Assembly: GCF_026191375.1 (NCBI RefSeq) | Contig: NZ_JAODTL010000056.1 | Location: forward strand, 1-64,000 | DNA: 64,000 nucleotides | DNA from: Marinomonas pontica | Lineage (GTDB): Bacteria; Pseudomonadota; Gammaproteobacteria; Pseudomonadales; Marinomonadaceae | Direction of reading: 5' to 3' | Shown here: positions 1 to 64,000 of the stretch, in pieces | How the letters are laid out: the number at the start of each line of letters is the position of its first letter | Position numbering within the stretch: the stretch's first letter is position 1 | The notes under the pieces: generated by a model | Database searches by the model: none | The model's input: the letters and a program-made list of their open reading frames with translations, nothing else | What the model was told of the DNA's origin: nothing | Position numbers and translations under genes: made by a program

Positions 1-161
1 AACGTTTATATCCTCGTTATGATTATCTATTCAGATAATGCTTCCAAGGAAAAGAAGTCGATACGAAAGTGAGCCTATTATCCTTAAAAAGGCTCAACTT
101 TAATAGACTTTAGCTTAGGCTTCTTTAATTTGCCTTAATTCCTCTTCTTGTTGTAAAGACG
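1..161. other. Left-edge intergenic stretch
   Basis: No coding region is visible. A short inverted repeat (GAGCCT at 71-76, AGGCTC at 90-95, 13-base loop) lies downstream of the convergent yqjG-like gene and could be a weak terminator, but it has no clean T-run. Nothing else is supported. Confidence 0.3.
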
Positions 162-1133
162 TCAGACAAAAAGGCTCGCAGGTCCAATGGGAACCACTTG
201 CGTTGGGTTGATGTTTTTGTGGCTAAAATAATAGTGGCGTTTTATGTGTTGTAAGTTGACTGTGCTTGCAATGTTCGGCCAATGGTACAAGCGTTTTAAA
301 TACGCATTGAGTTTGGGGTAATCCAAAATGCGTTTCATATTGCATTTAAAATGCCCGAAGTAAACGGCATCAAAGCGAATCAGTGTGGTGAATAGCCTCC
401 AATCGGCTTCGGTTTGTTCTTCACCAACTAGATAGCTATTGGTGGAAAGTTGTTCTTCCAAAAAGTCGAGCGTATCAAAAACTGGAACGAGCGCTTCTTC
501 GTAGGCTTGTTGGGTCGTAGCAAAACCACATTTATACACGCCATTGTTCAGGGTGTTGTAAATGCGGTCATTAATTTGATCTATTTGATCCGCTTTTTCA
601 GCAGGGTAAAAGTCCAGCGTGTTATGGGTGATGTCATTGAAAGCGCGATTAAATATACGAATAATTTCCGATGACTCGTTAGAAACAATGGTGCTGCGCT
701 CTTTATCCCATAAAATGGGGACCGTGACTCTGCCGCTGTAATCTGGGTTGGCTTTTGTATAAAGTTGATGCGCATAATCAAATTGATGCAGTGGGTCTTC
801 TATGTGAATGTTTGGGTCAATAAAGTCTGGGTCTTGTTTGAATTCCCAGCCATTTTCAAGCATGTCTGGGTGTACGCAACTGATGCTGATAATGTCTTCT
901 AGCTGTTTGAGCTTGATAAAAATCAGTGCCCTGTGAGCCCATGGGCAGGCAAGGGAAACGTATAAGTGATAACGACCTGTTTGTGCCGGAAAGTGTGTTG
1001 GGTTGTGTGCGTCGTATTCGCCTTCAGGGTAGATCCAGTTGCGAAAAGCGGACTCGCTGCGAATGAACTTGCCTTGGCTGGCTTTTGTGTCGTACCACTG
1101 GTCTGCCCATTGGCCATCTATCAGTAATCCCAT
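162..1133 (-). CDS. yqjG: Glutathionyl-hydroquinone reductase (omega-class GST-like, YqjG/ECM4 family)
   Basis: The 323-residue product matches the length and layout of the YqjG/Ecm4 family, which uses glutathione to reduce glutathionyl-hydroquinones in the cytoplasm. The thioredoxin-fold half holds the motif SLACPWAHR with the catalytic cysteine at residue 63, the same position as in E. coli YqjG. The NESSEIIRIFN stretch matches the glutathione-contact segment (VSNESSEIIR). The C-terminal half is the all-helical GST domain. The start is the ATG at 1131-1133, in front of the typical MGLLIDGQW opening. The gene stands alone and is divergent from the GGDEF gene. The family assignment is secure; the physiological quinone substrate is not known. 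Confidence 0.93.
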   Translation of the reverse strand: MGLLIDGQWADQWYDTKASQGKFIRSESAFRNWIYPEGEYDAHNPTHFPAQTGRYHLYVSLACPWAHRALIFIKLKQLEDIISISCVHPDMLENGWEFKQDPDFIDPNIHIEDPLHQFDYAHQLYTKANPDYSGRVTVPILWDKERSTIVSNESSEIIRIFNRAFNDITHNTLDFYPAEKADQIDQINDRIYNTLNNGVYKCGFATTQQAYEEALVPVFDTLDFLEEQLSTNSYLVGEEQTEADWRLFTTLIRFDAVYFGHFKCNMKRILDYPKLNAYLKRLYHWPNIASTVNLQHIKRHYYFSHKNINPTQVVPIGPASLFV

Positions 1134-1241
1134 CGTTTTTCCTCAAATTAGATTTCCTACTATTATTAATGAAATTGAATCGTTTTCGGGGCAATATATT
1201 GATCGTATTTAATCGAATGATTCGATGGGTTTTATTTTTTT

Positions 1242-2396
1242 ATGTCTGAACGTTTAGGTTCACTGTTGGTTCCGTGCTGCATTTTACTGGTTAGTGTTTA
1301 TGCTAGTTTGTATGTGGGGCTGCTGCCACCGCTTTGGTTTAGTATTTTACCGTTACTTCCTCTTATTTTGGCTGGCGTTGCTGTTTTACTGGCTTGGCAC
1401 TTCAATAAAGGCCGAGTGCTGATTCTAGTGTTGCTGTTATTGATCCCTAAATTGTATGGTGACTCTGATCAAGACGCCTCTTTGACAGCGTATTTAGTGG
1501 TCTCATGCTTTTGTATTGCTTTACTGGGTTTTATTCCCGAGCGCGGCTTTTTTAATCGTTTTGCGGTCAATCGTATTTTGTTCGTCGTTATGTTGGTTTG
1601 TTGGTGTTATGCCATTGAACGCCGCTGGGTCTCATTCTCGTTTTTAGATTATGCCTTTTTTAACAGTTCGTTAACTTGGTCTACTGTTTTGCTTTGGTGT
1701 GTATTGTGTCTAAGCACCACGGCCATAGGTGCGGCTTGGTGGCTGAGCGGCGATACGTTCAGGGCGAGTGGGTTGATCAGCATTATTTGCTTGTTAATCA
1801 TCAGCCATTTTGTGTCTTCTGATTCCCAATTTGATGCATTGCTGTCCGCTCAATTTTTGTTGTGGATTTGGTTTTTATTGATGGAAAGCCATCGTATGGC
1901 TTATCTGGATGATATGACTCGATTGCCAGGTCGGCGGGCATTAAATGAACAGTTGGTTGGTTTGCCTAAACAGTACGCTATTGCCATGGTGGATGTGGAT
2001 CATTTTAAGAAATTTAATGATACCTACGGCCATGATATGGGGGATAAGGTGTTGAAAACGGTGGCATCGCAACTGAAACTGTTTGCTTATCCAGGGCGCG
2101 CCTTTCGATATGGCGGTGAAGAATTCACGGTGGTGTTTCGAGGGAAGCATCTTGCTGAGTCGGAAAAAGCATTGGAACTGGTTCGTGAAAGTATTGAGGA
2201 AACCTTGGTTGAAGTGTTTGATCCCAAAAAGAAGCGGGATGTGGATGTGAATGTAACGGTGAGTATTGGTGTTGCTTTTGCGGCGCTCGCGGAGTCTCCG
2301 GATTCGGTCCTTAAAAGAGCCGATGAAGCATTATATCAGTCGAAGAAAAAAGGCCGAAATCGCGTTTCTAAGTCTCCGCAGCCCAAGAATGTGTAA
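1242..2396 (+). CDS. Membrane-anchored diguanylate cyclase (GGDEF)
   Basis: This 384-residue protein would make cyclic di-GMP from GTP at the inner membrane. Residues 1 to about 210 are very hydrophobic, with roughly six to seven membrane segments, and match no named sensor domain that I recognise. A GGDEF domain follows from DDMTRLPGRRAL onward. The active-site motif is GGEEF at residues 291-295, so catalysis should be intact. The DVDHFKKFNDTYGHDMGD block supplies metal and substrate contacts. The RxxD inhibitory site expected just before the active loop is not present (the residues are PGRAFRY), so product feedback may be absent. It is a single-gene unit. The activity is inferred from motifs, and the signal sensed is unknown. 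Confidence 0.9.
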   Translation: MSERLGSLLVPCCILLVSVYASLYVGLLPPLWFSILPLLPLILAGVAVLLAWHFNKGRVLILVLLLLIPKLYGDSDQDASLTAYLVVSCFCIALLGFIPERGFFNRFAVNRILFVVMLVCWCYAIERRWVSFSFLDYAFFNSSLTWSTVLLWCVLCLSTTAIGAAWWLSGDTFRASGLISIICLLIISHFVSSDSQFDALLSAQFLLWIWFLLMESHRMAYLDDMTRLPGRRALNEQLVGLPKQYAIAMVDVDHFKKFNDTYGHDMGDKVLKTVASQLKLFAYPGRAFRYGGEEFTVVFRGKHLAESEKALELVRESIEETLVEVFDPKKKRDVDVNVTVSIGVAFAALAESPDSVLKRADEALYQSKKKGRNRVSKSPQPKNV

Positions 2397-2409
2397 AATT
2401 TCAAATTAA

Positions 2410-2425
2410 TTGATCGATCGGTCAA
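2410..2425. promoter_or_regulatory. Near-perfect palindrome: RutR-type operator candidate or weak terminator
   Basis: The 16-base sequence TTGATCGATCGGTCAA has half-sites TTGAYC/GGTCAA with the same overall length as the RutR operator of E. coli (TTGACCANNTGGTCAA). It lies 18 bases before the -35 box of the probable small RNA promoter, and a RutR-like regulator is encoded 440 bases downstream. A T-run (2427-2432) follows directly, so it could instead be the terminator of the GGDEF gene. The sequence does not separate the two. Confidence 0.45.
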
Positions 2426-2443
2426 GTTTTTTGCTGTGATCTA

Positions 2444-2471
2444 TTGCACTGTGATTACAGCTGTCTATAAT
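2444..2471 (+). promoter_or_regulatory. Sigma-70 promoter of the probable small RNA
   Basis: A -35 box TTGCAC (2444-2449) and a consensus -10 box TATAAT (2466-2471) are separated by 16 bases. No gene start follows for nearly 400 bases. Transcription would begin near 2478 and run to the terminator ending at 2732. Confidence 0.65.
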
Positions 2472-2477
2472 CAGTGT

Positions 2478-2732
2478 CATACTTTTTTATAAAGCCGTGT
2501 TTATTGGGAGACCATTTCGATGAGGTTGATCGATAGACGCGGTTTTGAGTCACTGAATCCAGTGGCTTGTGATGGGTGACACCGTCCATTAAGAACATTG
2601 AGATAGCCAATGTGTATTTGATATCTTAATCACAGCGCCAACGTGGTGTAGCAGTTAGCCTAGTGACGAATGCCTATAGTCACGAACGTCTCTGCTGCGA
2701 GGGGAAATGGGGAGCTTCGGCTCCCTTTTTTT
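2478..2732 (+). ncRNA. Probable structured small RNA, about 255 nt, family not recognised
   Basis: This stretch has a strong promoter in front, a textbook terminator at the end, no convincing coding frame and several hairpins in between. Visible stems are CACTG/CAGTG (2551-2555 with 2560-2564), ACATTG/CAATGT (2595-2600 with 2608-2613) inside an outer TTAAGA/TCTTAA pair (2589-2594 with 2624-2629), and GTGAC/GTCAC (2663-2667 with 2679-2683) inside a GTAGCAG/CTGCTGC pair near 2648-2695. It does not look like 6S RNA, because the ends do not pair. It does not look like an RsmX/Y/Z RNA, because the loops lack GGA. It is not SRP RNA or tmRNA. The function is unknown; the neighbouring palindrome hints at control by the RutR-like protein. 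Confidence 0.6.
2710..2732 (+). terminator. Rho-independent terminator of the small RNA
   Basis: The stem GGGAGC/GCTCCC is closed by a stable TTCG tetraloop and followed by seven T residues. No annotated gene ends nearby on this strand, which supports a separate short transcript. Confidence 0.85.
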
Positions 2733-2861
2733 ATGCAAATTTTGCTTATACCTTCGTGGCAATTACAAAGAATGTTATTCTTTTGTTGTGCCGTTCAGGA
2801 TGGTAAGTCGGCATTGACGTTTTTCTCTTTTAGTAAATATTCGATCAGCGAGGCTAAACCT

Positions 2862-3503
2862 TTGTCCGACGTTAAACGACCAAAAGATCAGTTAAAAGCG
2901 CACATCAGAGCGCAAAATCAAGCTCTAATTCTTGAAACCTCAGAACGCGTGTTTGCGCGACAAGGGTTGGCAAAGACCACGACTCAGATGATTGCCGACG
3001 AAGCAGGATTGCCGAAGGCGAATGTGCATTATTATTATCGCTCTAAGAAAGACCTTCTTGAAGCGGTGTTGGAACGAATTCTAAGGTTATGGTTGGATTC
3101 TGTTAGTGAGTTTACGGTGTCAGAAGGGCCAAAACAGAATCTGACACGATACATTAGTGAGAAGGTAGACCAGTCTAGAGCAAATAAAAATGCTTCTAAG
3201 ATTTTTGCTATGGCATTAATTGGTGAAGAAGCGTTCGTTCTCGAGTATCTTAGACGCTACTTTGTGACGGAGCTGAGTCGCGAAAAATCGACAATACAAC
3301 AGTGGGTGGAAGAGGGGCTTATTCAGCCAGTTTCCACTGAGCATCTGTTTATTAGTATTTGGGCGATGACGCAAACGTACGCAGACTTTGACGCGCAAGT
3401 AAAAATTATGCTGCAAAAAGACGAGCTAGAAGAAAGCGATTATGATGAGGCAAAGCAAATCATCACGCGAATGGTTCTCGCAGGTTGCGGCGTGGTTGGG
3501 TAA
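2862..3503 (+). CDS. TetR-family regulator, RutR-like
   Basis: The product is a DNA-binding repressor with a TetR N-terminal helix-turn-helix (TTTQMIADEAGLPKANVHYY) and a C-terminal ligand and dimer domain of the RutR type. RutR-like landmarks are ILRLWL, FAMALIGEE and IWAMTQTYADFDAQV, which closely parallel E. coli RutR, the uracil/thymine-sensing regulator of pyrimidine use. The frame is open back to about 2670, but I choose the TTG at 2862. It has a GAGG (2850-2853) eight bases ahead, and it gives 213 residues, as in RutR (212), whereas a longer start would translate through the small RNA terminator. lysE follows 25 bases downstream, and upp, a uracil-salvage gene, lies just beyond. The ligand is inferred, not shown. 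Confidence 0.85.
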   Translation: MSDVKRPKDQLKAHIRAQNQALILETSERVFARQGLAKTTTQMIADEAGLPKANVHYYYRSKKDLLEAVLERILRLWLDSVSEFTVSEGPKQNLTRYISEKVDQSRANKNASKIFAMALIGEEAFVLEYLRRYFVTELSREKSTIQQWVEEGLIQPVSTEHLFISIWAMTQTYADFDAQVKIMLQKDELEESDYDEAKQIITRMVLAGCGVVG

Positions 3504-3528
3504 TTCATAGAAGGCATGAGGGCTGGTT

Positions 3529-4146
3529 ATGACATTAGAAAGTGGAATTACGTTTTTTCTCGCCATTTTTATTTTTAGCATTACACCTGGTCCTGGTGTG
3601 TTTGCCATATTGGCACGAAGTATGACAAAAGGTGTGCGAGCATGCGTGTCTCTGAGCTTGGGCATGGTGTTGAGTGACATCATTTACTTAGTGATGGCGT
3701 GTTATGGCTTGGCGGCGATTGCGTCAACATGGGAAACCGCGTTTTTGGTCATTCGATATGCTGGTGCTGCTTATCTGATGTATTTGGGGTGGAAAATGTG
3801 GTTTTCTCCTGTTGCAGACTCGTCACTTGAAAGTGAAGGTGGCTCGAAAGGTGAGATTGCCAGCTTTATTCAGGGCTTTATGATTTCAGCTTCCAACCCC
3901 AAAGTCATTTTGTTCTATGTGGCTTTTTTACCCACCTTTATGGATTTGACCGTATTGAGTGGTGCTGACATCGTTTTGGCGTCTTTTCTGGCGTTCATTG
4001 CGTTGTTTTTTGGTTTGACCATTATTTCTATAGGGGCCTCTCAAGCAAGACGGTTGATGAAGTCAGAACGTTCTATGAAATCGTTAAACAAAACGGCTGG
4101 TGGCATTATGGCCAGTGCGGGGGCTTTTTTAGCGTTAAAAAGCTAG
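3529..4146 (+). CDS. LysE/RhtB-family amino-acid exporter
   Basis: The 205-residue inner-membrane protein has about six hydrophobic segments and the LysE/RhtB signature near the N-terminus (FSITPGPGVFAILARSM, residues 16-32). The second half carries the conserved SNPKVILFYVAFLP segment. The family exports amino acids and related metabolites such as homoserine, threonine or leucine; the substrate cannot be told from sequence. It probably shares a transcript with the RutR-like regulator 25 bases upstream and ends at the bidirectional terminator after 4187. Confidence 0.88.
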   Translation: MTLESGITFFLAIFIFSITPGPGVFAILARSMTKGVRACVSLSLGMVLSDIIYLVMACYGLAAIASTWETAFLVIRYAGAAYLMYLGWKMWFSPVADSSLESEGGSKGEIASFIQGFMISASNPKVILFYVAFLPTFMDLTVLSGADIVLASFLAFIALFFGLTIISIGASQARRLMKSERSMKSLNKTAGGIMASAGAFLALKS

Positions 4147-4186
4147 AAAATAGAGCTGTTTGTATTTTTGCAGTGTTAACGAAACG

Positions 4187-4221
4187 AAAAAACGCCCTGC
4201 TGAAACAGTAGGGCGTTTTTT
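4187..4221. terminator. Bidirectional terminator between lysE-like gene and upp
   Basis: The strong stem CGCCCTGCTG/CAGTAGGGCG (one wobble or mismatch) has an AAA loop. It is flanked by an A-run on the left and a T-run on the right, so it can serve both convergent genes. Confidence 0.85.
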
Positions 4222-4245
4222 GTTGTGAGCTTTTGAAGAGGAGGA

Positions 4246-4902
4246 TCAGCGAGTACCGTAAATACGGTCGCCAGCATCGCCTACGCCTGGACGAATATAC
4301 GCATGGTCGTCTAGACCACGGTCAATCGAGCCAATATACATAGCAACGTCTGGATGCGCTTCTTTAAACGCTTGGATGCCTTCAGGTGCGGCGAATAAGC
4401 AAATGAAACGAATGTCTGTTGCGCCCATTTCTTTCATCTTTTCTATGGCCATGATGGCGGAGTTCCCCGTGGCTAGCATTGGATCGACGACAATAATGGT
4501 TCGCTCCTCTACCGAGTGAGGCATTTTCAAATAGTATTCAACCGGTTGCTTGGTTTCTGGATCGCGGTATAGACCAACATGACCAACTCGGGCGCTAGGA
4601 GACAGTTTTAAGACGCCTTCGGCCAGTCCGTTACCTGCTCTCATGATGGTAACGATACACAGTTTTTTGCCTTTTAGGACGGGGCACATGGCTTTTTCTA
4701 GAGGTGTTTCAATTTCAACGTCAACGGTTTCTAGATCTTGTGTGGCTTCATAACCAATGAGAGTACCAAGCTCTTCAACCAACATTCTAAATTCACGTGT
4801 GCTGGTGTTTTTGTCTCGAAGGCTGGTCAGCTTATGTTTTACGAAAGGGTGCTTTACCACATGGATGTCTTGGTAAGCGGTTAGGAGTTCGTCACGAGTC
4901 AT
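4246..4902 (-). CDS. upp: Uracil phosphoribosyltransferase
   Basis: This cytoplasmic salvage enzyme converts uracil and PRPP to UMP. The PRPP-binding motif is visible as [12 protein letters not shown] and the uracil-binding loop as [12 protein letters not shown] near the C-terminus. At 218 residues it is slightly longer than E. coli Upp (208) but complete. The start is the ATG at 4900-4902, with an AAGGAAAGG-type ribosome site before it. It is transcribed alone toward the terminator at 4187-4221. A RutR-like pyrimidine regulator nearby fits a uracil-related neighbourhood. Confidence 0.95.
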
Positions 4903-4968
4903 TGGCCTTTCCTTTTTTTAACTCTACGGGGATATGAACTAAGCGTTTGTGTCTTAATGATGTTTCTT

Positions 4969-4996
4969 ATAATAGCACTAAGTCGGAATTGGCCAA
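4969..4996 (-). promoter_or_regulatory. Candidate upp promoter
   Basis: Read on the minus strand, TTGGCC (-35, 4996-4991) and TATTAT (-10, 4974-4969) are separated by 16 bases. They sit about 70 bases before the upp start codon. Confidence 0.5.
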
Positions 4997-5179
4997 ATAA
5001 CTAATCCTGTCTGCTAGGTTAAGTTTTGCCTTTAAAGTGAGTAAGTATTTGGGAAAACAAAACAGAGTGTTGTTTTCGTTCAGATCGTCATTACATAGAG
5101 AGTATTCCGTTCCATTAACAGCATTCATTTTTTAGCTTGTGCTGTTTTAATAAATATACCGATTTTTGAGATGTTGATT

Positions 5180-7617
5180 ATGAGTAATGACGAACAATAC
5201 TTAGATGAGCAAACTGAGCATGAAATCATGGAAGAAGATGACGAGGTTGTGATCAGTGACCCTAAAGGCTTGGCATTGCCTGATGATGTGTTGCCTGACA
5301 CTTTGTTTATTTTACCGATTTCGAGTCGCCCTTTTTCCCTGCACAAGTGCAGCCAGTCATGGTGGATGCGGATCAGTGGGAAGACACCTTAGAAAGAATT
5401 GCAGAGCACCCACAGGCGGCTGTTGGATTGGTTTACGCGGATAAAAAAGCGAAAAAAGCCCCTTCTGTTGATGAGTTTCGTTCTATTGGTTGTGTTGCGA
5501 GAGTACATAAAGCTGAAAAACAGAACGATAAATTGACGTTTTTGGCTCAGGGCGTAAAGCGTTTTGAAGTGGTTGAGTGGTTGAGCGAAGACGCGCCTTA
5601 TTTGGCACGAGTTCGCTATATCAATGATGTGAAATCCAACGACGATGAGTCAAAGGCTTATTCGATCGCAATATTGGATGCCATCAAACAGTTGATTCGT
5701 TTAAACCCGTTATTTAGTGAAGATTTAAAACAGTATCTGGGGCGTTTTTCGTTTAATGAGTCTGGGCTGTTGGCGGATTTCGCAGCGTCTATCACCTCTG
5801 CCGATGCCGAGGAGCTTTACGATGTATTAGCGACAATTCCTATTCATGCTCGGATGAACTTGGCATTGACGCTTCTTAGAAAAGAGTTGGAAATTGCGCG
5901 ATTACAAAATGAAATCAGTGCAGAAGTTAACGACAAAATTAGCAAGCATCAACGTGATTTCTTTCTTAAAGAACAGTTAAAAATCATCCAAAAAGAGTTG
6001 GGGATTTCCAAAGATGATCGCACTTCCGATGTGGAGACATTCGAAGCAAGGCTGTCAGGGAAAACCTTGCCAAAAGCGGTGGAAAATAAGATCCATGAAG
6101 AGCTGCATAAACTGAGTATTTTAGAAACCGGTTCTCCTGAATACGGCGTTACTCGTAATTATTTGGATTGGGCGACGGCTTTACCTTGGGGCGTGCATTC
6201 AAAAGACAATCTAGACATAAAACTGGCACGTGATGTTTTGGAATCACACCATGCCGGTCTTGGTGATATTAAAGATCGGATTGTTGAGTTTTTGGCATTG
6301 GGGGCGCACCGTGGCGAAATGGGAGGCAGCATTTTGCTTTTGGTCGGGCCGCCTGGTGTGGGTAAAACGTCGATTGGTAAATCCATTGCTGAATCTCTAA
6401 ACCGTAAATTCTACCGTTTTAGCCTGGGTGGTATGCGTGACGAAGCGGAAATAAAAGGTCATCGTCGCACTTATATCGGAGCTTTACCGGGTAAATTTGT
6501 GCAGGCTTTAAAAGACGTGGAAGTTGAAAATCCAGTTATCATGCTGGATGAAATCGATAAAATTGGCTCATCTTTCCAAGGCGATCCAGCGTCGTCGTTA
6601 CTGGAAGCGCTTGACCCAGAACAAAATGTTGAGTTTTTAGACCATTATTTAGACATGCGTATCGATTTGTCTAAGGCGCTGTTTATTTGTACGGCCAATC
6701 AGCTGGACACAATACCATCACCTTTATTGGATCGTATGGATGTGATTCGCCTATCCGGTTACATCGGCGATGAAAAATTAGCGATTGCTAAGCAGCATTT
6801 ATGGCCTAAATTACTCAAGAAAAATAAGCTGTTGAAGAAGCAGCTGAATATTACTGATGCGGCGTTGCGACATATCATCGAACATTATGCTCGGGAAGCG
6901 GGCGTCCGTGGATTGGATAAATTACTGCAAAAGATTCTGCGTAAAAGTGTGGTTGAGTTGATGACAGGCGAAAAAGATCACATCAGTGTGGGCGTCAAAG
7001 ACGTAGAAGCTTTATTGGGAATGCCGTATTTCCGTCCTGAGAAAACATTGCAGGGCGTTGGTGTGGTGACAGGTTTGGCATGGACATCAATGGGTGGGGC
7101 GACCTTGCCAATTGAAGCCAATAAAGTGCATGAGTTGACTCGCGGCTTGAAGCTGACGGGTAAGTTGGGTGATGTGATGAAAGAGTCTGCAGAGATCGCG
7201 TATTCTTATGTTTTTTCACATACGAAGAGTTATCAAAAGGCTCCAGAGTTTTTCGATAAAAGCTTGGTGCATTTGCATGTGCCAGAAGGGGCAACACCTA
7301 AAGACGGACCAAGTGCGGGTATTTCTATGGCGACGGCATTGCTGTCTTTGGCCAAAGGCGAACCGGTTCGTCGAGGTTTGGCGATGACCGGTGAGCTGAC
7401 TTTGACAGGGCAAGTGCTTGCTGTTGGTGGTATTCGTGAGAAAATCATTGCCGCGAAGCGCAGTAAAATTAGTGAAGTTATTTTGCCGGAGCCTAACCGT
7501 CGTGACTTTGAAGAATTGCCAGAATCAGTGAAAGAGGGCATGACCGTGCATTTCGCAGAACGCTTCACAGATGTGGAAAAAATCGTCTTTAATCGAGGAA
7601 ATAATCATCTTCACTGA
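5180..7617 (+). CDS. lon: Alternative Lon-type ATP-dependent protease (AsrA-like), frame broken as sequenced
   Basis: The product is a cytoplasmic AAA+ serine protease that degrades regulatory and misfolded proteins. The N-terminal substrate domain begins ILPISSRPF, the form seen in alternative Lon paralogues such as P. aeruginosa AsrA, rather than the canonical Lon opening. The ATPase has Walker A (GPPGVGKTS) and Walker B (VIMLDEIDKI). The protease domain has the catalytic serine in KDGPSAGIS and the dyad lysine in EKIIAAKRSK. The frame breaks at the T-run 5332-5336: one added T restores RPFFPAQVQPVMV and a single protein of about 812 residues. I prefer the ATG at 5180 over that at 5171 because its distance to TGAG is better. 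A terminator follows at 7679. Confidence 0.9.
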
Positions 7618-7678
7618 GGCGTCTATGACCCAGGCGTAAAGTAAGCGTTTTCTCGCAACGCCATACATGAGAAAATGA

Positions 7679-7712
7679 AAAACCAGACCACAGCAATGTG
7701 TCTGGTTTTTTT
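7679..7712 (+). terminator. Terminator after lon
   Basis: The hairpin AAACCAGAC/GTCTGGTTT is followed by a T-run, between lon and the MATE gene. Confidence 0.8.
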
Positions 7713-7751
7713 ATGTTTTTTGCGCAAGTGCGACACTTTTAGGGGATAAGA

Positions 7752-9131
7752 ATGCCTGCTCCGGCAAAACTGACACAAGGTTCCACGTTCAAACATGTCG
7801 TTAGCATGTCTGCTACCGGGGCGTTTGGCCTAATGTGTATGTTTTTGGTTGATCTGGTCGATATGCTTTTTCTGTCTATGTTGGGCGAGAAAGAAGCGGT
7901 TGCTGCTGTTGGGTTTGCAAGTACAATAATGTTTTTTACGATATCGCTAAGTATTGCGGTATCGATTGCGGCCACTGCGTTAGTGTCGCGGGCGGTGGGT
8001 GAAGGGCAAATTGAATTAGCGAAGCGCCGAGCCGTCAATGTCTTGGCGTTTGGTGTGTTTTTTTCCACGGCGGTGGTGTGGTTTTTGTGGCCAAATATTC
8101 CTCATATCCTCTTGTACATAGGAGCAACGGGTAGAACGCTGGATTTGGCGACTGGGTATTTACAGATCTTGGTAGTGGGCATGCCTGCGGTGATGATTGG
8201 CATGATCGGCTCTGGGATCATGCGCGCGTTGGGAGATGCCCGCCGTGCAATGTACGCCACCATGGTGGGTGGTTTGGTTAATGCGGTTTTGGATCCAATT
8301 TTCATTTTTGCCTTTGGTTTGGGTGTTCAAGGTGCTGCCATTGCTTCGTTGTTGGCGAGGTTTTCGATGGTCGCAGTGTCTTATTATGGCGTTGTGCATA
8401 TTCATAAAATGTTGGGTGAGTTTGACCTGATGGAGTTTTTTGAAGACGCTAAATCGATTTCTGTTATTGCGGTTCCGGCAATGCTAACGAATATGTCGTC
8501 TCCTTTAGCGAATGCTATTGTGATGGAGCACACCTCGTCCTTTGGTGATGATGCCGTTGCGGCGGTGGCCGTGATCGGTCGCGTGATACCGGTTGTGTTT
8601 GGTGGTATTTTTGCGTTGTCTGGGGCTGTTGGACCAATATTAGGGCAAAATTATGGCGCCGGGCGCTTTGATAGGATGCACAGCGCGATCAGCAGTGCTG
8701 TGGTCTATGCTCTGGGTTATTGTTTGATATTGTGTTTTTTTCTGTATCAAATTCAAGACTGGTTGGTGGGTGTCTTTCATGCAACGCAAGGCAGTGCGGA
8801 TTTGATTCGTTTTTTCGCAACTTTTGTGTCGTTCAGCTTTTTCTTTCAGAGTCTTTTGTTCATTGCGATTGCGGTGTTTAACAATTTAGGTAAGCCATTA
8901 AATAGCACGTTGTTGAACTTTGGACGTGCGACGCTGGGAACCTGGCCATTGATTACTTTTTTCTCCCTATTTATGGGGGCGGAAGGGATCTTGTTTGGTC
9001 AGGCTGTGGGCTCGGTTATTTTCGGTAGTCTCGGCTTTTATATGGCACGAAATTACATCCATGAACTGGAAGAGAAGGAGGCACGCGACATTTTGCCAAA
9101 TAGCCTCCATCAATATGATGAAATTATTTAG
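7752..9131 (+). CDS. MATE-family multidrug/sodium antiporter
   Basis: The 459-residue inner-membrane protein has about twelve membrane segments in two MATE repeats. It opens with SMSATGAFGLMCMFLVDLVD and has the paired motif GAVGPILGQNYGAGRFDRM in the second half. Family members export cationic drugs or other small molecules using Na+ or H+ gradients; the substrate is not predictable here. The ATG at 7752 follows a good AGGGGATAA ribosome site. The gene converges with tlyA, with only 11 bases between the two stop codons and no clear terminator. Confidence 0.9.
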   Translation: MPAPAKLTQGSTFKHVVSMSATGAFGLMCMFLVDLVDMLFLSMLGEKEAVAAVGFASTIMFFTISLSIAVSIAATALVSRAVGEGQIELAKRRAVNVLAFGVFFSTAVVWFLWPNIPHILLYIGATGRTLDLATGYLQILVVGMPAVMIGMIGSGIMRALGDARRAMYATMVGGLVNAVLDPIFIFAFGLGVQGAAIASLLARFSMVAVSYYGVVHIHKMLGEFDLMEFFEDAKSISVIAVPAMLTNMSSPLANAIVMEHTSSFGDDAVAAVAVIGRVIPVVFGGIFALSGAVGPILGQNYGAGRFDRMHSAISSAVVYALGYCLILCFFLYQIQDWLVGVFHATQGSADLIRFFATFVSFSFFFQSLLFIAIAVFNNLGKPLNSTLLNFGRATLGTWPLITFFSLFMGAEGILFGQAVGSVIFGSLGFYMARNYIHELEEKEARDILPNSLHQYDEII

Positions 9132-9142
9132 GTTGTGATCAC

Positions 9143-9907
9143 TTAGGCTTGTTGTTTGATTGCCCAAAGCAAAAATTCTTGATTGCCATCACCGCCCTTT
9201 ATTGGGCTGTCTATATAACACTTCACTTCGAATCCTAACGTTTTTACAAACGCTTGCATGTCTTTGGACAGCGTTTCGATGCGTTGCTTGTCTTTGACTA
9301 TGCCTCCCTTGCCAATAAACTCTTTTCCCACTTCAAACTGCGGTTTAACGAGTGTGATTAAATGCCCAGTATCGCTGAGTAAATTGGGGAGTTGGGGCAA
9401 TATTTTAGTCTGTGAAATAAACGACACATCCATAACCGCGAGGTCAAAGCCGCTTTTTGGTAGGTATTGATGCAGGTCTTCGGCGCAAAGGTGGCGAGCA
9501 TTTATACCTTCTAAACAGGTGATGTTTGGGTTGTTTCGTAAGCGAGGATCCAGTTGGCCATGTCCGACTTCTACGCCTACCACGTGAGCAGCACCATGTT
9601 GAAGGACACAATCGCTAAAGCCTCCGGTGGATTGGCCGATATCTAGTACATGAAAACCATGAATGTCGAGCTTGGTGTAGTCTAAAGCGCCTTCAAGTTT
9701 AAGCGCGCCACGAGAGACATATTTGTCTGTGTCACTGATCTCAACGTGAAGTTCTGTGTCTGGTGACAGTTTCAGGCTCGGTTTGGTGACGGTTATCCAT
9801 TGCTGATCTTGTTTGTAGCTGACGCGCCCTTCACTGATAAAGGTTTGAGCTTGAGAGCGTGATTTGGCTAGGCCTTGCTCTGTGAGGATTAGGTCAATAC
9901 GTAACAT
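9143..9907 (-). CDS. tlyA: TlyA-family rRNA 2'-O-methyltransferase
   Basis: The 254-residue protein has an N-terminal S4 RNA-binding domain (residues 1-60, MLRIDLILTEQGLAKSRSQA) and a FtsJ/RrmJ-type SAM-dependent methyltransferase domain. The SAM-binding loop is VLDIGQSTGGFSD, where many relatives have GASTGG. The catalytic segment FDLAVMDVSFIS is present. TlyA enzymes methylate cytidine 2'-O positions in 16S and/or 23S rRNA; some relatives are called haemolysins for historical reasons. The family is clear, while the exact rRNA target is inferred. Confidence 0.88.
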   Translation of the reverse strand: MLRIDLILTEQGLAKSRSQAQTFISEGRVSYKQDQQWITVTKPSLKLSPDTELHVEISDTDKYVSRGALKLEGALDYTKLDIHGFHVLDIGQSTGGFSDCVLQHGAAHVVGVEVGHGQLDPRLRNNPNITCLEGINARHLCAEDLHQYLPKSGFDLAVMDVSFISQTKILPQLPNLLSDTGHLITLVKPQFEVGKEFIGKGGIVKDKQRIETLSKDMQAFVKTLGFEVKCYIDSPIKGGDGNQEFLLWAIKQQA

Positions 9908-10028
9908 AAGAAACTCGGCAATGAAGTAATTGTCGCGGATGTTAGCAAAAATTGAATAATCAAAGTAGATTTTAACGAAACAGAGTGCGCCTATTTTATT
10001 ATTCTTAATGATTGTCTGAGGAAAGCCT

Positions 10029-10868
10029 GTGCTATTAAAAACGCTAATAAATACAAACGAACTGGCCGCATTGCTTGGGCTTTCGAATGTGGTTGTTTTA
10101 GATTGTCGATTTTATTTAACAGATCACGCTAAAGGTAAGTCTGAATACAATATTGGCCACATTCTTGGGGCCATTTTTGTGGATGTTCACCATGAACTGG
10201 CTGCAGTGGAAACGGAGGTGACAGGGCGTCATCCATTGCCTGATGAAGCGATTTTTGCTCGCCAGTTACAGACTTGGGGAATCAATTCTGACACTCAAGT
10301 GATTGTGTATGATGATATGGGTGGCGCGATTGCAGCGCGCGCATGGTGGATGCTGTGCCAGCAGTCGATCAACGTACGCGTGTTGGATGGTGGTTTTCCT
10401 GCTTGGGTGCGCGAAGGCAAGGATGTGTCGACTGAGCCGAATGTGGGAGTGGCAACGCAAGATAAAATAGAGGTTTCGTTTCCTTGGGCGATCAATGAGC
10501 AAGTTGTTGTTGAAAATTTTGAGACCAATCAATTTCAATTGGTGGACGCTCGAGCGTCAGATCGTTTTAACGGTGAAAACGAGAACATAGACCCGATCGC
10601 CGGCCATATACCAGGAGCGATTAATCGCCCATTTTTAGACAACCTTGATGCGGATGGAAGCTTTAAACCGGCTGAGCAATTGCATGTTGAGTGGCAAGAC
10701 TGGCTGACAGAGGAAGGTGATGCGTATGTGTATTACTGCGGCTCTGGTATAACCGCTTGCCATAATGTATTGGCGCTAAATTATGCGGGGATTGAAGCGA
10801 AACGAGTCTATGTAGGATCATGGAGTCAGTGGTCGAAGCGAATGATGCGTGCGATGGCCGAGTCTTAG
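10029..10868 (+). CDS. sseA: Sulfurtransferase, SseA/3-mercaptopyruvate type
   Basis: The product has two tandem rhodanese domains in 279 residues; the first is structural and the second catalytic. The active-site loop CGSGITA (cysteine 237) has the CG(S/A)GVTA form typical of 3-mercaptopyruvate sulfurtransferases, not the CRKGVT loop of thiosulfate sulfurtransferases. It would move sulfur from 3-mercaptopyruvate to cyanide or thiol acceptors in the cytoplasm. The GTG at 10029 is preceded by GAGGAAAG. A terminator hairpin follows. Confidence 0.9.
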   Translation: MLLKTLINTNELAALLGLSNVVVLDCRFYLTDHAKGKSEYNIGHILGAIFVDVHHELAAVETEVTGRHPLPDEAIFARQLQTWGINSDTQVIVYDDMGGAIAARAWWMLCQQSINVRVLDGGFPAWVREGKDVSTEPNVGVATQDKIEVSFPWAINEQVVVENFETNQFQLVDARASDRFNGENENIDPIAGHIPGAINRPFLDNLDADGSFKPAEQLHVEWQDWLTEEGDAYVYYCGSGITACHNVLALNYAGIEAKRVYVGSWSQWSKRMMRAMAES

Positions 10869-10878
10869 TGTCGTTAAA

Positions 10879-10908
10879 TTAGCCCCTGTTGATAATATTA
10901 GGGGCTAA
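10879..10908. terminator. Bidirectional hairpin between sseA and the small hypothetical gene
   Basis: The perfect inverted repeat TTAGCCCCT/AGGGGCTAA with a 12-base loop sits between two convergent genes. There is no long T-run on either side, so termination strength is uncertain. Confidence 0.65.
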
Positions 10909-10928
10909 TTGTAACGGTTGCCAAGCTG

Positions 10929-11246
10929 CTATTTGGGGGTTGAGCCTGCTATGAATATTTGTACTTGTTGATGAGAGTCTCCCCATATATGCGATTTAAT
11001 GGCGAGGAGTAAGTGTTCTGCCTCTTTTGAAGACACAATGCCATCAATGAGTTGAATGCCTATTCCTTCTTGTGTGAAGAAAAAATGCCACGTGTGTTTG
11101 TCGATGATTGCCTGGCCTTCGCCATTGTTATAGCTGACTTGTTGGAAAGGGTAGTCGCTGGGAATAAAGCAGGAAAGTTCTTGGCCTGAGGTGCCATAGT
11201 TCAGATCAGGGATGTAGCCTTGACGATCGACCAATTCAAATTTCAT
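10929..11246 (-). CDS. Hypothetical protein, 105 residues
   Basis: I do not recognise this family. The product is small, soluble and acidic to neutral, with no signal peptide, membrane segment or cofactor motif. The middle (KHTWHFFFTQEGIGIQLIDG) looks like beta strands. A GGAG ribosome site (AAGGAGTTCCAT on the minus strand) sits directly before the ATG at 11244-11246, which supports real translation. It is a single-gene unit between sseA and ugd. Confidence 0.6.
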   Translation of the reverse strand: MKFELVDRQGYIPDLNYGTSGQELSCFIPSDYPFQQVSYNNGEGQAIIDKHTWHFFFTQEGIGIQLIDGIVSSKEAEHLLLAIKSHIWGDSHQQVQIFIAGSTPK

Positions 11247-11415
11247 ATGGAACTCCTTGTTTTTTATTAAGATTAGCTGAGGTGTTCACTGTTTGCTGTC
11301 TTTCTTAATGCAATTCATAAAAAAAGCACGATTAGGCATTTTTAATTATGATGCAAGCTGTAAAATAGCGTCTTTTGAATTCGATATCTATCTTTAAAAT
11401 AAAGGACAAGACTGA

Positions 11416-12585
11416 ATGAAAATCGCAGTAGCTGGAACCGGGTACGTTGGTATTTCAAACGCTTTGTTATTGGCTAAGCACAATCACGTTGTTGCGCTGG
11501 ATATTGTTGCTGCCAAAGTGACGATGCTAAATAACAAGCAGTCGCCTATTGAAGATCATGATATCGAGCGTTATCTCGCCGAAGAAGAGCTTGATTTTGT
11601 TGCTACCTTGGACAAGGAAGAGGCCTACGTTGGTGCGGATTTTGTTATCATTGCAACGCCTACCGATTACGATCCGCAGACCAATTATTTCAATACCAGC
11701 CATGTAGAATCCGTTATTCAAGATGTTATTCGCATCAACCCTAATGCGGTGATGATCGTGAAATCGACCGTTCCGGTTGGCTTTACTCAGTCAGCAAGCG
11801 AGCGCTTTTCAACGAATAATCTTTTATTTTCACCTGAATTTTTACGTGAAGGCAAAGCCCTGCACGACAATTTATACCCGTCTCGCATTATTGTGGGCGA
11901 GGTTTCTGATCGTGCTCAAGTGTTTGCTGATTTATTGGTGCAGGGGGCGGAGAAAACGAATATTGATGTGCTATTAACAGGCTCTACTGAGGCGGAAGCA
12001 ATCAAACTGTTTGCGAATACCTATCTCGCGATGCGAGTTGCGTTTTTTAATGAGTTGGACAGTTATGCTGAATCCCATCACCTGAACAGTCGTCAAATTA
12101 TCGAAGGAGTGGGACTAGACCCACGCATTGGTAATCATTATAACAACCCCTCTTTTGGCTATGGTGGCTACTGCTTACCTAAAGATACCAAACAGCTGCT
12201 AGCAAACTACGATAAGGTTCCAAATAACTTAGTACGTGCCATTGTTGACGCTAATGCTACCCGTAAAGACTTTGTTGCAGAATCGATTTTGAAAAACAAT
12301 CCCAAAGTTGTGGGTATTTTCCGCCTTGTGATGAAAGTCGGGTCGGATAACTTTAGAGCCTCCGCTATTCAGGGGGTGATGAAGCGCATCAAAGCCAAGG
12401 GTGTCGAAGTGGTTGTGTATGAACCAGCTCTCTCCGAGGATCTTTTCTTCAACTCGAAAGTGATTAAGAATCTTGATGAATTTAAAAAAATATCAGACGT
12501 CATTGTCGCGAACAGAATGACGGACGATGTTTTAGATGTTGAGTCGAAGGTGTACACACGTGATTTGTTTGGTGTGGATTCTTAA
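11416..12585 (+). CDS. ugd: UDP-glucose 6-dehydrogenase
   Basis: This enzyme oxidises UDP-glucose to UDP-glucuronate with two NAD+, feeding capsule and LPS sugars. The N-terminal Rossmann motif is [14 protein letters not shown]. The catalytic cysteine 253 is in [25 protein letters not shown] and the NAD-proximal KSTVPVGFT are also conserved. At 389 residues it is the short E. coli-like form. It heads an envelope-biogenesis region and is followed 26 bases later by the PbgA-like gene, so the two are probably co-transcribed. Confidence 0.95.
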
Positions 12586-12611
12586 TCCTTTCAAGTTTTT
12601 AAGGTTAGCAA

Positions 12612-14449
12612 ATGAATTATAAAAATAAGCTATCTGTCTACTCAGATTTTTTGATTGTAAATATTTTTCTTTCTATTGGTATTTCTACCCGATATTTTTA
12701 TTTTATGCCTGAATTCCCAAGTGGGGTTTTAGGTCCAGTCTTTATCATTTCTAGCCTGATTAGTCATCTCGCTCTTTTAGGTGGATTGATTGGATTGATC
12801 GGGTTTGTTATTACATTTTTGCCTAGGCCTGTTTACTTTATAGGCCTTAGCCTTTTAGCAACGTTGGCTCTATCTACTCTGGTTGTTGATACTTTTGTAT
12901 TCTCACAGTATCGATTTCATATCAATGAAGTGGTTTTAAAGCTGGTTTTATCTGGAGATGTTGTTGATTTTTCAATGATGACTTGGCTTGTCAGCGTTTT
13001 GTCTTTTGTTGGTGTGTTTTTAATAGAAATTTTGCTTGTATTGTATTTGAGTGGTCGAATAGAAAAGGGGAAAAAATATAGAAAAAAAGGCTTGGTTACT
13101 ATTTTTGTTCTTTCTTTCTTAACCTCTAATTTTATTCATATCTGGGCTGCTGCAAATGCGTACCAGCCAATAATGATTGTTAAAAATTATTTACCTGTAT
13201 TTCACCCCGCTACGTCTAATAGTTTAATGCAAAAATATGGTTGGGTAGATGAAGAGGCAATTGCGAAACAAAGAGCTATGTCAATTAAAGTCAGCAGTGA
13301 TTTGCATTATCCGCTGTCTGAGCTTAAATATACCGATATTGATAAGCCAGTTAATATTGTTTTCTTAGTGATAGATTCATGGCGGTACGACACATTTAAT
13401 GCTGATAATACGCCAAATTTGTGGTTGTTTGCGCAAAATGGCGTTGTTTATGACCATCATATGTCTACTGGCAACTCTACTAGAACCGGAATATTTGGGC
13501 TGTTTTATGGTATGCCTGGTACGTATTGGCAGAATATGCTTAGTAATGGTCGATCACCTATATTTATGGACAGGCTGCAGGAGTTGAATTATCAAATTGG
13601 TGCATTTGCATCGGCTTCTTTGATGGACCCGGAGTTTAATCGTACTGTTTTTTCTAAAATTCAAGACTTGAGGCTGAGGTCTGAAGGTAGCTCTCCATCA
13701 GAAAGAGACAGTGATCTGACTGAAGATTGGTTGAAGTGGTATGAGAGTAGAGACGCATCAAGGCCCACTTTCTCTTTTCTTTTTTATGATGCTCCTCATG
13801 GTTATGACTTTCCTGTCGACTACAAAGAGCGATATGAACCAATGCTTAGTGATGTAAATTACCTTGCACTTAATAATGATACGGATCCTGTTCCTTTCCT
13901 AAATCGCTACAAAACGAGTGTGCACTTTGTTGATAGCTTATCGAAAAAAGTACTTGATGCTATTGAAATGTCGGGGGGACTCGATAATACAGTGGTTGTC
14001 ATCACAGGAGATCACGGACAAGAGTTTAATGATAATAAGCTGAATTATTGGGGGCATAATAGCAACTTCACCCCTGCCCAGACTCACGTACCTTTCGTGA
14101 TAATTGCGCCTAAAACGACGACTGAACACGTTATGGCGACTGAAAATGTATCTACTCATGAAGATGTTGCCCCAACACTGATTAAACATTATCTAGGGGG
14201 AGGAATATTCCTGTTGGTGATTATTCCACTGGTCAGGATTTGTTTGAGTCGAATGCACGAAGTAGAGATTGGCTGATCAGTTCGAGCTATTCTGCTTATT
14301 CCATGATTACTAAAGATAGTATTCTGGAAGTTGGGGCCAGTGGCCAGTACCAGCATTTAGATTTAACGAATCGCGCAATTGATGAAGAGCCAAACTTTCA
14401 TTATTTAAAAGATGTTTTAGAACATTTAAGTCGGTTTAAGAAAAAGTAG
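12612..14449 (+). CDS. PbgA/YejM (LapC)-like inner-membrane sulfatase-fold protein, frame broken as sequenced
   Basis: About five N-terminal membrane segments (DUF3413-like, including the family-typical VVDTFVFSQYRFHINEVV) are followed by a periplasmic sulfatase/alkaline-phosphatase fold (NIVFLVIDSWRYDTF, THVPFVIIAPK). In E. coli this family senses LPS and controls LpxC breakdown, so the envelope context fits. The first frame ends at 14276; the C-terminus continues in another frame. One added G in the run 14196-14200 restores LGGRNIPVGDYSTGQDLF, matching the end of the family (YSxGQDLF), and gives about 612 residues (E. coli 586). The DSWR site lacks the usual catalytic Cys/Ser context, as in PbgA, so enzymatic activity is doubtful. 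Confidence 0.85.
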
Positions 14450-14471
14450 AAGCTGATACTAGGGATTAAGA

Positions 14472-14493
14472 CGCCAAAACACTAGTTTTGGCG
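14472..14493. terminator. Hairpin between convergent envelope genes
   Basis: The perfect stem CGCCAAAAC/GTTTTGGCG with an ACTA loop lies between the PbgA-like gene (plus) and the capsule gene (minus). It is followed by an AT-rich stretch and is probably a shared terminator. Confidence 0.65.
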
Positions 14494-14520
14494 ATATATT
14501 TTAATTGGTTTGATCTTATT

Positions 14521-15683
14521 TTAGCTCTCTTTATTACGTGTTAAAGAAAATGTATCGCTGCCATTAAGCCTGTTTTTGATAGCAAGAACGTGTTCTTCCT
14601 CAGCTTTGCTTCTATTTCCAGGTATACAATAAATATACTTCAGATAAGTGAAAAATTTATCTCTGAGAGTTTGGTTGAATGTCCAGCCTTCATTTATTTT
14701 CTTCAAACAAGATGTCAGCTCATTCGAGTTACTCGCATGAAGCACAAGGTCTTCAATGTTATAGCAAGCCTCCCCAAGCGTTATCACCTTTTTGTTTAGT
14801 AATAAGGCTTCTAAACCTACTGTGGAGTTAATCGTTATTACAGCCTTAGAATGCTCTATTAGTTCTGAAGTTAGATTTCCATTTGCAAATACCGCATTAT
14901 CATTTTTATCATACAAATGATTATAGTGTTTGTGCCAAGTGGGATGTTCTTTAAAAACTATTTTTAAAGATGGATCATTAAGCGGTTTAGTCGATTTTAT
15001 TACTTCGTCATATAGCATTTCCATTGAGCTAATCCAAGGTGAATGGCTTGCTATTTGAGTATCGTGGGGTACCTGGAATGCGACAAAAATATAATTCTTA
15101 GGTAGTTCTGTATTTTTAAAGGTTTGTCGCTTTTTATGGTTTCCTCTTTGAGATAGTTCTGGAGGTGAAAATGACAACTTGTTTTCTGGGTCAAATTTGA
15201 GGTAAAACTCGGGTGTTTTATTCAGCGAAGAAGATGCATTTACGCCTGTAGGGTCTAAAGTTGTAGTGTGTGGAAGTAAGCCATTTTCAAAATAAAAAAC
15301 GTCTATGTTTAAGTGTTTGGCGGCTAGTACAACGGTTATGTTAGGTAGCTTTTTGCCGTTCCATACGATAACACTGTTAGGTTTGTATTCTTTTAAAACA
15401 GCTATGTACTTTGCAAACCTTAGCTTTTCTTGAACTTTTACAATAAACGAATAGGCTTTTTCTATTAGCTTGAAGTGCCAGATTGTACTTTGAGCTTTTT
15501 TTCTTATTACTTGCTTTTCAATGACGCTATCAAGATTTTTTTAAAGGCGGTTTTTAAGTGCCACAAAGAATTTATTTTTGGTTTTCCCATGACATAAAGG
15601 TAACACTTAAGGTCTAATTTTCCAATTAGCCTTTTGTAGTACCGAGCATGTACATTTTTTCGGGTAATAAATAAATGATCCAT
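14521..15683 (-). CDS. Capsule polysaccharide biosynthesis protein (Capsule_synth family), frame broken as sequenced
   Basis: The C-terminal part (KEHPTWHKHYNHLY, INSTVGLEALLLNKKVITLG) is the Kdo/capsule-transferase-like fold of the KpsS/KpsC-type Capsule_synth family. Upstream in the same frame is DVFYFENGLLPHTTTLDPTG, a family hallmark. That frame meets a stop at 15541-15543, but another frame runs from an ATG at 15681-15683 (MDHLFITRKNVHARYY) into the A-run 15542-15536 of the minus strand. One extra A joins them as TAFKKNLDSV into about 387 residues. A start inside the gene (TTG at 15177) would give only the C-terminal half. It likely adds or finishes a capsule or LPS sugar, cytoplasmic side. 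The exact sugar is unknown. Confidence 0.8.
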
Positions 15684-15719
15684 TTTAAACTTTTCTTTGT
15701 TGTTAATATTGAATTGTGT

Positions 15720-16547
15720 TTAGGAGTGGTTTCTCAAATGTTTATCTATACCTACCCTTGCTTTGATTACTTTGTTCTTTTTGGTGTCTTCTCTGATCGA
15801 TCTGCTATTTGCTAGCATCTCAGGGGTGATGTATCCACGCTTATGGTCTAAGTGAATACACACAGCAGAGTATCTAATACGCTTTGCTTTTAGGCCGTAA
15901 TTAACGAGTCGATCACCAAACTCACAATCTTGACCACCATATTGCATTGTTTCTTCAAAACCGTTTACGGCTAAAATGTGCTCTTTGTAGCAGGAAGCGC
16001 TGTGCCCATTCCAAGTTGGTCGAGCAGGGCTTATCTTGTTCAGAAAATCGGCCCAAGCTCCGCGGGCTGTCAGCTTCATTGTTTTGTGCGTTTTCTTAAG
16101 TCCCATACTAACTAACCAACTTACATCAAAGGCTTTTTGGCTAACAATATCTTCCCTTGTTATGGCTTTGCTTATGTCCATAGGGAGCTTGAAATAGCCT
16201 CCGGACAAATAGGTATTTCGCTCTGACAGTCTTAGATGTTGTTCAATAAAGTCTTTTCTAGGGATGCAGTCGCCGTCGGTGAAAATCAGGTATTCCCCTT
16301 CGGATGCAAGAATGGCTTTGTTTAGGATTCGACATTTTTGAAACCCATCGTCTTCTTGCCAGACGTGTTTTATTGGGATAGTGGTTTCATTTTTCATTCG
16401 ATCAATGAGCTCTCGTGTGTCTTCACGTGATCCATCATCAGCAATGACGATTTCAAAGTCTTTGGCTGTTTGCTCAAAAAATCCCCAAAGGACTTTTTCT
16501 AGCCAAGCAGGAGAGTTGTAAGTTGTAAAGACGATACTGGTTTTCAT
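15720..16547 (-). CDS. Family 2 glycosyltransferase
   Basis: The 275-residue GT-A enzyme begins SIVFTTYNSPAWLEKVL, with the nucleotide-sugar motif VIADDGSREDT. The metal-binding DxD-type motif is in YLIFTDGDCIPR. The C-terminal part resembles the acceptor domain of bacterial galactosyltransferases (GGQDCEFGDRLVNYGLK). It is probably involved in LPS core, O-antigen or capsule assembly with its neighbours. The sugar donor and acceptor cannot be assigned. The ATG at 16545-16547 starts the family motif almost immediately. Confidence 0.88.
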   Translation of the reverse strand: MKTSIVFTTYNSPAWLEKVLWGFFEQTAKDFEIVIADDGSREDTRELIDRMKNETTIPIKHVWQEDDGFQKCRILNKAILASEGEYLIFTDGDCIPRKDFIEQHLRLSERNTYLSGGYFKLPMDISKAITREDIVSQKAFDVSWLVSMGLKKTHKTMKLTARGAWADFLNKISPARPTWNGHSASCYKEHILAVNGFEETMQYGGQDCEFGDRLVNYGLKAKRIRYSAVCIHLDHKRGYITPEMLANSRSIREDTKKNKVIKARVGIDKHLRNHS

Positions 16548-16631
16548 TTTTGGGCCTAATTGACGTTTTAAGTCTTGCTGGATACCGTTACTGAACAGAG
16601 TAGTGTTCGAGTATTTGCCGTGGCAATGATA

Positions 16632-17774
16632 TTAAATTGTATGAGAGTTATTGTGTTCTGACCATCTTAACACCTCCGTTAGCCCGAGAAAAATATGATA
16701 GCTGCTGGTTCCAGGAAGAGGGAATGTCTTAGGTGTATTGTCTTCATCAAGGTATTCATTCCAGCGGCCATCTGGTAATAGATAGTGCTGTTGAATGAAA
16801 TCGATTGCTTTTTCTAAGCGATCGACCTTTTCCTCTTTGCCAATGGGCATTACCGTGATGGCTTTTAAATATTCGGTGATCGGCCAAATACGCTTTTCGG
16901 TGTCAATTGGAAGATAAGTCTCTGCGTCTATTTGATTGTAAATGCCGCCATTCTTGGCGAGTCCGTATCTGGTGGCGGTTAACCATAGCTGTTGCGCTAA
17001 GTCCGTATGATCCGTGTTTGGTATGATTTTATTTGCTTCATAGAGTAACCATACCCATTCAAAGTGATGGCCGGGTTCAACTTGATTTCCTATTTGTGGG
17101 TCAAGCTTCCAATCGACAGTAAAAAATTCACGTAGAGTGTTTGTTTTTTTGTCGTAAAAGTGTTCTAGCGCTAACGACAGTAGAGAGTGGATGGTCTTTT
17201 TGTATTCATCATCCTGCGTGACTTCGTAAGCAGCAATATAGCCTTCTAATAAATGCATGTGCGGGTTTTGGCGGCGAATTTGTGTGTCGTCAACCGGGTA
17301 GGTTTCGTAAAATCCACCTGCTTCAGATTGCATTTTTTCGTGCAGAAAGCGGTGGGTTTTCTTCATGTAAGATAAGGCTCTATCGTCCTGTGTTACCTTG
17401 TAATAATGGCTAAAAGACAACAAGACAAAGGCAATGGCGTAAGCGTCAGATTGCGTGTCTTTTGTCGAGAGGTCATCGTTTAAAGAAAAGATCCAGCGTT
17501 CGTTCACAAAGTAGCGGGTGATTATGAAACGAAAAAGAGGCTCGAGTCTTTCATGCAGTTCGTCAGATGGCTGAATTTGGCAGGCATGACTGAATGTGTA
17601 TAGCTGTCTGCACTGTGTGAGTAGGCGAATTCGTCCTGCAGGGTTATTCGACCACTCATGGGTCATGCTTTCGTAGCTGAAACCAAAATCTTTGTTAATG
17701 CCATACGCAGCCCAGTTTTTAAGCAGCTTTTGAAAAACAAACGAGTGGCAAATAGGAATGGTTGATTCCAGCAT
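16632..17774 (-). CDS. AGE-family sugar epimerase/isomerase
   Basis: The 380-residue alpha/alpha-barrel protein belongs to the N-acylglucosamine 2-epimerase superfamily, which includes mannose isomerases and YihS. The conserved active-site histidines appear in QNPHMHLLEGY and VEPGHHFEWVW, and the arginine region is NPAGRIRLLTQCR. The family interconverts keto and aldo sugars or N-acyl hexosamines. Its position between a glycosyltransferase and hldE suggests supply of an envelope sugar, but the substrate is an open question. It is divergent from hldE, with a 98-base gap. Confidence 0.85.
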   Translation of the reverse strand: MLESTIPICHSFVFQKLLKNWAAYGINKDFGFSYESMTHEWSNNPAGRIRLLTQCRQLYTFSHACQIQPSDELHERLEPLFRFIITRYFVNERWIFSLNDDLSTKDTQSDAYAIAFVLLSFSHYYKVTQDDRALSYMKKTHRFLHEKMQSEAGGFYETYPVDDTQIRRQNPHMHLLEGYIAAYEVTQDDEYKKTIHSLLSLALEHFYDKKTNTLREFFTVDWKLDPQIGNQVEPGHHFEWVWLLYEANKIIPNTDHTDLAQQLWLTATRYGLAKNGGIYNQIDAETYLPIDTEKRIWPITEYLKAITVMPIGKEEKVDRLEKAIDFIQQHYLLPDGRWNEYLDEDNTPKTFPLPGTSSYHIFLGLTEVLRWSEHNNSHTI

Positions 17775-17872
17775 ACGGTAAATAGCCTTATTTCATGTGA
17801 TATTGAGTATGTCCAACTTGACTGAGGAGTATGATAAGATGGCGGCTTTCAAAAATCGATTATTATGTGGCT

Positions 17873-19300
17873 ATGAACTCTTCATATTTGAATTTTAATG
17901 ATAAACATATTCTCGTCGTTGGGGATGTGATGTTGGATCGTTACTGGCATGGTGGTACCTCCCGTATCTCTCCTGAGGCGCCTGTTCAAGTAGTGAAAGT
18001 ATCGAACATAGAAGATCGCCCTGGCGGTGCCGCTAACGTCGCATTAGGGTTGGCTAAGCTTGGCGTGAAAGTAACTTTGATTGGTGTGGTTGGTGAAGAT
18101 GATAATGCCAAAGTACTAGAACACAGCCTTGAGGCAAGCGGCGTTACTTGTCATTTTGTTCGTTCTGCCTCTTTACCAACAATTACCAAATTGCGTGTAA
18201 TGAGTCGCCATCAGCAATTGATTCGTTTAGATTTTGAAGAGCATGAGTACAGTTTAACTCAGAATGAAGCTGTGGCTAATATGGTTGAGAGCGTTCTCCC
18301 TGATGCTGATGCCGTCATCTTTTCTGATTACAATAAAGGTTGTCTGAATGATGTTCAGACGTTAATTAAGTATGCGAATGAGGCCAATATTCCAAGCTTT
18401 GTTGACCCAAAAGGAGAGGACTTTTCAATTTATCAGGGTGCAACACTGGTAAAGCCTAATTTTGTTGAATTCGAAACCATTGTTGGTCAGTGTGCGTCAG
18501 ATGCCGATGTGCAGCAAAAGGGCGAGCTCCTTAGGCAGCAATTTGGTTGGGAGGCTTTATTAGTTACTCGCGGTGAAGATGGGCTTGTATTATTTGAGAG
18601 CAGTAAATCTCCCTTTTCACTTGCCACATCCGCTAAAGAAGTTTATGACGTGACAGGCGCAGGAGATACGGTTATTGCCGTGTTAACTGCGGTGTTTGTG
18701 ACGAGTAAGCGGTTCACGGATGCGGTTGAATACGCTAATCAGGCGGCTGGCTTTGTGGTAGGAAAACTCGGAACGGCTTTTATAACGGCCGATCAGTTAG
18801 CGGCGATTATGTATCAGCGTTCTCATTCAACAAATTTCGGTGTATTGCCGCCTTCCGAATTGTTAGAGCAGGTGAAGCTGGCCCAAATGAATGGAGAGCG
18901 GGTAGTTTTTACCAACGGTTGCTTTGATATTATTCATCCAGGTCATATTGCTTATATGAAGCAGGCAAAGGGGCTTGGTGATCGACTAATCGTCGCTGTA
19001 AACACAGACGCATCGGTAAAGCGCTTAAAGGGTGAAAAGCGTCCCATTAATGATTTGGTTCATCGCATGTCCGTTCTTGAAGGTGTTGGCGCTATTGATT
19101 GGGTGACATGGTTTGATGAAGACACGCCGAAAGAAATAATTGAATATTTAACGCCTGATGTATTGGTGAAGGGTGGGGATTACACGATTAATACCATAGT
19201 TGGTGCTGATCATGTCCTAGCCCATGGCGGGGAAGTGAAGGTCTTAACTTTTGTTGATGGCTATTCGACTACAGCTATTATTAAAAAAGCGAATTTGTAA
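17873..19300 (+). CDS. hldE: Bifunctional heptose 7-phosphate kinase / heptose 1-phosphate adenylyltransferase
   Basis: The product makes ADP-heptose for the LPS inner core. The ribokinase-like domain (residues 1 to about 320) has GDVMLDRYWHG and the phosphoacceptor loop DVTGAGDTVIAV. The nucleotidyltransferase domain (about 340-475) has TNGCFDIIHPGH with the HxGH motif. I start at the ATG at 17873, which gives the length of E. coli HldE. An in-frame ATG at 17831 sits one base after GAGGAG, too close to be used. A 19-codon frame starting at 17839 has that GAGGAG at good distance and stops across the hldE start. msbA follows with no gap. Confidence 0.93.
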   Translation: MNSSYLNFNDKHILVVGDVMLDRYWHGGTSRISPEAPVQVVKVSNIEDRPGGAANVALGLAKLGVKVTLIGVVGEDDNAKVLEHSLEASGVTCHFVRSASLPTITKLRVMSRHQQLIRLDFEEHEYSLTQNEAVANMVESVLPDADAVIFSDYNKGCLNDVQTLIKYANEANIPSFVDPKGEDFSIYQGATLVKPNFVEFETIVGQCASDADVQQKGELLRQQFGWEALLVTRGEDGLVLFESSKSPFSLATSAKEVYDVTGAGDTVIAVLTAVFVTSKRFTDAVEYANQAAGFVVGKLGTAFITADQLAAIMYQRSHSTNFGVLPPSELLEQVKLAQMNGERVVFTNGCFDIIHPGHIAYMKQAKGLGDRLIVAVNTDASVKRLKGEKRPINDLVHRMSVLEGVGAIDWVTWFDEDTPKEIIEYLTPDVLVKGGDYTINTIVGADHVLAHGGEVKVLTFVDGYSTTAIIKKANL

Positions 19301-21091
19301 ATGCAAGAAAACGACAGTGTTGAAAAAGAAACGTCTTCTATTAAAGAGCCTGCTACTGGGATGCAAACCTATTTTCGTTTGTTGACGTATGTTCGCTCTT
19401 CCTGGGGATATTTGCTGTTAAGTATTATTGGCTATGTTATTTACGCAGCAATGGAGCCAGCATTAGCCGCATTATTGAAACACATGGTGGATGTGGTATC
19501 CGAAGGGAAAATCACCGAAAGTCGATTAGTGATACCTTCTGCTATTTTAGGTATTTTTATTTTGCGAGGAGTTGGGACTTTTTTGGGCAGCTATTTTATG
19601 GCAAAAGTTGCGAACAATGTTGTGTTTGATTTACGAACCAGCATGTTCAATAAATTAGTGTTATTGCCTTCTAGTTACTACCATTCTACTCCCACAGGCC
19701 GCTTATTAGCTAAGCTAACTTACAACACAGAGCAGGTTATTGGGTCTATCACGCAAGCTATCCGAATTTTGTTGCGTGAAGGAATGACTGTTGTTGGTTT
19801 GTTAGGTTATATGATCTACATGAATTGGCGATTAACGCTATTATTTTTATTAGTGGTTCCCCTAATTGGTTTGGTGGTTTCTTATGCCTCTAAGCGTTTT
19901 CGTCGACTAAGCGCTCGCATTCAGAATGCGATGGGCGGTGTGACTGACGTGGCTTCTGAAGCGATTAAAGGCCATGAGGTCGTTAAAATATTTGGTGGAA
20001 GTCAATATGAAATAGAGCGTTTTCACAAAGCGGCCGCTGAAAATAGACGCTCACAGTTGAAAATGGAAAAAACCAAAGCGCTAAACGTGCCCATTGTGCA
20101 ATTTATTCTCGCATCGGCAATGGCCATTTTGATTTGGTTTGCCTTAAGTCCTTCAATTAGCTCGAACATGACGTCTGGGGACTTTATTGCCTTTATTACA
20201 GCGGCTGGCATGCTGGGTAAGCCCATTCGCCAGTTGACGGATGTGAACAGTATTTTGCAAAAAGGGATAGCGGCTTCTTATAGTATCTTTGAGTTTCTAG
20301 ATATGCAGGAAGAGGTCGATAAAGGCGGGATTTCTATTGACCGTTTAAAAGGCGATATAGAATGGCAATCCATGTCTTTTCAATATCCAGGTGCTGATAA
20401 GCCAGCTTTGAAGAACATAACATTGAATTTGCCCGCTGGGAAAACGCTGGCTTTGGTTGGTCGTTCTGGCAGTGGGAAGTCCACGATGGCGAATTTGATT
20501 CCTCGATTCTATGACTTTGGTGAAGGCGACATTAAGATTGATGGCGTTTCACTTGCCGATTATAAATTGACGGAACTACGCTCCAACATCGCTTTGGTGA
20601 ATCAGCAAGTGGTGCTGTTTAACGGAACGATTCGCGACAATATCGCTTATGGCGGCCTAAATGGTGTGAGTGATGATGATGTTGTAGCCGCGGCACAAGC
20701 CGCCAATGCCTGGGGATTCATTCAGGAACTTGATCATGGCTTAGATACCATGGTTGGTGAAAACGGCGTATTGCTTTCTGGCGGTCAGCGTCAGCGTATC
20801 GCTATTGCTCGAGCAATACTGAAAAACTCACCCATTTTGATTTTGGATGAAGCGACATCCGCGTTGGACACCGAGTCAGAGCGCGCTATTCAAACAGCAC
20901 TGGAAAATTTAATGGTTAATCGAACGACCATTGCTATTGCGCATCGACTATCAACCATTGAAAACGCAGATATTATCGCCGTTGTGGATCATGGTGAGAT
21001 CATTGAGCAAGGCTCTCACAGTGAATTGTTGGCGATGAATGGGGCCTATGCACAACTTCATAATCAGCAGTTTAGTGAGACGTCCGCGTAG
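19301..21091 (+). CDS. msbA: Lipid A flippase, ABC transporter MsbA
   Basis: This half-transporter has six membrane segments (residues about 30-320) and a C-terminal ATPase, 596 residues, the standard MsbA layout. Walker A is GRSGSGKST, the ABC signature LLSGGQRQRIAIARAIL and Walker B ILILDEATSALD. It flips lipid A-core across the inner membrane. The ATG starts on the base after the hldE stop codon, and waaA starts two bases after the msbA stop, so the three genes form a tight LPS operon. Confidence 0.94.
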   Translation: MQENDSVEKETSSIKEPATGMQTYFRLLTYVRSSWGYLLLSIIGYVIYAAMEPALAALLKHMVDVVSEGKITESRLVIPSAILGIFILRGVGTFLGSYFMAKVANNVVFDLRTSMFNKLVLLPSSYYHSTPTGRLLAKLTYNTEQVIGSITQAIRILLREGMTVVGLLGYMIYMNWRLTLLFLLVVPLIGLVVSYASKRFRRLSARIQNAMGGVTDVASEAIKGHEVVKIFGGSQYEIERFHKAAAENRRSQLKMEKTKALNVPIVQFILASAMAILIWFALSPSISSNMTSGDFIAFITAAGMLGKPIRQLTDVNSILQKGIAASYSIFEFLDMQEEVDKGGISIDRLKGDIEWQSMSFQYPGADKPALKNITLNLPAGKTLALVGRSGSGKSTMANLIPRFYDFGEGDIKIDGVSLADYKLTELRSNIALVNQQVVLFNGTIRDNIAYGGLNGVSDDDVVAAAQAANAWGFIQELDHGLDTMVGENGVLLSGGQRQRIAIARAILKNSPILILDEATSALDTESERAIQTALENLMVNRTTIAIAHRLSTIENADIIAVVDHGEIIEQGSHSELLAMNGAYAQLHNQQFSETSA

Positions 21092-21093
21092 TT

Positions 21094-22320
21094 ATGTGGC
21101 TTTATCGTATTCTAATCGCGCTATTAACGCCGTTGATTTTGTTAAAAGTCCGGCGTTTTAAAAAAGATTATGCGAATTATCGGGCGAAAGAAGCATTTGG
21201 TTTATGGCCCACCGTTGACGCGGATTTGTGGATTCATTGTGCGTCTGTTGGTGAGGTATTGGCTGTGCGGCCATTGGTGTCGCAATGGCAAGAGAAATAT
21301 CCCTCTCATCGGTTGTTGATAACGACTATGACTCCAACGGGCGCTGAGCAAGTGGCGAAAACCTTTCCATTTGCCCAACACCGCTATTTGCCAATGGACT
21401 GGCGTTTCAGTGTTAAAAGAGCGCTAAACGCAATGTCCTGTAAGCATCTTCTGGTTGTCGAGACTGAACTTTGGCCTAATTTGTTACAGCAAGCAAAGCG
21501 TCGAGGTTTACGAGTGGATGTGGTGAATGCGCGTTTGAGTGAGCGATCTTTTCTACGGTATCAAAAGTTTTCGACTATTTCTCGTTCGCTGTTCGCATTA
21601 CCCGATTGTTTCTTAGCCCATGCACAAGCAGACGCTGTTCGCTTTGAAGCGTTGGGTGCAAAAAAAGTTATGGTGATAGGCAGTATTAAGTTTGATCTTG
21701 TCGTGCCACCAGGTGTTCTTGAGTCGAATTGGCGTCGTCAGCTTGGATCTCGTTTTGTTTGGGTGGGTGCAAGTACTCATCAAGGCGAAGATGAAATGCT
21801 CTTACGTACTCATGCTGAACTCATGAAAAAGTACCCTGAGGCGCTATTGATACTGGTGCCTCGTCATCCAGAGCGTTTTGATGCCGTAAAAACCTTGGCT
21901 ATGCAATCATTCGATAGGGTTGCGCTTCGAAGTCAGGTGCCGCTGGATCAGTGGTCTGAGTCTGATGTCATCATAGGTGACTCAATGGGGGAGTTAATGA
22001 ATTATTATCAAGCATCTGATCTCGCTTTCGTGGGAGGAAGTTTGATAAAGCGAGGTGGGCATAATCCGATTGAACCGGCCTTGCTAGGTAAAGCCATTCT
22101 AGTGGGGCCGTACACGTTTAATTTTACGGATATTACCGATCAGTTATTGCAAGTCAATGGTGCCATTCGGTGTCAAGATGAGGTACAGCTTGAAAAAGTG
22201 GTAGTGGATTTGGCGGGACAGTCTTCTCAACGCTTTAGGCTAGGTCAGACGGCACTGCGTTTTGCAGAAAAAAACCAAGGTGCTGTCACAAGGGTGCTTG
22301 CCGAAATAGACTTCCGTTAA
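21094..22320 (+). CDS. waaA: 3-deoxy-D-manno-octulosonic acid (Kdo) transferase
   Basis: The product transfers Kdo from CMP-Kdo onto lipid IVA at the inner-membrane face. It has an N-terminal hydrophobic anchor, then a GT-B fold of GT30 type: HCASVGEVLAVRPLV with the catalytic glutamate, TTMTPTGAEQV, ETELWPNLL, and a C-terminal GGSLIKRGGHNPIEPALLGKA donor site. Its 408 residues are near the usual 425. It is the last gene of the hldE-msbA-waaA unit; the TPP riboswitch begins 25 bases after its stop. Confidence 0.94.
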   Translation: MWLYRILIALLTPLILLKVRRFKKDYANYRAKEAFGLWPTVDADLWIHCASVGEVLAVRPLVSQWQEKYPSHRLLITTMTPTGAEQVAKTFPFAQHRYLPMDWRFSVKRALNAMSCKHLLVVETELWPNLLQQAKRRGLRVDVVNARLSERSFLRYQKFSTISRSLFALPDCFLAHAQADAVRFEALGAKKVMVIGSIKFDLVVPPGVLESNWRRQLGSRFVWVGASTHQGEDEMLLRTHAELMKKYPEALLILVPRHPERFDAVKTLAMQSFDRVALRSQVPLDQWSESDVIIGDSMGELMNYYQASDLAFVGGSLIKRGGHNPIEPALLGKAILVGPYTFNFTDITDQLLQVNGAIRCQDEVQLEKVVVDLAGQSSQRFRLGQTALRFAEKNQGAVTRVLAEIDFR

Positions 22321-22345
22321 ACGACTCCTTACAATAGACGCTCAT

Positions 22346-22452
22346 TATCTCATGGGGTGTTTTGGCATTGACTCAATGCTAGGGCTGAGAAGCGGATTTT
22401 CTGCTAACCCACCGAACCTGATCCAGATCATGCTGGCGTAGGAATCGAGATA
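22346..22452 (+). promoter_or_regulatory. TPP riboswitch (THI element)
   Basis: The conserved core is readable in order: GGGGTG (22354), CTGAGA (22385), ACCC (22406) and GAACCTGATCCAG (about 22414-22426), then GCTGGCGTAGGAA. The closing P1 helix is TATCTC (22346-22351) with GAGATA (22447-22452). It sits in the leader of thiB-thiP-thiQ and should switch the transporter off when thiamine pyrophosphate is plentiful. The expression platform between 22453 and 22540 is not obvious; a sequestered thiB ribosome site (AGGAG at 22529) or termination are both possible. Confidence 0.96.
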
Positions 22453-22540
22453 GCAAGTTGAACGGCTAAAAAAATCTAGCTCAAAATACACTGCTTGCCA
22501 TTTCCCCTGTACGCCGCTCACTTATTTTAGGAGCGACACT

Positions 22541-23554
22541 TTGAAACTACTTTCGTTACCCTCTTCCTTGCCTGCGGCTGTTATGGCGCTTGGCGTTATT
22601 TTTTCGCCTGCTGTTTTAGCGACTAACACCCTTAATGTGTATACCTATGATTCCTTTGCTTCCGACTGGGGGCCGGGCCCTAAGATTAAAGCAAACTTTG
22701 AACAAGAGTGTGAGTGCGAATTGAATTTTGTCGCACTGGATTCTTCTGTTGGTATTTTGTCTCGCGCGCAATTAGAAGGCAAATCGTCACAAGCGGATGT
22801 GCTTCTAGGGTTAGATCTCAACCTGATGGAAGCAGCAAAGCAAACGGGCTTATTAGTGGATCATGCTGTTGATACGTCTGCCGTGACGATTTCGGGTGGG
22901 TGGACGGATAAAGTCTTTGTGCCATTCGACCAAGGCCACTTTGCCTTTATTTACAACTCTGAGACACTGAAAAATCCGCCAACTAGCTTGAAAGAGGTGG
23001 TGGACAATCAAAATTTACGTGTTATTTATCAGGATCCTCGTACCAGTACACCTGGGCTGGGTTTGTTGTTATGGATGAAATCTGTTTATGGGGATAACGC
23101 GGCCGATGCTTGGGAGCGACTCGCTTCACATACGGTAACCGTTACTAAAGGTTGGTCTGATGCCTACGGCTTGTTTTTGAAAGGCGAGGCGGATGTGGTA
23201 TTGAGTTACACGACGTCACCTGCGTATCACATTGTGGCGGAAGGGGATAACAAGTATAAGGCTGTAATGGCCAGTGAAGGCCTTTACCCGCAAATTGAAG
23301 TGGCGGCAATGATGAAAGATGCACCCCATCCAGCTTTAGCGAAACAGTTTATGCAGTTTATTTTACAGCCAGGTTTCCAATCAACGGTGGCAACGGGCAA
23401 TTGGATGTTGCCCGTCGTGAAGCTAGATGAAAAATTACCGGCCGCATTTGATGGTGCTTTAAAGCCAACAAAGAACCTTGTCTTGCCAGCAAAAGACGTA
23501 GCAACACATCGTAAAGCTTGGGTCGACGAGTGGCTAAATGCTACAACTCGATAA
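22541..23554 (+). CDS. thiB: Thiamine/TPP-binding periplasmic protein
   Basis: This is the substrate-binding protein of the thiamine ABC transporter. The first about 28 residues form a Sec signal peptide (hydrophobic AAVMALGVIFS, cleavage likely near VLAT-N). The mature part has the ThiB landmarks LNVYTYDSFASDWGPGP, VPFDQGHFAFIYNSE, DPRTSTPGLGLLLWM and SYTTSPAYH. The TTG at 22541 follows AGGAG at good spacing. It is the first gene after the TPP riboswitch, so it is expected to be repressed by thiamine. Confidence 0.94.
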   Translation: MKLLSLPSSLPAAVMALGVIFSPAVLATNTLNVYTYDSFASDWGPGPKIKANFEQECECELNFVALDSSVGILSRAQLEGKSSQADVLLGLDLNLMEAAKQTGLLVDHAVDTSAVTISGGWTDKVFVPFDQGHFAFIYNSETLKNPPTSLKEVVDNQNLRVIYQDPRTSTPGLGLLLWMKSVYGDNAADAWERLASHTVTVTKGWSDAYGLFLKGEADVVLSYTTSPAYHIVAEGDNKYKAVMASEGLYPQIEVAAMMKDAPHPALAKQFMQFILQPGFQSTVATGNWMLPVVKLDEKLPAAFDGALKPTKNLVLPAKDVATHRKAWVDEWLNATTR

Positions 23555-23565
23555 TAGTCGTTAAG

Positions 23566-25172
23566 TTGCTTTCTTTTCGAGCAGTAAAAGGGTTGTGGCC
23601 AGCGCTATTGGGTGTTGGCTTTTTCCTGATAATGGGAGCTGCCAGCTTGGCGGCTCTTTTGCGTTATAGTGAATTACATTCTTGGCTTGGCTACATGCAG
23701 CAACCCTATCTGTGGCGAGTTGTACGTTTCTCTCTGTGTCAAGCATTACTAAGCAGCGGAATTAGCCTGCTTATTGCTATTCCAGTTGCGTCTTGCCTAA
23801 TACACCGCCAGTTCTATGGGCGATCTTTGTTATTGCAGCTATTTTCCGTCTCTATGGTAGTGCCAACCATTGTGGCGATTTTGGGCTTGGTGGTGGTATA
23901 CGGCCGAAGCGGTTGGCTAAGCAGTCTATTTGGTGTCCAAATCCCTCTGTATGGCTTGCTGGGTATACTGTTGGCGCATGTGTTTTTTAATATGCCATTG
24001 GCGGTACGACTGTTGATGCAGGGTTATGATTTGATACCTGCAGGCCAGTGGCGCCAAGCTTCACAGTTGGGTTTTTCCCGTTGGAATGCGTTTCGTTTGA
24101 TTGAGTGGCATTATCTTAAGAAGGTTTTGCCAGGCGCGTTTGTGCTTATTTTTATGTTGTGTTTTTCGAGTTTTGCGGTGGTATTGAGCCTGGGGGTGGA
24201 CCCAAATTTAGTACGCTGGAAGTGGCTATTTATCAGGCGCTGAGGTTTGAATTTGATTTAAATAAAGCCAGCTTTTTGGCGCTGTTGCAGGTGCTGATAT
24301 GTACTTTATTTGCGGTTATTGTGTATCGACTTGCGCCGGTTAATCGACAAGATATGAGCTTATTGTCGATAAAAAGTTATGCGTTAAAAGACTCATTTTT
24401 GTCAAAAATCGGGGATGCTATTGCATTGCTGTGTGCGTTTGTTTTGGTGATTCCTCCTTTTTTGGCCATTTTTGATCCGATGTTTTCGCCTATTTTTCTT
24501 CAAGCGCTGCAATCAAAAGCATTGTGGAATGCCGTTTTTGTGTCATTACAAATAGCCATTCCGGCCGCTATGGTGAGTCTTTTTCTTGGTGTGAGCTTTG
24601 GCGTGCTGGCACGGTTCTGTATGGCGAGACAATACCTGCATATCTTGCCTAGCAAACTCGAACATCTAGGAAACATGATTTTAATGGTGCCAGGTTTAGT
24701 GATCGCCACTGGTTTGTTTTTGTTTTTACGCGATCTTGGTTGGGGGTTAGGATCCAGTTACTGGGTGGTGGTTTGGGTCAATGCGGTGATGGCGTTGCCG
24801 TTTGTATTGCGTGCTCTTATGCCAATGATGTACCAACAAGAGCGCCGTTTTAGAAATTTGTATTTAAGTCTAGGTGTCCGTGCGGGGTCTCGATGGCGTC
24901 TGGAATGGCCTTTGCTGCGCCCAAGTATTGCACAGGCGTTTGGTTATGCATTATTGCTTTCCCTTGGGGACATGGGGGTGATTGCCTTGTTTGGTAGTCA
25001 GGGCTTGGTGTCGTTGCCCTTGTATTTGTTTCAACTAATCGGCTCGTATCAACTCGAAGAGGGAGCCTGTGTGGCTGTTGTGTTGATCTTGCTTTGTTTG
25101 GCCCTGTTTTTTTGTTCATCCTTTTTTATTGGTGGCCGAAAAGCAATAGGAGCGTTGCATGCTAGAAATTAA
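23566..25172 (+). CDS. thiP: Thiamine ABC transporter permease, frame broken as sequenced
   Basis: The inner-membrane permease is a tandem fusion of two BPD-transport domains, about 535 residues once repaired, essentially the length of E. coli ThiP (536). The first half ends prematurely at 24243 with SLGVDPNLVRWKW. One extra G in the run 24192-24196 restores LGGGPKFSTLEVAIYQALRF, the family sequence, and continues into the second half. The start is uncertain: the frame is open from 23518 and overlaps thiB; I use the TTG at 23566 because it gives the family length, though no strong ribosome site is visible. thiQ overlaps its end by 14 bases. Confidence 0.85.
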
Positions 25173-25869
25173 CCTGCAGTATGACTGGGAAAACTTTCAC
25201 GCACACTATTGTGTGGGGATTTCGAAAGGCGTCACCACGTTGCTTGGTGGCAGTGGCGAAGGAAAAAGTACGCTGTTGCATTTACTGGGTGGTTTTTTAG
25301 ATGGCCGTGGGGAATTGCGGTTTCATGAAGAATCATTGTTGTCGTTGCCAGCTTATGAGAGACCTATTTCAACCTTGTTTCAGAGCGATAATTTGTTTCC
25401 TCAGTTGACCGTCTTTGACAATGTCGCCATTGGCTTATCGCCTTCTTTGGCGTTGACGGCCGATCAAAAAGACAAGGTGCTTTGGGCATTAGAGAAAACG
25501 CAGCTTGCTGATAAGGCTGATCGATTTCCACAGGCACTGTCTGGAGGACAAGCTCAGCGTGTGGCGATTGCTCGAGTGTTGGTTCGTAGGAAGCCTATTT
25601 TGCTATTGGATGAGCCATTTAGTGCGTTGGATCCCGCTTTACGTGAAGAGATGTTGTATCTGGTGAATGATGTAACGTTAGAGTTGGGATTGACTACCTT
25701 ATTGGTGTCGCATTTGCCGCAAGAAGCGAGTTTGGTTGGCGGGCGAGTTTTGCTCATAGAGCATGGTCGAGTCGCGGCCCATGAGTCCGTGTCCGTTTTA
25801 TCTCAGGATGTGGCTCATCCGCTTTTTTCGCATTATCTTGGCGCTTCTAATCGTTCGACAAACCCTTGA
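25159..25869 (+). CDS. thiQ: Thiamine ABC transporter ATPase
   Basis: The 236-residue ABC ATPase has Walker A GGSGEGKST, signature LSGGQAQRVAIARVL, Walker B ILLLDEPFSALD and a switch histidine in LLVSHLPQEA. It overlaps thiP by 14 bases, showing translational coupling, and completes the ThiBPQ importer. It opens LEINLQYDW and is close to the size of E. coli ThiQ (232). Confidence 0.93.
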   Translation: MLEINLQYDWENFHAHYCVGISKGVTTLLGGSGEGKSTLLHLLGGFLDGRGELRFHEESLLSLPAYERPISTLFQSDNLFPQLTVFDNVAIGLSPSLALTADQKDKVLWALEKTQLADKADRFPQALSGGQAQRVAIARVLVRRKPILLLDEPFSALDPALREEMLYLVNDVTLELGLTTLLVSHLPQEASLVGGRVLLIEHGRVAAHESVSVLSQDVAHPLFSHYLGASNRSTNP

Positions 25870-25990
25870 TATTGCGTTACATATCACTTGAATGGTGGGC
25901 GTTGATATAACGGTCACTTTATCTTCCCAACTTTGTATTTAAAGAGCGCTGTGTGTCAGACGATAATGAGTTAGTAAAAAAGGGATTGTC

Positions 25991-26818
25991 ATGACAATCG
26001 CTTATGCGTTTGTTATGTCATTAACAGCGCTAGCTGCCAAGCAAGCTCAAACTATGATTGCGGTCTCTACGTTGGTTTTTTGGCAGAGCGTGTTTTGCGC
26101 TTTGATTCTGCTTCCTCAAATGCGTGGGCGCTGGCAGAAGCGGCCACTATCTGTTTGGAAAATCCATTTTCTACGCAGCTTCGGTGGCTTTGTTGGTTTT
26201 CTGTTTTATTACTGGTCCTTGAATCATATTCCTTTAGTTGAGGCGTCATTGTTGCGCACTTGTGCTCCTTTGTGTGTGCCTTTTGTGGTGCTGATATTGC
26301 ATCGTGTACGGATTCCAAAGGCGCGTTGGTTGCCTTTAATAGTAGGCTTTGTAGGAGTGGCGTTTGTGATTCAGCCGACCCCTGCGCATTTAAATCCTTG
26401 GCATCTTGTTGGTTTTGTTTCTGCTGTCGGTTTGGCGTTGTCGATGGTGACAACGCGCATGTTATCGCAGCAAGTGTCTGGTCAAGAGACGTTGTTTGTG
26501 TATTTTTTTGTGTCGACGCTTCTTTCTCTTCCCTTGGTGTTTTTGCAAGGAGATTCTTTACGATTGCCTATGGATGTCTGGCCATGGGTTGGTGTAGTAA
26601 CGGCGACTTTGTATGTGGGGATGTATCTGTATAATTTGGCGTACACCTATGCCCCAGCCAGTGTGGTGTCGCCGGTAAGTTATGTGGGTGTTGTGTTCAG
26701 TGGTTTTTGGGGGTGGGCTGTCTGGGGGCATGTGCCGGATGTCTTCGCCATTCTGGGAATGCTGTGTATTTTTTCAAGTATTCTAATCAGTACCCGAATG
26801 GCGCGTAATCGAGGTTAA
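25991..26818 (+). CDS. EamA/DMT-superfamily transporter
   Basis: The 275-residue inner-membrane protein has about nine to ten segments in two EamA repeats (LRSFGGFVGFLFYYWSLNHI in the first, YVGMYLYNLAYTYAPASVVS in the second). The family covers exporters of amino acids, nucleotides and other metabolites; the substrate is unknown. The ATG at 25991 follows AAAAAGGGA. It lies 121 bases after thiQ and may be read through from it; no terminator is visible between them. It converges with the next EamA gene across 18 bases. Confidence 0.85.
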   Translation: MTIAYAFVMSLTALAAKQAQTMIAVSTLVFWQSVFCALILLPQMRGRWQKRPLSVWKIHFLRSFGGFVGFLFYYWSLNHIPLVEASLLRTCAPLCVPFVVLILHRVRIPKARWLPLIVGFVGVAFVIQPTPAHLNPWHLVGFVSAVGLALSMVTTRMLSQQVSGQETLFVYFFVSTLLSLPLVFLQGDSLRLPMDVWPWVGVVTATLYVGMYLYNLAYTYAPASVVSPVSYVGVVFSGFWGWAVWGHVPDVFAILGMLCIFSSILISTRMARNRG

Positions 26819-26836
26819 GTGTTTTGTGGACGCTTT

Positions 26837-27725
26837 TTATTTAGCTGTTTTTTTATTAAGTATGGTCGCTACAAATATGCCTGAAAAAATCAGGGTAATG
26901 CCAACGAAATGAAAACTCAGTAGGCTTTCTCCTAGAAATATTACGGACAAAGTGATGCTAAAAACAGGCAGTAGGTGAATAAAGTGTCCTGCGGTAGCCG
27001 CACCGAGTTTTTGAATGCCAATATTCCAGCATAAAAAGGCACCGATTGAAGCAAATATGCCCATGTACACAATGGCTAACCAGTCTGTTACCGTAAAATC
27101 GCCAAGCGAACTGCTTCCGAACAGGAAGAAAAGAGGGGCTTGAAATAATGTGCCGATTAACGCGGTACAGGCAAAGAATCCAATCAGCGACATGTCTTTC
27201 GGGCGTTTGATAATAAGGACGGAATAAATAGCCCAACTCACTGCCGCCGTGATGATCCACAGGTCTCCTTTTGAGAATAGTGAGATGCAAAAATGTGTCC
27301 AAACTTCCTCGGCTAACAATGATTATGGCTCCCAAGGTGGAGATTAGGATTCCGGTATTTTGCAGCCATGATGTTTTGCTTCCTAGTAATAGGCGTGCCG
27401 TAATGAGGATCATGACGGGCATAATGGAGTTAAGCAAAACTGCGTTTGTGACTGTGGTGGATGTAAGACCTATGTATAAAAATAAATTGTAGTTGCAAAT
27501 ACCAAGCCAGCCGAACAAAACGAGTAACGGCCAATTTTTTGCAATGATATTGCGTTCTAACCAGAGCTTTTTGTAGGAAAAAGGTAAAATGATGAGGCAG
27601 GCAAGGCTCCAACGCAGAAAAGAAATGGAGAAAGGGTCTATTCCATGGGAGACGGTTAAACGTCCTAGAATGTAGTTGCCTGACCAGAAGAGGATAGGCA
27701 GTAATAAATAGATAAACGCTGGCAT
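26837..27725 (-). CDS. EamA/DMT-superfamily transporter, frame broken as sequenced
   Basis: The N-terminal half (IYLLLPILFWSGNYILGRL, residues from the ATG at 27725) and the C-terminal half (GDLWIITAAVSWAIYSVLII onward) are in different frames and overlap near 27290. Removing one base from the A-run 27289-27293 (T-run on the coding strand) joins them as GSLDTFCISLFSKGDLW, giving about 295 residues, the normal family length with ten membrane segments. This break needs a loss, not a gain, of one base, unlike the others in the window. The substrate is unknown. It lies 17 bases downstream of another EamA gene on the same strand and is probably co-transcribed. Confidence 0.82.
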
Positions 27726-27742
27726 GAAATGTCCTTGTTGTC

Positions 27743-28639
27743 TTATTTTATTTTTCTTTTAGACCAGTTTTGCACAAACAAACCAATAAGTATGCAAGCT
27801 AAGCCAACCAGTGTAGACGATAGAATCGGTTCGCCAGCGAACTGCGAGAGCCAAATAATAGAAAGCAATGGCGATAAGAAAATTAAATTGGCCACCTGGC
27901 TGGCGTTGGACGTAAGTTTCAATGCTTTATTCCATAGAACAAAACTCAATCCCATTTCAAAAAAGCCAATATAGACGGCGCCCCACAGTCCAGCATTGTC
28001 CCAATGTGTTAATTCTCCCGTGGCGGCGGCGTAAACAAGGATAATAGGCAAAGCAAAGAGAAAATTCAGCGTGAGGCCAATTAAGCTTGGGCGTGTGTCT
28101 TTGGTGTTTAAAAGCCAATACATTGCCCAAATGATGGTGCTCAACAATGCAAAGGCGACGCCCGACGCATTTGAAAATTCTAACGCACCTATTTGTCCGC
28201 GTGTTGCTATGTAAAGCACGCCAAAGTAGCAGGCGGCTGCGGCAATGTAGTCAGCGGTTTTAAGGCGTTGCTTAAGGATGGGGACAGCCATAAAACTCAA
28301 AGTAATAGCCCATGTATAGTTAATCACTTGAGCTTCTTGGGCTGGAAGTGTGTCGTACGCTTGGAGCAAAATTAAATAGTATAAAAAAGGGTTGATAGCA
28401 CCAAAAAACAGGGACGATTTCCATGATTGTTTGGCAAGCTGAATGAGTTGTTTGGTTTCACCCTTTAAAACAATAAGACAGATTAAAAACACCAGTGACA
28501 CGAGGTTCGCGACCAAAAGCAATTGGGTTGGTGAAAAGTGCTTTAGTGACAGTGAAAACGCGGTGGCAACCGTAGACCAGAGTAAGACGGCCCCTAGCCC
28601 ATAAAAAATAGCTTTGGTGTTATCAGACTGTGCATTCAT
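27743..28639 (-). CDS. EamA/DMT-superfamily transporter
   Basis: The 298-residue protein has ten predicted membrane segments and two EamA repeats (GLGAVLLWSTVATAFSLSLK; WAMYWLLNTKDTRP starts the second). It is intact and precedes the second, frame-broken transporter by 17 bases. A multidrug or metabolite efflux role is typical of the family but cannot be specified. Together with the preceding genes it makes a cluster of three DMT proteins of different sequence. Confidence 0.86.
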   Translation of the reverse strand: MNAQSDNTKAIFYGLGAVLLWSTVATAFSLSLKHFSPTQLLLVANLVSLVFLICLIVLKGETKQLIQLAKQSWKSSLFFGAINPFLYYLILLQAYDTLPAQEAQVINYTWAITLSFMAVPILKQRLKTADYIAAAACYFGVLYIATRGQIGALEFSNASGVAFALLSTIIWAMYWLLNTKDTRPSLIGLTLNFLFALPIILVYAAATGELTHWDNAGLWGAVYIGFFEMGLSFVLWNKALKLTSNASQVANLIFLSPLLSIIWLSQFAGEPILSSTLVGLACILIGLFVQNWSKRKIK

Positions 28640-28717
28640 TGATTGGATTCCATATGTCCAGAGGGTAAGGGAGCATTTCTATGCTTTGATTGTCTTCTTT
28701 GCTTTAAACAGAAATAT

Positions 28718-28831
28718 TTAAATAGAAGCTATGCTGGTGGTAAATAGCGCACCGCCAATAAAGTAAGCGATTCTATTGCCTTCATTCGAGGCTGTAAAAC
28801 AACTTAAATCGGGGATCGCCTTTTTTGGCAT
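28718..28831 (-). CDS. Possible small protein, 37 residues
   Basis: An ATG at 28829-28831 opens a 37-codon frame beginning MPKKAIPDLSCFTASNEG, with a hydrophobic C-terminal half (IAYFIGGALFTTSIASI) that could be one membrane segment. The ribosome site is poor (AGAGA). It is not recognised as any family and may be chance. Confidence 0.2.
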   Translation of the reverse strand: MPKKAIPDLSCFTASNEGNRIAYFIGGALFTTSIASI

Positions 28832-28880
28832 GATTTGTCTCTAATTTGGCGGGCAAGGCATTACTTTGGTTGATTTCGTT

Positions 28881-28909
28881 TACTTATTATCCAGTCGTGC
28901 TATATAATG
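28881..28909 (+). promoter_or_regulatory. Promoter of the rpsF ribosomal operon
   Basis: TTACTT (-35) and consensus TATAAT (-10, 28904-28909) are separated by 17 bases, with a GC-rich discriminator (GCGCGTCCC) after the -10 box, typical of growth-rate-controlled ribosomal promoters. The leader to rpsF is about 77 bases. Confidence 0.75.
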
Positions 28910-28992
28910 CGCGTCCCTGTAAATCAATACTCCTTGTCTCACAGCTTTTTAACAGGGGAAGCGTGGAGACTAAGAACCCATAAGGAGCTTAA

Positions 28993-29394
28993 ATGCGTCA
29001 TTATGAAATCGTCTTTCTGGTTCACCCAGATCAAAGCGAGCAAGTACCAGCAATGGTTGAGCGTTACACTAACCTAATCACTGAAGATGGTGGTAAAGTT
29101 CACCGTCTAGAAGATTGGGGCCGTCGTCAACTTGCTTACCCAATTAACAAAATTCACAAAGCACACTATGTTCTTATGAACATTGAGTGTTCTGACAGTG
29201 TTTTGTCTGAATTAAACGACACGTTCCGCTACAACGATGCGATCATCCGTAACTTGGTGATTCGTCGTAAAGATGCGGTAACTGACGTATCTCCTATTAA
29301 AGCTTCTGAAGGTCGTGAAGATCGTCGTTCTGCTCCTCAGCGTGAAGAGCGTAACAACGATGCTGACGAAGTATCTGAAGAATCTGAAGATTAA
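28993..29394 (+). CDS. rpsF: Ribosomal protein S6
   Basis: The 133-residue 30S subunit protein pairs with S18 on the platform. It starts [18 protein letters not shown] and has [15 protein letters not shown], both family hallmarks, and the acidic C-terminal tail (EVSEESED) that RimK can extend with glutamates in E. coli. AAGGAG stands before the ATG. It is followed 23 bases later by rpsR. Confidence 0.97.
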
Positions 29395-29417
29395 TTTATT
29401 TTTATTAGGAGACACTC

Positions 29418-29648
29418 ATGGCTCGTTTTTTCCGTCGTCGTAAGTTCTGCCGTTTTACAGCAGAAGGCGTTAAAGAGATCGATTACAAAGATCTAGACAC
29501 ACTGAAAGGTTACATCACTGAAACTGGTAAAATCGTACCTAGCCGTATTACTGGCACTAAGGCTCGTTACCAGCGTCAGCTAGCGACTGCAATCAAACGC
29601 GCTCGCTACATTGCTATTCTTCCTTACACTGACAGCCACTTTAATTAA
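29418..29648 (+). CDS. rpsR: Ribosomal protein S18
   Basis: The 76-residue basic 30S protein begins [17 protein letters not shown]. It has [20 protein letters not shown], the conserved rRNA and S6 contact region, and ends at the usual length. It is co-transcribed with rpsF. Confidence 0.97.
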
Positions 29649-29669
29649 TAGGCTGAAGAAGCGCTTTTT

Positions 29670-30530
29670 ATGGGTGGTTTAGCTAAATGGGTAATGAATA
29701 AACGCCTTAATGCCATTATTGGTGTAATGGTGTTTGGCCTCATTCCCATGATGTTTTGGCTAGCGGCCGCAATCCTTGGATTGGTGGTGCTTCGTAAAGG
29801 TGTAAAAGAAGGAATACCTGTATTGGCCTGGGGTTGCCTACCAGCATTAGTTTTGTGGGTAATTCAAGGAGATGCAACGGCACTCATGGTGTTGGTTGAT
29901 GTGATGTTGTTGAGCTATTTGCTTAGGTCAACGATGTCGTGGAGTTGGGTGTTATTGGCTGGCAGCTTTTTGGCGGTAGTCAGTACATTGCTCCAACCCG
30001 TTTTGATGGCGGATGTTTTGAATTTGGCGGTTTCGCTGGTTCAGAGGGTCTTGTCTTCGGAAGGGGTTGATGTTCCTGATCAAAGCGTGATTTTTAACCA
30101 GGCGGTAATGGCTATATCCATTTTCCAAGTGGTAATTGCGGTTATTTCTTTGTTTTTGGCGAGGAAGTGGCAGGCAGGGCTCTACAATCCGGGCGGCTTA
30201 CGTGCGGAGTTTCATCAGCTAAGATTGCCAATCGCATTTAGTCTGGTATTGGGTGGAATGATTCTTATAGGAGAGAGCTTAGGCGGATCCTTTATTGTTC
30301 TTTCTCAAGCCGCTATACCTGCTTTAGTGTTGCCGGGGCTTGCTCTAGTACATGGTGTTTTAGCAAAGAAAGAAATTGGGGTTGTTGGACTGATCGCATT
30401 TTATCTTGTGGGATTTTTTGTTTTGAATGTGTATTTTGCAAATATTTTGGTGGCACTTTGTGTGATCGACAGTTTTGTAGATATCCGTTCCAGAATCCAA
30501 GGTAAGGCGTCCAACTCAAGTGATAGCTAA
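29670..30530 (+). CDS. DUF2232-like polytopic membrane protein between rpsR and rplI
   Basis: The 286-residue protein has about seven to eight hydrophobic segments and no catalytic motif. Many Pseudomonas-type gammaproteobacteria carry a DUF2232 membrane protein exactly here, between rpsR and rplI, and the hydrophobic pattern and C-terminal NVYFANILVALCVIDSFVDI fit that group. Its function is not known. Co-transcription with ribosomal genes suggests a growth-linked role. The ATG at 29670 is 21 bases after rpsR; a second in-frame ATG eight codons later could also serve. Confidence 0.75.
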   Translation: MGGLAKWVMNKRLNAIIGVMVFGLIPMMFWLAAAILGLVVLRKGVKEGIPVLAWGCLPALVLWVIQGDATALMVLVDVMLLSYLLRSTMSWSWVLLAGSFLAVVSTLLQPVLMADVLNLAVSLVQRVLSSEGVDVPDQSVIFNQAVMAISIFQVVIAVISLFLARKWQAGLYNPGGLRAEFHQLRLPIAFSLVLGGMILIGESLGGSFIVLSQAAIPALVLPGLALVHGVLAKKEIGVVGLIAFYLVGFFVLNVYFANILVALCVIDSFVDIRSRIQGKASNSSDS

Positions 30531-30552
30531 TGATTAATTAGAGGTGATCGAG

Positions 30553-30996
30553 ATGGAAGTTATTCTACTCGACAAAGTAAACAAGCTAGGCGGTATTGGT
30601 GACGTTGCAGTTGTTAAACCAGGCTATGCTCGTAACTTTTTGATTCCGAACAAAAAAGCGGTAATGGCGACTAAAGCTAACTTGGCTAGCTTTGAAGAGC
30701 GTCGTGTTGAACTTGAAGCGAAAGCGGCTGAACGTAAAGTTGCTGCTGAAGCTCGTGCTTTGACACTAGAAGGCAAAACTTTCACTATCGCGGCAAACGC
30801 TGGTGATGAAGGTAAGCTTTTCGGTTCTATCGGCACTCGTGACATCGCTGAGGCTATTTCTGCTGAAGTAGCGGTAGAGAAAGCGGAAATTCGTCTTCCT
30901 GAAGGCGCAATTCGTCACACTGGTTCTTTCGAAGTAGACATCCAACTTCATTCTGAAGTGGTTGTAACTGTTACTTTGGCTGTAATCGCTGAGTAA
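30553..30996 (+). CDS. rplI: Ribosomal protein L9
   Basis: The 147-residue 50S protein has the N-terminal rRNA-binding domain [17 protein letters not shown] plus [13 protein letters not shown], a long helix, and the C-terminal domain ([14 protein letters not shown]). The ATG at 30553 is preceded by GAGGTG. It is the last gene of the operon, ending at a strong terminator. Confidence 0.97.
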
Positions 30997-31049
30997 TTTG
31001 TTTCGACAAATTGCTTGAGAAAGTCGTAAGTCTTTCTCAAATAAGAGAA

Positions 31050-31082
31050 GGGTATCTTGCTATTGCAAGATGCCCTTTTTTT
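31050..31082 (+). terminator. Terminator of the rpsF-rplI operon
   Basis: The 11-base stem GGGTATCTTGC/GCAAGATGCCC (one G-T pair) has a TATT loop and is followed by seven T residues. Confidence 0.9.
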
Positions 31083-31138
31083 CGGGCGTGCTAAGCTAAT
31101 CCTCCACTATTTTTTCTGTTTTTGTATGGGTATTTTGC

Positions 31139-32515
31139 GTGCAACTAAATGATTCTGAAGTCGCTTCTATTAAATTACCACCGTATTCCATTGAGGCTGA
31201 ACGTTCTGTTGTTGGCGGCTTAATGCTGGATCCGCAAGCTTGGGAGAAAGTCTCTGAGCTTGTGATTGCCGATGACTTTTATCGACCAGAGCATAAGGCA
31301 ATTTTTACTGTAATTGCTCGTTTGGCTGATGAGTCAGAACCTATTGACGTGGTGACTATAGGGGAGCGATTAGATAAACGAGGCGATTTAGAGTCCATTG
31401 GTGGAATGGCTTATTTGATTGAAGTGGCAGAAGCGACTCCAAGCGCATCAAATATTGCCGCATACGCAGACATTGTTCGTGAGCGATCTATTCTGCGTCG
31501 TTTGATTTCAACCACAAACGATATTTCGGCTAGAGCGTTTCACCCTGAAGGAATGACGGCTGCCGAAGTGTTGGATGAAGCCGAACGAAAAATATTTCAG
31601 ATTGCAGAGGGTGGAGACAAAAAAGGCGGGCCACGCATTGCCGCTGATATTCTAAGTGCTACCGTAGATAAAATCGATGAACTGTATCATCAAGAAGGTG
31701 CGATAACGGGGCTGAGTACTGGCTTTACCGATCTTGATGCCATGACGGCGGGTTTACAGCCTTCGGATTTGGTTATCGTGGCCGGTCGTCCTTCTATGGG
31801 TAAAACAACGTTTGCGATGAACTTGGTGGAAAATGCCGCCATGATCAGTGAAAAGCCTGTGATTGTATTCAGTCTGGAGATGCCAGCGGAGTCGCTTATG
31901 ATGCGTATGCTGTCTTCTCTTGGCCGTATCGATCAAACGCGTATGCGCTCAGGTCAGTTGATTCAAGAGGATTGGGACAAGTTAATGTCAGCCGTCAAAA
32001 TGCTCAAAGATCGCAAGCTGTTTATCGATGATACTGGCGGTATCAGCCCGACAGAAATGCGTTCGCGTGTTCGTCGTATTGCTCGTGAACACGGTGGGGT
32101 GGCATTAATCATGGTCGATTACCTTCAATTGATGCAGATTCCTGGTTTCACCGAGGGGCGAACCAACGAAATTTCTGAAATATCTCGATCGCTAAAAGCC
32201 ATCGCCAAAGAAATGGAGTGCCCTATGGTGGCATTGTCACAGTTGAACCGGAGTTTGGAGAATCGACCAAATAAGCGCCCTGTAAACTCTGACTTGCGTG
32301 AATCTGGAGCGATCGAGCAGGATGCGGATGTGATTTCGTTTGTCTATCGTGATGAAGTTTATCATGAAGATACGCCGCATAAGGGGATTGCCGAGATCAT
32401 CATCGGTAAGCAGCGTAACGGCCCCATTGGTACTTGTCGCTTAGCGTTTGTGGGCAAATACACGCGTTTTGAGGATTTAGCGCCGGATGCCTACCGAGAT
32501 TTTGATGACGAATAG
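31139..32515 (+). CDS. dnaB: Replicative DNA helicase
   Basis: The product is a hexameric 5'-3' helicase of the replication fork. It has an N-terminal DnaG/DnaC-interaction domain (YSIEAERSVVGGLML) and a RecA-like domain with Walker A AGRPSMGKTT, Walker B LIMVDYLQLM and DnaB motif IAKEMECPMVALSQLNR. It is 458 residues with no intein. The GTG start at 31139 has a modest ribosome site. Placement after rplI is common in gammaproteobacteria. Confidence 0.96.
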   Translation: MQLNDSEVASIKLPPYSIEAERSVVGGLMLDPQAWEKVSELVIADDFYRPEHKAIFTVIARLADESEPIDVVTIGERLDKRGDLESIGGMAYLIEVAEATPSASNIAAYADIVRERSILRRLISTTNDISARAFHPEGMTAAEVLDEAERKIFQIAEGGDKKGGPRIAADILSATVDKIDELYHQEGAITGLSTGFTDLDAMTAGLQPSDLVIVAGRPSMGKTTFAMNLVENAAMISEKPVIVFSLEMPAESLMMRMLSSLGRIDQTRMRSGQLIQEDWDKLMSAVKMLKDRKLFIDDTGGISPTEMRSRVRRIAREHGGVALIMVDYLQLMQIPGFTEGRTNEISEISRSLKAIAKEMECPMVALSQLNRSLENRPNKRPVNSDLRESGAIEQDADVISFVYRDEVYHEDTPHKGIAEIIIGKQRNGPIGTCRLAFVGKYTRFEDLAPDAYRDFDDE

Positions 32516-32609
32516 GCCAATACTGGTGTATTTTGATTGTCTTTATACATAATAAGAAGCCACGCAGATCATAGGTGGCGAAATAAACGAATGGATCGAG
32601 AGCTATTTT

Positions 32610-34172
32610 ATGCGAAAAATGCCAGTAACAAATAAAGAGAATGACTTTCCTGAAAGCTATGTTTTGGTTTCCAGTACGGATGTTAAAGGACGTATTACGT
32701 TTGTTAATGATGTTTTCTGTGAGGTAGCAGGTTATGAGCGTGACGCTTTGATTGGCGCGCCTCATAACGTGATCCGTCACCCTGATGTGCCGCCAGCCGT
32801 GTTTGCGGATATGTGGGCTAATCTCAAGCAGGGTAAAAGCTGGATGGGCTTGGTGAAAAACCGTTGTGCGAATGGCGATCATTATTGGGTGAGTGCTCAT
32901 GTAAGTCCATTATTGGATGGCAGTAACGTTATTGGGTATGAATCGGTTCGTCGTAAAGCGACACGCGATGAAATTCAACACGCTCAGTCTGTCTATGACC
33001 GCATTAATGCGGGTAAAGGTTTGGTGCCTGCAGTCACAAAAACAACGGCGCATTTGGCGAACGCTTCTTGGCCTTTAATGGCATGTTTTGTACTGCTTGC
33101 TGTGGCGTGTTTGTTGTCGAATGTGTTGGCATTGCAAGTGATTGGTCCTATCTTGGCGTTACTGGGTGTGTTGCTTTCTAATCATCAACGACAATCTTTG
33201 GCCTCTGTGGTGTCTGGTTTATCCGCCGAATCTCAGAATCCTATCGGTCAATACTTGTACTGTAAAACGGTCGGGACAAAAGCAGCGATTAAATTTGCTA
33301 AGATTCACCAAGAAGCCGCTGGAAATACGTTTCGATATCGTTTGAAAGAGGGCGCTGGGCAATTGCGTCAGCGTGCATCAGAGGCCAAAGCCAGTGTGAC
33401 CACTAATTTGGCTAACTTTAATAAGCAGCGAAATACTTTTCAGGAAGTGGTCGCAGCAAGTTCTCAGTTATTGTCCAGCGTGACTCATGTGGCGGAACAC
33501 GTTCATGTGGCCGTGGAGGCAACGGAGTCGGTAGGAGGTGTGTCTCGCGAGAGTCGTCTGTTGGCTCAGCAAACGGGTGAGACAATGCGCCAAGTGTATC
33601 AAGACATATCTGATGCAAAAAAAGTGGTTGCGATATTGGCGGAGCGCAGTGACAGCATTAATGAAGTGGTAAGTTCCATTAGTGGTATTGCAGAGCAAAC
33701 CAATTTGCTGGCATTGAATGCAGCCATTGAATCTGCTCGTGCAGGAGAGGCCGGACGAGGCTTTGCTGTCGTGGCGGATGAAGTGCGTGCGTTGGCGATT
33801 CGTACCCAAAACGCGACGCAAAGTATCCATAGCATGACGGAAGAATTGAAGAAAAACACACTGGATGTTACCAACACCATCGACAAAGGCACGGCAGTTG
33901 CTCAAGAAGGTGTGGATAGTGTGAATAAAGTGGCTCAAAAAATGAGCGATATTGAAATGGCGATCAAGCAAGTAGTGGCCATGACAGCGCAAATTAATGT
34001 CTCTTCAGAAGAGCAGGCCAGTGTGGCTCGTGACCTGAATGATAAGATGCAAGAAGTCGATGCGTTGAGCATTAATAGCATCGAAAGGGCGGAAAATATC
34101 GTAATCAATATTAGCCACATTGAAGAAGAGGCTTATGAGCAAGGTAACCTTGCAGAGCGCATGAAACAGTAG
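32610..34172 (+). CDS. PAS-containing methyl-accepting chemoreceptor (Aer-like)
   Basis: The 520-residue chemoreceptor has a cytoplasmic N-terminal PAS domain of Aer type (residues about 15-115; [32 protein letters not shown]) that may bind FAD and report redox or oxygen. It is followed by two closely spaced membrane segments (about 150-190) and a signalling coiled coil. The hairpin tip that binds CheA/CheW is clear around residues 360-380 ([18 protein letters not shown]). There is no periplasmic sensor domain. It sits alone between dnaB and bioA and ends at a strong bidirectional terminator. FAD binding is inferred. Confidence 0.9.
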
Positions 34173-34194
34173 TCTTTTTGAGGTGGAATGCTCA

Positions 34195-34232
34195 CTGGTT
34201 AAGTGAATGTTCGCTGGTTAAGTGATTGTTAA
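34195..34232 (+). repeat. Two-copy 19-base tandem repeat
   Basis: CTGGTTAAGTGA occurs at 34195-34206 and again at 34214-34225, each followed by an ATGTT/TTGTT-like tail. It lies in the short gap between the chemoreceptor stop codon and the terminator. No function is evident. Confidence 0.7.
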
Positions 34233-34234
34233 AC

Positions 34235-34275
34235 AAAAAAGCGCCTTGAGTGACACGCACTCAAGGCGCTTTTTT
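34235..34275. terminator. Bidirectional terminator between chemoreceptor gene and bioA
   Basis: The long perfect stem GCGCCTTGAGTG/CACTCAAGGCGC has an A-run before it and a T-run after it, serving both convergent genes. Confidence 0.92.
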
Positions 34276-34287
34276 GTCTGGATGGTG

Positions 34288-35574
34288 TTAAATGGCTTCT
34301 TCACTGGCTACTTTGTAAATGGCCTCGGCCAGCTTGTTAATTTGCTTTTGAGTAATGATGTAAGGTGGCATGAGGTAAATAAGTTTTCCAAATGGGCGAA
34401 TCCAAACGCCAAGTTCAACGAATTTGGGCTGTATTTCATGCAAACTTACGGAGTTATTGAGTTCAACAACTCCGATGGCACCAAGACATCGAACTTCCTT
34501 AACTTGCTTTAATTGTTCGCAAGGCGACAGCGCTTCTTTCATCCATGTTTCGAGTTGGGAAATGTGTTCGACAATGTCGTATTGATTCAATAAGGACAAG
34601 CTGGCATTAGCGGCAGCACAAGCGAGTGGATTACCCATAAATGTTGGGCCATGCATAAACACGCCGCCTTCTTGGCTGATGCCCAGTGCGACTTTGTTGT
34701 TGGTTAATGTGGCGGCAAGAGTCATATAACCGCCGGTCAATGCTTTGCCAACACACATAATGTCGGGGCAAATGTTGGTGTGGTCGGTTGCGAAAGGTTT
34801 GCCTGTGCGGCCAAAGCCTGTGGCAATTTCATCAAAAATTAGCAAGATATCGAATTCATCACACAGCGTTCTAATGTGATCAAGATAAGCTGGATTGTAG
34901 AAACGCATGCCGCCAGCGTTTTGCACAACGGGCTCTATGATAAACCCCGCTATGTGTTGATGGTGTGTTTGAAATGTGTGGCGAATTTCTTCTAAATATT
35001 CACGCTTAACGGGATCATGAATCCCTGTTGGCGGCGGCGAAACGAAGTGCTGTCGGGTCAGCGCTCCGGTAAATAAATTATGCATTCCGTTTTCTGGATC
35101 GCACACGGACATGGCTGCAAAGGTGTCTCCGTGGTAGCCGCTTTTGGGGGTGACAAAAAATTGTTTATTAGGTTTGCCTTGGGTATTCCAGTACTGGATT
35201 GCCATTTTTAGGGCAACTTCTACGGATACTGAGCCAGAGTCGGAAAAGAAAACGCGCTGCAAATCGCGGGGTGTCATTGCGATGAGTTTTTCGGCAAGTT
35301 CGATCGCAGGTTTGTGTGTCAATCCACCAAACATGACATGAGAAAATTGCGACAGTTGCTCTTGAATAGCGGCGTTTATGGTTGGGTGGTTGTAGCCATG
35401 AATCACGCTCCACCATGAGGACATGCCATCTACCAGTGTTTTTCCGTTGCTTAGTGTTATTTCACACTGAGCGGCTTTTTCGACCAGAAAGTGAGGGCTT
35501 GGGTGACTCATGGATGTGTAAGGGTGCCACAGTAATTGCTTGTCTAAGTCTAGGTACTCTTGTTGTGTTTTCAT
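34288..35574 (-). CDS. bioA: Adenosylmethionine-8-amino-7-oxononanoate aminotransferase
   Basis: This PLP enzyme makes 7,8-diaminopelargonate from KAPA, using SAM as amino donor. LLWHPYTSM and WWSVIHGYNHP are BioA hallmarks. The PLP lysine lies in CVGKALTGGYMT (residue 277 from the chosen start) and the PLP aspartate in LLIFDEIATGFGR. I choose the second methionine (35572-35574), which gives 428 residues; an ATG four codons earlier is equally possible. It lies downstream of comF on the same strand, and both are divergent from bioBFHCD. Confidence 0.94.
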   Translation of the reverse strand: MKTQQEYLDLDKQLLWHPYTSMSHPSPHFLVEKAAQCEITLSNGKTLVDGMSSWWSVIHGYNHPTINAAIQEQLSQFSHVMFGGLTHKPAIELAEKLIAMTPRDLQRVFFSDSGSVSVEVALKMAIQYWNTQGKPNKQFFVTPKSGYHGDTFAAMSVCDPENGMHNLFTGALTRQHFVSPPPTGIHDPVKREYLEEIRHTFQTHHQHIAGFIIEPVVQNAGGMRFYNPAYLDHIRTLCDEFDILLIFDEIATGFGRTGKPFATDHTNICPDIMCVGKALTGGYMTLAATLTNNKVALGISQEGGVFMHGPTFMGNPLACAAANASLSLLNQYDIVEHISQLETWMKEALSPCEQLKQVKEVRCLGAIGVVELNNSVSLHEIQPKFVELGVWIRPFGKLIYLMPPYIITQKQINKLAEAIYKVASEEAI

Positions 35575-35643
35575 GATCTTAACCATTGTTTTGTTGGCAG
35601 CATACTAAACAATGGTTAAGAAGATGGCTAGACCGCTGGATTT

Positions 35644-36396
35644 TTATCCTTGCTGCTCTTTGTCGGGCGTTCGGGCTATTAGCCAAATATCAACGCGTTC
35701 AGCGCCGGCATCAAGCAGTTGTTTTGTGCAGCTTTCAATCGTGCTCCCAGTTGTCATGATGTCGTCAAAGAGTGCGACATGTTTGGCAATAGCGCCATCG
35801 ATATAATAGCTGTTTTGTGGGTTTCGCAGACGTTCCTTTCGGCTCAATGTGTGCTGGGCTTGAGTGTTTTTGCTTTTTTTGAGTGGGTTGTTCTTTGGTA
35901 GAGTTGGGCATTGAATGTTGGCTTGCTGTTGGAGCTTTTTGACTAATAGGTGCGCCATTTTTTGGGTTTGGCAAAAGCCACGTTCTTTGATTCGACTCGC
36001 ATGGCTTGGTACGTAAATGATTTGGTCTGGCCAGTTTCCGGTGTTGTATGACGCTATTACATGCTCACCGAGCAAATCAGTAAGTGGTCGAATGTAATGG
36101 TTGCCTTGATTGAATTTGATGCTGTGAATGAGTGTTTTGATGATGCCTTCAAACCGATACGGCGCGATGCAGGTATGGTACGCAGGCGCTGATGTCTGAC
36201 ATTGTCCACATAAAATATTGGGGGAATGTGTGGGGCGCTTGCATTGGCAGCAATGTCTATTGTTGTTAGGGAGGCCTTTTTGGCAGTAATGACAGAGCGT
36301 GTGCGGACTACTGGCATGGCAAAGGTAGCATCGATTTAAAAATAAACACTTGTAAACCGAGCGTATTTTTCTGGTTGACAGTTTTTTCCAGTCCAT
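35644..36396 (-). CDS. comF: ComF-family phosphoribosyltransferase-like protein
   Basis: The 250-residue protein has N-terminal CxxC zinc-finger pairs (CYLCH, CHYCQ, CCQCK, CGQCQ) and a C-terminal PRTase fold with the PRPP loop [16 protein letters not shown]. The family supports uptake of DNA in competent bacteria; GntX of E. coli is a relative. It is commonly placed beside bioB in Pseudomonas-type genomes. The start codon region overlaps the divergent bioB promoter, and the BirA-type operator lies in its first codons. Confidence 0.9.
36350..36381. promoter_or_regulatory. BirA-type biotin operator
   Basis: TTGTAAACC (36350-36358) and GGTTGACAG (36373-36381) are separated by 14 bases. The left arm is identical to the E. 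coli bio operator half-site, and the right arm differs at two positions from GGTTTACAA. The right arm covers the -35 box of the bioB promoter, so BirA carrying biotinoyl-AMP should block transcription. The site lies inside the first codons of comF. Confidence 0.8.
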
Positions 36397-36402
36397 TAGT
36401 AT
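36375..36402 (+). promoter_or_regulatory. bioB promoter
   Basis: Consensus -35 TTGACA (36375-36380), a 16-base spacer and -10 TAGTAT (36397-36402) lie in the bioB/comF divergent region, overlapped by the BirA-type operator. The start would be near 36409, giving a leader of about 26 bases. Confidence 0.75.
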
Positions 36403-36434
36403 TGCTCCATCAAATCTATTGGATCGAGGGTGTC

Positions 36435-37511
36435 ATGTCTCTAAGTATGTCTCAAAACACACCAATCAGTGCCGCTCAGCCGCGCTTTGATTGGACTCAA
36501 ACCGAAATAAAAGCGCTTTTTGATTTGCCTTTTATGGATTTAATGTTTCGTGCTCAGACCGTCCATAGAGAAAATTTTGCACCAAATGAAGTGCAAGTTA
36601 GTACGTTGTTGTCGATAAAAACAGGCGCTTGCCCTGAAGACTGCAAATATTGTCCACAGAGTGGTCACTATAATACGGAACTTGAAAAAGAAAAGTTAAT
36701 GGAAGTGCAAAAGGTGCTTGAAGAAGCGGCTTTGGCCAAAGAAAAAGGCGCGAGCCGTTTTTGTATGGGAGCGGCGTGGAAGCATCCTTCTGAAAAAGAC
36801 TTTCCATATGTATTGGAAATGATTAAAGGGGTGAAATCCCTAGGTCTGGAGTCGTGTGTGACGCTGGGTACTTTAAATGATGAACAAGCGAAACGTTTGT
36901 CGGATGTGGGATTGGATTATTACAATCACAATTTGGATACGTCTGCAGAGTTCTACGACAGCATCATTACCACACGTTCTTATCAAGACCGTTTAGATAC
37001 GCTTTCCCGTGTTCGTGATTCTGGGATCAAGCTTTGTTGCGGCGGTATTATGGGAATGGGCGAAGAGCAAAAAGACCGAGTGGGTCTGCTGCGTCAACTT
37101 TCTCAAATGACACCACATCCGGAAAGTGTGCCAATCAATATGTTGGTCAAAGTAGAGGGAACTCCGCTGGAGAATGTGGAGGATCTTGATACGTTTGAGT
37201 TCATTCGAACGATTGCGGTGGCGCGTATATTGATGCCTAAATCTCATGTGCGATTATCGGCAGGCCGTCAGGGTATGAATGAGCAAACGCAAGCTTTGTG
37301 CTTCATGGCGGGCGCGAACTCAATATTCTATGGGGAAAAGCTGCTAACAACAGGTAACCCAGAAGCGGACAAAGACATGGCTTTATTTGCGAATTTGGGT
37401 ATTAATCCTGAAAAGCGAGAAGAGCACTCGGATGAAGCCGTGGCGGAAGCCATTGCTGCGCAAGCGATAAAACAAGAAGAGTCTAAGTTGTTTTATGAAG
37501 CCAGCGTTTAA
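36435..37511 (+). CDS. bioB: Biotin synthase
   Basis: This radical-SAM enzyme inserts sulfur into dethiobiotin. The radical cluster motif is CPEDCKYC (CxxxCxxC), and cluster and substrate residues are in YYNHNLDTS and [15 protein letters not shown] start at the ATG at 36435, with GAGGG four bases ahead. The frame is open further back, but that part is promoter and comF. The product is 358 residues. It leads bioB-F-H-C-D and overlaps bioF by 17 bases. Confidence 0.96.
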
Positions 37512-38694
37512 TACGCCTGATTGGGTATTGGCGGCGCTGGATGAGCGTCGCCAGCACGATTTAATGCGTCAAACAATGACGCTTAATAGCGCTCAAGTAC
37601 CTCATACCCAGATCCACTCCCAAAATTTTACGGCTTTTTGTTCGAACGATTACCTTGGGTTGGCCAATCACCCTAAACTGATTGCTGCGATGAATGATAC
37701 CGCGCAAGTTTATGGTGTGGGTGGCGGTTCTTCGCATTTGGTGTGTGGGCATTTAACGCCCCACCAAATGCTGGAAGAGGCGCTAGCTGACTGGCTTGGT
37801 TATGAGCGAGTCATGCTGTTTAGTACTGGTTATATGGCAAACCTCGGCGTGATTTCAGCGCTGACTGGTAAGCATCGCCCTGTTGTGCAAGATAAGCTCA
37901 ATCACGCTTCGTTGATTGATGGTGCGTTATTGGCGCAAGCACCGTTACGCCGTTATTTGCATGGGGATGTAAAAAGTGCTGAAAAACTGCTTTCTAAGTC
38001 GAGTGATTCCGGGTTATTGGTGACGGATGGTGTGTTCAGCATGGATGGTGATGTGGCGCCTCTTGCTGACTTGTCTGCTTTGGCCGCTCGCCATGATTGG
38101 ATGTTGATGGTGGATGATGCTCATGGGCTTGGGTGTTTGGGTGACGCTGGTCGAGGCTGTATGTCGCTAGCCGGTTTGAATGCGCAGACGATGCCCATTT
38201 TAGTAGGGACATTTGGCAAGGCGTTTGGAACCGCCGGGGCTTTTGTGGCTACGTCTCATGATTTTGCGGATTACCTTACGCAATTTGCGCGTCCTTATGT
38301 TTATACTACCGCTATGTCACCCGCAATGGCGGGAGCGACGTTGGCTTCCTTGCAGATTATTCAGTCGGATGAAGGTGAGGAGCGGAGAGCACGATTGGCT
38401 GAGCACGTCGCGTATTTCAGGCAACGAGTCAAGTCCCTGCCAGTGGCGTTGATGCCTTCGAATACCGCCATTCAACCTATTGTTATTGGTGATAGCAAAT
38501 CGGCCATTCGTCTGAGTGAGCAATTAAAGGCTCTTGGAATCTGGTGTACTGCGATTCGTCCTCCGACCGTACCTGCGGGTAGTGCGCGCTTGAGAATTAC
38601 ATTAAGTGCTGCCCACTCTGATGCGGATTTAGTGTTATTATGCGATTCACTCGAAAAAGTTTTGACTGCGAAACTTTCAAACGCAACACGTTAA
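37495..38694 (+). CDS. bioF: 8-amino-7-oxononanoate synthase
   Basis: This PLP-dependent enzyme condenses pimeloyl-ACP/CoA with L-alanine. It has [13 protein letters not shown] near the N-terminus, the aspartate in DDAHGLG, and the PLP lysine in GTFGKAFG. It is 399 residues and overlaps the end of bioB, indicating coupling. Confidence 0.95.
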
Positions 38695-38717
38695 ATTCAC
38701 AGTAATAGAGGGACAGC

Positions 38718-39521
38718 ATGCGAGCACGTATAGAAACCGAAGCTTTTGGGAATCCGTCTGACCAAGCCATTTTTTTGGTATCCGGCTGGGCAATGCCAAA
38801 AGAAGTGATGCGTGCTTTTGCTTTACGATTGAGTCAGCGTTTTTATGTAGTAATAGCAAATTTGCCGGGCGTCTCTCTCGATGAACAGTGGATCTCTCGT
38901 TCTCGCATTGGGCCGAATTACGACATTGATGCGTTGTCTGAGCAATTGATCGACGTTGCACCTGCAGACGCATGGTGGATTGGTTGGTCTTTGGGTGGCA
39001 TGGTGTCGGTTTATGTTGCGGCGCGTCGTTCAAGTCAGGTGTTAGGTCTAGTGACTTTGTCGGCTTCCCCAAGCTTTATTCAGCGAGAAAACTGGCCAAA
39101 TGGTATGTCGGTTGATGACTTCGAGGCTTTTTCATCTTTAGTCGACACGTCACCAGAGCAAGGGCTTCAGCGTTTTGTAATGCTTCAGGCGAAAGGCGCG
39201 AAAAATGAGAGGGCTCTTATTAAGCAATTGCAGTCATTCTTACCCATCAATACGTTAAACCGCTCAGCATTAGTGGGTGGGTTGCGTCTTCTTAAATCGC
39301 TTGATGTTCGTCGTGAATGGTCGCTTTTGGATCTGCCCAATTTGCACCTATTGGGCGGTAAGGATAGGTTGGTTTCTGCTGAAACTGTCACGCAACAAAC
39401 TGATGTAAACCCTTTACAACAATGCGTTGTTTTACCCCATTGTGCGCACCAGTCTTTCATTGAAGATGAAGACACTTGTGTGCAGCAGATAGAAAGCTTT
39501 ATTGATGCTAATACCCCATGA
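38718..39521 (+). CDS. bioH: Pimeloyl-ACP methyl ester carboxylesterase
   Basis: The alpha/beta hydrolase releases methanol from pimeloyl-ACP methyl ester to end BioC-dependent elongation. The nucleophile elbow is GWSLGG, with an acid aspartate in LGGKDRLV and histidine in LPHCAHQSF. The sequence is diverged from E. coli BioH but has the same size (267 residues) and sits between bioF and bioC. It overlaps the start of bioC. Confidence 0.88.
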   Translation: MRARIETEAFGNPSDQAIFLVSGWAMPKEVMRAFALRLSQRFYVVIANLPGVSLDEQWISRSRIGPNYDIDALSEQLIDVAPADAWWIGWSLGGMVSVYVAARRSSQVLGLVTLSASPSFIQRENWPNGMSVDDFEAFSSLVDTSPEQGLQRFVMLQAKGAKNERALIKQLQSFLPINTLNRSALVGGLRLLKSLDVRREWSLLDLPNLHLLGGKDRLVSAETVTQQTDVNPLQQCVVLPHCAHQSFIEDEDTCVQQIESFIDANTP

Positions 39522-40305
39522 TTTGCCTGCGTTTGGTTATAAAAAACAGCTGGCTAGACGTTTCGACCGTGCTTCACAATCTTACGACTCCTATGCAGAA
39601 TTTCAGCGCATTGTTTTAGAGCGCTTGCTGTCATTGTTGCCTACGCAACCTGCCGATGTGGTAGTAGACCTTGGTACGGGAACTGGGCAAGCATTGGCGT
39701 CGCTATCTAGTGTGTTTCAGCCAACATCCTGTGTCGCTTTAGATCTTTCTGCACAGATGTTGTCTGTTGCCAGAACGCGCTCCTCTTCTTTGGAAAATAT
39801 TCAATTTGTGTGTGCTGATGCTGAGCAGTTGCCATTTCAGTCCTCCTCGTGCGATGTGGTGTTTTCGAGTCTTGCCATTCAGTGGTGTTTGGCGCCGGAG
39901 GCTCTGTTCGAGGAACTTTACCGTGTCACTAAACCGGGTGGCTATGTGATTTTTTCAACATTATCGCAAGATTCCATGCCTGAAATTCGCCAAGCATGGA
40001 GTGCCTTGGACGATAAAGAGCATGTTCATCAATATATGTCTATTGCAGCGTTGTTGGAGTGCGTGTCTGCCTCAGGTTGGCGTATTTCTAGCGCCGAATT
40101 GTCGCGTGTGCCTATGTGGTTCGCTTCTGCAGAAGAGGCAATTGATTCTCTAAAAAAAGTCGGTGCAAGCCTGATTGCGTCAGATTCGCCAAGTACAATG
40201 TCACCTAGCGTGTGGAAGTGTTTCTTACACGAATATTCAAAACAAAAGACTGATTTAGGTATTCCCCTTAGTTATCAGGTTGCTTTTGTTGTTGCTCAAA
40301 AATGA
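39505..40305 (+). CDS. bioC: Malonyl-ACP O-methyltransferase
   Basis: This SAM-dependent methyltransferase masks malonyl-ACP as a methyl ester so that fatty acid synthesis builds the pimelate chain. It has RRFDRASQSYDSYAEFQR, SAM motif I VVDLGTGTGQAL and motif II FSSLAIQWC. I use the ATG at 39505 (a TTG sits directly ahead). It overlaps bioH by 17 bases. At 266 residues it is near the usual 251. Confidence 0.93.
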   Translation: MLIPHDLPAFGYKKQLARRFDRASQSYDSYAEFQRIVLERLLSLLPTQPADVVVDLGTGTGQALASLSSVFQPTSCVALDLSAQMLSVARTRSSSLENIQFVCADAEQLPFQSSSCDVVFSSLAIQWCLAPEALFEELYRVTKPGGYVIFSTLSQDSMPEIRQAWSALDDKEHVHQYMSIAALLECVSASGWRISSAELSRVPMWFASAEEAIDSLKKVGASLIASDSPSTMSPSVWKCFLHEYSKQKTDLGIPLSYQVAFVVAQK

Positions 40306-40325
40306 TGGATACTCCGGAGTAATCA

Positions 40326-41003
40326 GTGAAAAAACGTTTTTTTGTTACTGGCACAGATACCGATGCCGGTAAAACTTATGTCACCGTTGGGTTGTTGAAT
40401 GCGGCGAAACGCGCAGGGGTGAAATCGTTAGGGCTTAAGCCTATTGCGGCAGGGGCTGTTTCTATTGAAGGGAAATTACGAAATGATGATGCCTTGTTGA
40501 TTCAAGCTGCGAACAGCGTCTCTTTACCCTATGAACAGGTAAATCCAGTGGTGTTAGAAGCGGCTGTAGCTCCGCACATTGCAGCGATTCAAGAAGGAAG
40601 GTTGGTCACGGCTTCTCGTTTAGAAGGCTATATTAAAGGGGCGTTATTAATGCCTCATGAGTTGGCATTGGTTGAAGGTGCTGGTGGCTGGCGAGTGCCG
40701 TTAAATGATAGAGAAATGTTGTCGGATGTGGCTAAGTCTTTGGGGTTTCCTGTCATTCTGGTTGTAAACATGAAATTGGGCTGTTTGAATCACGCTGTGT
40801 TAACGGCGGAGGCGATTGCGCGCGATGGTTTGATCTTAGCTGGCTGGGTAGCGAATACCGGACCAGAAAAAATGCCTTTTTTTGAGGAAAATGTGGCAAC
40901 CTTGTCGGCTATGCTTCCTGCGCCTTTGTTAACCACCTTGTCATGGTGTGACAGCGGTGAGGAGGCTCAATCTCAATTTGATGAATTGCTTTCAGCGTTA
41001 TAG
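40326..41003 (+). CDS. bioD: Dethiobiotin synthetase
   Basis: The product closes the ureido ring of dethiobiotin using CO2 and ATP. The P-loop is GTDTDAGKT, KPIAAG is the substrate lysine region, and VEGAGGWRVPL is the second conserved motif. The GTG start has GGAG 12 bases upstream. It is 225 residues and the last gene of the bio operon. Confidence 0.95.
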   Translation: MKKRFFVTGTDTDAGKTYVTVGLLNAAKRAGVKSLGLKPIAAGAVSIEGKLRNDDALLIQAANSVSLPYEQVNPVVLEAAVAPHIAAIQEGRLVTASRLEGYIKGALLMPHELALVEGAGGWRVPLNDREMLSDVAKSLGFPVILVVNMKLGCLNHAVLTAEAIARDGLILAGWVANTGPEKMPFFEENVATLSAMLPAPLLTTLSWCDSGEEAQSQFDELLSAL

Positions 41004-41035
41004 TCTTATATTAACGTATAAATGGCGTGCTGCTC

Positions 41036-41066
41036 TTGAAAGTGAAGGATATCAACGCATTATAAT
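41036..41066 (+). promoter_or_regulatory. Candidate promoter for the fleQ-like/fleSR genes
   Basis: TTGAAA (41036-41041) and consensus TATAAT (41061-41066) lie in the gap after bioD, but the spacer is 19 bases, longer than ideal. No sigma-54 GG/GC pair was found in this gap. Confidence 0.4.
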
Positions 41067-41111
41067 AACGTAATGGTGAATATTGGTTGTTTTTGAGGTT
41101 GAGGTGGCGTT

Positions 41112-41582
41112 GTGAAGGCTTGGTTATGTGGGTTGGATGATGAAGAAGCGGCAAGCGTTTCCAGCATTTTGACGTTTATTGGTATTGAACATAGTGCATC
41201 ATTGACTTCGATTTCTTTGCCTGATTTTGTTGTGTTGGGCAAAGCAATAGAGTCGTTTGAATTGGATGAAATGATTCCCATCATTTCTTTGCGTTCGGGC
41301 ATGGATATTGTCGGTGATTTTAATGTCTGGTTTTGCCCCCTTCCTTGGCGATCGCAATCGCTTTCTTCGATATTAAAAGAAATCAAACAGCTGCACACAT
41401 TTCCTCAGGCTTCTGGGGTGAATTTAAATTTACACGTTCGTCATTTAGAAGCACTTCTCATCCGCCAAGCTTTAGTGTCTACTCAGGGTGTGGTTTCAAA
41501 AGCCGCGCAAAACTTACAGATACAACGAACCACGCTGATTGAAAAAATGCGTCGCTATAATATTGATAAATCGGAGTTTTAG
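41112..41582 (+). CDS. FleQ/FlrA-like regulator lacking the AAA+ domain
   Basis: The 156-residue product occupies the position of fleQ, directly before fleSR. Residues 1 to about 100 resemble the degenerate receiver domain of FleQ (ILTFIGI near the start, then a loop before LPWRSQSLSSIL). The linker SGVNLNLHVRHLEALLIRQA and the Fis-type helix-turn-helix (VVSKAAQNLQIQRTTLIEKM, RRYNID) match the FleQ C-terminus closely. The roughly 240-residue sigma-54 ATPase domain between them, which also holds the c-di-GMP site of FleQ, is absent with no frame break. So it could bind DNA but not activate sigma-54. The GTG start follows GAGG. The stop overlaps the fleS start. Confidence 0.8.
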   Translation: MKAWLCGLDDEEAASVSSILTFIGIEHSASLTSISLPDFVVLGKAIESFELDEMIPIISLRSGMDIVGDFNVWFCPLPWRSQSLSSILKEIKQLHTFPQASGVNLNLHVRHLEALLIRQALVSTQGVVSKAAQNLQIQRTTLIEKMRRYNIDKSEF

Positions 41583-42736
41583 TGACAAAAGATGAAGAAA
41601 TTGCGGAGTTGAAAGCCGCATTTAAGACGTTTTCTGAGTCGTCTGATGCGTTAGCCAAATCGTACTTAGACCTGCAGCAAGAAGTCACTCGATTATACGA
41701 TCAGCTGGAAAAATCTGAGCAAGATAAGCGCCAAGAGCAAGATAAAAATCGAGTGTTGGTGTTGCAGTTTCAGCAGCTTTTCGAGTCGATGCCGGTCGGA
41801 GTGTTGTTATTAAATGAAGAAGGGGTGGTTGTCATGGCTAACCCTGTCGCTGACCGCTTATTCAATGTGCCTTTGGTTGGTCAATCTTGGGGAACCATTG
41901 TTCCGTTGAGCTTTCGTCCTCAAAAAGACGATGGACACGATGTGAGTATGGTGACGGGGCGTCGTGTCCGTGTTGAAACTGCTTCATTGGGGAATGTGCC
42001 GGGACAGTTGGTTATTTTGGTGGATTTAACGGAAGCCTATTTATTGCAGAAAAAATTGAGCCATCATGAGCGCCTGTCGAATATGGGGAAAATGGTAGCG
42101 GCGTTAGCGCATCAGATTCGAACTCCTTTGTCTTCTGCAACCTTATATGCTGGTCATTTGCAAAAGCCGGATTTGGCTCCGGTGATGCGACAAACGTTTG
42201 CGAATAAATTAGTGGATAGACTGGCCAATATTGAAAAGCAAATACGTGATATGTTGATATTTTCTCGCAGTGAAATAAAACTGGATGAAACGGTCAGTGT
42301 CTCAGCCTTCATTAGGGAGCTGACAGATCAAAGTAAAGAAATTTGCGACCAAAAAAACATGCAGTTTGACGCCTCAGGGGCGACATTTTCGGCAACGGAT
42401 TGTATTCAGTGCAATAAAGAAACATTATTAGGGGCATTATTAAACCTTGTAAATAATGCGGTCGATGCGCAGTCTGAGGGTGGTTTGGTTCAGTTGCATT
42501 GGCGAAACAGTCATGGTTTTTTGACGTTGTTATTTAAGGACCGTGGTGAAGGGATGTCTAAAGCGCAGCTAGAACATGTGCAAGAAGGTTTTGTGACAAC
42601 AAAACAGCATGGCACTGGGTTGGGTTTGATGGTTGTGAAAGCCATCGCTCGGGCTCATCATGGTCAATTTGAAATAGACAGTATAGAGGGAACTGGAACG
42701 ACAGCCAGTTTTACGTTACCTCTTGTAAGGGTATGA
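41582..42736 (+). CDS. fleS: Flagellar sensor kinase FleS/FlrB
   Basis: This soluble histidine kinase controls class-III flagellar genes through FleR. It has an N-terminal coiled coil (residues about 5-60), a PAS domain (60-150; ESMPVGVLLLNEEGVVVMANP), a dimerisation and phosphoacceptor domain with His177 in ALAHQIRTPLSS, and a HATPase domain (NLVNNAVDAQSEGG, FKDRGEGMS, GTGLGLMVVKAIA). There is no membrane segment. The GTG start overlaps the preceding stop by one base. Confidence 0.92.
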   Translation: MTKDEEIAELKAAFKTFSESSDALAKSYLDLQQEVTRLYDQLEKSEQDKRQEQDKNRVLVLQFQQLFESMPVGVLLLNEEGVVVMANPVADRLFNVPLVGQSWGTIVPLSFRPQKDDGHDVSMVTGRRVRVETASLGNVPGQLVILVDLTEAYLLQKKLSHHERLSNMGKMVAALAHQIRTPLSSATLYAGHLQKPDLAPVMRQTFANKLVDRLANIEKQIRDMLIFSRSEIKLDETVSVSAFIRELTDQSKEICDQKNMQFDASGATFSATDCIQCNKETLLGALLNLVNNAVDAQSEGGLVQLHWRNSHGFLTLLFKDRGEGMSKAQLEHVQEGFVTTKQHGTGLGLMVVKAIARAHHGQFEIDSIEGTGTTASFTLPLVRV

Positions 42737-42737
42737 A

Positions 42738-44084
42738 ATGTCTGATGTAAAGTTATTAATTGTTGAAGATGACAAAGGGCTTGCAGAGGCGCTGGAAGAC
42801 ACGCTGATGCTGGCAAGTTATCAATGCAAGGTGGTTTACAGCGCCGAAGAGGCCATTATTGCGTTAAAGCATGCGGTCTTTGATATGGTGGTGTCTGATG
42901 TAAATTTGCCTGGCATGGATGGATACGGTTTGTTGCATCATGTCATCGACACCTACTCCGAGTTGCCTATTATGCTGATGACGGCGTATGGCGATATTGC
43001 TCATGCAGTGGAAGCGATGCGAGATGGTGCGGTTGATTACCTTTTAAAGCCATTTCAGGAAGAGGAACTGCTTAATGCGATCGCTAAGTACACGGTAAAA
43101 GCAGCCCCAGCAGTTAGTCTTCAGCCGATAGCAAAAGACCCATCAAGTATTGCTTTGCTTGAATTGGCAAAGCGTGTCGCTGTAACCGATTCGACAGTAT
43201 TGATTTGTGGTGAAAGTGGAACGGGTAAAGAGGTGCTTGCTCACTACATTCATCAGAATTCAAGTCGTCCAAATGCACCTTTCGTGGCGATTAACTGCGC
43301 AGCCATCCCAGAAAATATGCTGGAAGCTATTTTATTCGGTTATGAAAAAGGCGCTTATACAGGCGCGATTTCTTCACAGGCGGGTAAGTTCGAGCAAGCC
43401 AATGGTGGAACCTTGCTGTTGGATGAAATTACTGAAATGGATGTTGGCTTGCAAGCTAAGTTGCTTCGTGTGCTCCAAGAGCAAGAAGTAGAGCGCCTTG
43501 GTGGTAAAAAGTCGATACCTTTGGATGTGCGTATCATTGCGACCACCAACCGAGATCTTGCAGATTATGTTCGTGAAGGTGGTTTCAGGGAGGATTTGTA
43601 TTACCGTTTAAATGTGTTTCCTCTTCGCTGGCAGCCTATTCGTGAAAGAAAAGGCGATATTCTTCCCATTGCGCAACATTTGTTGGCAAAGCACGCCGCT
43701 AAAATGCGTATCGTGGGGGCTGTTTTAAAACCGTCTGCTCAGAGTAAGCTGGAATCTCACCCTTGGCCTGGTAATGTGCGTGAATTAGACAACGTGATTC
43801 AGCGCGCTTTAATATTAAGCCCCAATGCACAAATCAATGAGGATCATATTGCGTTTGATATGATGAGCCTCACGCCGGTTGCGACCGAGGCAGTTGTGGA
43901 AGAAGACAGCGCCGCGTCGATTTTAGGCAAAGGTGTTCAACAACACGAATTCCGTATTATTGCGCAAGCGTTGGTGGATGCGAATGGCAAACGTAAAGTG
44001 GTTGCTGATACGCTGGGCATTAGCCCGAGAACCTTGCGTTACAAAATTGCGAAAATGCGTGAAAGTGGCATAGATGTCGATTGA
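42738..44084 (+). CDS. fleR: Sigma-54-dependent flagellar response regulator FleR/FlrC
   Basis: The product has a receiver domain with Asp54 (VVSDVNLPGMDG), Thr82 region and Lys104, then a sigma-54 AAA+ domain (Walker A GESGTGKE at 158-165, GAYTGA loop at 205-210) and a C-terminal Fis-type helix-turn-helix (KVVADTLGISPRTLRYKI). The sigma-54 contact loop is GAYTGA, not GAFTGA; the F to Y change is known in natural activators. It starts one base after fleS. Since the FleQ-like protein lacks an ATPase, FleR is the only visible sigma-54 activator in the locus. Confidence 0.94.
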   Translation: MSDVKLLIVEDDKGLAEALEDTLMLASYQCKVVYSAEEAIIALKHAVFDMVVSDVNLPGMDGYGLLHHVIDTYSELPIMLMTAYGDIAHAVEAMRDGAVDYLLKPFQEEELLNAIAKYTVKAAPAVSLQPIAKDPSSIALLELAKRVAVTDSTVLICGESGTGKEVLAHYIHQNSSRPNAPFVAINCAAIPENMLEAILFGYEKGAYTGAISSQAGKFEQANGGTLLLDEITEMDVGLQAKLLRVLQEQEVERLGGKKSIPLDVRIIATTNRDLADYVREGGFREDLYYRLNVFPLRWQPIRERKGDILPIAQHLLAKHAAKMRIVGAVLKPSAQSKLESHPWPGNVRELDNVIQRALILSPNAQINEDHIAFDMMSLTPVATEAVVEEDSAASILGKGVQQHEFRIIAQALVDANGKRKVVADTLGISPRTLRYKIAKMRESGIDVD

Positions 44085-44151
44085 TTTTTGTATCTTGTTT
44101 TAATTAGCTTTATGCTAAGCTGTACAAATGTGATTTTTTAGGTGAAAAAAC

Positions 44152-44514
44152 ATGATTACTGGTCGACCAGACATTAATCAGGTGTTATCTCAAATGAGAG
44201 AAATGCAGTCGCAAGTTCGTGCGCCTAACTCTGCTGTGCCTACTGTCACCAAAAACGGTGGTGAAGGAGACGGCGGTCAGGCTGTTGAACGTGCAGACTT
44301 TGCAGAAATGCTGAAAAATGCGGTCAATAACGTGAATACTTTACAAAAAGAGTCGACTCAATTAGCCCAATCTTATGAGCGCGGTGACGAAGGGGTGGAT
44401 TTACCCCAAGTCATGATTGGTTTGCAAAAGTCGAGCGTGTCATTCGAAGCAATGACGCAGGTGCGTAATAAACTTGTAGACGCGTATGAAAAAATCATGA
44501 ATATGCCGATTTAG
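44152..44514 (+). CDS. fliE: Flagellar hook-basal body protein FliE
   Basis: The 120-residue basal-body adaptor joins the MS ring to the rod. The C-terminal family core is visible: FAEMLKNAVNNVNTLQ, DLPQVMIGLQKSSVSFEAMT and VRNKLVDAYEKIMNMPI. A weak sigma-70-like pair, TTGTAT (44088) and TATGCT (44111), lies upstream; no sigma-54 site is evident in the 67-base gap. Confidence 0.94.
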   Translation: MITGRPDINQVLSQMREMQSQVRAPNSAVPTVTKNGGEGDGGQAVERADFAEMLKNAVNNVNTLQKESTQLAQSYERGDEGVDLPQVMIGLQKSSVSFEAMTQVRNKLVDAYEKIMNMPI

Positions 44515-44541
44515 GCATAATAAACCGCTTGGCGCTTTTTA

Positions 44542-46217
44542 ATGGATAATATCCCTGCAGAACAATCGGAGCAAAAGCTCTATCTAGAGTTGGTTACCGG
44601 CTTTAATAAATTGACGGTAATACGTCAGCTTGCCCTAATGGTGGGCTTAGCGGCTTCTATCGCCATAGGTTTGGCTGCGGTTTTATGGAGCAATGGCCCA
44701 GATTACAAGCCAGTGCTTAGTAGCATTACGGACTATAATGCCGATCAAATCGTTGAGATTCTCAGCGTCAATAACATCCCATTTAAATTGGACCAAAACA
44801 CAGGTGCCTTGCTGGTAGAGTCCGACTTTTATCATCAGGCTCGGCTTAAATTAGCGGGTTCTGGCATTGTTTCTGACAACATTGTTGGCATGGAGATAAT
44901 GGACCAAGAGCAAGGTCTTGGTACTTCCCAGTTTGTCGAAACGACCCGCTATCGGCGTGGGCTTGAAGGCGAGCTAAGTCGAACGATTTCCAGCCTACAA
45001 AGTATTAAAAGTGCAAGAGTGCACTTAGCTATCCCCAAAGAATCTGTGTTTGTTCGTGACACTCGTAAACCATCTGCGTCTGTTTTTCTGGAACTTTATC
45101 CTGGTCGACGTTTAGACAAAAGCCAAGTCGAAGCCATTGTCAATTTGGTAGCTTCTAGTATCTCTCAGTTAAGCGATAAAGACGTTACTGTGGTTGATCA
45201 GCGTGGCACATTGTTGACAGAAAAAGATTCCAACTCGGAGTTATCTGTGGCTGGCAAGCAGTTTGATTATGCTCGCAAAGTCGAAGATGTATTGCTACAG
45301 CGTGTAAACAATATTCTTGGCCCCGTGGTTGGTCAGGGACGCTTCAAAGCCGAAGTGTCTGCTGATGTCGACTTTACGGCGGTTGAAAAAACAGACGAAC
45401 AGTACAACCCCGATTTGCTGGCGTTACGAAGCGAACAAACCTTAAAAGAAAATCGTGGTGCTGGCGCAAATGCGAGCGGTATTCCTGGAGCCTTGACCAA
45501 TCAGCCCCCGGAGCGGTGACTATTCCTGAGGCGGTTGATCAAAATGGCGCGCCAATTGGTGGAAGTACCTCTGCAGCTAATGGTCAGTCACGAGAAGAAA
45601 CGACCCGTAATTTTGAATTAGATCGAAGCATTAGTTACACCAAGCGTCAGCAAGGCATGGTGAGACGTTTGTCTGTGGCAGTGGTGGTGGATGACCTGGT
45701 CAGTTTGAATCCAGACACTTCTGCCATTATTCGTACGCCGTGGAATGATGATGAACTGGGGCGTTTAACTCTCTTGGTGCGCGATGCGGTTGGTTATGAT
45801 CCGTCTCGCGGTGACAGTGTCAGTGTGATTAATTCGCCGTTTGCTTTACCCGATCCTGAAGAGCCTGTTGTTGAGCTGCCTTTCTATCAGCAAGCTTGGT
45901 TCCTGAATTTAATTCAGCCAACCTTGGTTGGTTTGTTTGTGTTGATTCTATTGCTGGTCGTCGTTCGACCTATATTGAAAACCCTTAGTGACCAAAATAA
46001 AATTGCGGTTACAGAAGACACTGAAGCTGCGATATTCTCTGATGAAACCGATGAGATTTCTGACGATCAGGTGTCTTTAGTCAGCGCCGAGGATATTTTG
46101 GTACCAGGATCACCAGAGAAAATTGACAGACAATTGAACGCAATTCGTGGTTTGATCGCCGAAGAGCCAGAGCGTGTTGCTCAAGTCGTTAAACAGTGGG
46201 TAATGGAAAGCAAATGA
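44542..46217 (+). CDS. fliF: Flagellar MS-ring protein FliF, frame broken as sequenced
   Basis: This inner-membrane ring protein is the base for assembly of the whole flagellum. It has a first membrane segment (residues about 30-50), YscJ-like ring-building domains (VLSSITDYNADQIVEILSV; ARVHLAIPKESVFVRD), a second membrane segment near 460 and a C-terminal FliG-binding tail. The first frame ends at 45519 in NQPPER. One added C in the run 45505-45509 restores GALTNQPPGAVTIPEAV and a 558-residue protein (E. coli 552). The stop overlaps the fliG start (ATGA). Confidence 0.92.
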
Positions 46218-47227
46218 GTGATATGGGCCAAGGTGCAGAGTTAAGTTCGGTTCAAAAAGCGGCCGTACTGCTTATGTCATTAGGTGAGTCGGATGCGGCT
46301 CAGATTCTAAAGCATATGGGACCTAAAGAGGTTCAGCGTATCGGCCAGACTATGGCTCAGCTTTCTAATATTCAGCGCCATCAAGTCGAAAAAGTATTGG
46401 ATGATTTTTTGGTGTTAGTTGGCGACCAAACTGGACTAGGCTTGGGTGCCGATGGCTATATTCGAAATATGCTTCGTGAGGCGCTCGGTGAAGAAAAAGC
46501 CGGCAGTCTGATTGACCGAATTTTACTGGGTGGTAATACCACAGGGTTGGACACACTAAAGTGGATGGAGTCTCGTGCTGTGGCGGATGTTATCCGTTAT
46601 GAGCATCCTCAGATACAAGCGATTGTCATCTCGTATTTGGACCCAGATCAAGCCGCCGACATTTTAGCGAACTTTGATGAGCGAGTGCGTCTTGACATAG
46701 TGTTGCGTGTCGCCGCGTTAGAAACGGTTCAACCAGCGGCACTTCAAGAGTTGAACAATATTCTAGAAAGACAGTTCTCTGGCAATAACTCCACCCAATC
46801 TACTACTATCGGCGGCATTCGTACGGCGGCCAATATCATGAACTTTATTGATAGTTCCGTAGAGTCTGAATTGATGGAATCGATTCGTGACGTCGATGAA
46901 GATTTGGCCAATACCATTCAAGATCTGATGTTCGTGTTTGATAACCTTTTGGAAGTGGATGATCGTGGCATTCAGGTCATACTTCGTGAAGTGGAGTCTG
47001 AAACATTGATCCTTGCCCTGAAAGGCGCAGATCCAGACATGCAGGAGAAGGTCTTTAAGAACATGTCTTCTCGAGCTGCGGACATGCTTAAAGACGATCT
47101 AGAGGCGAAAGGTCCTGTTCGTGTGAGCGAAGTGGAAGTTGCTCAGAAAGAAATATTGGCTGTTGCCAGACGCCTTGCCGACAACGGAGAAATAGTTCTC
47201 GGCGGCGGCGGTGAGCAGATGGTTTAA
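46214..47227 (+). CDS. fliG: Flagellar motor switch protein FliG
   Basis: This C-ring protein contacts the stator and generates torque. It has an N-terminal FliF-binding domain (VQKAAVLLMSLGESDAAQIL), a middle domain with the EHPQ-like motif (YEHPQIQAIVISYL) and a C-terminal domain with the charged torque helix (FKNMSSRAADMLKDDLEAKG). I start at the ATG overlapping the fliF stop, giving 337 residues; an in-frame GTG six codons earlier lies inside fliF. Confidence 0.96.
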   Translation: MSDMGQGAELSSVQKAAVLLMSLGESDAAQILKHMGPKEVQRIGQTMAQLSNIQRHQVEKVLDDFLVLVGDQTGLGLGADGYIRNMLREALGEEKAGSLIDRILLGGNTTGLDTLKWMESRAVADVIRYEHPQIQAIVISYLDPDQAADILANFDERVRLDIVLRVAALETVQPAALQELNNILERQFSGNNSTQSTTIGGIRTAANIMNFIDSSVESELMESIRDVDEDLANTIQDLMFVFDNLLEVDDRGIQVILREVESETLILALKGADPDMQEKVFKNMSSRAADMLKDDLEAKGPVRVSEVEVAQKEILAVARRLADNGEIVLGGGGEQMV

Positions 47228-47234
47228 GTAGAGC

Positions 47235-48041
47235 ATGTCTGATCATAAGCAAGATAAGGACGAGCGCAAGCTGACGGCCTACGAGCGTTGGGAGCTTCCT
47301 CATCTAGAAAGCAATAAGCCTAATAACAACACTGGGCCAGCGGTACTGATCCAAAAAAACACGGTAGTCACCAGTGAAGAAGTGGATGAAAGCTCTTTGG
47401 TTTATGAGCCGTTAACCGCATCCCAGTTAGAAGAAATTCGCTCTGCCGCGTACGATGAAGGGTATATACAGGGCGAAGAAGAAGGCCATAAGAAAGGCCA
47501 TGCTGATGGATTTTCCAAGGGTGAAGTGGATGGCTTTGAAAAAGGTCATGAAGAAGGTCGTGTAGTTGGTTTCGAAGAAGGGTTGGCGCAAGCAAAAGCG
47601 GATGCTCAGGTTAAGTTAGAGCATATTGAGCAGTTGTTGGCGAATGTGGTGAAAGAAATTACTCAGCCTTTGGAAGACAGTCGAGCCGGTGTTGAGCATA
47701 TTTTGTATCAATCCATGACCAGAATGATCGAAAATATTTGTTTGTCTACTATGTCGCAAGATGGGCATCGTGTATTAAAAACACAGTTAACAAAAATCTT
47801 TGATGAAATTGGCGAATACGAGGGACGTATTCGACTTAGGCTTCATTCTGACGATGTTCAGGTTATTGAAGAACTTGGCATCAATGAACGGCTAATGATT
47901 CAACTGGAAACGGACGATTCGCTTATGAGTGGCGGTTTTGTTCTGGATTCGAAATCTTTTCATGTTGATGGGCGTGTGGAGCAGCGTCTTGATGCTGTCT
48001 TCAATGAGCTTCGTACCCTTTCTTTGTCTGAGCAGGATTAA
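47235..48041 (+). CDS. fliH: Flagellar export ATPase regulator FliH
   Basis: The 268-residue protein regulates the FliI ATPase and links it to FliN. Near residues 75-120 there is a run of GxxxG repeats ([18 protein letters not shown] and the following segment), the long helix-dimer repeat typical of FliH. The C-terminal domain ([20 protein letters not shown]) is the stator-like FliI-binding part. An A7 run at its N-terminal region is intact, in contrast to nearby broken runs. Confidence 0.92.
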
Positions 48042-48046
48042 CTGCT

Positions 48047-49378
48047 GTGACTACGCTTGAAGAGCGCCTCAATAAACTCTTGCACATTTCTCCTACGCCA
48101 TTGCCACCTCAAATAGAAGGGAAAGTGACCCGCATGGTTGGCCTAACAATGGAAGCCGTGGGTTGTGTCGTGGCTTTAGGAGATCGTTGTTCTGTCCAAG
48201 TGAGAAAAGACCGCTGGGTTGAATCTGAAGTGGTTGGCTTTACTGGTGATTTGACGTATCTCATGCCGACGGAAGCAATAGAAGGTATATCACCTGGCGC
48301 CAGAGTTCGTCCTTTATTAGGCGACAGCAAGATGCCTGTTGGCGATGAGTTATTGGGTCGTGTTGTTAATGGCTTAGGCAAGCCGTTGGATGGAAAAGGG
48401 CCGATCAAAACCAAAGACTCCGTAACCTTGCATGGTAATGTGATCAACCCATTACAAAGAAAACCGATTAGTGAACCTCTGGATGTCGGCATAAAAGCGA
48501 TTAATAGCTTATTAACCGTTGGTAAGGGGCAAAGGCTGGGGCTTTTTGCTGGCAGTGGCGTGGGTAAGAGTATGCTTCTCGGTATGATGACTAAGTATAC
48601 TGAAGCCGACATCACGGTGGTGGGGTTAATTGGTGAGCGTGGTCGAGAAGTAAAAGAGTTTATTGATCAAATACTAGGCGAAGAGGGGCTCTCTCGCTCG
48701 GTTGTTGTTGCGTCTCCTGCGGATGATTCTGCCTTGATGCGTTTACGAGCAGCGATGCTGGCAACTCGAATTGCCGAATACTATCGTGATCAAGGTAAAA
48801 ACGTGTTGCTATTAATGGACTCACTAACTCGCTATGCGCAAGCTCAACGGGAGATTGCACTATCGGTAGGCGAGCCTCCGGCAACAAAAGGCTACCCACC
48901 TTCGGTTTTCTCTAAGCTGCCTCAGCTAGTTGAACGTGCAGGAAATGGCTGCGAAGGCAGTGGGTCCGTCACCGCATTTTATACCGTGTTGACCGAAGGT
49001 GATGATCAGCAGGACCCTATTGCAGATGCGTCTCGTGCGATTCTTGATGGTCATATCGTTTTGTCTCGGCGCTTGGCCGAAGAAGGGCATTATCCTGCGA
49101 TTGATATTGAGGCGTCTATTTCTCGTGCTATGCCGCATATTGTCAGTGAAGATCATTTGTATGGTGCTATGCGGGTTAAGCAGCTGTATTCGAAGTTCCA
49201 GCAGAACCAAGATCTGATTTCTGTGGGCGCATACGCTCGTGGAAGTGACCCCGATTTGGACCAAGCCATTGTGCAAATGCCTGAAATTAGGGGGTTTTTA
49301 CAGCAGTCTCTTTCGGAGAGCTTTACAATAGATCAAAGCTTGCAAGAGCTTGTCACAGCCATGACGAAAGGGCAGTAG
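48047..49378 (+). CDS. fliI: Flagellum-specific export ATPase FliI
   Basis: This F1-beta-like ATPase powers unfolding and export of flagellar substrates. Walker A is [16 protein letters not shown], Walker [15 protein letters not shown], followed by [18 protein letters not shown] and the arginine-finger region. It is 443 residues. The GTG start lies five bases after fliH. Confidence 0.96.
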
Positions 49379-49431
49379 ACGATAGTGTGTAAAAACGTCT
49401 ACTATTTAGTGAGTTTTTCATCGGAGGTTGC

Positions 49432-49866
49432 ATGAAAAAGTCACAGCGAATGCAAATTTTGGTTGATCTTGCTAAGCGCAAAGAAGATACCGCGGCTCAG
49501 CAACTGGCTCGTGATAAGGCAAAAGTCATGCACGATGAGCAGAAGTTGAATGAGCTACGAGAATACGCGGAGCAATACGAATCTGAGCGAAACCTGTTAG
49601 GCTTGAGTGCCTATCTAACCACGAACTATCAGCACTTTGTGACTCGGGTACAGCAAGCGATTGTTCAGCAAGAAGCGGCGGTCGGTCGTGCAGAGCAGCA
49701 AGCTGATATGAGTATGCGACGATGGCTACAAGCTCGATCAAAAACGAAAAGCATGGATTGGCTAAAGGACAAAAATCATAAAGCGGAAGTGCTTTTGGAA
49801 ACCAAACAAGAGCAACGTCAAAGTGATGAATTTGCGATGCGGCGCTTTTTAGATAGCATGCGATAG
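49432..49866 (+). CDS. fliJ: Flagellar export chaperone FliJ
   Basis: The 144-residue, almost entirely coiled-coil protein resembles the FliI-stimulating gamma-like stalk. Family features are the start RMQILVDLAKRKEDTAAQQL and a charged C-terminal helix. GGAGG stands before the ATG. It closes the fliEFGHIJ set. Confidence 0.88.
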   Translation: MKKSQRMQILVDLAKRKEDTAAQQLARDKAKVMHDEQKLNELREYAEQYESERNLLGLSAYLTTNYQHFVTRVQQAIVQQEAAVGRAEQQADMSMRRWLQARSKTKSMDWLKDKNHKAEVLLETKQEQRQSDEFAMRRFLDSMR

Positions 49867-49918
49867 TCTTTCTATTGAGTGTTGTTCCATCATTGAGTGT
49901 GTTTTTTTAGGGTGAAAT

Positions 49919-51795
49919 ATGGCTGGACAGGATAACGGATTAACCAATGTGTCTTTGCCTTTTGCTCAGTTGAACAGCGCGTTACAAGAATACGTTAATG
50001 CTCCGATGAAAGGGTTGATGCATTTTCAGCAAGCGCTCCTTTCCGTAAAAAACGTCTCTTTACCTGCGATTTCATCACCTCTTTATCAGCGTCAATTCGT
50101 GTCGCTTGTGTCTGCCGTTGATGGTCTTTTGGCGGTAGGCTCTCCGTATTTTGAAGAATATCATCGCGCTTTTTTGTCGGCGACAGACGCTCTTTTTCAA
50201 GTGATGATTGCAAATCAGTTCGGTGCTGAGCGTAGTCGTCAGCTTGAGGGGTTATTGTCAAGTGATCGAGCATGTTGGGTGCTTATAGCGTCTCTGAATG
50301 ATTCTTCATCGACATCTCCTGTTTATGGCAATTACGAAGCGGAATTTGACTCAATATCTGCCAGTGGAGTCAAAATTGACACCTATTTTGATGATTTTTC
50401 TCATGTGGGTAACGTGTCGTTTCAGTTGGATTCTGCTCAAAATGGGAGGATTAAAGGCCGGTTCTGGTTAGTGACGGTGCAGTCTCTTACTTGGCTAAAA
50501 ATGACGTTCCCTCATTTGCATTGGCGACTGTTGTCCAGACATGACGATACGCCATTGAAAGCCTTGTGTGAGGCGAGTTTTTGCCTTTATTTCAAAATCT
50601 TACCATGCACCGTGATTCACGTTATCGACTGTTGTCGATGTTTGAAAGTCGATTTAAACGCCAGTTTTACCAATCTTTTGGTGCGTTTTTTTTGACGCAA
50701 GATACGTCGATTCATCATTCAACACGTTTAGTACCGTCTCTTGTGTCGGGTGAGTCCTTCGAAGTGCAAAATGGCTATTACTATTACCCGATGCGGCAAG
50801 GTGGGTCGGTTTACATTGGACGTGCTGCTAAACACGAAGACGCAGCGGGTGAGACGTATCTGGCGTGTCTTGGTCACGATTACCTTTCTTATCGCTTATA
50901 TGAAGTGGAAACGCCTAATGGAAAGTGTGTTTTTCCACATGATGAGTGTTTGGGGCGATATCGTGTAACGGATCTGGATGTTTATTGCGTTGGACAAACA
51001 TGGTGGTTTCATTGTGGTAGTCATCTTGATGCCGAAATTGTGCTGAGCATGCCTTTAAGTGAAACAGACCGCGATGCTTTTTGTTTTCTGATGTCTGACG
51101 TTGAGCATGTCTTGCTGGTTCAGCAGGGACATCGTTTTTTCGCTGTGCCTTATGTCTCAATTCGTGATGTAGAGGGAGTCTGTTCGAGGATGCCTTCGCA
51201 GCGTTCATGGGCTAAAAATATTTGGGTGAATCCATTGAATCAAGCAATGGTAGAGCCTTGGTTGTTTGATGGAGATCCGTTGTTTGAAGCGGCTAGCAAA
51301 AAAGAACGTATGAAATTTATTCAGTCTGCTAAGAATGGTTATTATTTTGTTAATGTCTGTGGCAGGATGTTTTGGGTAGAGGCAAGTTTGGTTTTATCTG
51401 TTTTGCCTTATCAGGTGCCTCAAACAATTATTCAGTTTACGGATGCGGGCGCTGAGTGCGTCGATTTTTTAGTGCACGATGGACATTGTGTTGATCGCAT
51501 CTTGTCGGGAGCAACTTTTGGAGAAGAGTTAGCCGTATCTTCTGCAAAGGCTGCTTTTACTCTGATTCTTGAATGGCAGAATGAATCGATACTTGTGTCT
51601 TGCTCCTCGTGTGACTGGCATGACAATGTGCCTGACTATGATGTCGCTTTCGATGGTATTTCGTCGTTGCTTCCTACATCAGAAGAAGGCGGAAGGGATT
51701 TTTTATCGTCTGCGCTGAGTAGCGAGATGTTGATTAATAAGAAAAATTATTTGTCCTTTGTGGCTGGCGTTTGGCCATCTTTCTCATTAGCTTGA
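49919..51795 (+). CDS. Unrecognised flagellar-locus protein, frame broken as sequenced
   Basis: I do not recognise this gene. The first frame (49919-50695) and second frame (to 51795) join when one T is added to the run 50578-50582, giving CEASFFLPLFQNLTM and about 625 residues. It has no signal peptide or membrane segment. Residues 1-190 look helical; the remainder is beta-rich. Two stretches (VLLVQQGHRFFAVPYVSIRDV and GYYFVNVCGRMFWVEASLVL) faintly resemble the strands of CheW-like domains, so it might be a scaffold; this is a weak resemblance only. It is rich in aromatic residues and histidine. It lies between fliJ and a membrane sensor-like gene 15 bases downstream, where Pseudomonas has none of this. 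Confidence 0.65.
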
Positions 51796-51810
51796 AAGTG
51801 ATTATTGACT

Positions 51811-53694
51811 ATGAATACACCGCATTCATCTGTTGGCGCTCCTAGAAAAGAGCTCATTAATAGGCTGCAAAAAGGCGTTGTTGCTTTGATATTTTTACTG
51901 ATACTCGCCTTCAATGGTATGTATTTGTGGGTCAGTCAAGGTTTGGAAAAGCAACACCTTCAGCAACAACAACTCAGTGAATTGCAGGCATTAACATACA
52001 GTGCCAAAGCGCATTGGCAGGCGTGGTTGTTACGAGGTCATTCTCAAGGTGCTAACGTCAATGATGTAAGCGAAGAGGCCGATGTTTTTTATCAAGCCTT
52101 GTTGAGCGAATACCGTCTGATTGAAAGCCGACTTCCTCGTTTTACATTTACCTCTGATGTGGATTTCTCTGCGTCGATTGAATCGCTTAATCAATTATTT
52201 CAAGAGTCCATAGACTTAACTGTGTTGGTGGGGAATGAGCGAGCGGTGGCTTTTTCGTCTGTTGATGCGCTAAATAAGCTGGATGATATCTTGGTACAGA
52301 GTGGTGTGAGTCTAGAATACCATCGACAGCTTTTTTCTGAGCATCTGCTATGGGGCGCTTGTGCGGTACTTTTGGCGATGTCAGCCATTATTCTGCTATT
52401 GAGTGTGCGTTTTGCGCGTCAGTTGCGCTCTGGCTTGGCGGCGGTACATACGATTATAGACCATCATAAACATAATCATGCTTCTGTTTTGTCGCCTCGT
52501 AGTGTTGTCGATGAATTGACCGACCTTGGTCACCAAATTGACAATGAATTGGCGTCTCGTGATTTTGATTTAGCTCATTATCAAGACGGCTTGAGTTTGG
52601 TTGAGCGAGCATTTGACCAAGTCGATGAGGCGTTTTTGGTCACCAATCATGATGGGGACGTTAATTGGCTGAGCGCGGGTGCAGAGCGTTTGTGGTTCAG
52701 AAACACTTCTTTGTTTGAGTCCATGTTTGGCATTGATTCTGGTTTGGATGATCCAGTCGGAGAGCGAATCTCGGACTCGATTTTGCTGTCTGATGACGAT
52801 CTCACATTGAACTTGTCAGACGGTATTTATGTGCTGTCGGTTAAACGGTTTGCGAGCGATGTGGAGAGGGAGGAAAACGATTTGCAACGCTTTATTTCCA
52901 TTCGACCTAAATCAGAGTTGGTTGAGTTTGATGTGTTGCATCATAGCTTGAAGCTCATGGTTCAGGATGTTTGGGACGCTCCGATTAGGCCTTTAAGGTC
53001 GTCATCACCGTATGCTGGTTTTGCGAAGTCGTTAGAGAATATACGACGGAAAGTATCCGTTGTATTTGATGAACTGAACGCCGCCTTATTGCACACAAAT
53101 TCGATTGATAAAGTTACTAAACTACAACAAATAGCATCCCTAATTGACGAAAAAACAGATCACAATAATTCATCGGAAAATGATCTGGTTGCTGTTGAAA
53201 ACACACAGGCAGAGTTAGTGCAAAGTGAGTTGAGCAATGTGGCATGGTTGTCAGAGCAGATTCGGGATTCGCTCATTCTTGGCTATGAACTGGTGTTGCA
53301 ACGTTTGGCCTTGGTTGAGAAAGATTTGTCTTCAGATGTGTTTCTGTTGAGCGATGTAGAGCGTTGTTTAAATGAAGTAAGAGCAGGTGTATTAACCAGC
53401 TTAGCCGCGACGGAGGGGGAAAGTGAAACCATTCGTCATCGATTTGCGGTTGATTTACAACATGACATTGGCAACGTACAAAGCCAAATAGAAAGCATGA
53501 AATCCATGGCTGCTTCAACCTTGACCTTGCTCGAATCAGATCGAAGTGTGGGTGTGGCAAGGTTAGATAAAGCAAGAGCGTCTGTTAATGAAATGCTAGT
53601 ACGTGTTCATGGCTTAATGGAAAAATCGGCATCCAATGCGCCTTCCATTGTGGACGAGAGCGCAATTAAAAAAACAAACGATGAGTGGGAATAG
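51811..53694 (+). CDS. Membrane sensor-like protein with PAS and coiled coil, family not recognised
   Basis: The 627-residue protein has two membrane segments (about residues 23-44 and 178-200) enclosing about 130 periplasmic residues. A HAMP-like linker and a PAS-like domain follow near 265-300 (AFDQVDEAFLVTNHDGDVNW), then about 290 mostly helical, coiled-coil residues. The layout is that of a chemoreceptor, but the conserved CheA-binding hairpin tip is absent, and there is no kinase, GGDEF, EAL or phosphatase domain. I use the ATG at 51811 (a TTG two codons ahead is possible). It lies just before the STAS gene and could feed a signal to the STAS/PP2C pair; that is inference from position. 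Confidence 0.7.
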   Translation: MNTPHSSVGAPRKELINRLQKGVVALIFLLILAFNGMYLWVSQGLEKQHLQQQQLSELQALTYSAKAHWQAWLLRGHSQGANVNDVSEEADVFYQALLSEYRLIESRLPRFTFTSDVDFSASIESLNQLFQESIDLTVLVGNERAVAFSSVDALNKLDDILVQSGVSLEYHRQLFSEHLLWGACAVLLAMSAIILLLSVRFARQLRSGLAAVHTIIDHHKHNHASVLSPRSVVDELTDLGHQIDNELASRDFDLAHYQDGLSLVERAFDQVDEAFLVTNHDGDVNWLSAGAERLWFRNTSLFESMFGIDSGLDDPVGERISDSILLSDDDLTLNLSDGIYVLSVKRFASDVEREENDLQRFISIRPKSELVEFDVLHHSLKLMVQDVWDAPIRPLRSSSPYAGFAKSLENIRRKVSVVFDELNAALLHTNSIDKVTKLQQIASLIDEKTDHNNSSENDLVAVENTQAELVQSELSNVAWLSEQIRDSLILGYELVLQRLALVEKDLSSDVFLLSDVERCLNEVRAGVLTSLAATEGESETIRHRFAVDLQHDIGNVQSQIESMKSMAASTLTLLESDRSVGVARLDKARASVNEMLVRVHGLMEKSASNAPSIVDESAIKKTNDEWE

Positions 53695-53729
53695 AATAAA
53701 GTTTTCCACTCAGACTTGAGGAGTCGTCT

Positions 53730-54032
53730 GTGGTTGAAAGCTTTATTGATAAAAAAACGGGGTGTCTAACGATCCAGATCAAAGGGCGTTTTGATTACAG
53801 CTGCCATAAAGCCTTTAAACAAGCGTTTTCTAAAGGCAGTGTTGTGTCGTCATACGATGTGGATTTGTCAGAAGCGACTTATTTAGACAGCTCAGCGCTC
53901 GGAATGCTGTTATTGCTAAGAGACCATGCTGGTGCCGAGAGATCTAAAATTCGCCTGATTCATGCGAATAATGCCGTTGTTGAGATTTTAAAAATGGCTA
54001 ATTTTCATCGGCTTTTTGTTATTACTGAGTAG
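53730..54032 (+). CDS. STAS-domain anti-sigma factor antagonist, HsbA-like
   Basis: The 100-residue single STAS domain has the phosphorylatable serine in YLDSSALGMLLLL (Ser55, second serine of DSSA). Such proteins switch partner according to serine phosphorylation; HsbA of P. aeruginosa binds FlgM or a diguanylate cyclase in this way. The GTG start is preceded by GAGGAG. The phosphatase/kinase gene starts six bases after its stop, a typical pair. The partner here is not known. Confidence 0.88.
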   Translation: MVESFIDKKTGCLTIQIKGRFDYSCHKAFKQAFSKGSVVSSYDVDLSEATYLDSSALGMLLLLRDHAGAERSKIRLIHANNAVVEILKMANFHRLFVITE

Positions 54033-54038
54033 TATCAT

Positions 54039-55748
54039 ATGGAACACGTTTTAACCATATTGATTGCGGACGACAATCCATCAGACAGAATTCTGTTGAA
54101 GGCCATTTTGAGCCAATTTGGTCACAAGGTGATCACGGCGATTGATGGGCAAGATGCCATTGATAAGTTCGATCCAGACACCATTGAACTGGTCTGTTTG
54201 GACATTAAAATGCCGCATAAAGATGGTTGGGAGGCCGCGCTTGAGATTCAGCACTTAGCGGGTGATTTGTTTGTTCCTATTATATTTCTTTCTGGGATTG
54301 CTGATCCCATCGCGTTGTCTAATTGTCTGCGTATCGGTGGCATAGACTTTATATCCAAGCCATACAACCCTGCTTTGATTACTGCTAAATTGAACGCTAT
54401 TGTTCGATTGCTTGTTATGCAGAAAACACTTGAAGAGCAGCGTGACGCTTTGAGTGCGTATAATGAACAGTTGTTAAATGACCAAGACGTTGCGAAGGTT
54501 GTTTATGAAAATATAACTCATTCAAATTGCCTTCAAGATCCGGCACTTTCGACCATACATTATGGTACGCATACCTTTAATGGTGATGTTATTTTGGCTG
54601 CCTATAAACCAAATGGCGGCATGCATATTTTATTAGGAGACTTTACCGGACACGGTCTTTCTGCTGCGATTGGTGCATTGCCTTTGGCTGATATCTTTTT
54701 TGATTGGACGCGAAAAGGTTTTCTAATGCGGCAGATTCTTCCTGAAATAAACGCGCGCTTAAAAAATATTTTACCGGCTAATATGTTTTGCAGTGCGGCG
54801 TTTATTGATGTGAAAGTGAATAATAAAAGCATAGAAATTTGGAATGGTGGCTTGCCAGATTTATTGTTTTTTCCCAGTGCTGCGGATAAGCCGGTTCGTT
54901 TTTCTTCTAAGAATTTGCCCTTGGGTGTCTTATCTCCTGATGCGTTTGAGTGTGAAATTGATCCGATTTCTTTTGTCCCTGGAGATCGCTTGGTGGCATT
55001 TTCTGATGGTGTTTATGAAGCGTTGGATTCATCCGGACAGATGTTTTGTCATTCAGTCTTGCACCCGCTTTACCAAGGAGACATTGACGCAGAGCACTCA
55101 CTGGATTGGTTGGTTGATCAACTGGAAACAGAAGGTGTGTTGAAAAACCCTCATGACGATATTTCATGTCTAAGCGTTCGTTTGGATAGTAATATTGGTA
55201 TTGACTCTTCCGAGCAAGAGATTCGAAAGGGGCATGATGAGGCGCCAGCCGATTTTTCTTTCGAGTATGTTCTAAACGCAGATTCGCTTCGCAATACCGA
55301 TCCATTGCCTTATGTTTTACAAATTTTGACCACGGTTCCTGGGTTGAGTAGCTTCTCCAGTCAAATTTTTATGATCCTTTCTGAATTGTATTCAAATGCG
55401 CTTGAACACGGCGTTTTAAAGCTTAGTTCGGCAAAGAAAAGCTCCAGTGACGGTTTTGTTCAGTATTATGACGAACGAGAACGAAGATTGTCTAATTTGG
55501 TGGACGGGTACGTGAAAATTTCAGTGAAAGTGTCGTCGGATCTTAACAGTCGGTCACTCATTTTATACGTGGAAGACAGTGGTTCAGGATTTGATTACCA
55601 CAGCGTAAATTACGACATGTCCAATACGGAGTTGCTTTATAATCGTGGCTTGGCTTTATTGGATCAGCTGTGCTCCAAGCTGGAGTTTTCTAAGGGAGGA
55701 AGTGCAGTGACAGCACATTATCAGTGGCAAGTAGGGGGATTGGGTTAG
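54039..55748 (+). CDS. Response regulator with PP2C phosphatase and ATPase (serine kinase) domains, HsbR-like
   Basis: The 569-residue product has a receiver domain (residues 5-122: acidic pair D11/D12, phosphoacceptor D55 in VCLDIKMPHKDG, S85, K107), a short coiled coil, a SpoIIE-type PP2C phosphatase (about 165-390: LLGDFTGHGLSAAI, LVAFSDGVYEAL, PHDDISCLSV) and a C-terminal HATPase domain of anti-sigma type (about 430-565: SELYSNALEHGVL, VEDSGSGFDY). This is the HsbR architecture, able to both phosphorylate and dephosphorylate a STAS partner, here the gene just upstream. All catalytic residues I can check are present. The usual HptB phosphotransfer gene is not adjacent. Confidence 0.92.
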   Translation: MEHVLTILIADDNPSDRILLKAILSQFGHKVITAIDGQDAIDKFDPDTIELVCLDIKMPHKDGWEAALEIQHLAGDLFVPIIFLSGIADPIALSNCLRIGGIDFISKPYNPALITAKLNAIVRLLVMQKTLEEQRDALSAYNEQLLNDQDVAKVVYENITHSNCLQDPALSTIHYGTHTFNGDVILAAYKPNGGMHILLGDFTGHGLSAAIGALPLADIFFDWTRKGFLMRQILPEINARLKNILPANMFCSAAFIDVKVNNKSIEIWNGGLPDLLFFPSAADKPVRFSSKNLPLGVLSPDAFECEIDPISFVPGDRLVAFSDGVYEALDSSGQMFCHSVLHPLYQGDIDAEHSLDWLVDQLETEGVLKNPHDDISCLSVRLDSNIGIDSSEQEIRKGHDEAPADFSFEYVLNADSLRNTDPLPYVLQILTTVPGLSSFSSQIFMILSELYSNALEHGVLKLSSAKKSSSDGFVQYYDERERRLSNLVDGYVKISVKVSSDLNSRSLILYVEDSGSGFDYHSVNYDMSNTELLYNRGLALLDQLCSKLEFSKGGSAVTAHYQWQVGGLG

Positions 55749-55793
55749 GTTGGCCTTTCTATTGCATAGTCCTTTGTATTGTCGGAGGAAATT

Positions 55794-57383
55794 ATGCGCA
55801 CAGATTCAAATTCGGTATTGTCATTGTCTTCAGGTGTACCACCTAAGAAGCCTATTTCGACCAAAAGTCCTTCTAGAAATGGAGAGGCTTTTTCCAGTGA
55901 CTTTAATAAAGCCAAAGACACTCTAGACGCGAAAAAAAACACGGCAAGTGACGTAGATAAGGCCTCTTCATCTGCCAGTGCGGCCCCAACAGATACCACA
56001 AAAAAAGCGGAAAACGTCATCTCTTCTAATGATGAAAAGGGTGGGGGTGTCGCTAAATCGGATGAATCTCCAGCGTCAACTTCTCATGATACTGTTACTG
56101 CTGATGGTGGCAAAACTTTGCAGCCAGAAGGCGAGAATGCTCCTTCTGAAGAGATGCTACCCGCAGTTTCAGTCGATCAGACGGCGGCATTGGCATCGGC
56201 GTCAACAGTTGAAGTAACCGCGGATAGTTTGCCGGTTGGTGTGCCAGAAGTTGGCGTTGACGGAGTGGTCGATGATAAACAAGTTGTTGCAACTTACATT
56301 ATGCCGCCAAACTCTCCCACCGTTGTCAAAGAGGGGGAGGCTGAGAACACATCCAGCATAACCACAAAAGCAGGCGCTAATATTCTTGGATTGAGTGCGA
56401 TTAAACAGGCTGTTGTTGGAACGGATAAACTTGTTAAAGAGGCAGATATTCCTGTTACTGATTCGGCGGATGCGCCTGCACCATTGAATGAAGATGGTTC
56501 ACTTTCATGGGTGTTATCTCAAATGGAGGCGCCCGTGACTAAGGCTTCAGCTCTTGCACCTAATGTCGATCCTGCGACGGAGGTAGCAAAAGCCACTGTT
56601 GGTGTGGCCGCTGGCGTCATTGCTGGGGCTAATAAGGACGGGCGTAATGAGACGGTGCCGTTGTCATTAATGGGGGCGGGGGTTGTCACTTCTACTGACA
56701 GGGAAAAGGCAGACTCTGCCACCACATTGCTCGATGATGGCTTTGTGTTGAATGAGCCAATTGAATTACGTAAAAAAGAACAAGAAGCCATGATAGGACG
56801 AATGGCAGCACAAGTGGATGGCAATGTAAGTGATGCTGGTCGTGATGACAACGCACTAGGTGGTTTAAATAGCTCACTACAAAATAATGCTAATCGTGCC
56901 GCTGTGGTAGGTAGCGCGGCTGCTATGACACCTCAGAATAACTTGACTATGAGTTTGCCGCCAGGGCACCCTGGATGGGCGAATGAAATGAGCCAAAAAG
57001 TGGCTTGGATTGCGCGTGATGGCGGCCATACCGCACATATCCGATTGGATCCACCTGAGCTGGGTAGCTTAACGGTGAAAGTGTCAGTGGACAGTGATTC
57101 TAATACTCAAATTAGCTTTGTTGCGGCGACACCTCAAGCGAGGGATCTGTTGGAAGGGCAGATGGGGCGATTGAGAGAGATGCTGGCTCAGCAAGGTATG
57201 GATCTTAGTCGAGCGGATGTGGATGTTTCTCAGCAAGACACCTCTGGTGCGCAAGATAGGGCCAATAATCGAAATAATGGCACTCCTCAAGGGAATTTCA
57301 TGGCGACAGAGGATGTGGATGAAGACTTGATTCCGACTAATTTGTCGTATGTTTCTGCGTCTGGCGTTGATTACTATGCTTAA
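55794..57383 (+). CDS. fliK: Flagellar hook-length control protein FliK
   Basis: The 529-residue secreted ruler ends hook growth and switches export specificity. Residues 1 to about 380 are low-complexity, rich in A, S, T, D and V. The conserved C-terminal domain is about 395-490 (VAWIARDGGHTAHIRLDPP, ELGSLTVKVSVDSD, RLREMLAQQGMDLSRADVDV). I start at the ATG at 55794 because GGAGG is at 55784-55788; the frame is open slightly further back through the ribosome site. An intact A8 run lies near 55932. Confidence 0.92.
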   Translation: MRTDSNSVLSLSSGVPPKKPISTKSPSRNGEAFSSDFNKAKDTLDAKKNTASDVDKASSSASAAPTDTTKKAENVISSNDEKGGGVAKSDESPASTSHDTVTADGGKTLQPEGENAPSEEMLPAVSVDQTAALASASTVEVTADSLPVGVPEVGVDGVVDDKQVVATYIMPPNSPTVVKEGEAENTSSITTKAGANILGLSAIKQAVVGTDKLVKEADIPVTDSADAPAPLNEDGSLSWVLSQMEAPVTKASALAPNVDPATEVAKATVGVAAGVIAGANKDGRNETVPLSLMGAGVVTSTDREKADSATTLLDDGFVLNEPIELRKKEQEAMIGRMAAQVDGNVSDAGRDDNALGGLNSSLQNNANRAAVVGSAAAMTPQNNLTMSLPPGHPGWANEMSQKVAWIARDGGHTAHIRLDPPELGSLTVKVSVDSDSNTQISFVAATPQARDLLEGQMGRLREMLAQQGMDLSRADVDVSQQDTSGAQDRANNRNNGTPQGNFMATEDVDEDLIPTNLSYVSASGVDYYA

Positions 57384-57499
57384 ACTTACGAGAAATTGAT
57401 GGTGCTATGTTTGATTCTTTGTAGAATAGGGGATGGCTTACGAATTGATAGCGTCGTGAGTGTTCCATAGAAAGAATTTGATAGCTAAGGTTTGAAGAG

Positions 57500-58006
57500 A
57501 TGGCTGAAGAAGACGGTTTGGATATCGGTACTGAAGAGGGAAAGTCTGGCGGTAAGAAAAAGCTTATTATCATCATTGCCCTTGTTCTCGTTCTAGTGGG
57601 TGGTGGCGCCGCAGCGTATTTTTTATTGTTCAGTGGTTCTGATGATGCTGAAACAGCAGAGTCAGCTGAAGCTGCGTTAGTCAATGAGCCTTCTACATAT
57701 TTAGCGCTGGATCCTGCCTTTACAGTGGATTTCATGGTGGATGGTAAGCAACGTTATGTGCAGCTTAATATGTCTGTGAAGTCCAAAAATATAGATCAAA
57801 TCAATGCCGTGACTATGCATATGCCTTTGATTAGAAACAGTTTGGTGTTGCTTTTCTCTAGCCAGTCATTTGACGAATTGCAAACGGCTGATGGAAAAAT
57901 GGCGTTAAAACAGGCCGCTCTTGATGCGATTAATGGCATTCTTGAGCAAGAAACGGGTCAGGGTGGCATTGATGCTGTGTTATTCACTAACTTTGTGATG
58001 CAATAA
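57500..58006 (+). CDS. fliL: Flagellar basal body-associated protein FliL
   Basis: The 168-residue single-pass inner-membrane protein surrounds or stabilises the stator. It has an N-terminal membrane segment (KLIIIIALVLVLVGGGAAAY, about residues 19-38) and a periplasmic FliL domain (YVQLNMSVKSKNIDQINAV). The 116-base gap after fliK holds a poor sigma-54-like match (TGGTGCT at 57400, TTGA at 57411) that I do not rely on. Confidence 0.93.
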   Translation: MAEEDGLDIGTEEGKSGGKKKLIIIIALVLVLVGGGAAAYFLLFSGSDDAETAESAEAALVNEPSTYLALDPAFTVDFMVDGKQRYVQLNMSVKSKNIDQINAVTMHMPLIRNSLVLLFSSQSFDELQTADGKMALKQAALDAINGILEQETGQGGIDAVLFTNFVMQ

Positions 58007-58010
58007 TATT

Positions 58011-58985
58011 ATGTCAGCTCAAGATCTGTTATCCCAGGACGAGATAGATGCACTCTTACATGGTGCGGACGAGAAGCCTGCCGAAGAGGATAACCGAGAC
58101 GCGAATGGTGTGGCGTCTTATGACATCACTAGCCAAGAGCGTATTGTTCGTGGGCGAATGCCCACTTTGGAAATGATAAACGAGCGCTTTGCTCGTTATA
58201 CTCGTATTAGTTTGTTTAACATGCTTCGTCGTACAGCAGATGTTTCGTCTGGCGGTCTTCAGGTGATGAAGTTTGGCGAGTATGTCCATACGCTTTATGT
58301 TCCCACCAGTTTGAACCTAGTGAAATTTCGGCCTTTAAGAAGTACGGCTTTGTTTATTTTGGACGCCAAGCTTGTTTTTAAGTTAGTGGATAACTTTTTT
58401 GGTGGTGATGGGCGTCACGCTAAAATCGAAGGTCGAGAGTTTACACCGACAGAAATTCGCATTGTTCAATTGATGCTAGAGCAAGTGTTTGTGGATCTGA
58501 CTGAGGCTTGGGCGCCTGTATTGAAATTGGAACTGGAATACATCAGTTCTGAAGTGAACCCTGCCATGGCCAACATTGTAAGCCCAAGTGAAGTGGTGGT
58601 TGTGTCTACCTTCCATATCGAATTGGACGGTGGTGGCGGTGAGCTTCATATCACGCTGCCGTATTCAATGATCGAGCCGGTTCGCGAATTGCTGGATGCG
58701 GGTGTACAGAGTGATGTGGATGAAAAAGACGACCGTTGGGGACGCTCTTTGGAGCAAGATGTAAAAGACATCGATGTTAAGTTGTCTGTGAATGTGGCGA
58801 ACCGAAAAATCTCGTTAAGAGAAGTGTTAAAGTTCAAAGCGGGAGATATTATTCCAATAGAAATGCCTGAGTTTGTCACTGTTCGAGCGAATGGTGTACC
58901 AACATTTAAAGGTAAATTGGGTGTGAGTAATGAACGCTACTCTGTGCAAATGGAAGAAAGTTTTAAAACGAAGGTGACGAAATAA
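58011..58985 (+). CDS. fliM: Flagellar motor switch protein FliM
   Basis: This C-ring protein binds CheY-P. The N-terminal peptide (DLLSQDEIDALLHG) is the CheY-P-binding region. A CheC-like middle domain has TRISLFNMLRRTADV and FFGGDGRHAKIEGREFTPTE, and the SpoA domain at the C-terminus is DVKLSVNVANRKISLREVL. It is 324 residues and lies four bases after fliL. Confidence 0.96.
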   Translation: MSAQDLLSQDEIDALLHGADEKPAEEDNRDANGVASYDITSQERIVRGRMPTLEMINERFARYTRISLFNMLRRTADVSSGGLQVMKFGEYVHTLYVPTSLNLVKFRPLRSTALFILDAKLVFKLVDNFFGGDGRHAKIEGREFTPTEIRIVQLMLEQVFVDLTEAWAPVLKLELEYISSEVNPAMANIVSPSEVVVVSTFHIELDGGGGELHITLPYSMIEPVRELLDAGVQSDVDEKDDRWGRSLEQDVKDIDVKLSVNVANRKISLREVLKFKAGDIIPIEMPEFVTVRANGVPTFKGKLGVSNERYSVQMEESFKTKVTK

Positions 58986-58986
58986 C

Positions 58987-59448
58987 ATGGCAGAAGAACA
59001 AAATCCAGACGCAGCAGGAATGGACGAAGATTTGGCGGACGAATGGGCGGCAGCAATGTCTGAAGCTGGCGAGTCTGAAGAGGGCGAAGGCATAGAAGAC
59101 GAATGGGCGGCGGCCATGTCGGAGCAAAAAGTAGAGCCTGTTAAGCTGGAAACGCTGTCTAATCCATCTGTCCCAAGTGGCGGAGTAGGCTCTGATCTTG
59201 ATTTGATTATGGACATCCCTGTTGTCCTTTCAATGGAGCTAGGAAACACTGAAATTGCAATTCGCAATTTAATGCAATTAACACAAGGTTCGGTTGTTGA
59301 ACTTGACCGTTTTGCTGGTGAGCCGCTTGATGTTTTGGTTAATGGCACACTGATTGCCCATGGCGAGGTAGTGGTCGTCAATGATAAGTACGGTATTCGT
59401 TTAACCGATGTTGTCAGTCCTAGTGAGCGTATTAGACGACTTAAGTAG
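58987..59448 (+). CDS. fliN: Flagellar motor switch protein FliN
   Basis: The 153-residue product has a C-terminal SpoA domain (about 75-150: DLIMDIPVVLSMELGNTEIA, VDLFxx-type end GIRLTDVVSPSERIRRL), part of the C-ring and the FliH docking site. The N-terminal extension carries the motif DEWAAAMSE twice, at residues 18-26 and 38-46, where relatives usually have one copy. It starts one base after fliM. Confidence 0.94.
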   Translation: MAEEQNPDAAGMDEDLADEWAAAMSEAGESEEGEGIEDEWAAAMSEQKVEPVKLETLSNPSVPSGGVGSDLDLIMDIPVVLSMELGNTEIAIRNLMQLTQGSVVELDRFAGEPLDVLVNGTLIAHGEVVVVNDKYGIRLTDVVSPSERIRRLK

Positions 59449-59454
59449 ATTACA

Positions 59455-59874
59455 TTGAATTATATTTCACCTGTTCGCGTTTTTATGGCCATGCTTTGCA
59501 TGGCTTCTCCACATTTGTACGCCGCTGGTGTGCAAGAGATGTCTGCGGCTACGTCTATTTGGAAAGTGGTGCTTTCTTTGGTGTTTGTCATCGCCTTTAT
59601 TCCAGCTTGTCTTTGGTTGATGAAACGCTTTCAGCTCACGCAGATGAAGTTGGGGCAGTCAGACATTAAGGTTGTGAATGTCCAATCTTTAGGTGCTAAA
59701 GAGAAGCTGATGCTGGTTGAGGTGGAAGGTGAGCGTTTGCTTATAGGTGTTACCGCACATTCGATCAGCCACTTAAAAAGCTTTCCTTCTCATGGCACCT
59801 CTTTTGCGTCAATGATGGAGAGTGCTGATAGGGAGCGCTCTGTGGTCGGTAAGAATCAGGAGACAGACTCTTGA
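59455..59874 (+). CDS. fliO: Flagellar biosynthesis protein FliO
   Basis: This small export-gate assembly factor has a signal-like N-terminus, one membrane segment ([20 protein letters not shown]) and a cytoplasmic domain with [20 protein letters not shown] and [12 protein letters not shown], typical of FliO. The start is uncertain: TTG at 59455 (139 residues) or ATG at 59485, both before the signal segment. The stop overlaps the fliP start. Confidence 0.9.
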
Positions 59875-60608
59875 TGCGCTTATTGCTGCTCTTGCTGTTG
59901 GTGTTTCCTGCTCTTTCTTGGGCTGAAGTTGGCTTGCCAGCGGTAAAAGTCGTTACGAATGCCGATGGTAGCCAAGATTATTCGGTGTCGCTGCAAATCC
60001 TCTTTATTATGACCGCGCTGACGTTGTTGCCAGCGGCCTTGATGATGATGACAGCGTTTACTCGTATTGTTGTGGTGCTGGCTATTTTGCGTCAGGCAAT
60101 AGGTTTGCAACAAACGCCGTCGAACCAAATTATGATCGGCATGGCTTTGTTTCTAACCTTATTTATCATGACGCCAACCTTGGATAAGATAAATGAAGTC
60201 GCGTTGCAGCCTTATTTAAAAGAAGAAATGACCTCAGTTCAGGCCGTTGAAGCGGCCTCTGTGCCAGTCCGTGATTTTATGCTGGCGCAAACTCGGGAAG
60301 ATGACATTGCGCTGTTTGTTAAGCTGGCCGGTCGGGAGGGCAGTATTCAGTCTATGGAGACTTTACCGTTTACCATTTTGATGCCAGCGTTTGTGACCAG
60401 TGAACTGAAAACGGCCTTTCAAATCGGTTTTATGATTTTTATCCCTTTCTTGATCGTCGATATGGTCGTTGCCAGTGTGTTAATGGCGATGGGTATGATG
60501 ATGCTTTCACCAATCATTATTTCGCTACCGTTTAAAATAATGCTCTTTGTGATGGTAGATGGTTGGTCTATGATTATGGGTACTTTAGCGGCAAGTTTTG
60601 GGATTTAG
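59874..60608 (+). CDS. fliP: Flagellar export-gate protein FliP
   Basis: This core protein of the export gate has a cleavable signal peptide ([15 protein letters not shown]), then the FliP family segments ([56 protein letters not shown]) and four membrane segments. It is 244 residues from the ATG at 59874, which overlaps the fliO stop (TGATG). Confidence 0.95.
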
Positions 60609-60610
60609 CG

Positions 60611-60880
60611 ATGAACCCTCAAGTGGTGTTAGATCTATATGGCCAAGGTTTTTATCTGATTGTGCTGATCGTGGGGGTGGTGATGGTTCCCAGCTTGTTG
60701 GTCGGTTTGGTGGTCAGTGTGTTTCAGGCGGCGACTCAAATTAATGAGCAAACCCTGTCTTTTTTGCCTAGGCTTATTGTTACCATTTTGGTCATTATGC
60801 AACTGGGGCCGTGGATCTTAACGAAGTTGATGGATTTCACGACCAACTTATTTGTTAATATTCCTATGATCATAGGCTGA
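60611..60880 (+). CDS. fliQ: Flagellar export-gate protein FliQ
   Basis: The 89-residue protein has two membrane segments. MNPQVVLDLYGQGFYLIVLI and GLVVSVFQAATQINEQTLSF are family standard. The ATG at 60611 lies two bases after fliP; the longer open frame upstream is not needed. The stop overlaps the fliR start. Confidence 0.95.
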   Translation: MNPQVVLDLYGQGFYLIVLIVGVVMVPSLLVGLVVSVFQAATQINEQTLSFLPRLIVTILVIMQLGPWILTKLMDFTTNLFVNIPMIIG

Positions 60881-61662
60881 TGTTAGAGCTTAATCCCGAT
60901 CAATTATTAAATTTAACCATTAGCTTTCTGTTACCTTTTTTCCGCATTGGTGCTTTTTTTATGGCGCTGCCTTTGTTTGGTAGTCGCTTGGTCAACTCCC
61001 GTGTGCGAATCTCCTTCTCTTTTCTTGTTGCTGTGATTATTACGCCCGTTATCGACGTGCCTAATTACGACCCAATTTCTCCAGCCTATATTGTTTTAAT
61101 TGCCGAGCAGCTGGTGATTGGCTTTGCTTTGGGCTTTGTAGTGACTATTTTATTCCAGCTGTTTTCCCTTGCTGGTCAACTGGCAGCGATGAAGGCTGGT
61201 TTAGGTTTTGCAATGTCTAATGATCCCGCGAACGGTATTTCTGTTGCTACGCTCGGTCAATACTATCTTTCTATGGTGGCCTTGGCGTTTTTAGGGACGA
61301 ATGGTCATTTGGTCATGATAGAGTACTTGGCGGAGAGCTTTAATTATTGGCCTATTGGGAGCGGCTTTGATAGTCAACGTTATTGGCAGTTAGTATTGTT
61401 GGGTGGGTGGATGTTTGAAAAGGCATTGCTGATCGTTTTGCCTTTAGCGATTGCTGTCTTGGTGATTAACTTGTCTTTTGGTGTTGTTGCAAAGGCGTCA
61501 CCGCAACTGAACATTTTTGCGCTCGGTTTTCCCATTATTATGTTGTTTTCGTTGTTCTTCTTTTGGGTTATGTTGGATGACTTTCTGAATATTTATTTAC
61601 TCTTTTTTGGCGAGATAATTGACTGGCTGAAAGTCACTTGGGGGATTCATTTGAATGGCTGA
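60880..61662 (+). CDS. fliR: Flagellar export-gate protein FliR
   Basis: The 260-residue polytopic protein has about six membrane segments. RIGAFFMALPLFGSRLVN, EQLVIGFALGFVVTILFQ and GFAMSNDPANGISVATLGQY are FliR landmarks. It overlaps fliQ by one base (TGATG) and flhB by eight bases. Confidence 0.95.
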   Translation: MLELNPDQLLNLTISFLLPFFRIGAFFMALPLFGSRLVNSRVRISFSFLVAVIITPVIDVPNYDPISPAYIVLIAEQLVIGFALGFVVTILFQLFSLAGQLAAMKAGLGFAMSNDPANGISVATLGQYYLSMVALAFLGTNGHLVMIEYLAESFNYWPIGSGFDSQRYWQLVLLGGWMFEKALLIVLPLAIAVLVINLSFGVVAKASPQLNIFALGFPIIMLFSLFFFWVMLDDFLNIYLLFFGEIIDWLKVTWGIHLNG

Positions 61663-62791
61663 AAATGAAGACGGTAGCGAAAAAACCGAAAGTGCCAGTA
61701 GTAAAAAGCTTCAGGATGCGCGAAATAAAGGTAATTTGCCAAGGTCAAAAGACCTGAGTTCTGCTTTGTTATTGATTGTGGCGGCGGCCACAATTTACGG
61801 TACAGGCACGCTTTTGGTTCGCGATTTGGCCGTCTTGTTCGATTTTAATTTTTTGATAGAGCGAGCCGATTTGTTCGACCTCAGTCGAATGATTTTTCAT
61901 TTGTATGAGTCTGTTGTGGCGATGATAGATTCTATGGTAGTGCTTATGTCAGTGCTTGCTGTGGCGGGCATTGTCGGAAGTATTGCGTTGGGTGGATTGA
62001 ATTTTTCTTGGGAGCCGCTGACGCCAAAGTTAAGCAAAATGAGCCCAATCGCTGGGCTTAAGCGCATGTTTTCTGTTCAGTCACTGGTGGAGTTGTTGAA
62101 AGCGATCGCAAAAGTGACGCTGGTTGGGTTTGTGGCGGTTGTGGTGTTGAACTATTTCTTGCCGGAAACATTGGGGCTGACTTTTCAATCCATTCAGTTG
62201 GCCATCGCACATGGTATAGATATTGTTATTTGGTCCTTCGTATTTGTTACCTTGGCGTTGGCGTTAATTGCGGCGATAGATGTGCCGTTTCAAGTTTGGT
62301 CTCATAAAGAAAAGTTAAAAATGACCAAGCAAGAAGTGAAAGACGAATTTAAACAGCAGGAAGGTGACCCGTTAGTAAGGGGGCGGATTCGCCAAATGCA
62401 GCGCCAAGCCGCGATGAATAGAATGATGGCAGACGTGCCTAATGCGGATGTAATCATTACTAACCCGACACATTTTTCGGTGGCGTTAAAATACGATCAA
62501 GCAAGCGGCTCTGCCCCAGTTTTATTGGCGAAAGGCGGAGATTTTATCGCTTTGAAAATTCGCGAAGTTGGCAATCACTATGATATCCCTGTGATACAAT
62601 CGCCAGCTTTAGCAAGGGCAGTTTATCACCATACCGAGATCGGTGATGAGATACCCCAAGGCTTATTTAAGGTCGTTGCCCAATTGTTGGCGTATGTTTA
62701 TCAATTGCGAAATGCTCGTATGGGTGCTCCAAGGCCAGAAGCGATGCCTAATTTGGATGTTCCAGACGAGTTTCAATGGGACGGAAATTAA
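61655..62791 (+). CDS. flhB: Flagellar export switch protein FlhB
   Basis: The inner-membrane export component has four membrane segments (residues about 30-210) and a cytoplasmic domain that cleaves itself at the NPTH motif, seen here in IITNPTHFSVALKYD. Cleavage switches export from hook to filament substrates together with FliK. The N-terminus EKTESASSKKLQDARNKGNL is typical. It is 378 residues. Confidence 0.96.
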   Translation: MAENEDGSEKTESASSKKLQDARNKGNLPRSKDLSSALLLIVAAATIYGTGTLLVRDLAVLFDFNFLIERADLFDLSRMIFHLYESVVAMIDSMVVLMSVLAVAGIVGSIALGGLNFSWEPLTPKLSKMSPIAGLKRMFSVQSLVELLKAIAKVTLVGFVAVVVLNYFLPETLGLTFQSIQLAIAHGIDIVIWSFVFVTLALALIAAIDVPFQVWSHKEKLKMTKQEVKDEFKQQEGDPLVRGRIRQMQRQAAMNRMMADVPNADVIITNPTHFSVALKYDQASGSAPVLLAKGGDFIALKIREVGNHYDIPVIQSPALARAVYHHTEIGDEIPQGLFKVVAQLLAYVYQLRNARMGAPRPEAMPNLDVPDEFQWDGN

Positions 62792-62824
62792 CCATGTTTT
62801 ACGTTTTTTTATTAGGGAAAGTGT

Positions 62825-64000
62825 GTGGATTTTGACCGCAGCCGTATTGCAGGGCAGGTTCAAGGGATTTTTAGTGGGAATCTAGGTATTCCTATTTTGT
62901 TATTGTCGCTGTTGGCGATGATGATATTGCCTATTCCTGCGTTTTTACTGGATGTGCTTTTTACGTTCAATATCGCCTTGGCCATTGTTGTGTTGTTGGT
63001 GGCGATTTATTCCATGCGTCCTTTGGATTTCGCTGTTTTCCCTACTGTGTTGCTTGTCTCGACACTCATGCGATTGGCGCTTAATGTGGCCTCGACGCGA
63101 GTGGTGTTGCTGAATGGGCATGAGGGTGGTGATGCGGCTGGTAAGGTTATTCAGGCGTTTGGTGAGGTCGTTATTGGTGGTAACTACGTTGTTGGTTTTG
63201 TGGTGTTTGCCATTTTAATGATCATAAACTTTGCTGTGGTGACAAAAGGTGCTGGGCGAATCTCTGAAGTGAGTGCGCGTTTTACCTTGGACGCTATGCC
63301 AGGCAAGCAAATGGCTATTGATGCGGATTTGAACGCTGGCATGATCGATGCCGATCAAGCGAAACAGCGCCGTACGGAGATCGCTGCCGAAGCCGAATTT
63401 TATGGCTCTATGGATGGTGCGTCGAAATTTGTAAAAGGGGACGCAATTGCCGGGTTGCTTATCCTAGGTATCAATATCATTGGTGGTTTGGCCATCGGTA
63501 TGGCGCAGCATGACTTGTCTTTTGCGGAAGCGATTGAGCGCTATTCTTTGTTAACTATTGGTGATGGCTTGGTCGCGCAGTTGCCTTCATTAATGTTGTC
63601 CACGGCCGCCGCGATCATGGTAACTCGGGTTAATGAGTCTGGTGATATGGGCTCGCAAATTGTCCGCCAGATGTTTGGTTCTTCTAAAGCGCTTTATGTC
63701 GCAGCCGGTGTCATGACGATTATGGGGATTGTGCCTGGCATGCCTCATTTTTCCTTTTTGTCTTTAGCGGCTTGCATTGGTGGTCTGGCATATTTCCTCG
63801 AATATCGTAAAAAACAGAAACCAAAACAAGGGCCAAAAGGGGCGAGCAAGACCTCGTCGGAAGCGCCGGTTCCAGCTGAAGTAAGAGATCTTAGTTGGGA
63901 TGACGTTGCGCCAGTGGATATGCTGGGTTTGGAGGTTGGGTATCGGCTGATTCCCTTAGTAGACAAAACGCAAGGTGGCGAATTGTTGGCACGGATTAAG
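62825..64000 (+). CDS. flhA: Flagellar export protein FlhA, N-terminal part (runs off window)
   Basis: The first 392 codons are visible and open to the window edge. The membrane half has NLGIPILLLSLLAMMILP, LLDVLFTFNIALAIVVLL and the FHIPEP-type signature around VTKGAGRISEVSARFTLDAM, followed by the start of the cytoplasmic FliJ/substrate-binding domain. The start is the GTG at 62825, with AGGGA six bases ahead and an in-frame stop at 62813-62815 just before it. The gap to flhB is 33 bases. The 3' end is missing because of the window boundary. Confidence 0.93.
   Translation, partial: MDFDRSRIAGQVQGIFSGNLGIPILLLSLLAMMILPIPAFLLDVLFTFNIALAIVVLLVAIYSMRPLDFAVFPTVLLVSTLMRLALNVASTRVVLLNGHEGGDAAGKVIQAFGEVVIGGNYVVGFVVFAILMIINFAVVTKGAGRISEVSARFTLDAMPGKQMAIDADLNAGMIDADQAKQRRTEIAAEAEFYGSMDGASKFVKGDAIAGLLILGINIIGGLAIGMAQHDLSFAEAIERYSLLTIGDGLVAQLPSLMLSTAAAIMVTRVNESGDMGSQIVRQMFGSSKALYVAAGVMTIMGIVPGMPHFSFLSLAACIGGLAYFLEYRKKQKPKQGPKGASKTSSEAPVPAEVRDLSWDDVAPVDMLGLEVGYRLIPLVDKTQGGELLARIK

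Follow-up and report, generated by a model that had tools for sequence, protein, structure and literature searches.

A FleQ descendant without its ATPase domain in the flagellar gene cluster of Marinomonas

FleQ/FlrA is the master flagellar regulator of Pseudomonas and Vibrio. In the stretch of Marinomonas pontica DNA analysed here (64,000 nucleotides, positions 1 to 64,000 of contig NZ_JAODTL010000056.1, referred to as the window), the place of fleQ before fleSR is taken by a gene for a protein of only 156 residues that has no AAA+ domain. Where does this protein, which we call mini-FleQ, come from, and what could it do at a flagellar promoter? Its gene lies at 41112–41582 on the forward strand, as do fleS, fleR, fliE, flhA and the short upstream elements described below, and was defined from its open reading frame, Pfam, relatives and alignment. 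It starts with GTG, and its final base is the first base of fleS; the open reading frame and the sequence confirm the 156-residue length, clean frame and one-base overlap given in the original prediction. Residues 1–97 (41112–41402) probably form a shrunken REC-like (FleQ) domain, judged by profile alignment and a structure model, and residues 99–156 (41406–41579) form a FleQ-type Fis helix-turn-helix (HTH), identified by structure-sequence match and alignments. The next two genes are named from their place and domains: fleS (41582–42736), a sensor kinase with PAS, HisKA and HATPase_c domains, and fleR (42738–44084), a sigma-54 response regulator with REC, AAA+ and HTH domains. The AAA+ domain of FleR is intact, with GESGTGKE and GAYTGA visible. 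Downstream of fleR, the window continues with fliE (44152–44514), the first gene of an early basal-body operon, and then with fli and flh genes as far as flhA (62825–64000 in the window, running on to 64942). After flhA come flhF (65045–66352) and fliA, with no fleN in between.

The HTH of mini-FleQ is readily traced to FleQ. HTH_8 (E 3.9e-10) is the only Pfam match above cut-off, and the region matches FleQ in the solved structures 8p53 (E 1.4e-8) and 5exx (E 5.7e-7); beyond these, that search gave only two prolyl endopeptidase entries with E up to 1 (0.45 and 1). Compared with a profile of 19 full-length FleQs, the HTH reaches a probability of 99% with 48% identity. In Pfam, mini-FleQ gave no Sigma54_activat or AAA+ match at E 1 or better, as expected from the claim that the sigma-54 ATPase domain is missing. 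For comparison, Pfam gives an outgroup FleQ 96 bits with PF06490 (FleQ) and 254 bits with Sigma54_activat, and FleR 234 bits with Sigma54_activat.

The N-terminal domain is too diverged for Pfam or sequence search, and PF06490 gives no score on mini-FleQ. Aligned by hhalign to the REC region of the 19 full-length FleQs, it is colinear over REC with E 0.0013, a probability of only 17.9% and a score of 24.1; the highest score among 60 column-shuffled controls was 20.9. In the AlphaFold model (mean pLDDT 80.9, pTM 0.51) the N-domain has the order b1-a1-b2-b3-b4-b5-a5; helices a1 and a5 are kept, and a2, a3 and a4 are missing. The structures nearest to the model are the FleQ REC domain 4wxm (Z 11.4, rmsd 2.2 over 99 residues), the FlrA FleQ domain 8h5v (Z 11.0) and FleQ 8p53 (Z 11.0). 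The first receiver from outside the FleQ group follows at Z 10.4, only 1.0 Z behind the FleQ REC and therefore nearly tied with it, and in plain Foldseek the list is headed by response regulators, with FixJ at the top and FlrA at rank 40. The original prediction had assigned both domains to FleQ. This holds for the HTH, which matches 8p53 and the FleQ profile; for the N-domain, the FleQ and FlrA receivers are the top structural neighbours by a margin that other receivers almost close. By its HTH, its receiver-like domain and its place, mini-FleQ is a FleQ descendant.

Is the short gene peculiar to this assembly? We searched the genome itself and 93 relatives. Mini-FleQ is present in 47 of the 48 genomes of the genus (this one and 46 of 47 others), at full or nearly full length and without an internal stop; the sole genome without a match, G043, is 77% complete. 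All 29 named relatives of the protein are from Marinomonas, at 50–89% identity. In outgroups, mini-FleQ as query matches only about the last 50–70 residues of frames that are mostly 460–560 residues long. Compared with the 483-residue outgroup FleQ at locus L092, approximately 980 bases are lost, part of them through the shrunken REC domain, which is more than the roughly 720 bases proposed initially. A deletion introduced by sequencing or assembly has a negligible probability. Genes nearby in this assembly are split (fliF, cheA, cheB), as such an error might suggest, but the same short form occurs in 46 other genomes of the genus, and in the 29 named loci it stands before fleS; it is therefore not an assembly deletion.

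The split genes deserve a description of their own. Four genes seem to be broken up here, although each is a single open reading frame in most of the other seven Marinomonas clusters: fliF (44542–46217 in the window) and, at 68431–70690, 70717–71819 and 72029–72517 of the contig, cheA, cheB and a motor-like gene. In this genome, rpoN and another sigma-54 activator gene (L121) are likewise split, indicating that the assembly is indel-prone or that the genes are decaying.

Outside the genus, no second mini-FleQ was found among the matches listed and in eight loci that were checked (369 genomes of the class, 202 with a match). These loci come from the listed frames under about 460 residues, other than G154, G422 and G181 (415–451 residues). 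Two frames end at contig ends (G306, G246), two are broken with AAA+ present (G440, G356), three encode FleQ relatives with AAA+ and without a full receiver (G313, G258, G227), and one is full length (G223). The opposite reduction, a FleQ-like AAA+ domain and HTH without a full receiver, is seen in other gammaproteobacteria (L161, 852–1991; L165, 4189–5358; L166, 1741–2784).

The order of genes is equally constant. Mini-fleQ lies immediately upstream of fleSR in 30 of 30 loci, with a one-base overlap with fleS in 29 and abutting genes in the remaining one (L090). Among the 15 of 20 outgroup loci in which the fleQ–fleS gap could be measured, it spans 140–519 bases in 14 and is −4 in one (L107). 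Because mini-fleQ and fleS overlap or abut, mini-fleQ, fleS and fleR appear to form a single operon with translational coupling. In part of the diverged clade (L085, L086 and L090), the alignment shows what may be the end of another gene in place of bioD before mini-fleQ; from its motif, this gene would encode an EAL-type c-di-GMP phosphodiesterase.

An overlap of this kind could preserve a decaying relic simply through its junction with fleS. We estimated dN/dS by the Nei-Gojobori method on 30 sequences, using pairs with dS of 0.05–1.5. The median is 0.065 for the whole gene (68 of 435 pairs, maximum 0.43), 0.131 for residues 1–98 (83 pairs, maximum 0.82) and 0.015 for the HTH (115 pairs, maximum 0.18). 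The faster evolution of the N-terminal half, and a whole-protein identity of about 50% between clades, are what a relic might show; the low medians overall and in the HTH, the 50 invariant columns among 28 aligned mini-FleQs and the lack of an internal stop in any of 47 argue against it. The relic explanation is thus largely refuted and very improbable, and mini-FleQ is under strong purifying selection.

Conservation extends to a difference from FleQ in the recognition helix. Gln138-Arg139 (41523–41528) is present in all 28 aligned mini-FleQs (30 loci, L063 and L065 left out) at the position of an Arg-Arg pair that is invariant in all 19 aligned full-length FleQs (20 loci, L093 left out). In Pseudomonas aeruginosa FleQ, this pair is R467 and the next residue, which are proposed DNA contacts. 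The pair is not universal, since the receiver-less FleQ relative in L165 carries Gly-Arg. With glutamine replacing one of two DNA-contact arginines, it is a reasonable inference that the DNA specificity of mini-FleQ has changed.

Mini-FleQ might serve as an antagonist of another FleQ, as first suggested, if a full-length FleQ/FlrA existed in the same genomes. We used an outgroup FleQ with PF06490 and Sigma54_activat domains as query. It recovered no full-length FleQ from the 48 Marinomonas genomes (best E 2.5e-79), a result that contradicts the antagonist proposal. Elsewhere in the order, 29 of 46 genomes, including G084 from which the query was taken, give matches with E below 1e-100. Divergent FleQ-like matches in three outgroups (G056, G061 and G085, about 1.2e-91 to 1.8e-83) lie between, close to the best of the genus, so the gap is not wide by E alone. 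The mini-FleQ HTH as query gives no match in the 48 genomes, apart from mini-FleQ itself, better than E 2.2e-5. Two sets of candidates in the genome of M. pontica were rejected: eleven other sigma-54 activator loci match this HTH at E 1.4e-5 or weaker, if at all, and two PF06490 matches above cut-off lie in proteins with ordinary Response_reg receivers (102.5 and 90.7 bits, versus 28.4 and 20.8 for FleQ).

FleN/FlhG, the partner of FleQ, was searched for with a protein from G052, a MinD/ParA-type ATPase by Pfam whose gene sits between flhF and fliA; we take it to be FleN from this place and its sequence. In the 48 genomes of the genus FleN was not found, the best match (E 8.2e-17, 62 bits, 25% identity) being at the level of MinD/ParA. 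Nor was it found in the 26 genomes searched for 28 of the 29 named Marinomonas loci (best 61.7 bits, L082 left out), which largely repeat the same set and add names rather than independent evidence. In eight of eight Marinomonas clusters fliA directly follows flhF. Of the 46 genomes from the rest of the order, 28 (G052 among them) match the query at E below 1e-60, a cut that 26 of the 29 FleQ-bearing outgroup genomes pass. The remaining three fall short of it, G054 with 162 bits, G057 with E 2.7e-10 and G058 (81% complete) with E 1.6e-9; G061 and G069 pass the FleN cut but not the FleQ cut. In G057, where the FleN query gives only E 2.7e-10, there is a 547-residue FleQ-like protein with a divergent N-domain (L093, 8179–9822). 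The sigma-54 gene, rpoN, was matched in 47 of the 48 genomes and lies above the curated cut-off in 46 listed individually. In M. pontica the gene is in two pieces (on C45) and falls below this cut-off. In G031 (99% complete, five contigs), unlike the other 47, rpoN gave no match.

If FleQ has lost its ATPase, what became of its promoters? Upstream regions of operon heads in eight Marinomonas and six outgroup genomes were scored for −24/−12 sites, with hand-written weights and a cut of 13 or more. Before mini-fleQ, fliE, fliL and flhA, none of 32 Marinomonas regions reaches the cut; in the outgroups it is reached before fleS in 3 of 6, fliE in 2 of 6, fliL in 2 of 5 and flhA in 1 of 4, together 8 of 21. 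Across 30 Marinomonas loci, no site at the cut was found before mini-fleQ (0/30, one reaching 12.3) or before fliE (0/30, none reaching 11), and the earlier observation that both regions lack a sigma-54 site in M. pontica extends to all of them. Median scores are 2.25 upstream of mini-fleQ (n = 30) and 10.9 upstream of outgroup fleS (16 of 20 loci; five at 13 or more, six of the 16 below 10), a difference with a one-sided Mann-Whitney P of 1.1e-5 when kinship is ignored. The wider fliE comparison is weaker: 1 of 7 outgroups reaches 13 and 3 of 7 reach 11, versus 0 of 30 Marinomonas at 11.

A strong site is kept at flgB, in all eight Marinomonas genomes, with scores of 14.5–17.3 and a position 60–61 bases before the start in six. 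A passage of PMC7064773 states that flgB in P. aeruginosa and Vibrio cholerae needs sigma-54 and the FleSR/FlrBC system. Other heads are less clear: fliK scores 11.3 in all eight and also in two outgroups, flgF is mixed, with 1 of 8 Marinomonas at the cut, and the score for flgG in G028 is 15.3. The comparison does not include flhF, since in both groups every match found close to it falls within flhA (highest scores 14.5 in Marinomonas and 13.2 in outgroups). Further matches of 13.5–15.3 occur inside Marinomonas cluster genes, those before fliO and fliP among them. Read most simply, these results mean that the sigma-54 tier under FleQ was dismantled and the one under FleR was kept.

This pattern also bears on the idea that mini-FleQ works together with FleR, through receiver or HTH contacts, with FleR supplying the lost ATPase. 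The adjoining genes and the intact AAA+ domain of FleR fit such a partnership, which is nevertheless improbable: early operons have no recognisable sigma-54 sites, so a borrowed ATPase has no promoter there, and the remaining flgB sites would be targets of FleR anyway.

Which DNA might mini-FleQ recognise instead? Canonical FleQ boxes (GTCAAT-NN-ATTGAC) before Marinomonas flagellar operons were tried and set aside, as with two mismatches most matches in eight clusters fall inside genes. Three are intergenic: G029 alone has one upstream of mini-fleQ, at 61 bp and with one mismatch, and the other two are in G028 and, before an unrelated gene, in G000. Upstream of mini-fleQ, a sigma-70-like pair was noted by eye (TTGAAA at 41036–41041 and TATAAT at 41061–41066); its spacer of 19 is off the optimum, and by eye in the alignment it is similar in many, not all, relatives.

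The regions upstream of fliE and flhF each hold a block conserved across the genus. The block before flhF (ATCTTTCGGGTAAGCTATGGATTTGTAAG in this genome, at 64989–65004 of the contig, with about 50 bases around it) is almost unchanged in all eight Marinomonas clusters. Among the other operon heads, a matrix built from the fliE block scores flhF highest (z 11.1; many windows were compared, with 15 shuffles per window, and z values as high as 9.1 arose between unrelated pairs). The motif that the two regions have in common is CTTTATGCTAAGCTGT at 44108–44123, 44 bases before the fliE start, with its second copy upstream of flhF at 64989–65004, beyond the window. It overlaps a TTAGC-TTTAT-GCTAA dyad (44104–44118). 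The general pattern CTTTNNGNTAAGCTNT has 103 matches in 46 genomes of the genus, against 40 for a reversed control. Placed relative to mini-fleQ, 41 of the 103 are at the flhF position and 22 at the fliE position. The other 40, a number at background level, lie at different positions or could not be assigned one. In only 22 of 46 genomes is there an exact match at fliE. Among 30 fliE regions, TTAGC-N5-GCTAA occurs exactly in 12 and TATGCTAAGCT in 25. CTTTNNGNTAAGCTNT was not found before mini-fleQ or fliL in Marinomonas, nor, with up to two mismatches, before fliE in six outgroups or before flhF in three. The conserved block before fliL has no clear motif in common with the other two. A palindrome common to all early operons was rejected, as the looser pattern CTTTNNGNTAAGCTNT links fliE and flhF only, and sigma-28 promoters at the two blocks, considered by eye, were not supported. 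CTTTNNGNTAAGCTNT may be a mini-FleQ site, part of the core promoter, or the operator of a different protein.

FleQ without c-di-GMP has been proposed to repress biofilm promoters, and mini-FleQ could likewise repress transcription as a Fis-like dimer, either by covering early flagellar promoters or by competing with FleR. The fliE motif would sit in the promoter region, and a passage of PMC10723142 proposes that FleQ-FleN represses via paired FleQ boxes at promoters. Against this, an early tier without FleQ activation needs something to switch it on. Repression alone would leave it otherwise constitutive, which is possible, as a passage of PMC7064773 reports for Campylobacter jejuni. We consider a repressor rather unlikely.

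The reading that we prefer, with a probability of roughly 0.6, is that the whole AAA+ domain of fleQ was lost in an ancestor of Marinomonas, that early flagellar transcription moved off FleQ, FleN and sigma-54, and that mini-FleQ was kept as a Fis-like DNA-binding regulator. We take the known c-di-GMP site of FleQ to lie in the lost AAA+ domain. Loss of this domain leads us to expect no ATP hydrolysis, no opening of sigma-54 promoters, no binding of c-di-GMP at the known site and no hold by FleN via AAA+. The rest of the tier would have changed alongside, with the disappearance of FleN/FlhG and of recognisable early sigma-54 sites, and the FleSR/sigma-54 tier, represented by the flgB rod-hook operon, would have been retained. 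Helix a1 mediates the FleQ REC dimer, which a passage of PMC10723142 calls essential for FleQ function; since a1 is kept in the model, it is plausible that mini-FleQ dimerises through it, as FleQ does. The dimer would bind DNA via its Fis-type HTH and act at non-sigma-54 promoters of early operons, with CTTTNNGNTAAGCTNT before fliE and flhF as the candidate site.

What mini-FleQ does at promoters is a well-grounded guess. A sigma-70-type regulator, one of the options offered by the original prediction, is the mechanism that we favour; binding to CTTTNNGNTAAGCTNT, use of sigma-70 and activation rather than repression are what we infer for it. In its most specific form, for which we would give somewhat less than even odds, the master regulator was rebuilt: after the ATPase, FleN and the sigma-54 promoters went, the receiver-HTH stub would have become a sigma-70-type early activator working via CTTTNNGNTAAGCTNT, in cells that make a single polar flagellum without FlhG.

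With FleQ/FlrA, mini-FleQ has in common the FleQ-type Fis HTH, the place directly before fleSR and, probably, the receiver-like N-domain; it differs in having no AAA+ domain, hence no known c-di-GMP site, and in the replacement of one proposed DNA-contact arginine, and in Marinomonas no FleN partner was found and the early promoters have no recognisable sigma-54 sites. Fis has the same HTH fold (residues 102–152 of the model match DNA-bound Fis, 3iv5, at Z 9.3), and mini-FleQ differs from it by its receiver-like domain and its place in a flagellar operon. Response regulators of the FixJ type, the first Foldseek match, also combine REC and HTH without AAA+, whereas the mini-FleQ form arose by loss from an NtrC-family protein and its HTH is of the FleQ type. 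At the level of the hierarchy, there is a likeness to C. jejuni, which according to a passage of PMC7064773 has no master activator and places rod-hook genes under a two-component system and sigma-54. In contrast, C. jejuni uses FlhG (as stated in a passage of PMC12826062), and Marinomonas keeps mini-FleQ, with FlhG not found in the genomes searched.

In model species, FlhG/FleN limits polar flagella to one. A passage of PMC11165874 reports a single polar flagellum for both Marinomonas phaeophyticola 15G1-11 and M. rhodophyticola KJ51-3, and FleN was not found in the genome of the former (L087 in G481). Among open-licence PMC papers, we found none on Marinomonas FlhF. E. coli MinD represses flagellar genes, according to a passage of PMC12826062, so it is conceivable, by analogy, that MinD has taken over from the missing FlhG.

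Mini-FleQ is a real feature, it extends across the genus, and its reduction belongs to a coordinated set of changes. The rewired flagellar hierarchy, raised as one possibility when the gene was first noticed, is strongly supported by the failure to find FleN, the missing early sigma-54 sites, the retained flgB site and the occurrence of the short form throughout the genus. These observations suggest how an activator of sigma-54 can be converted to a regulator that simply binds DNA, with the following sigma-54 tier, that of FleSR, left in place. A passage of the review PMC12826062 attributes the hyperflagellation of flhG mutants to a likely loss of repression of FlrA/FleQ. A genus without FlhG and without the FleQ ATPase, in which at least one such species has a single polar flagellum, would be a natural test of this idea of how FlhG and FlrA/FleQ are connected.
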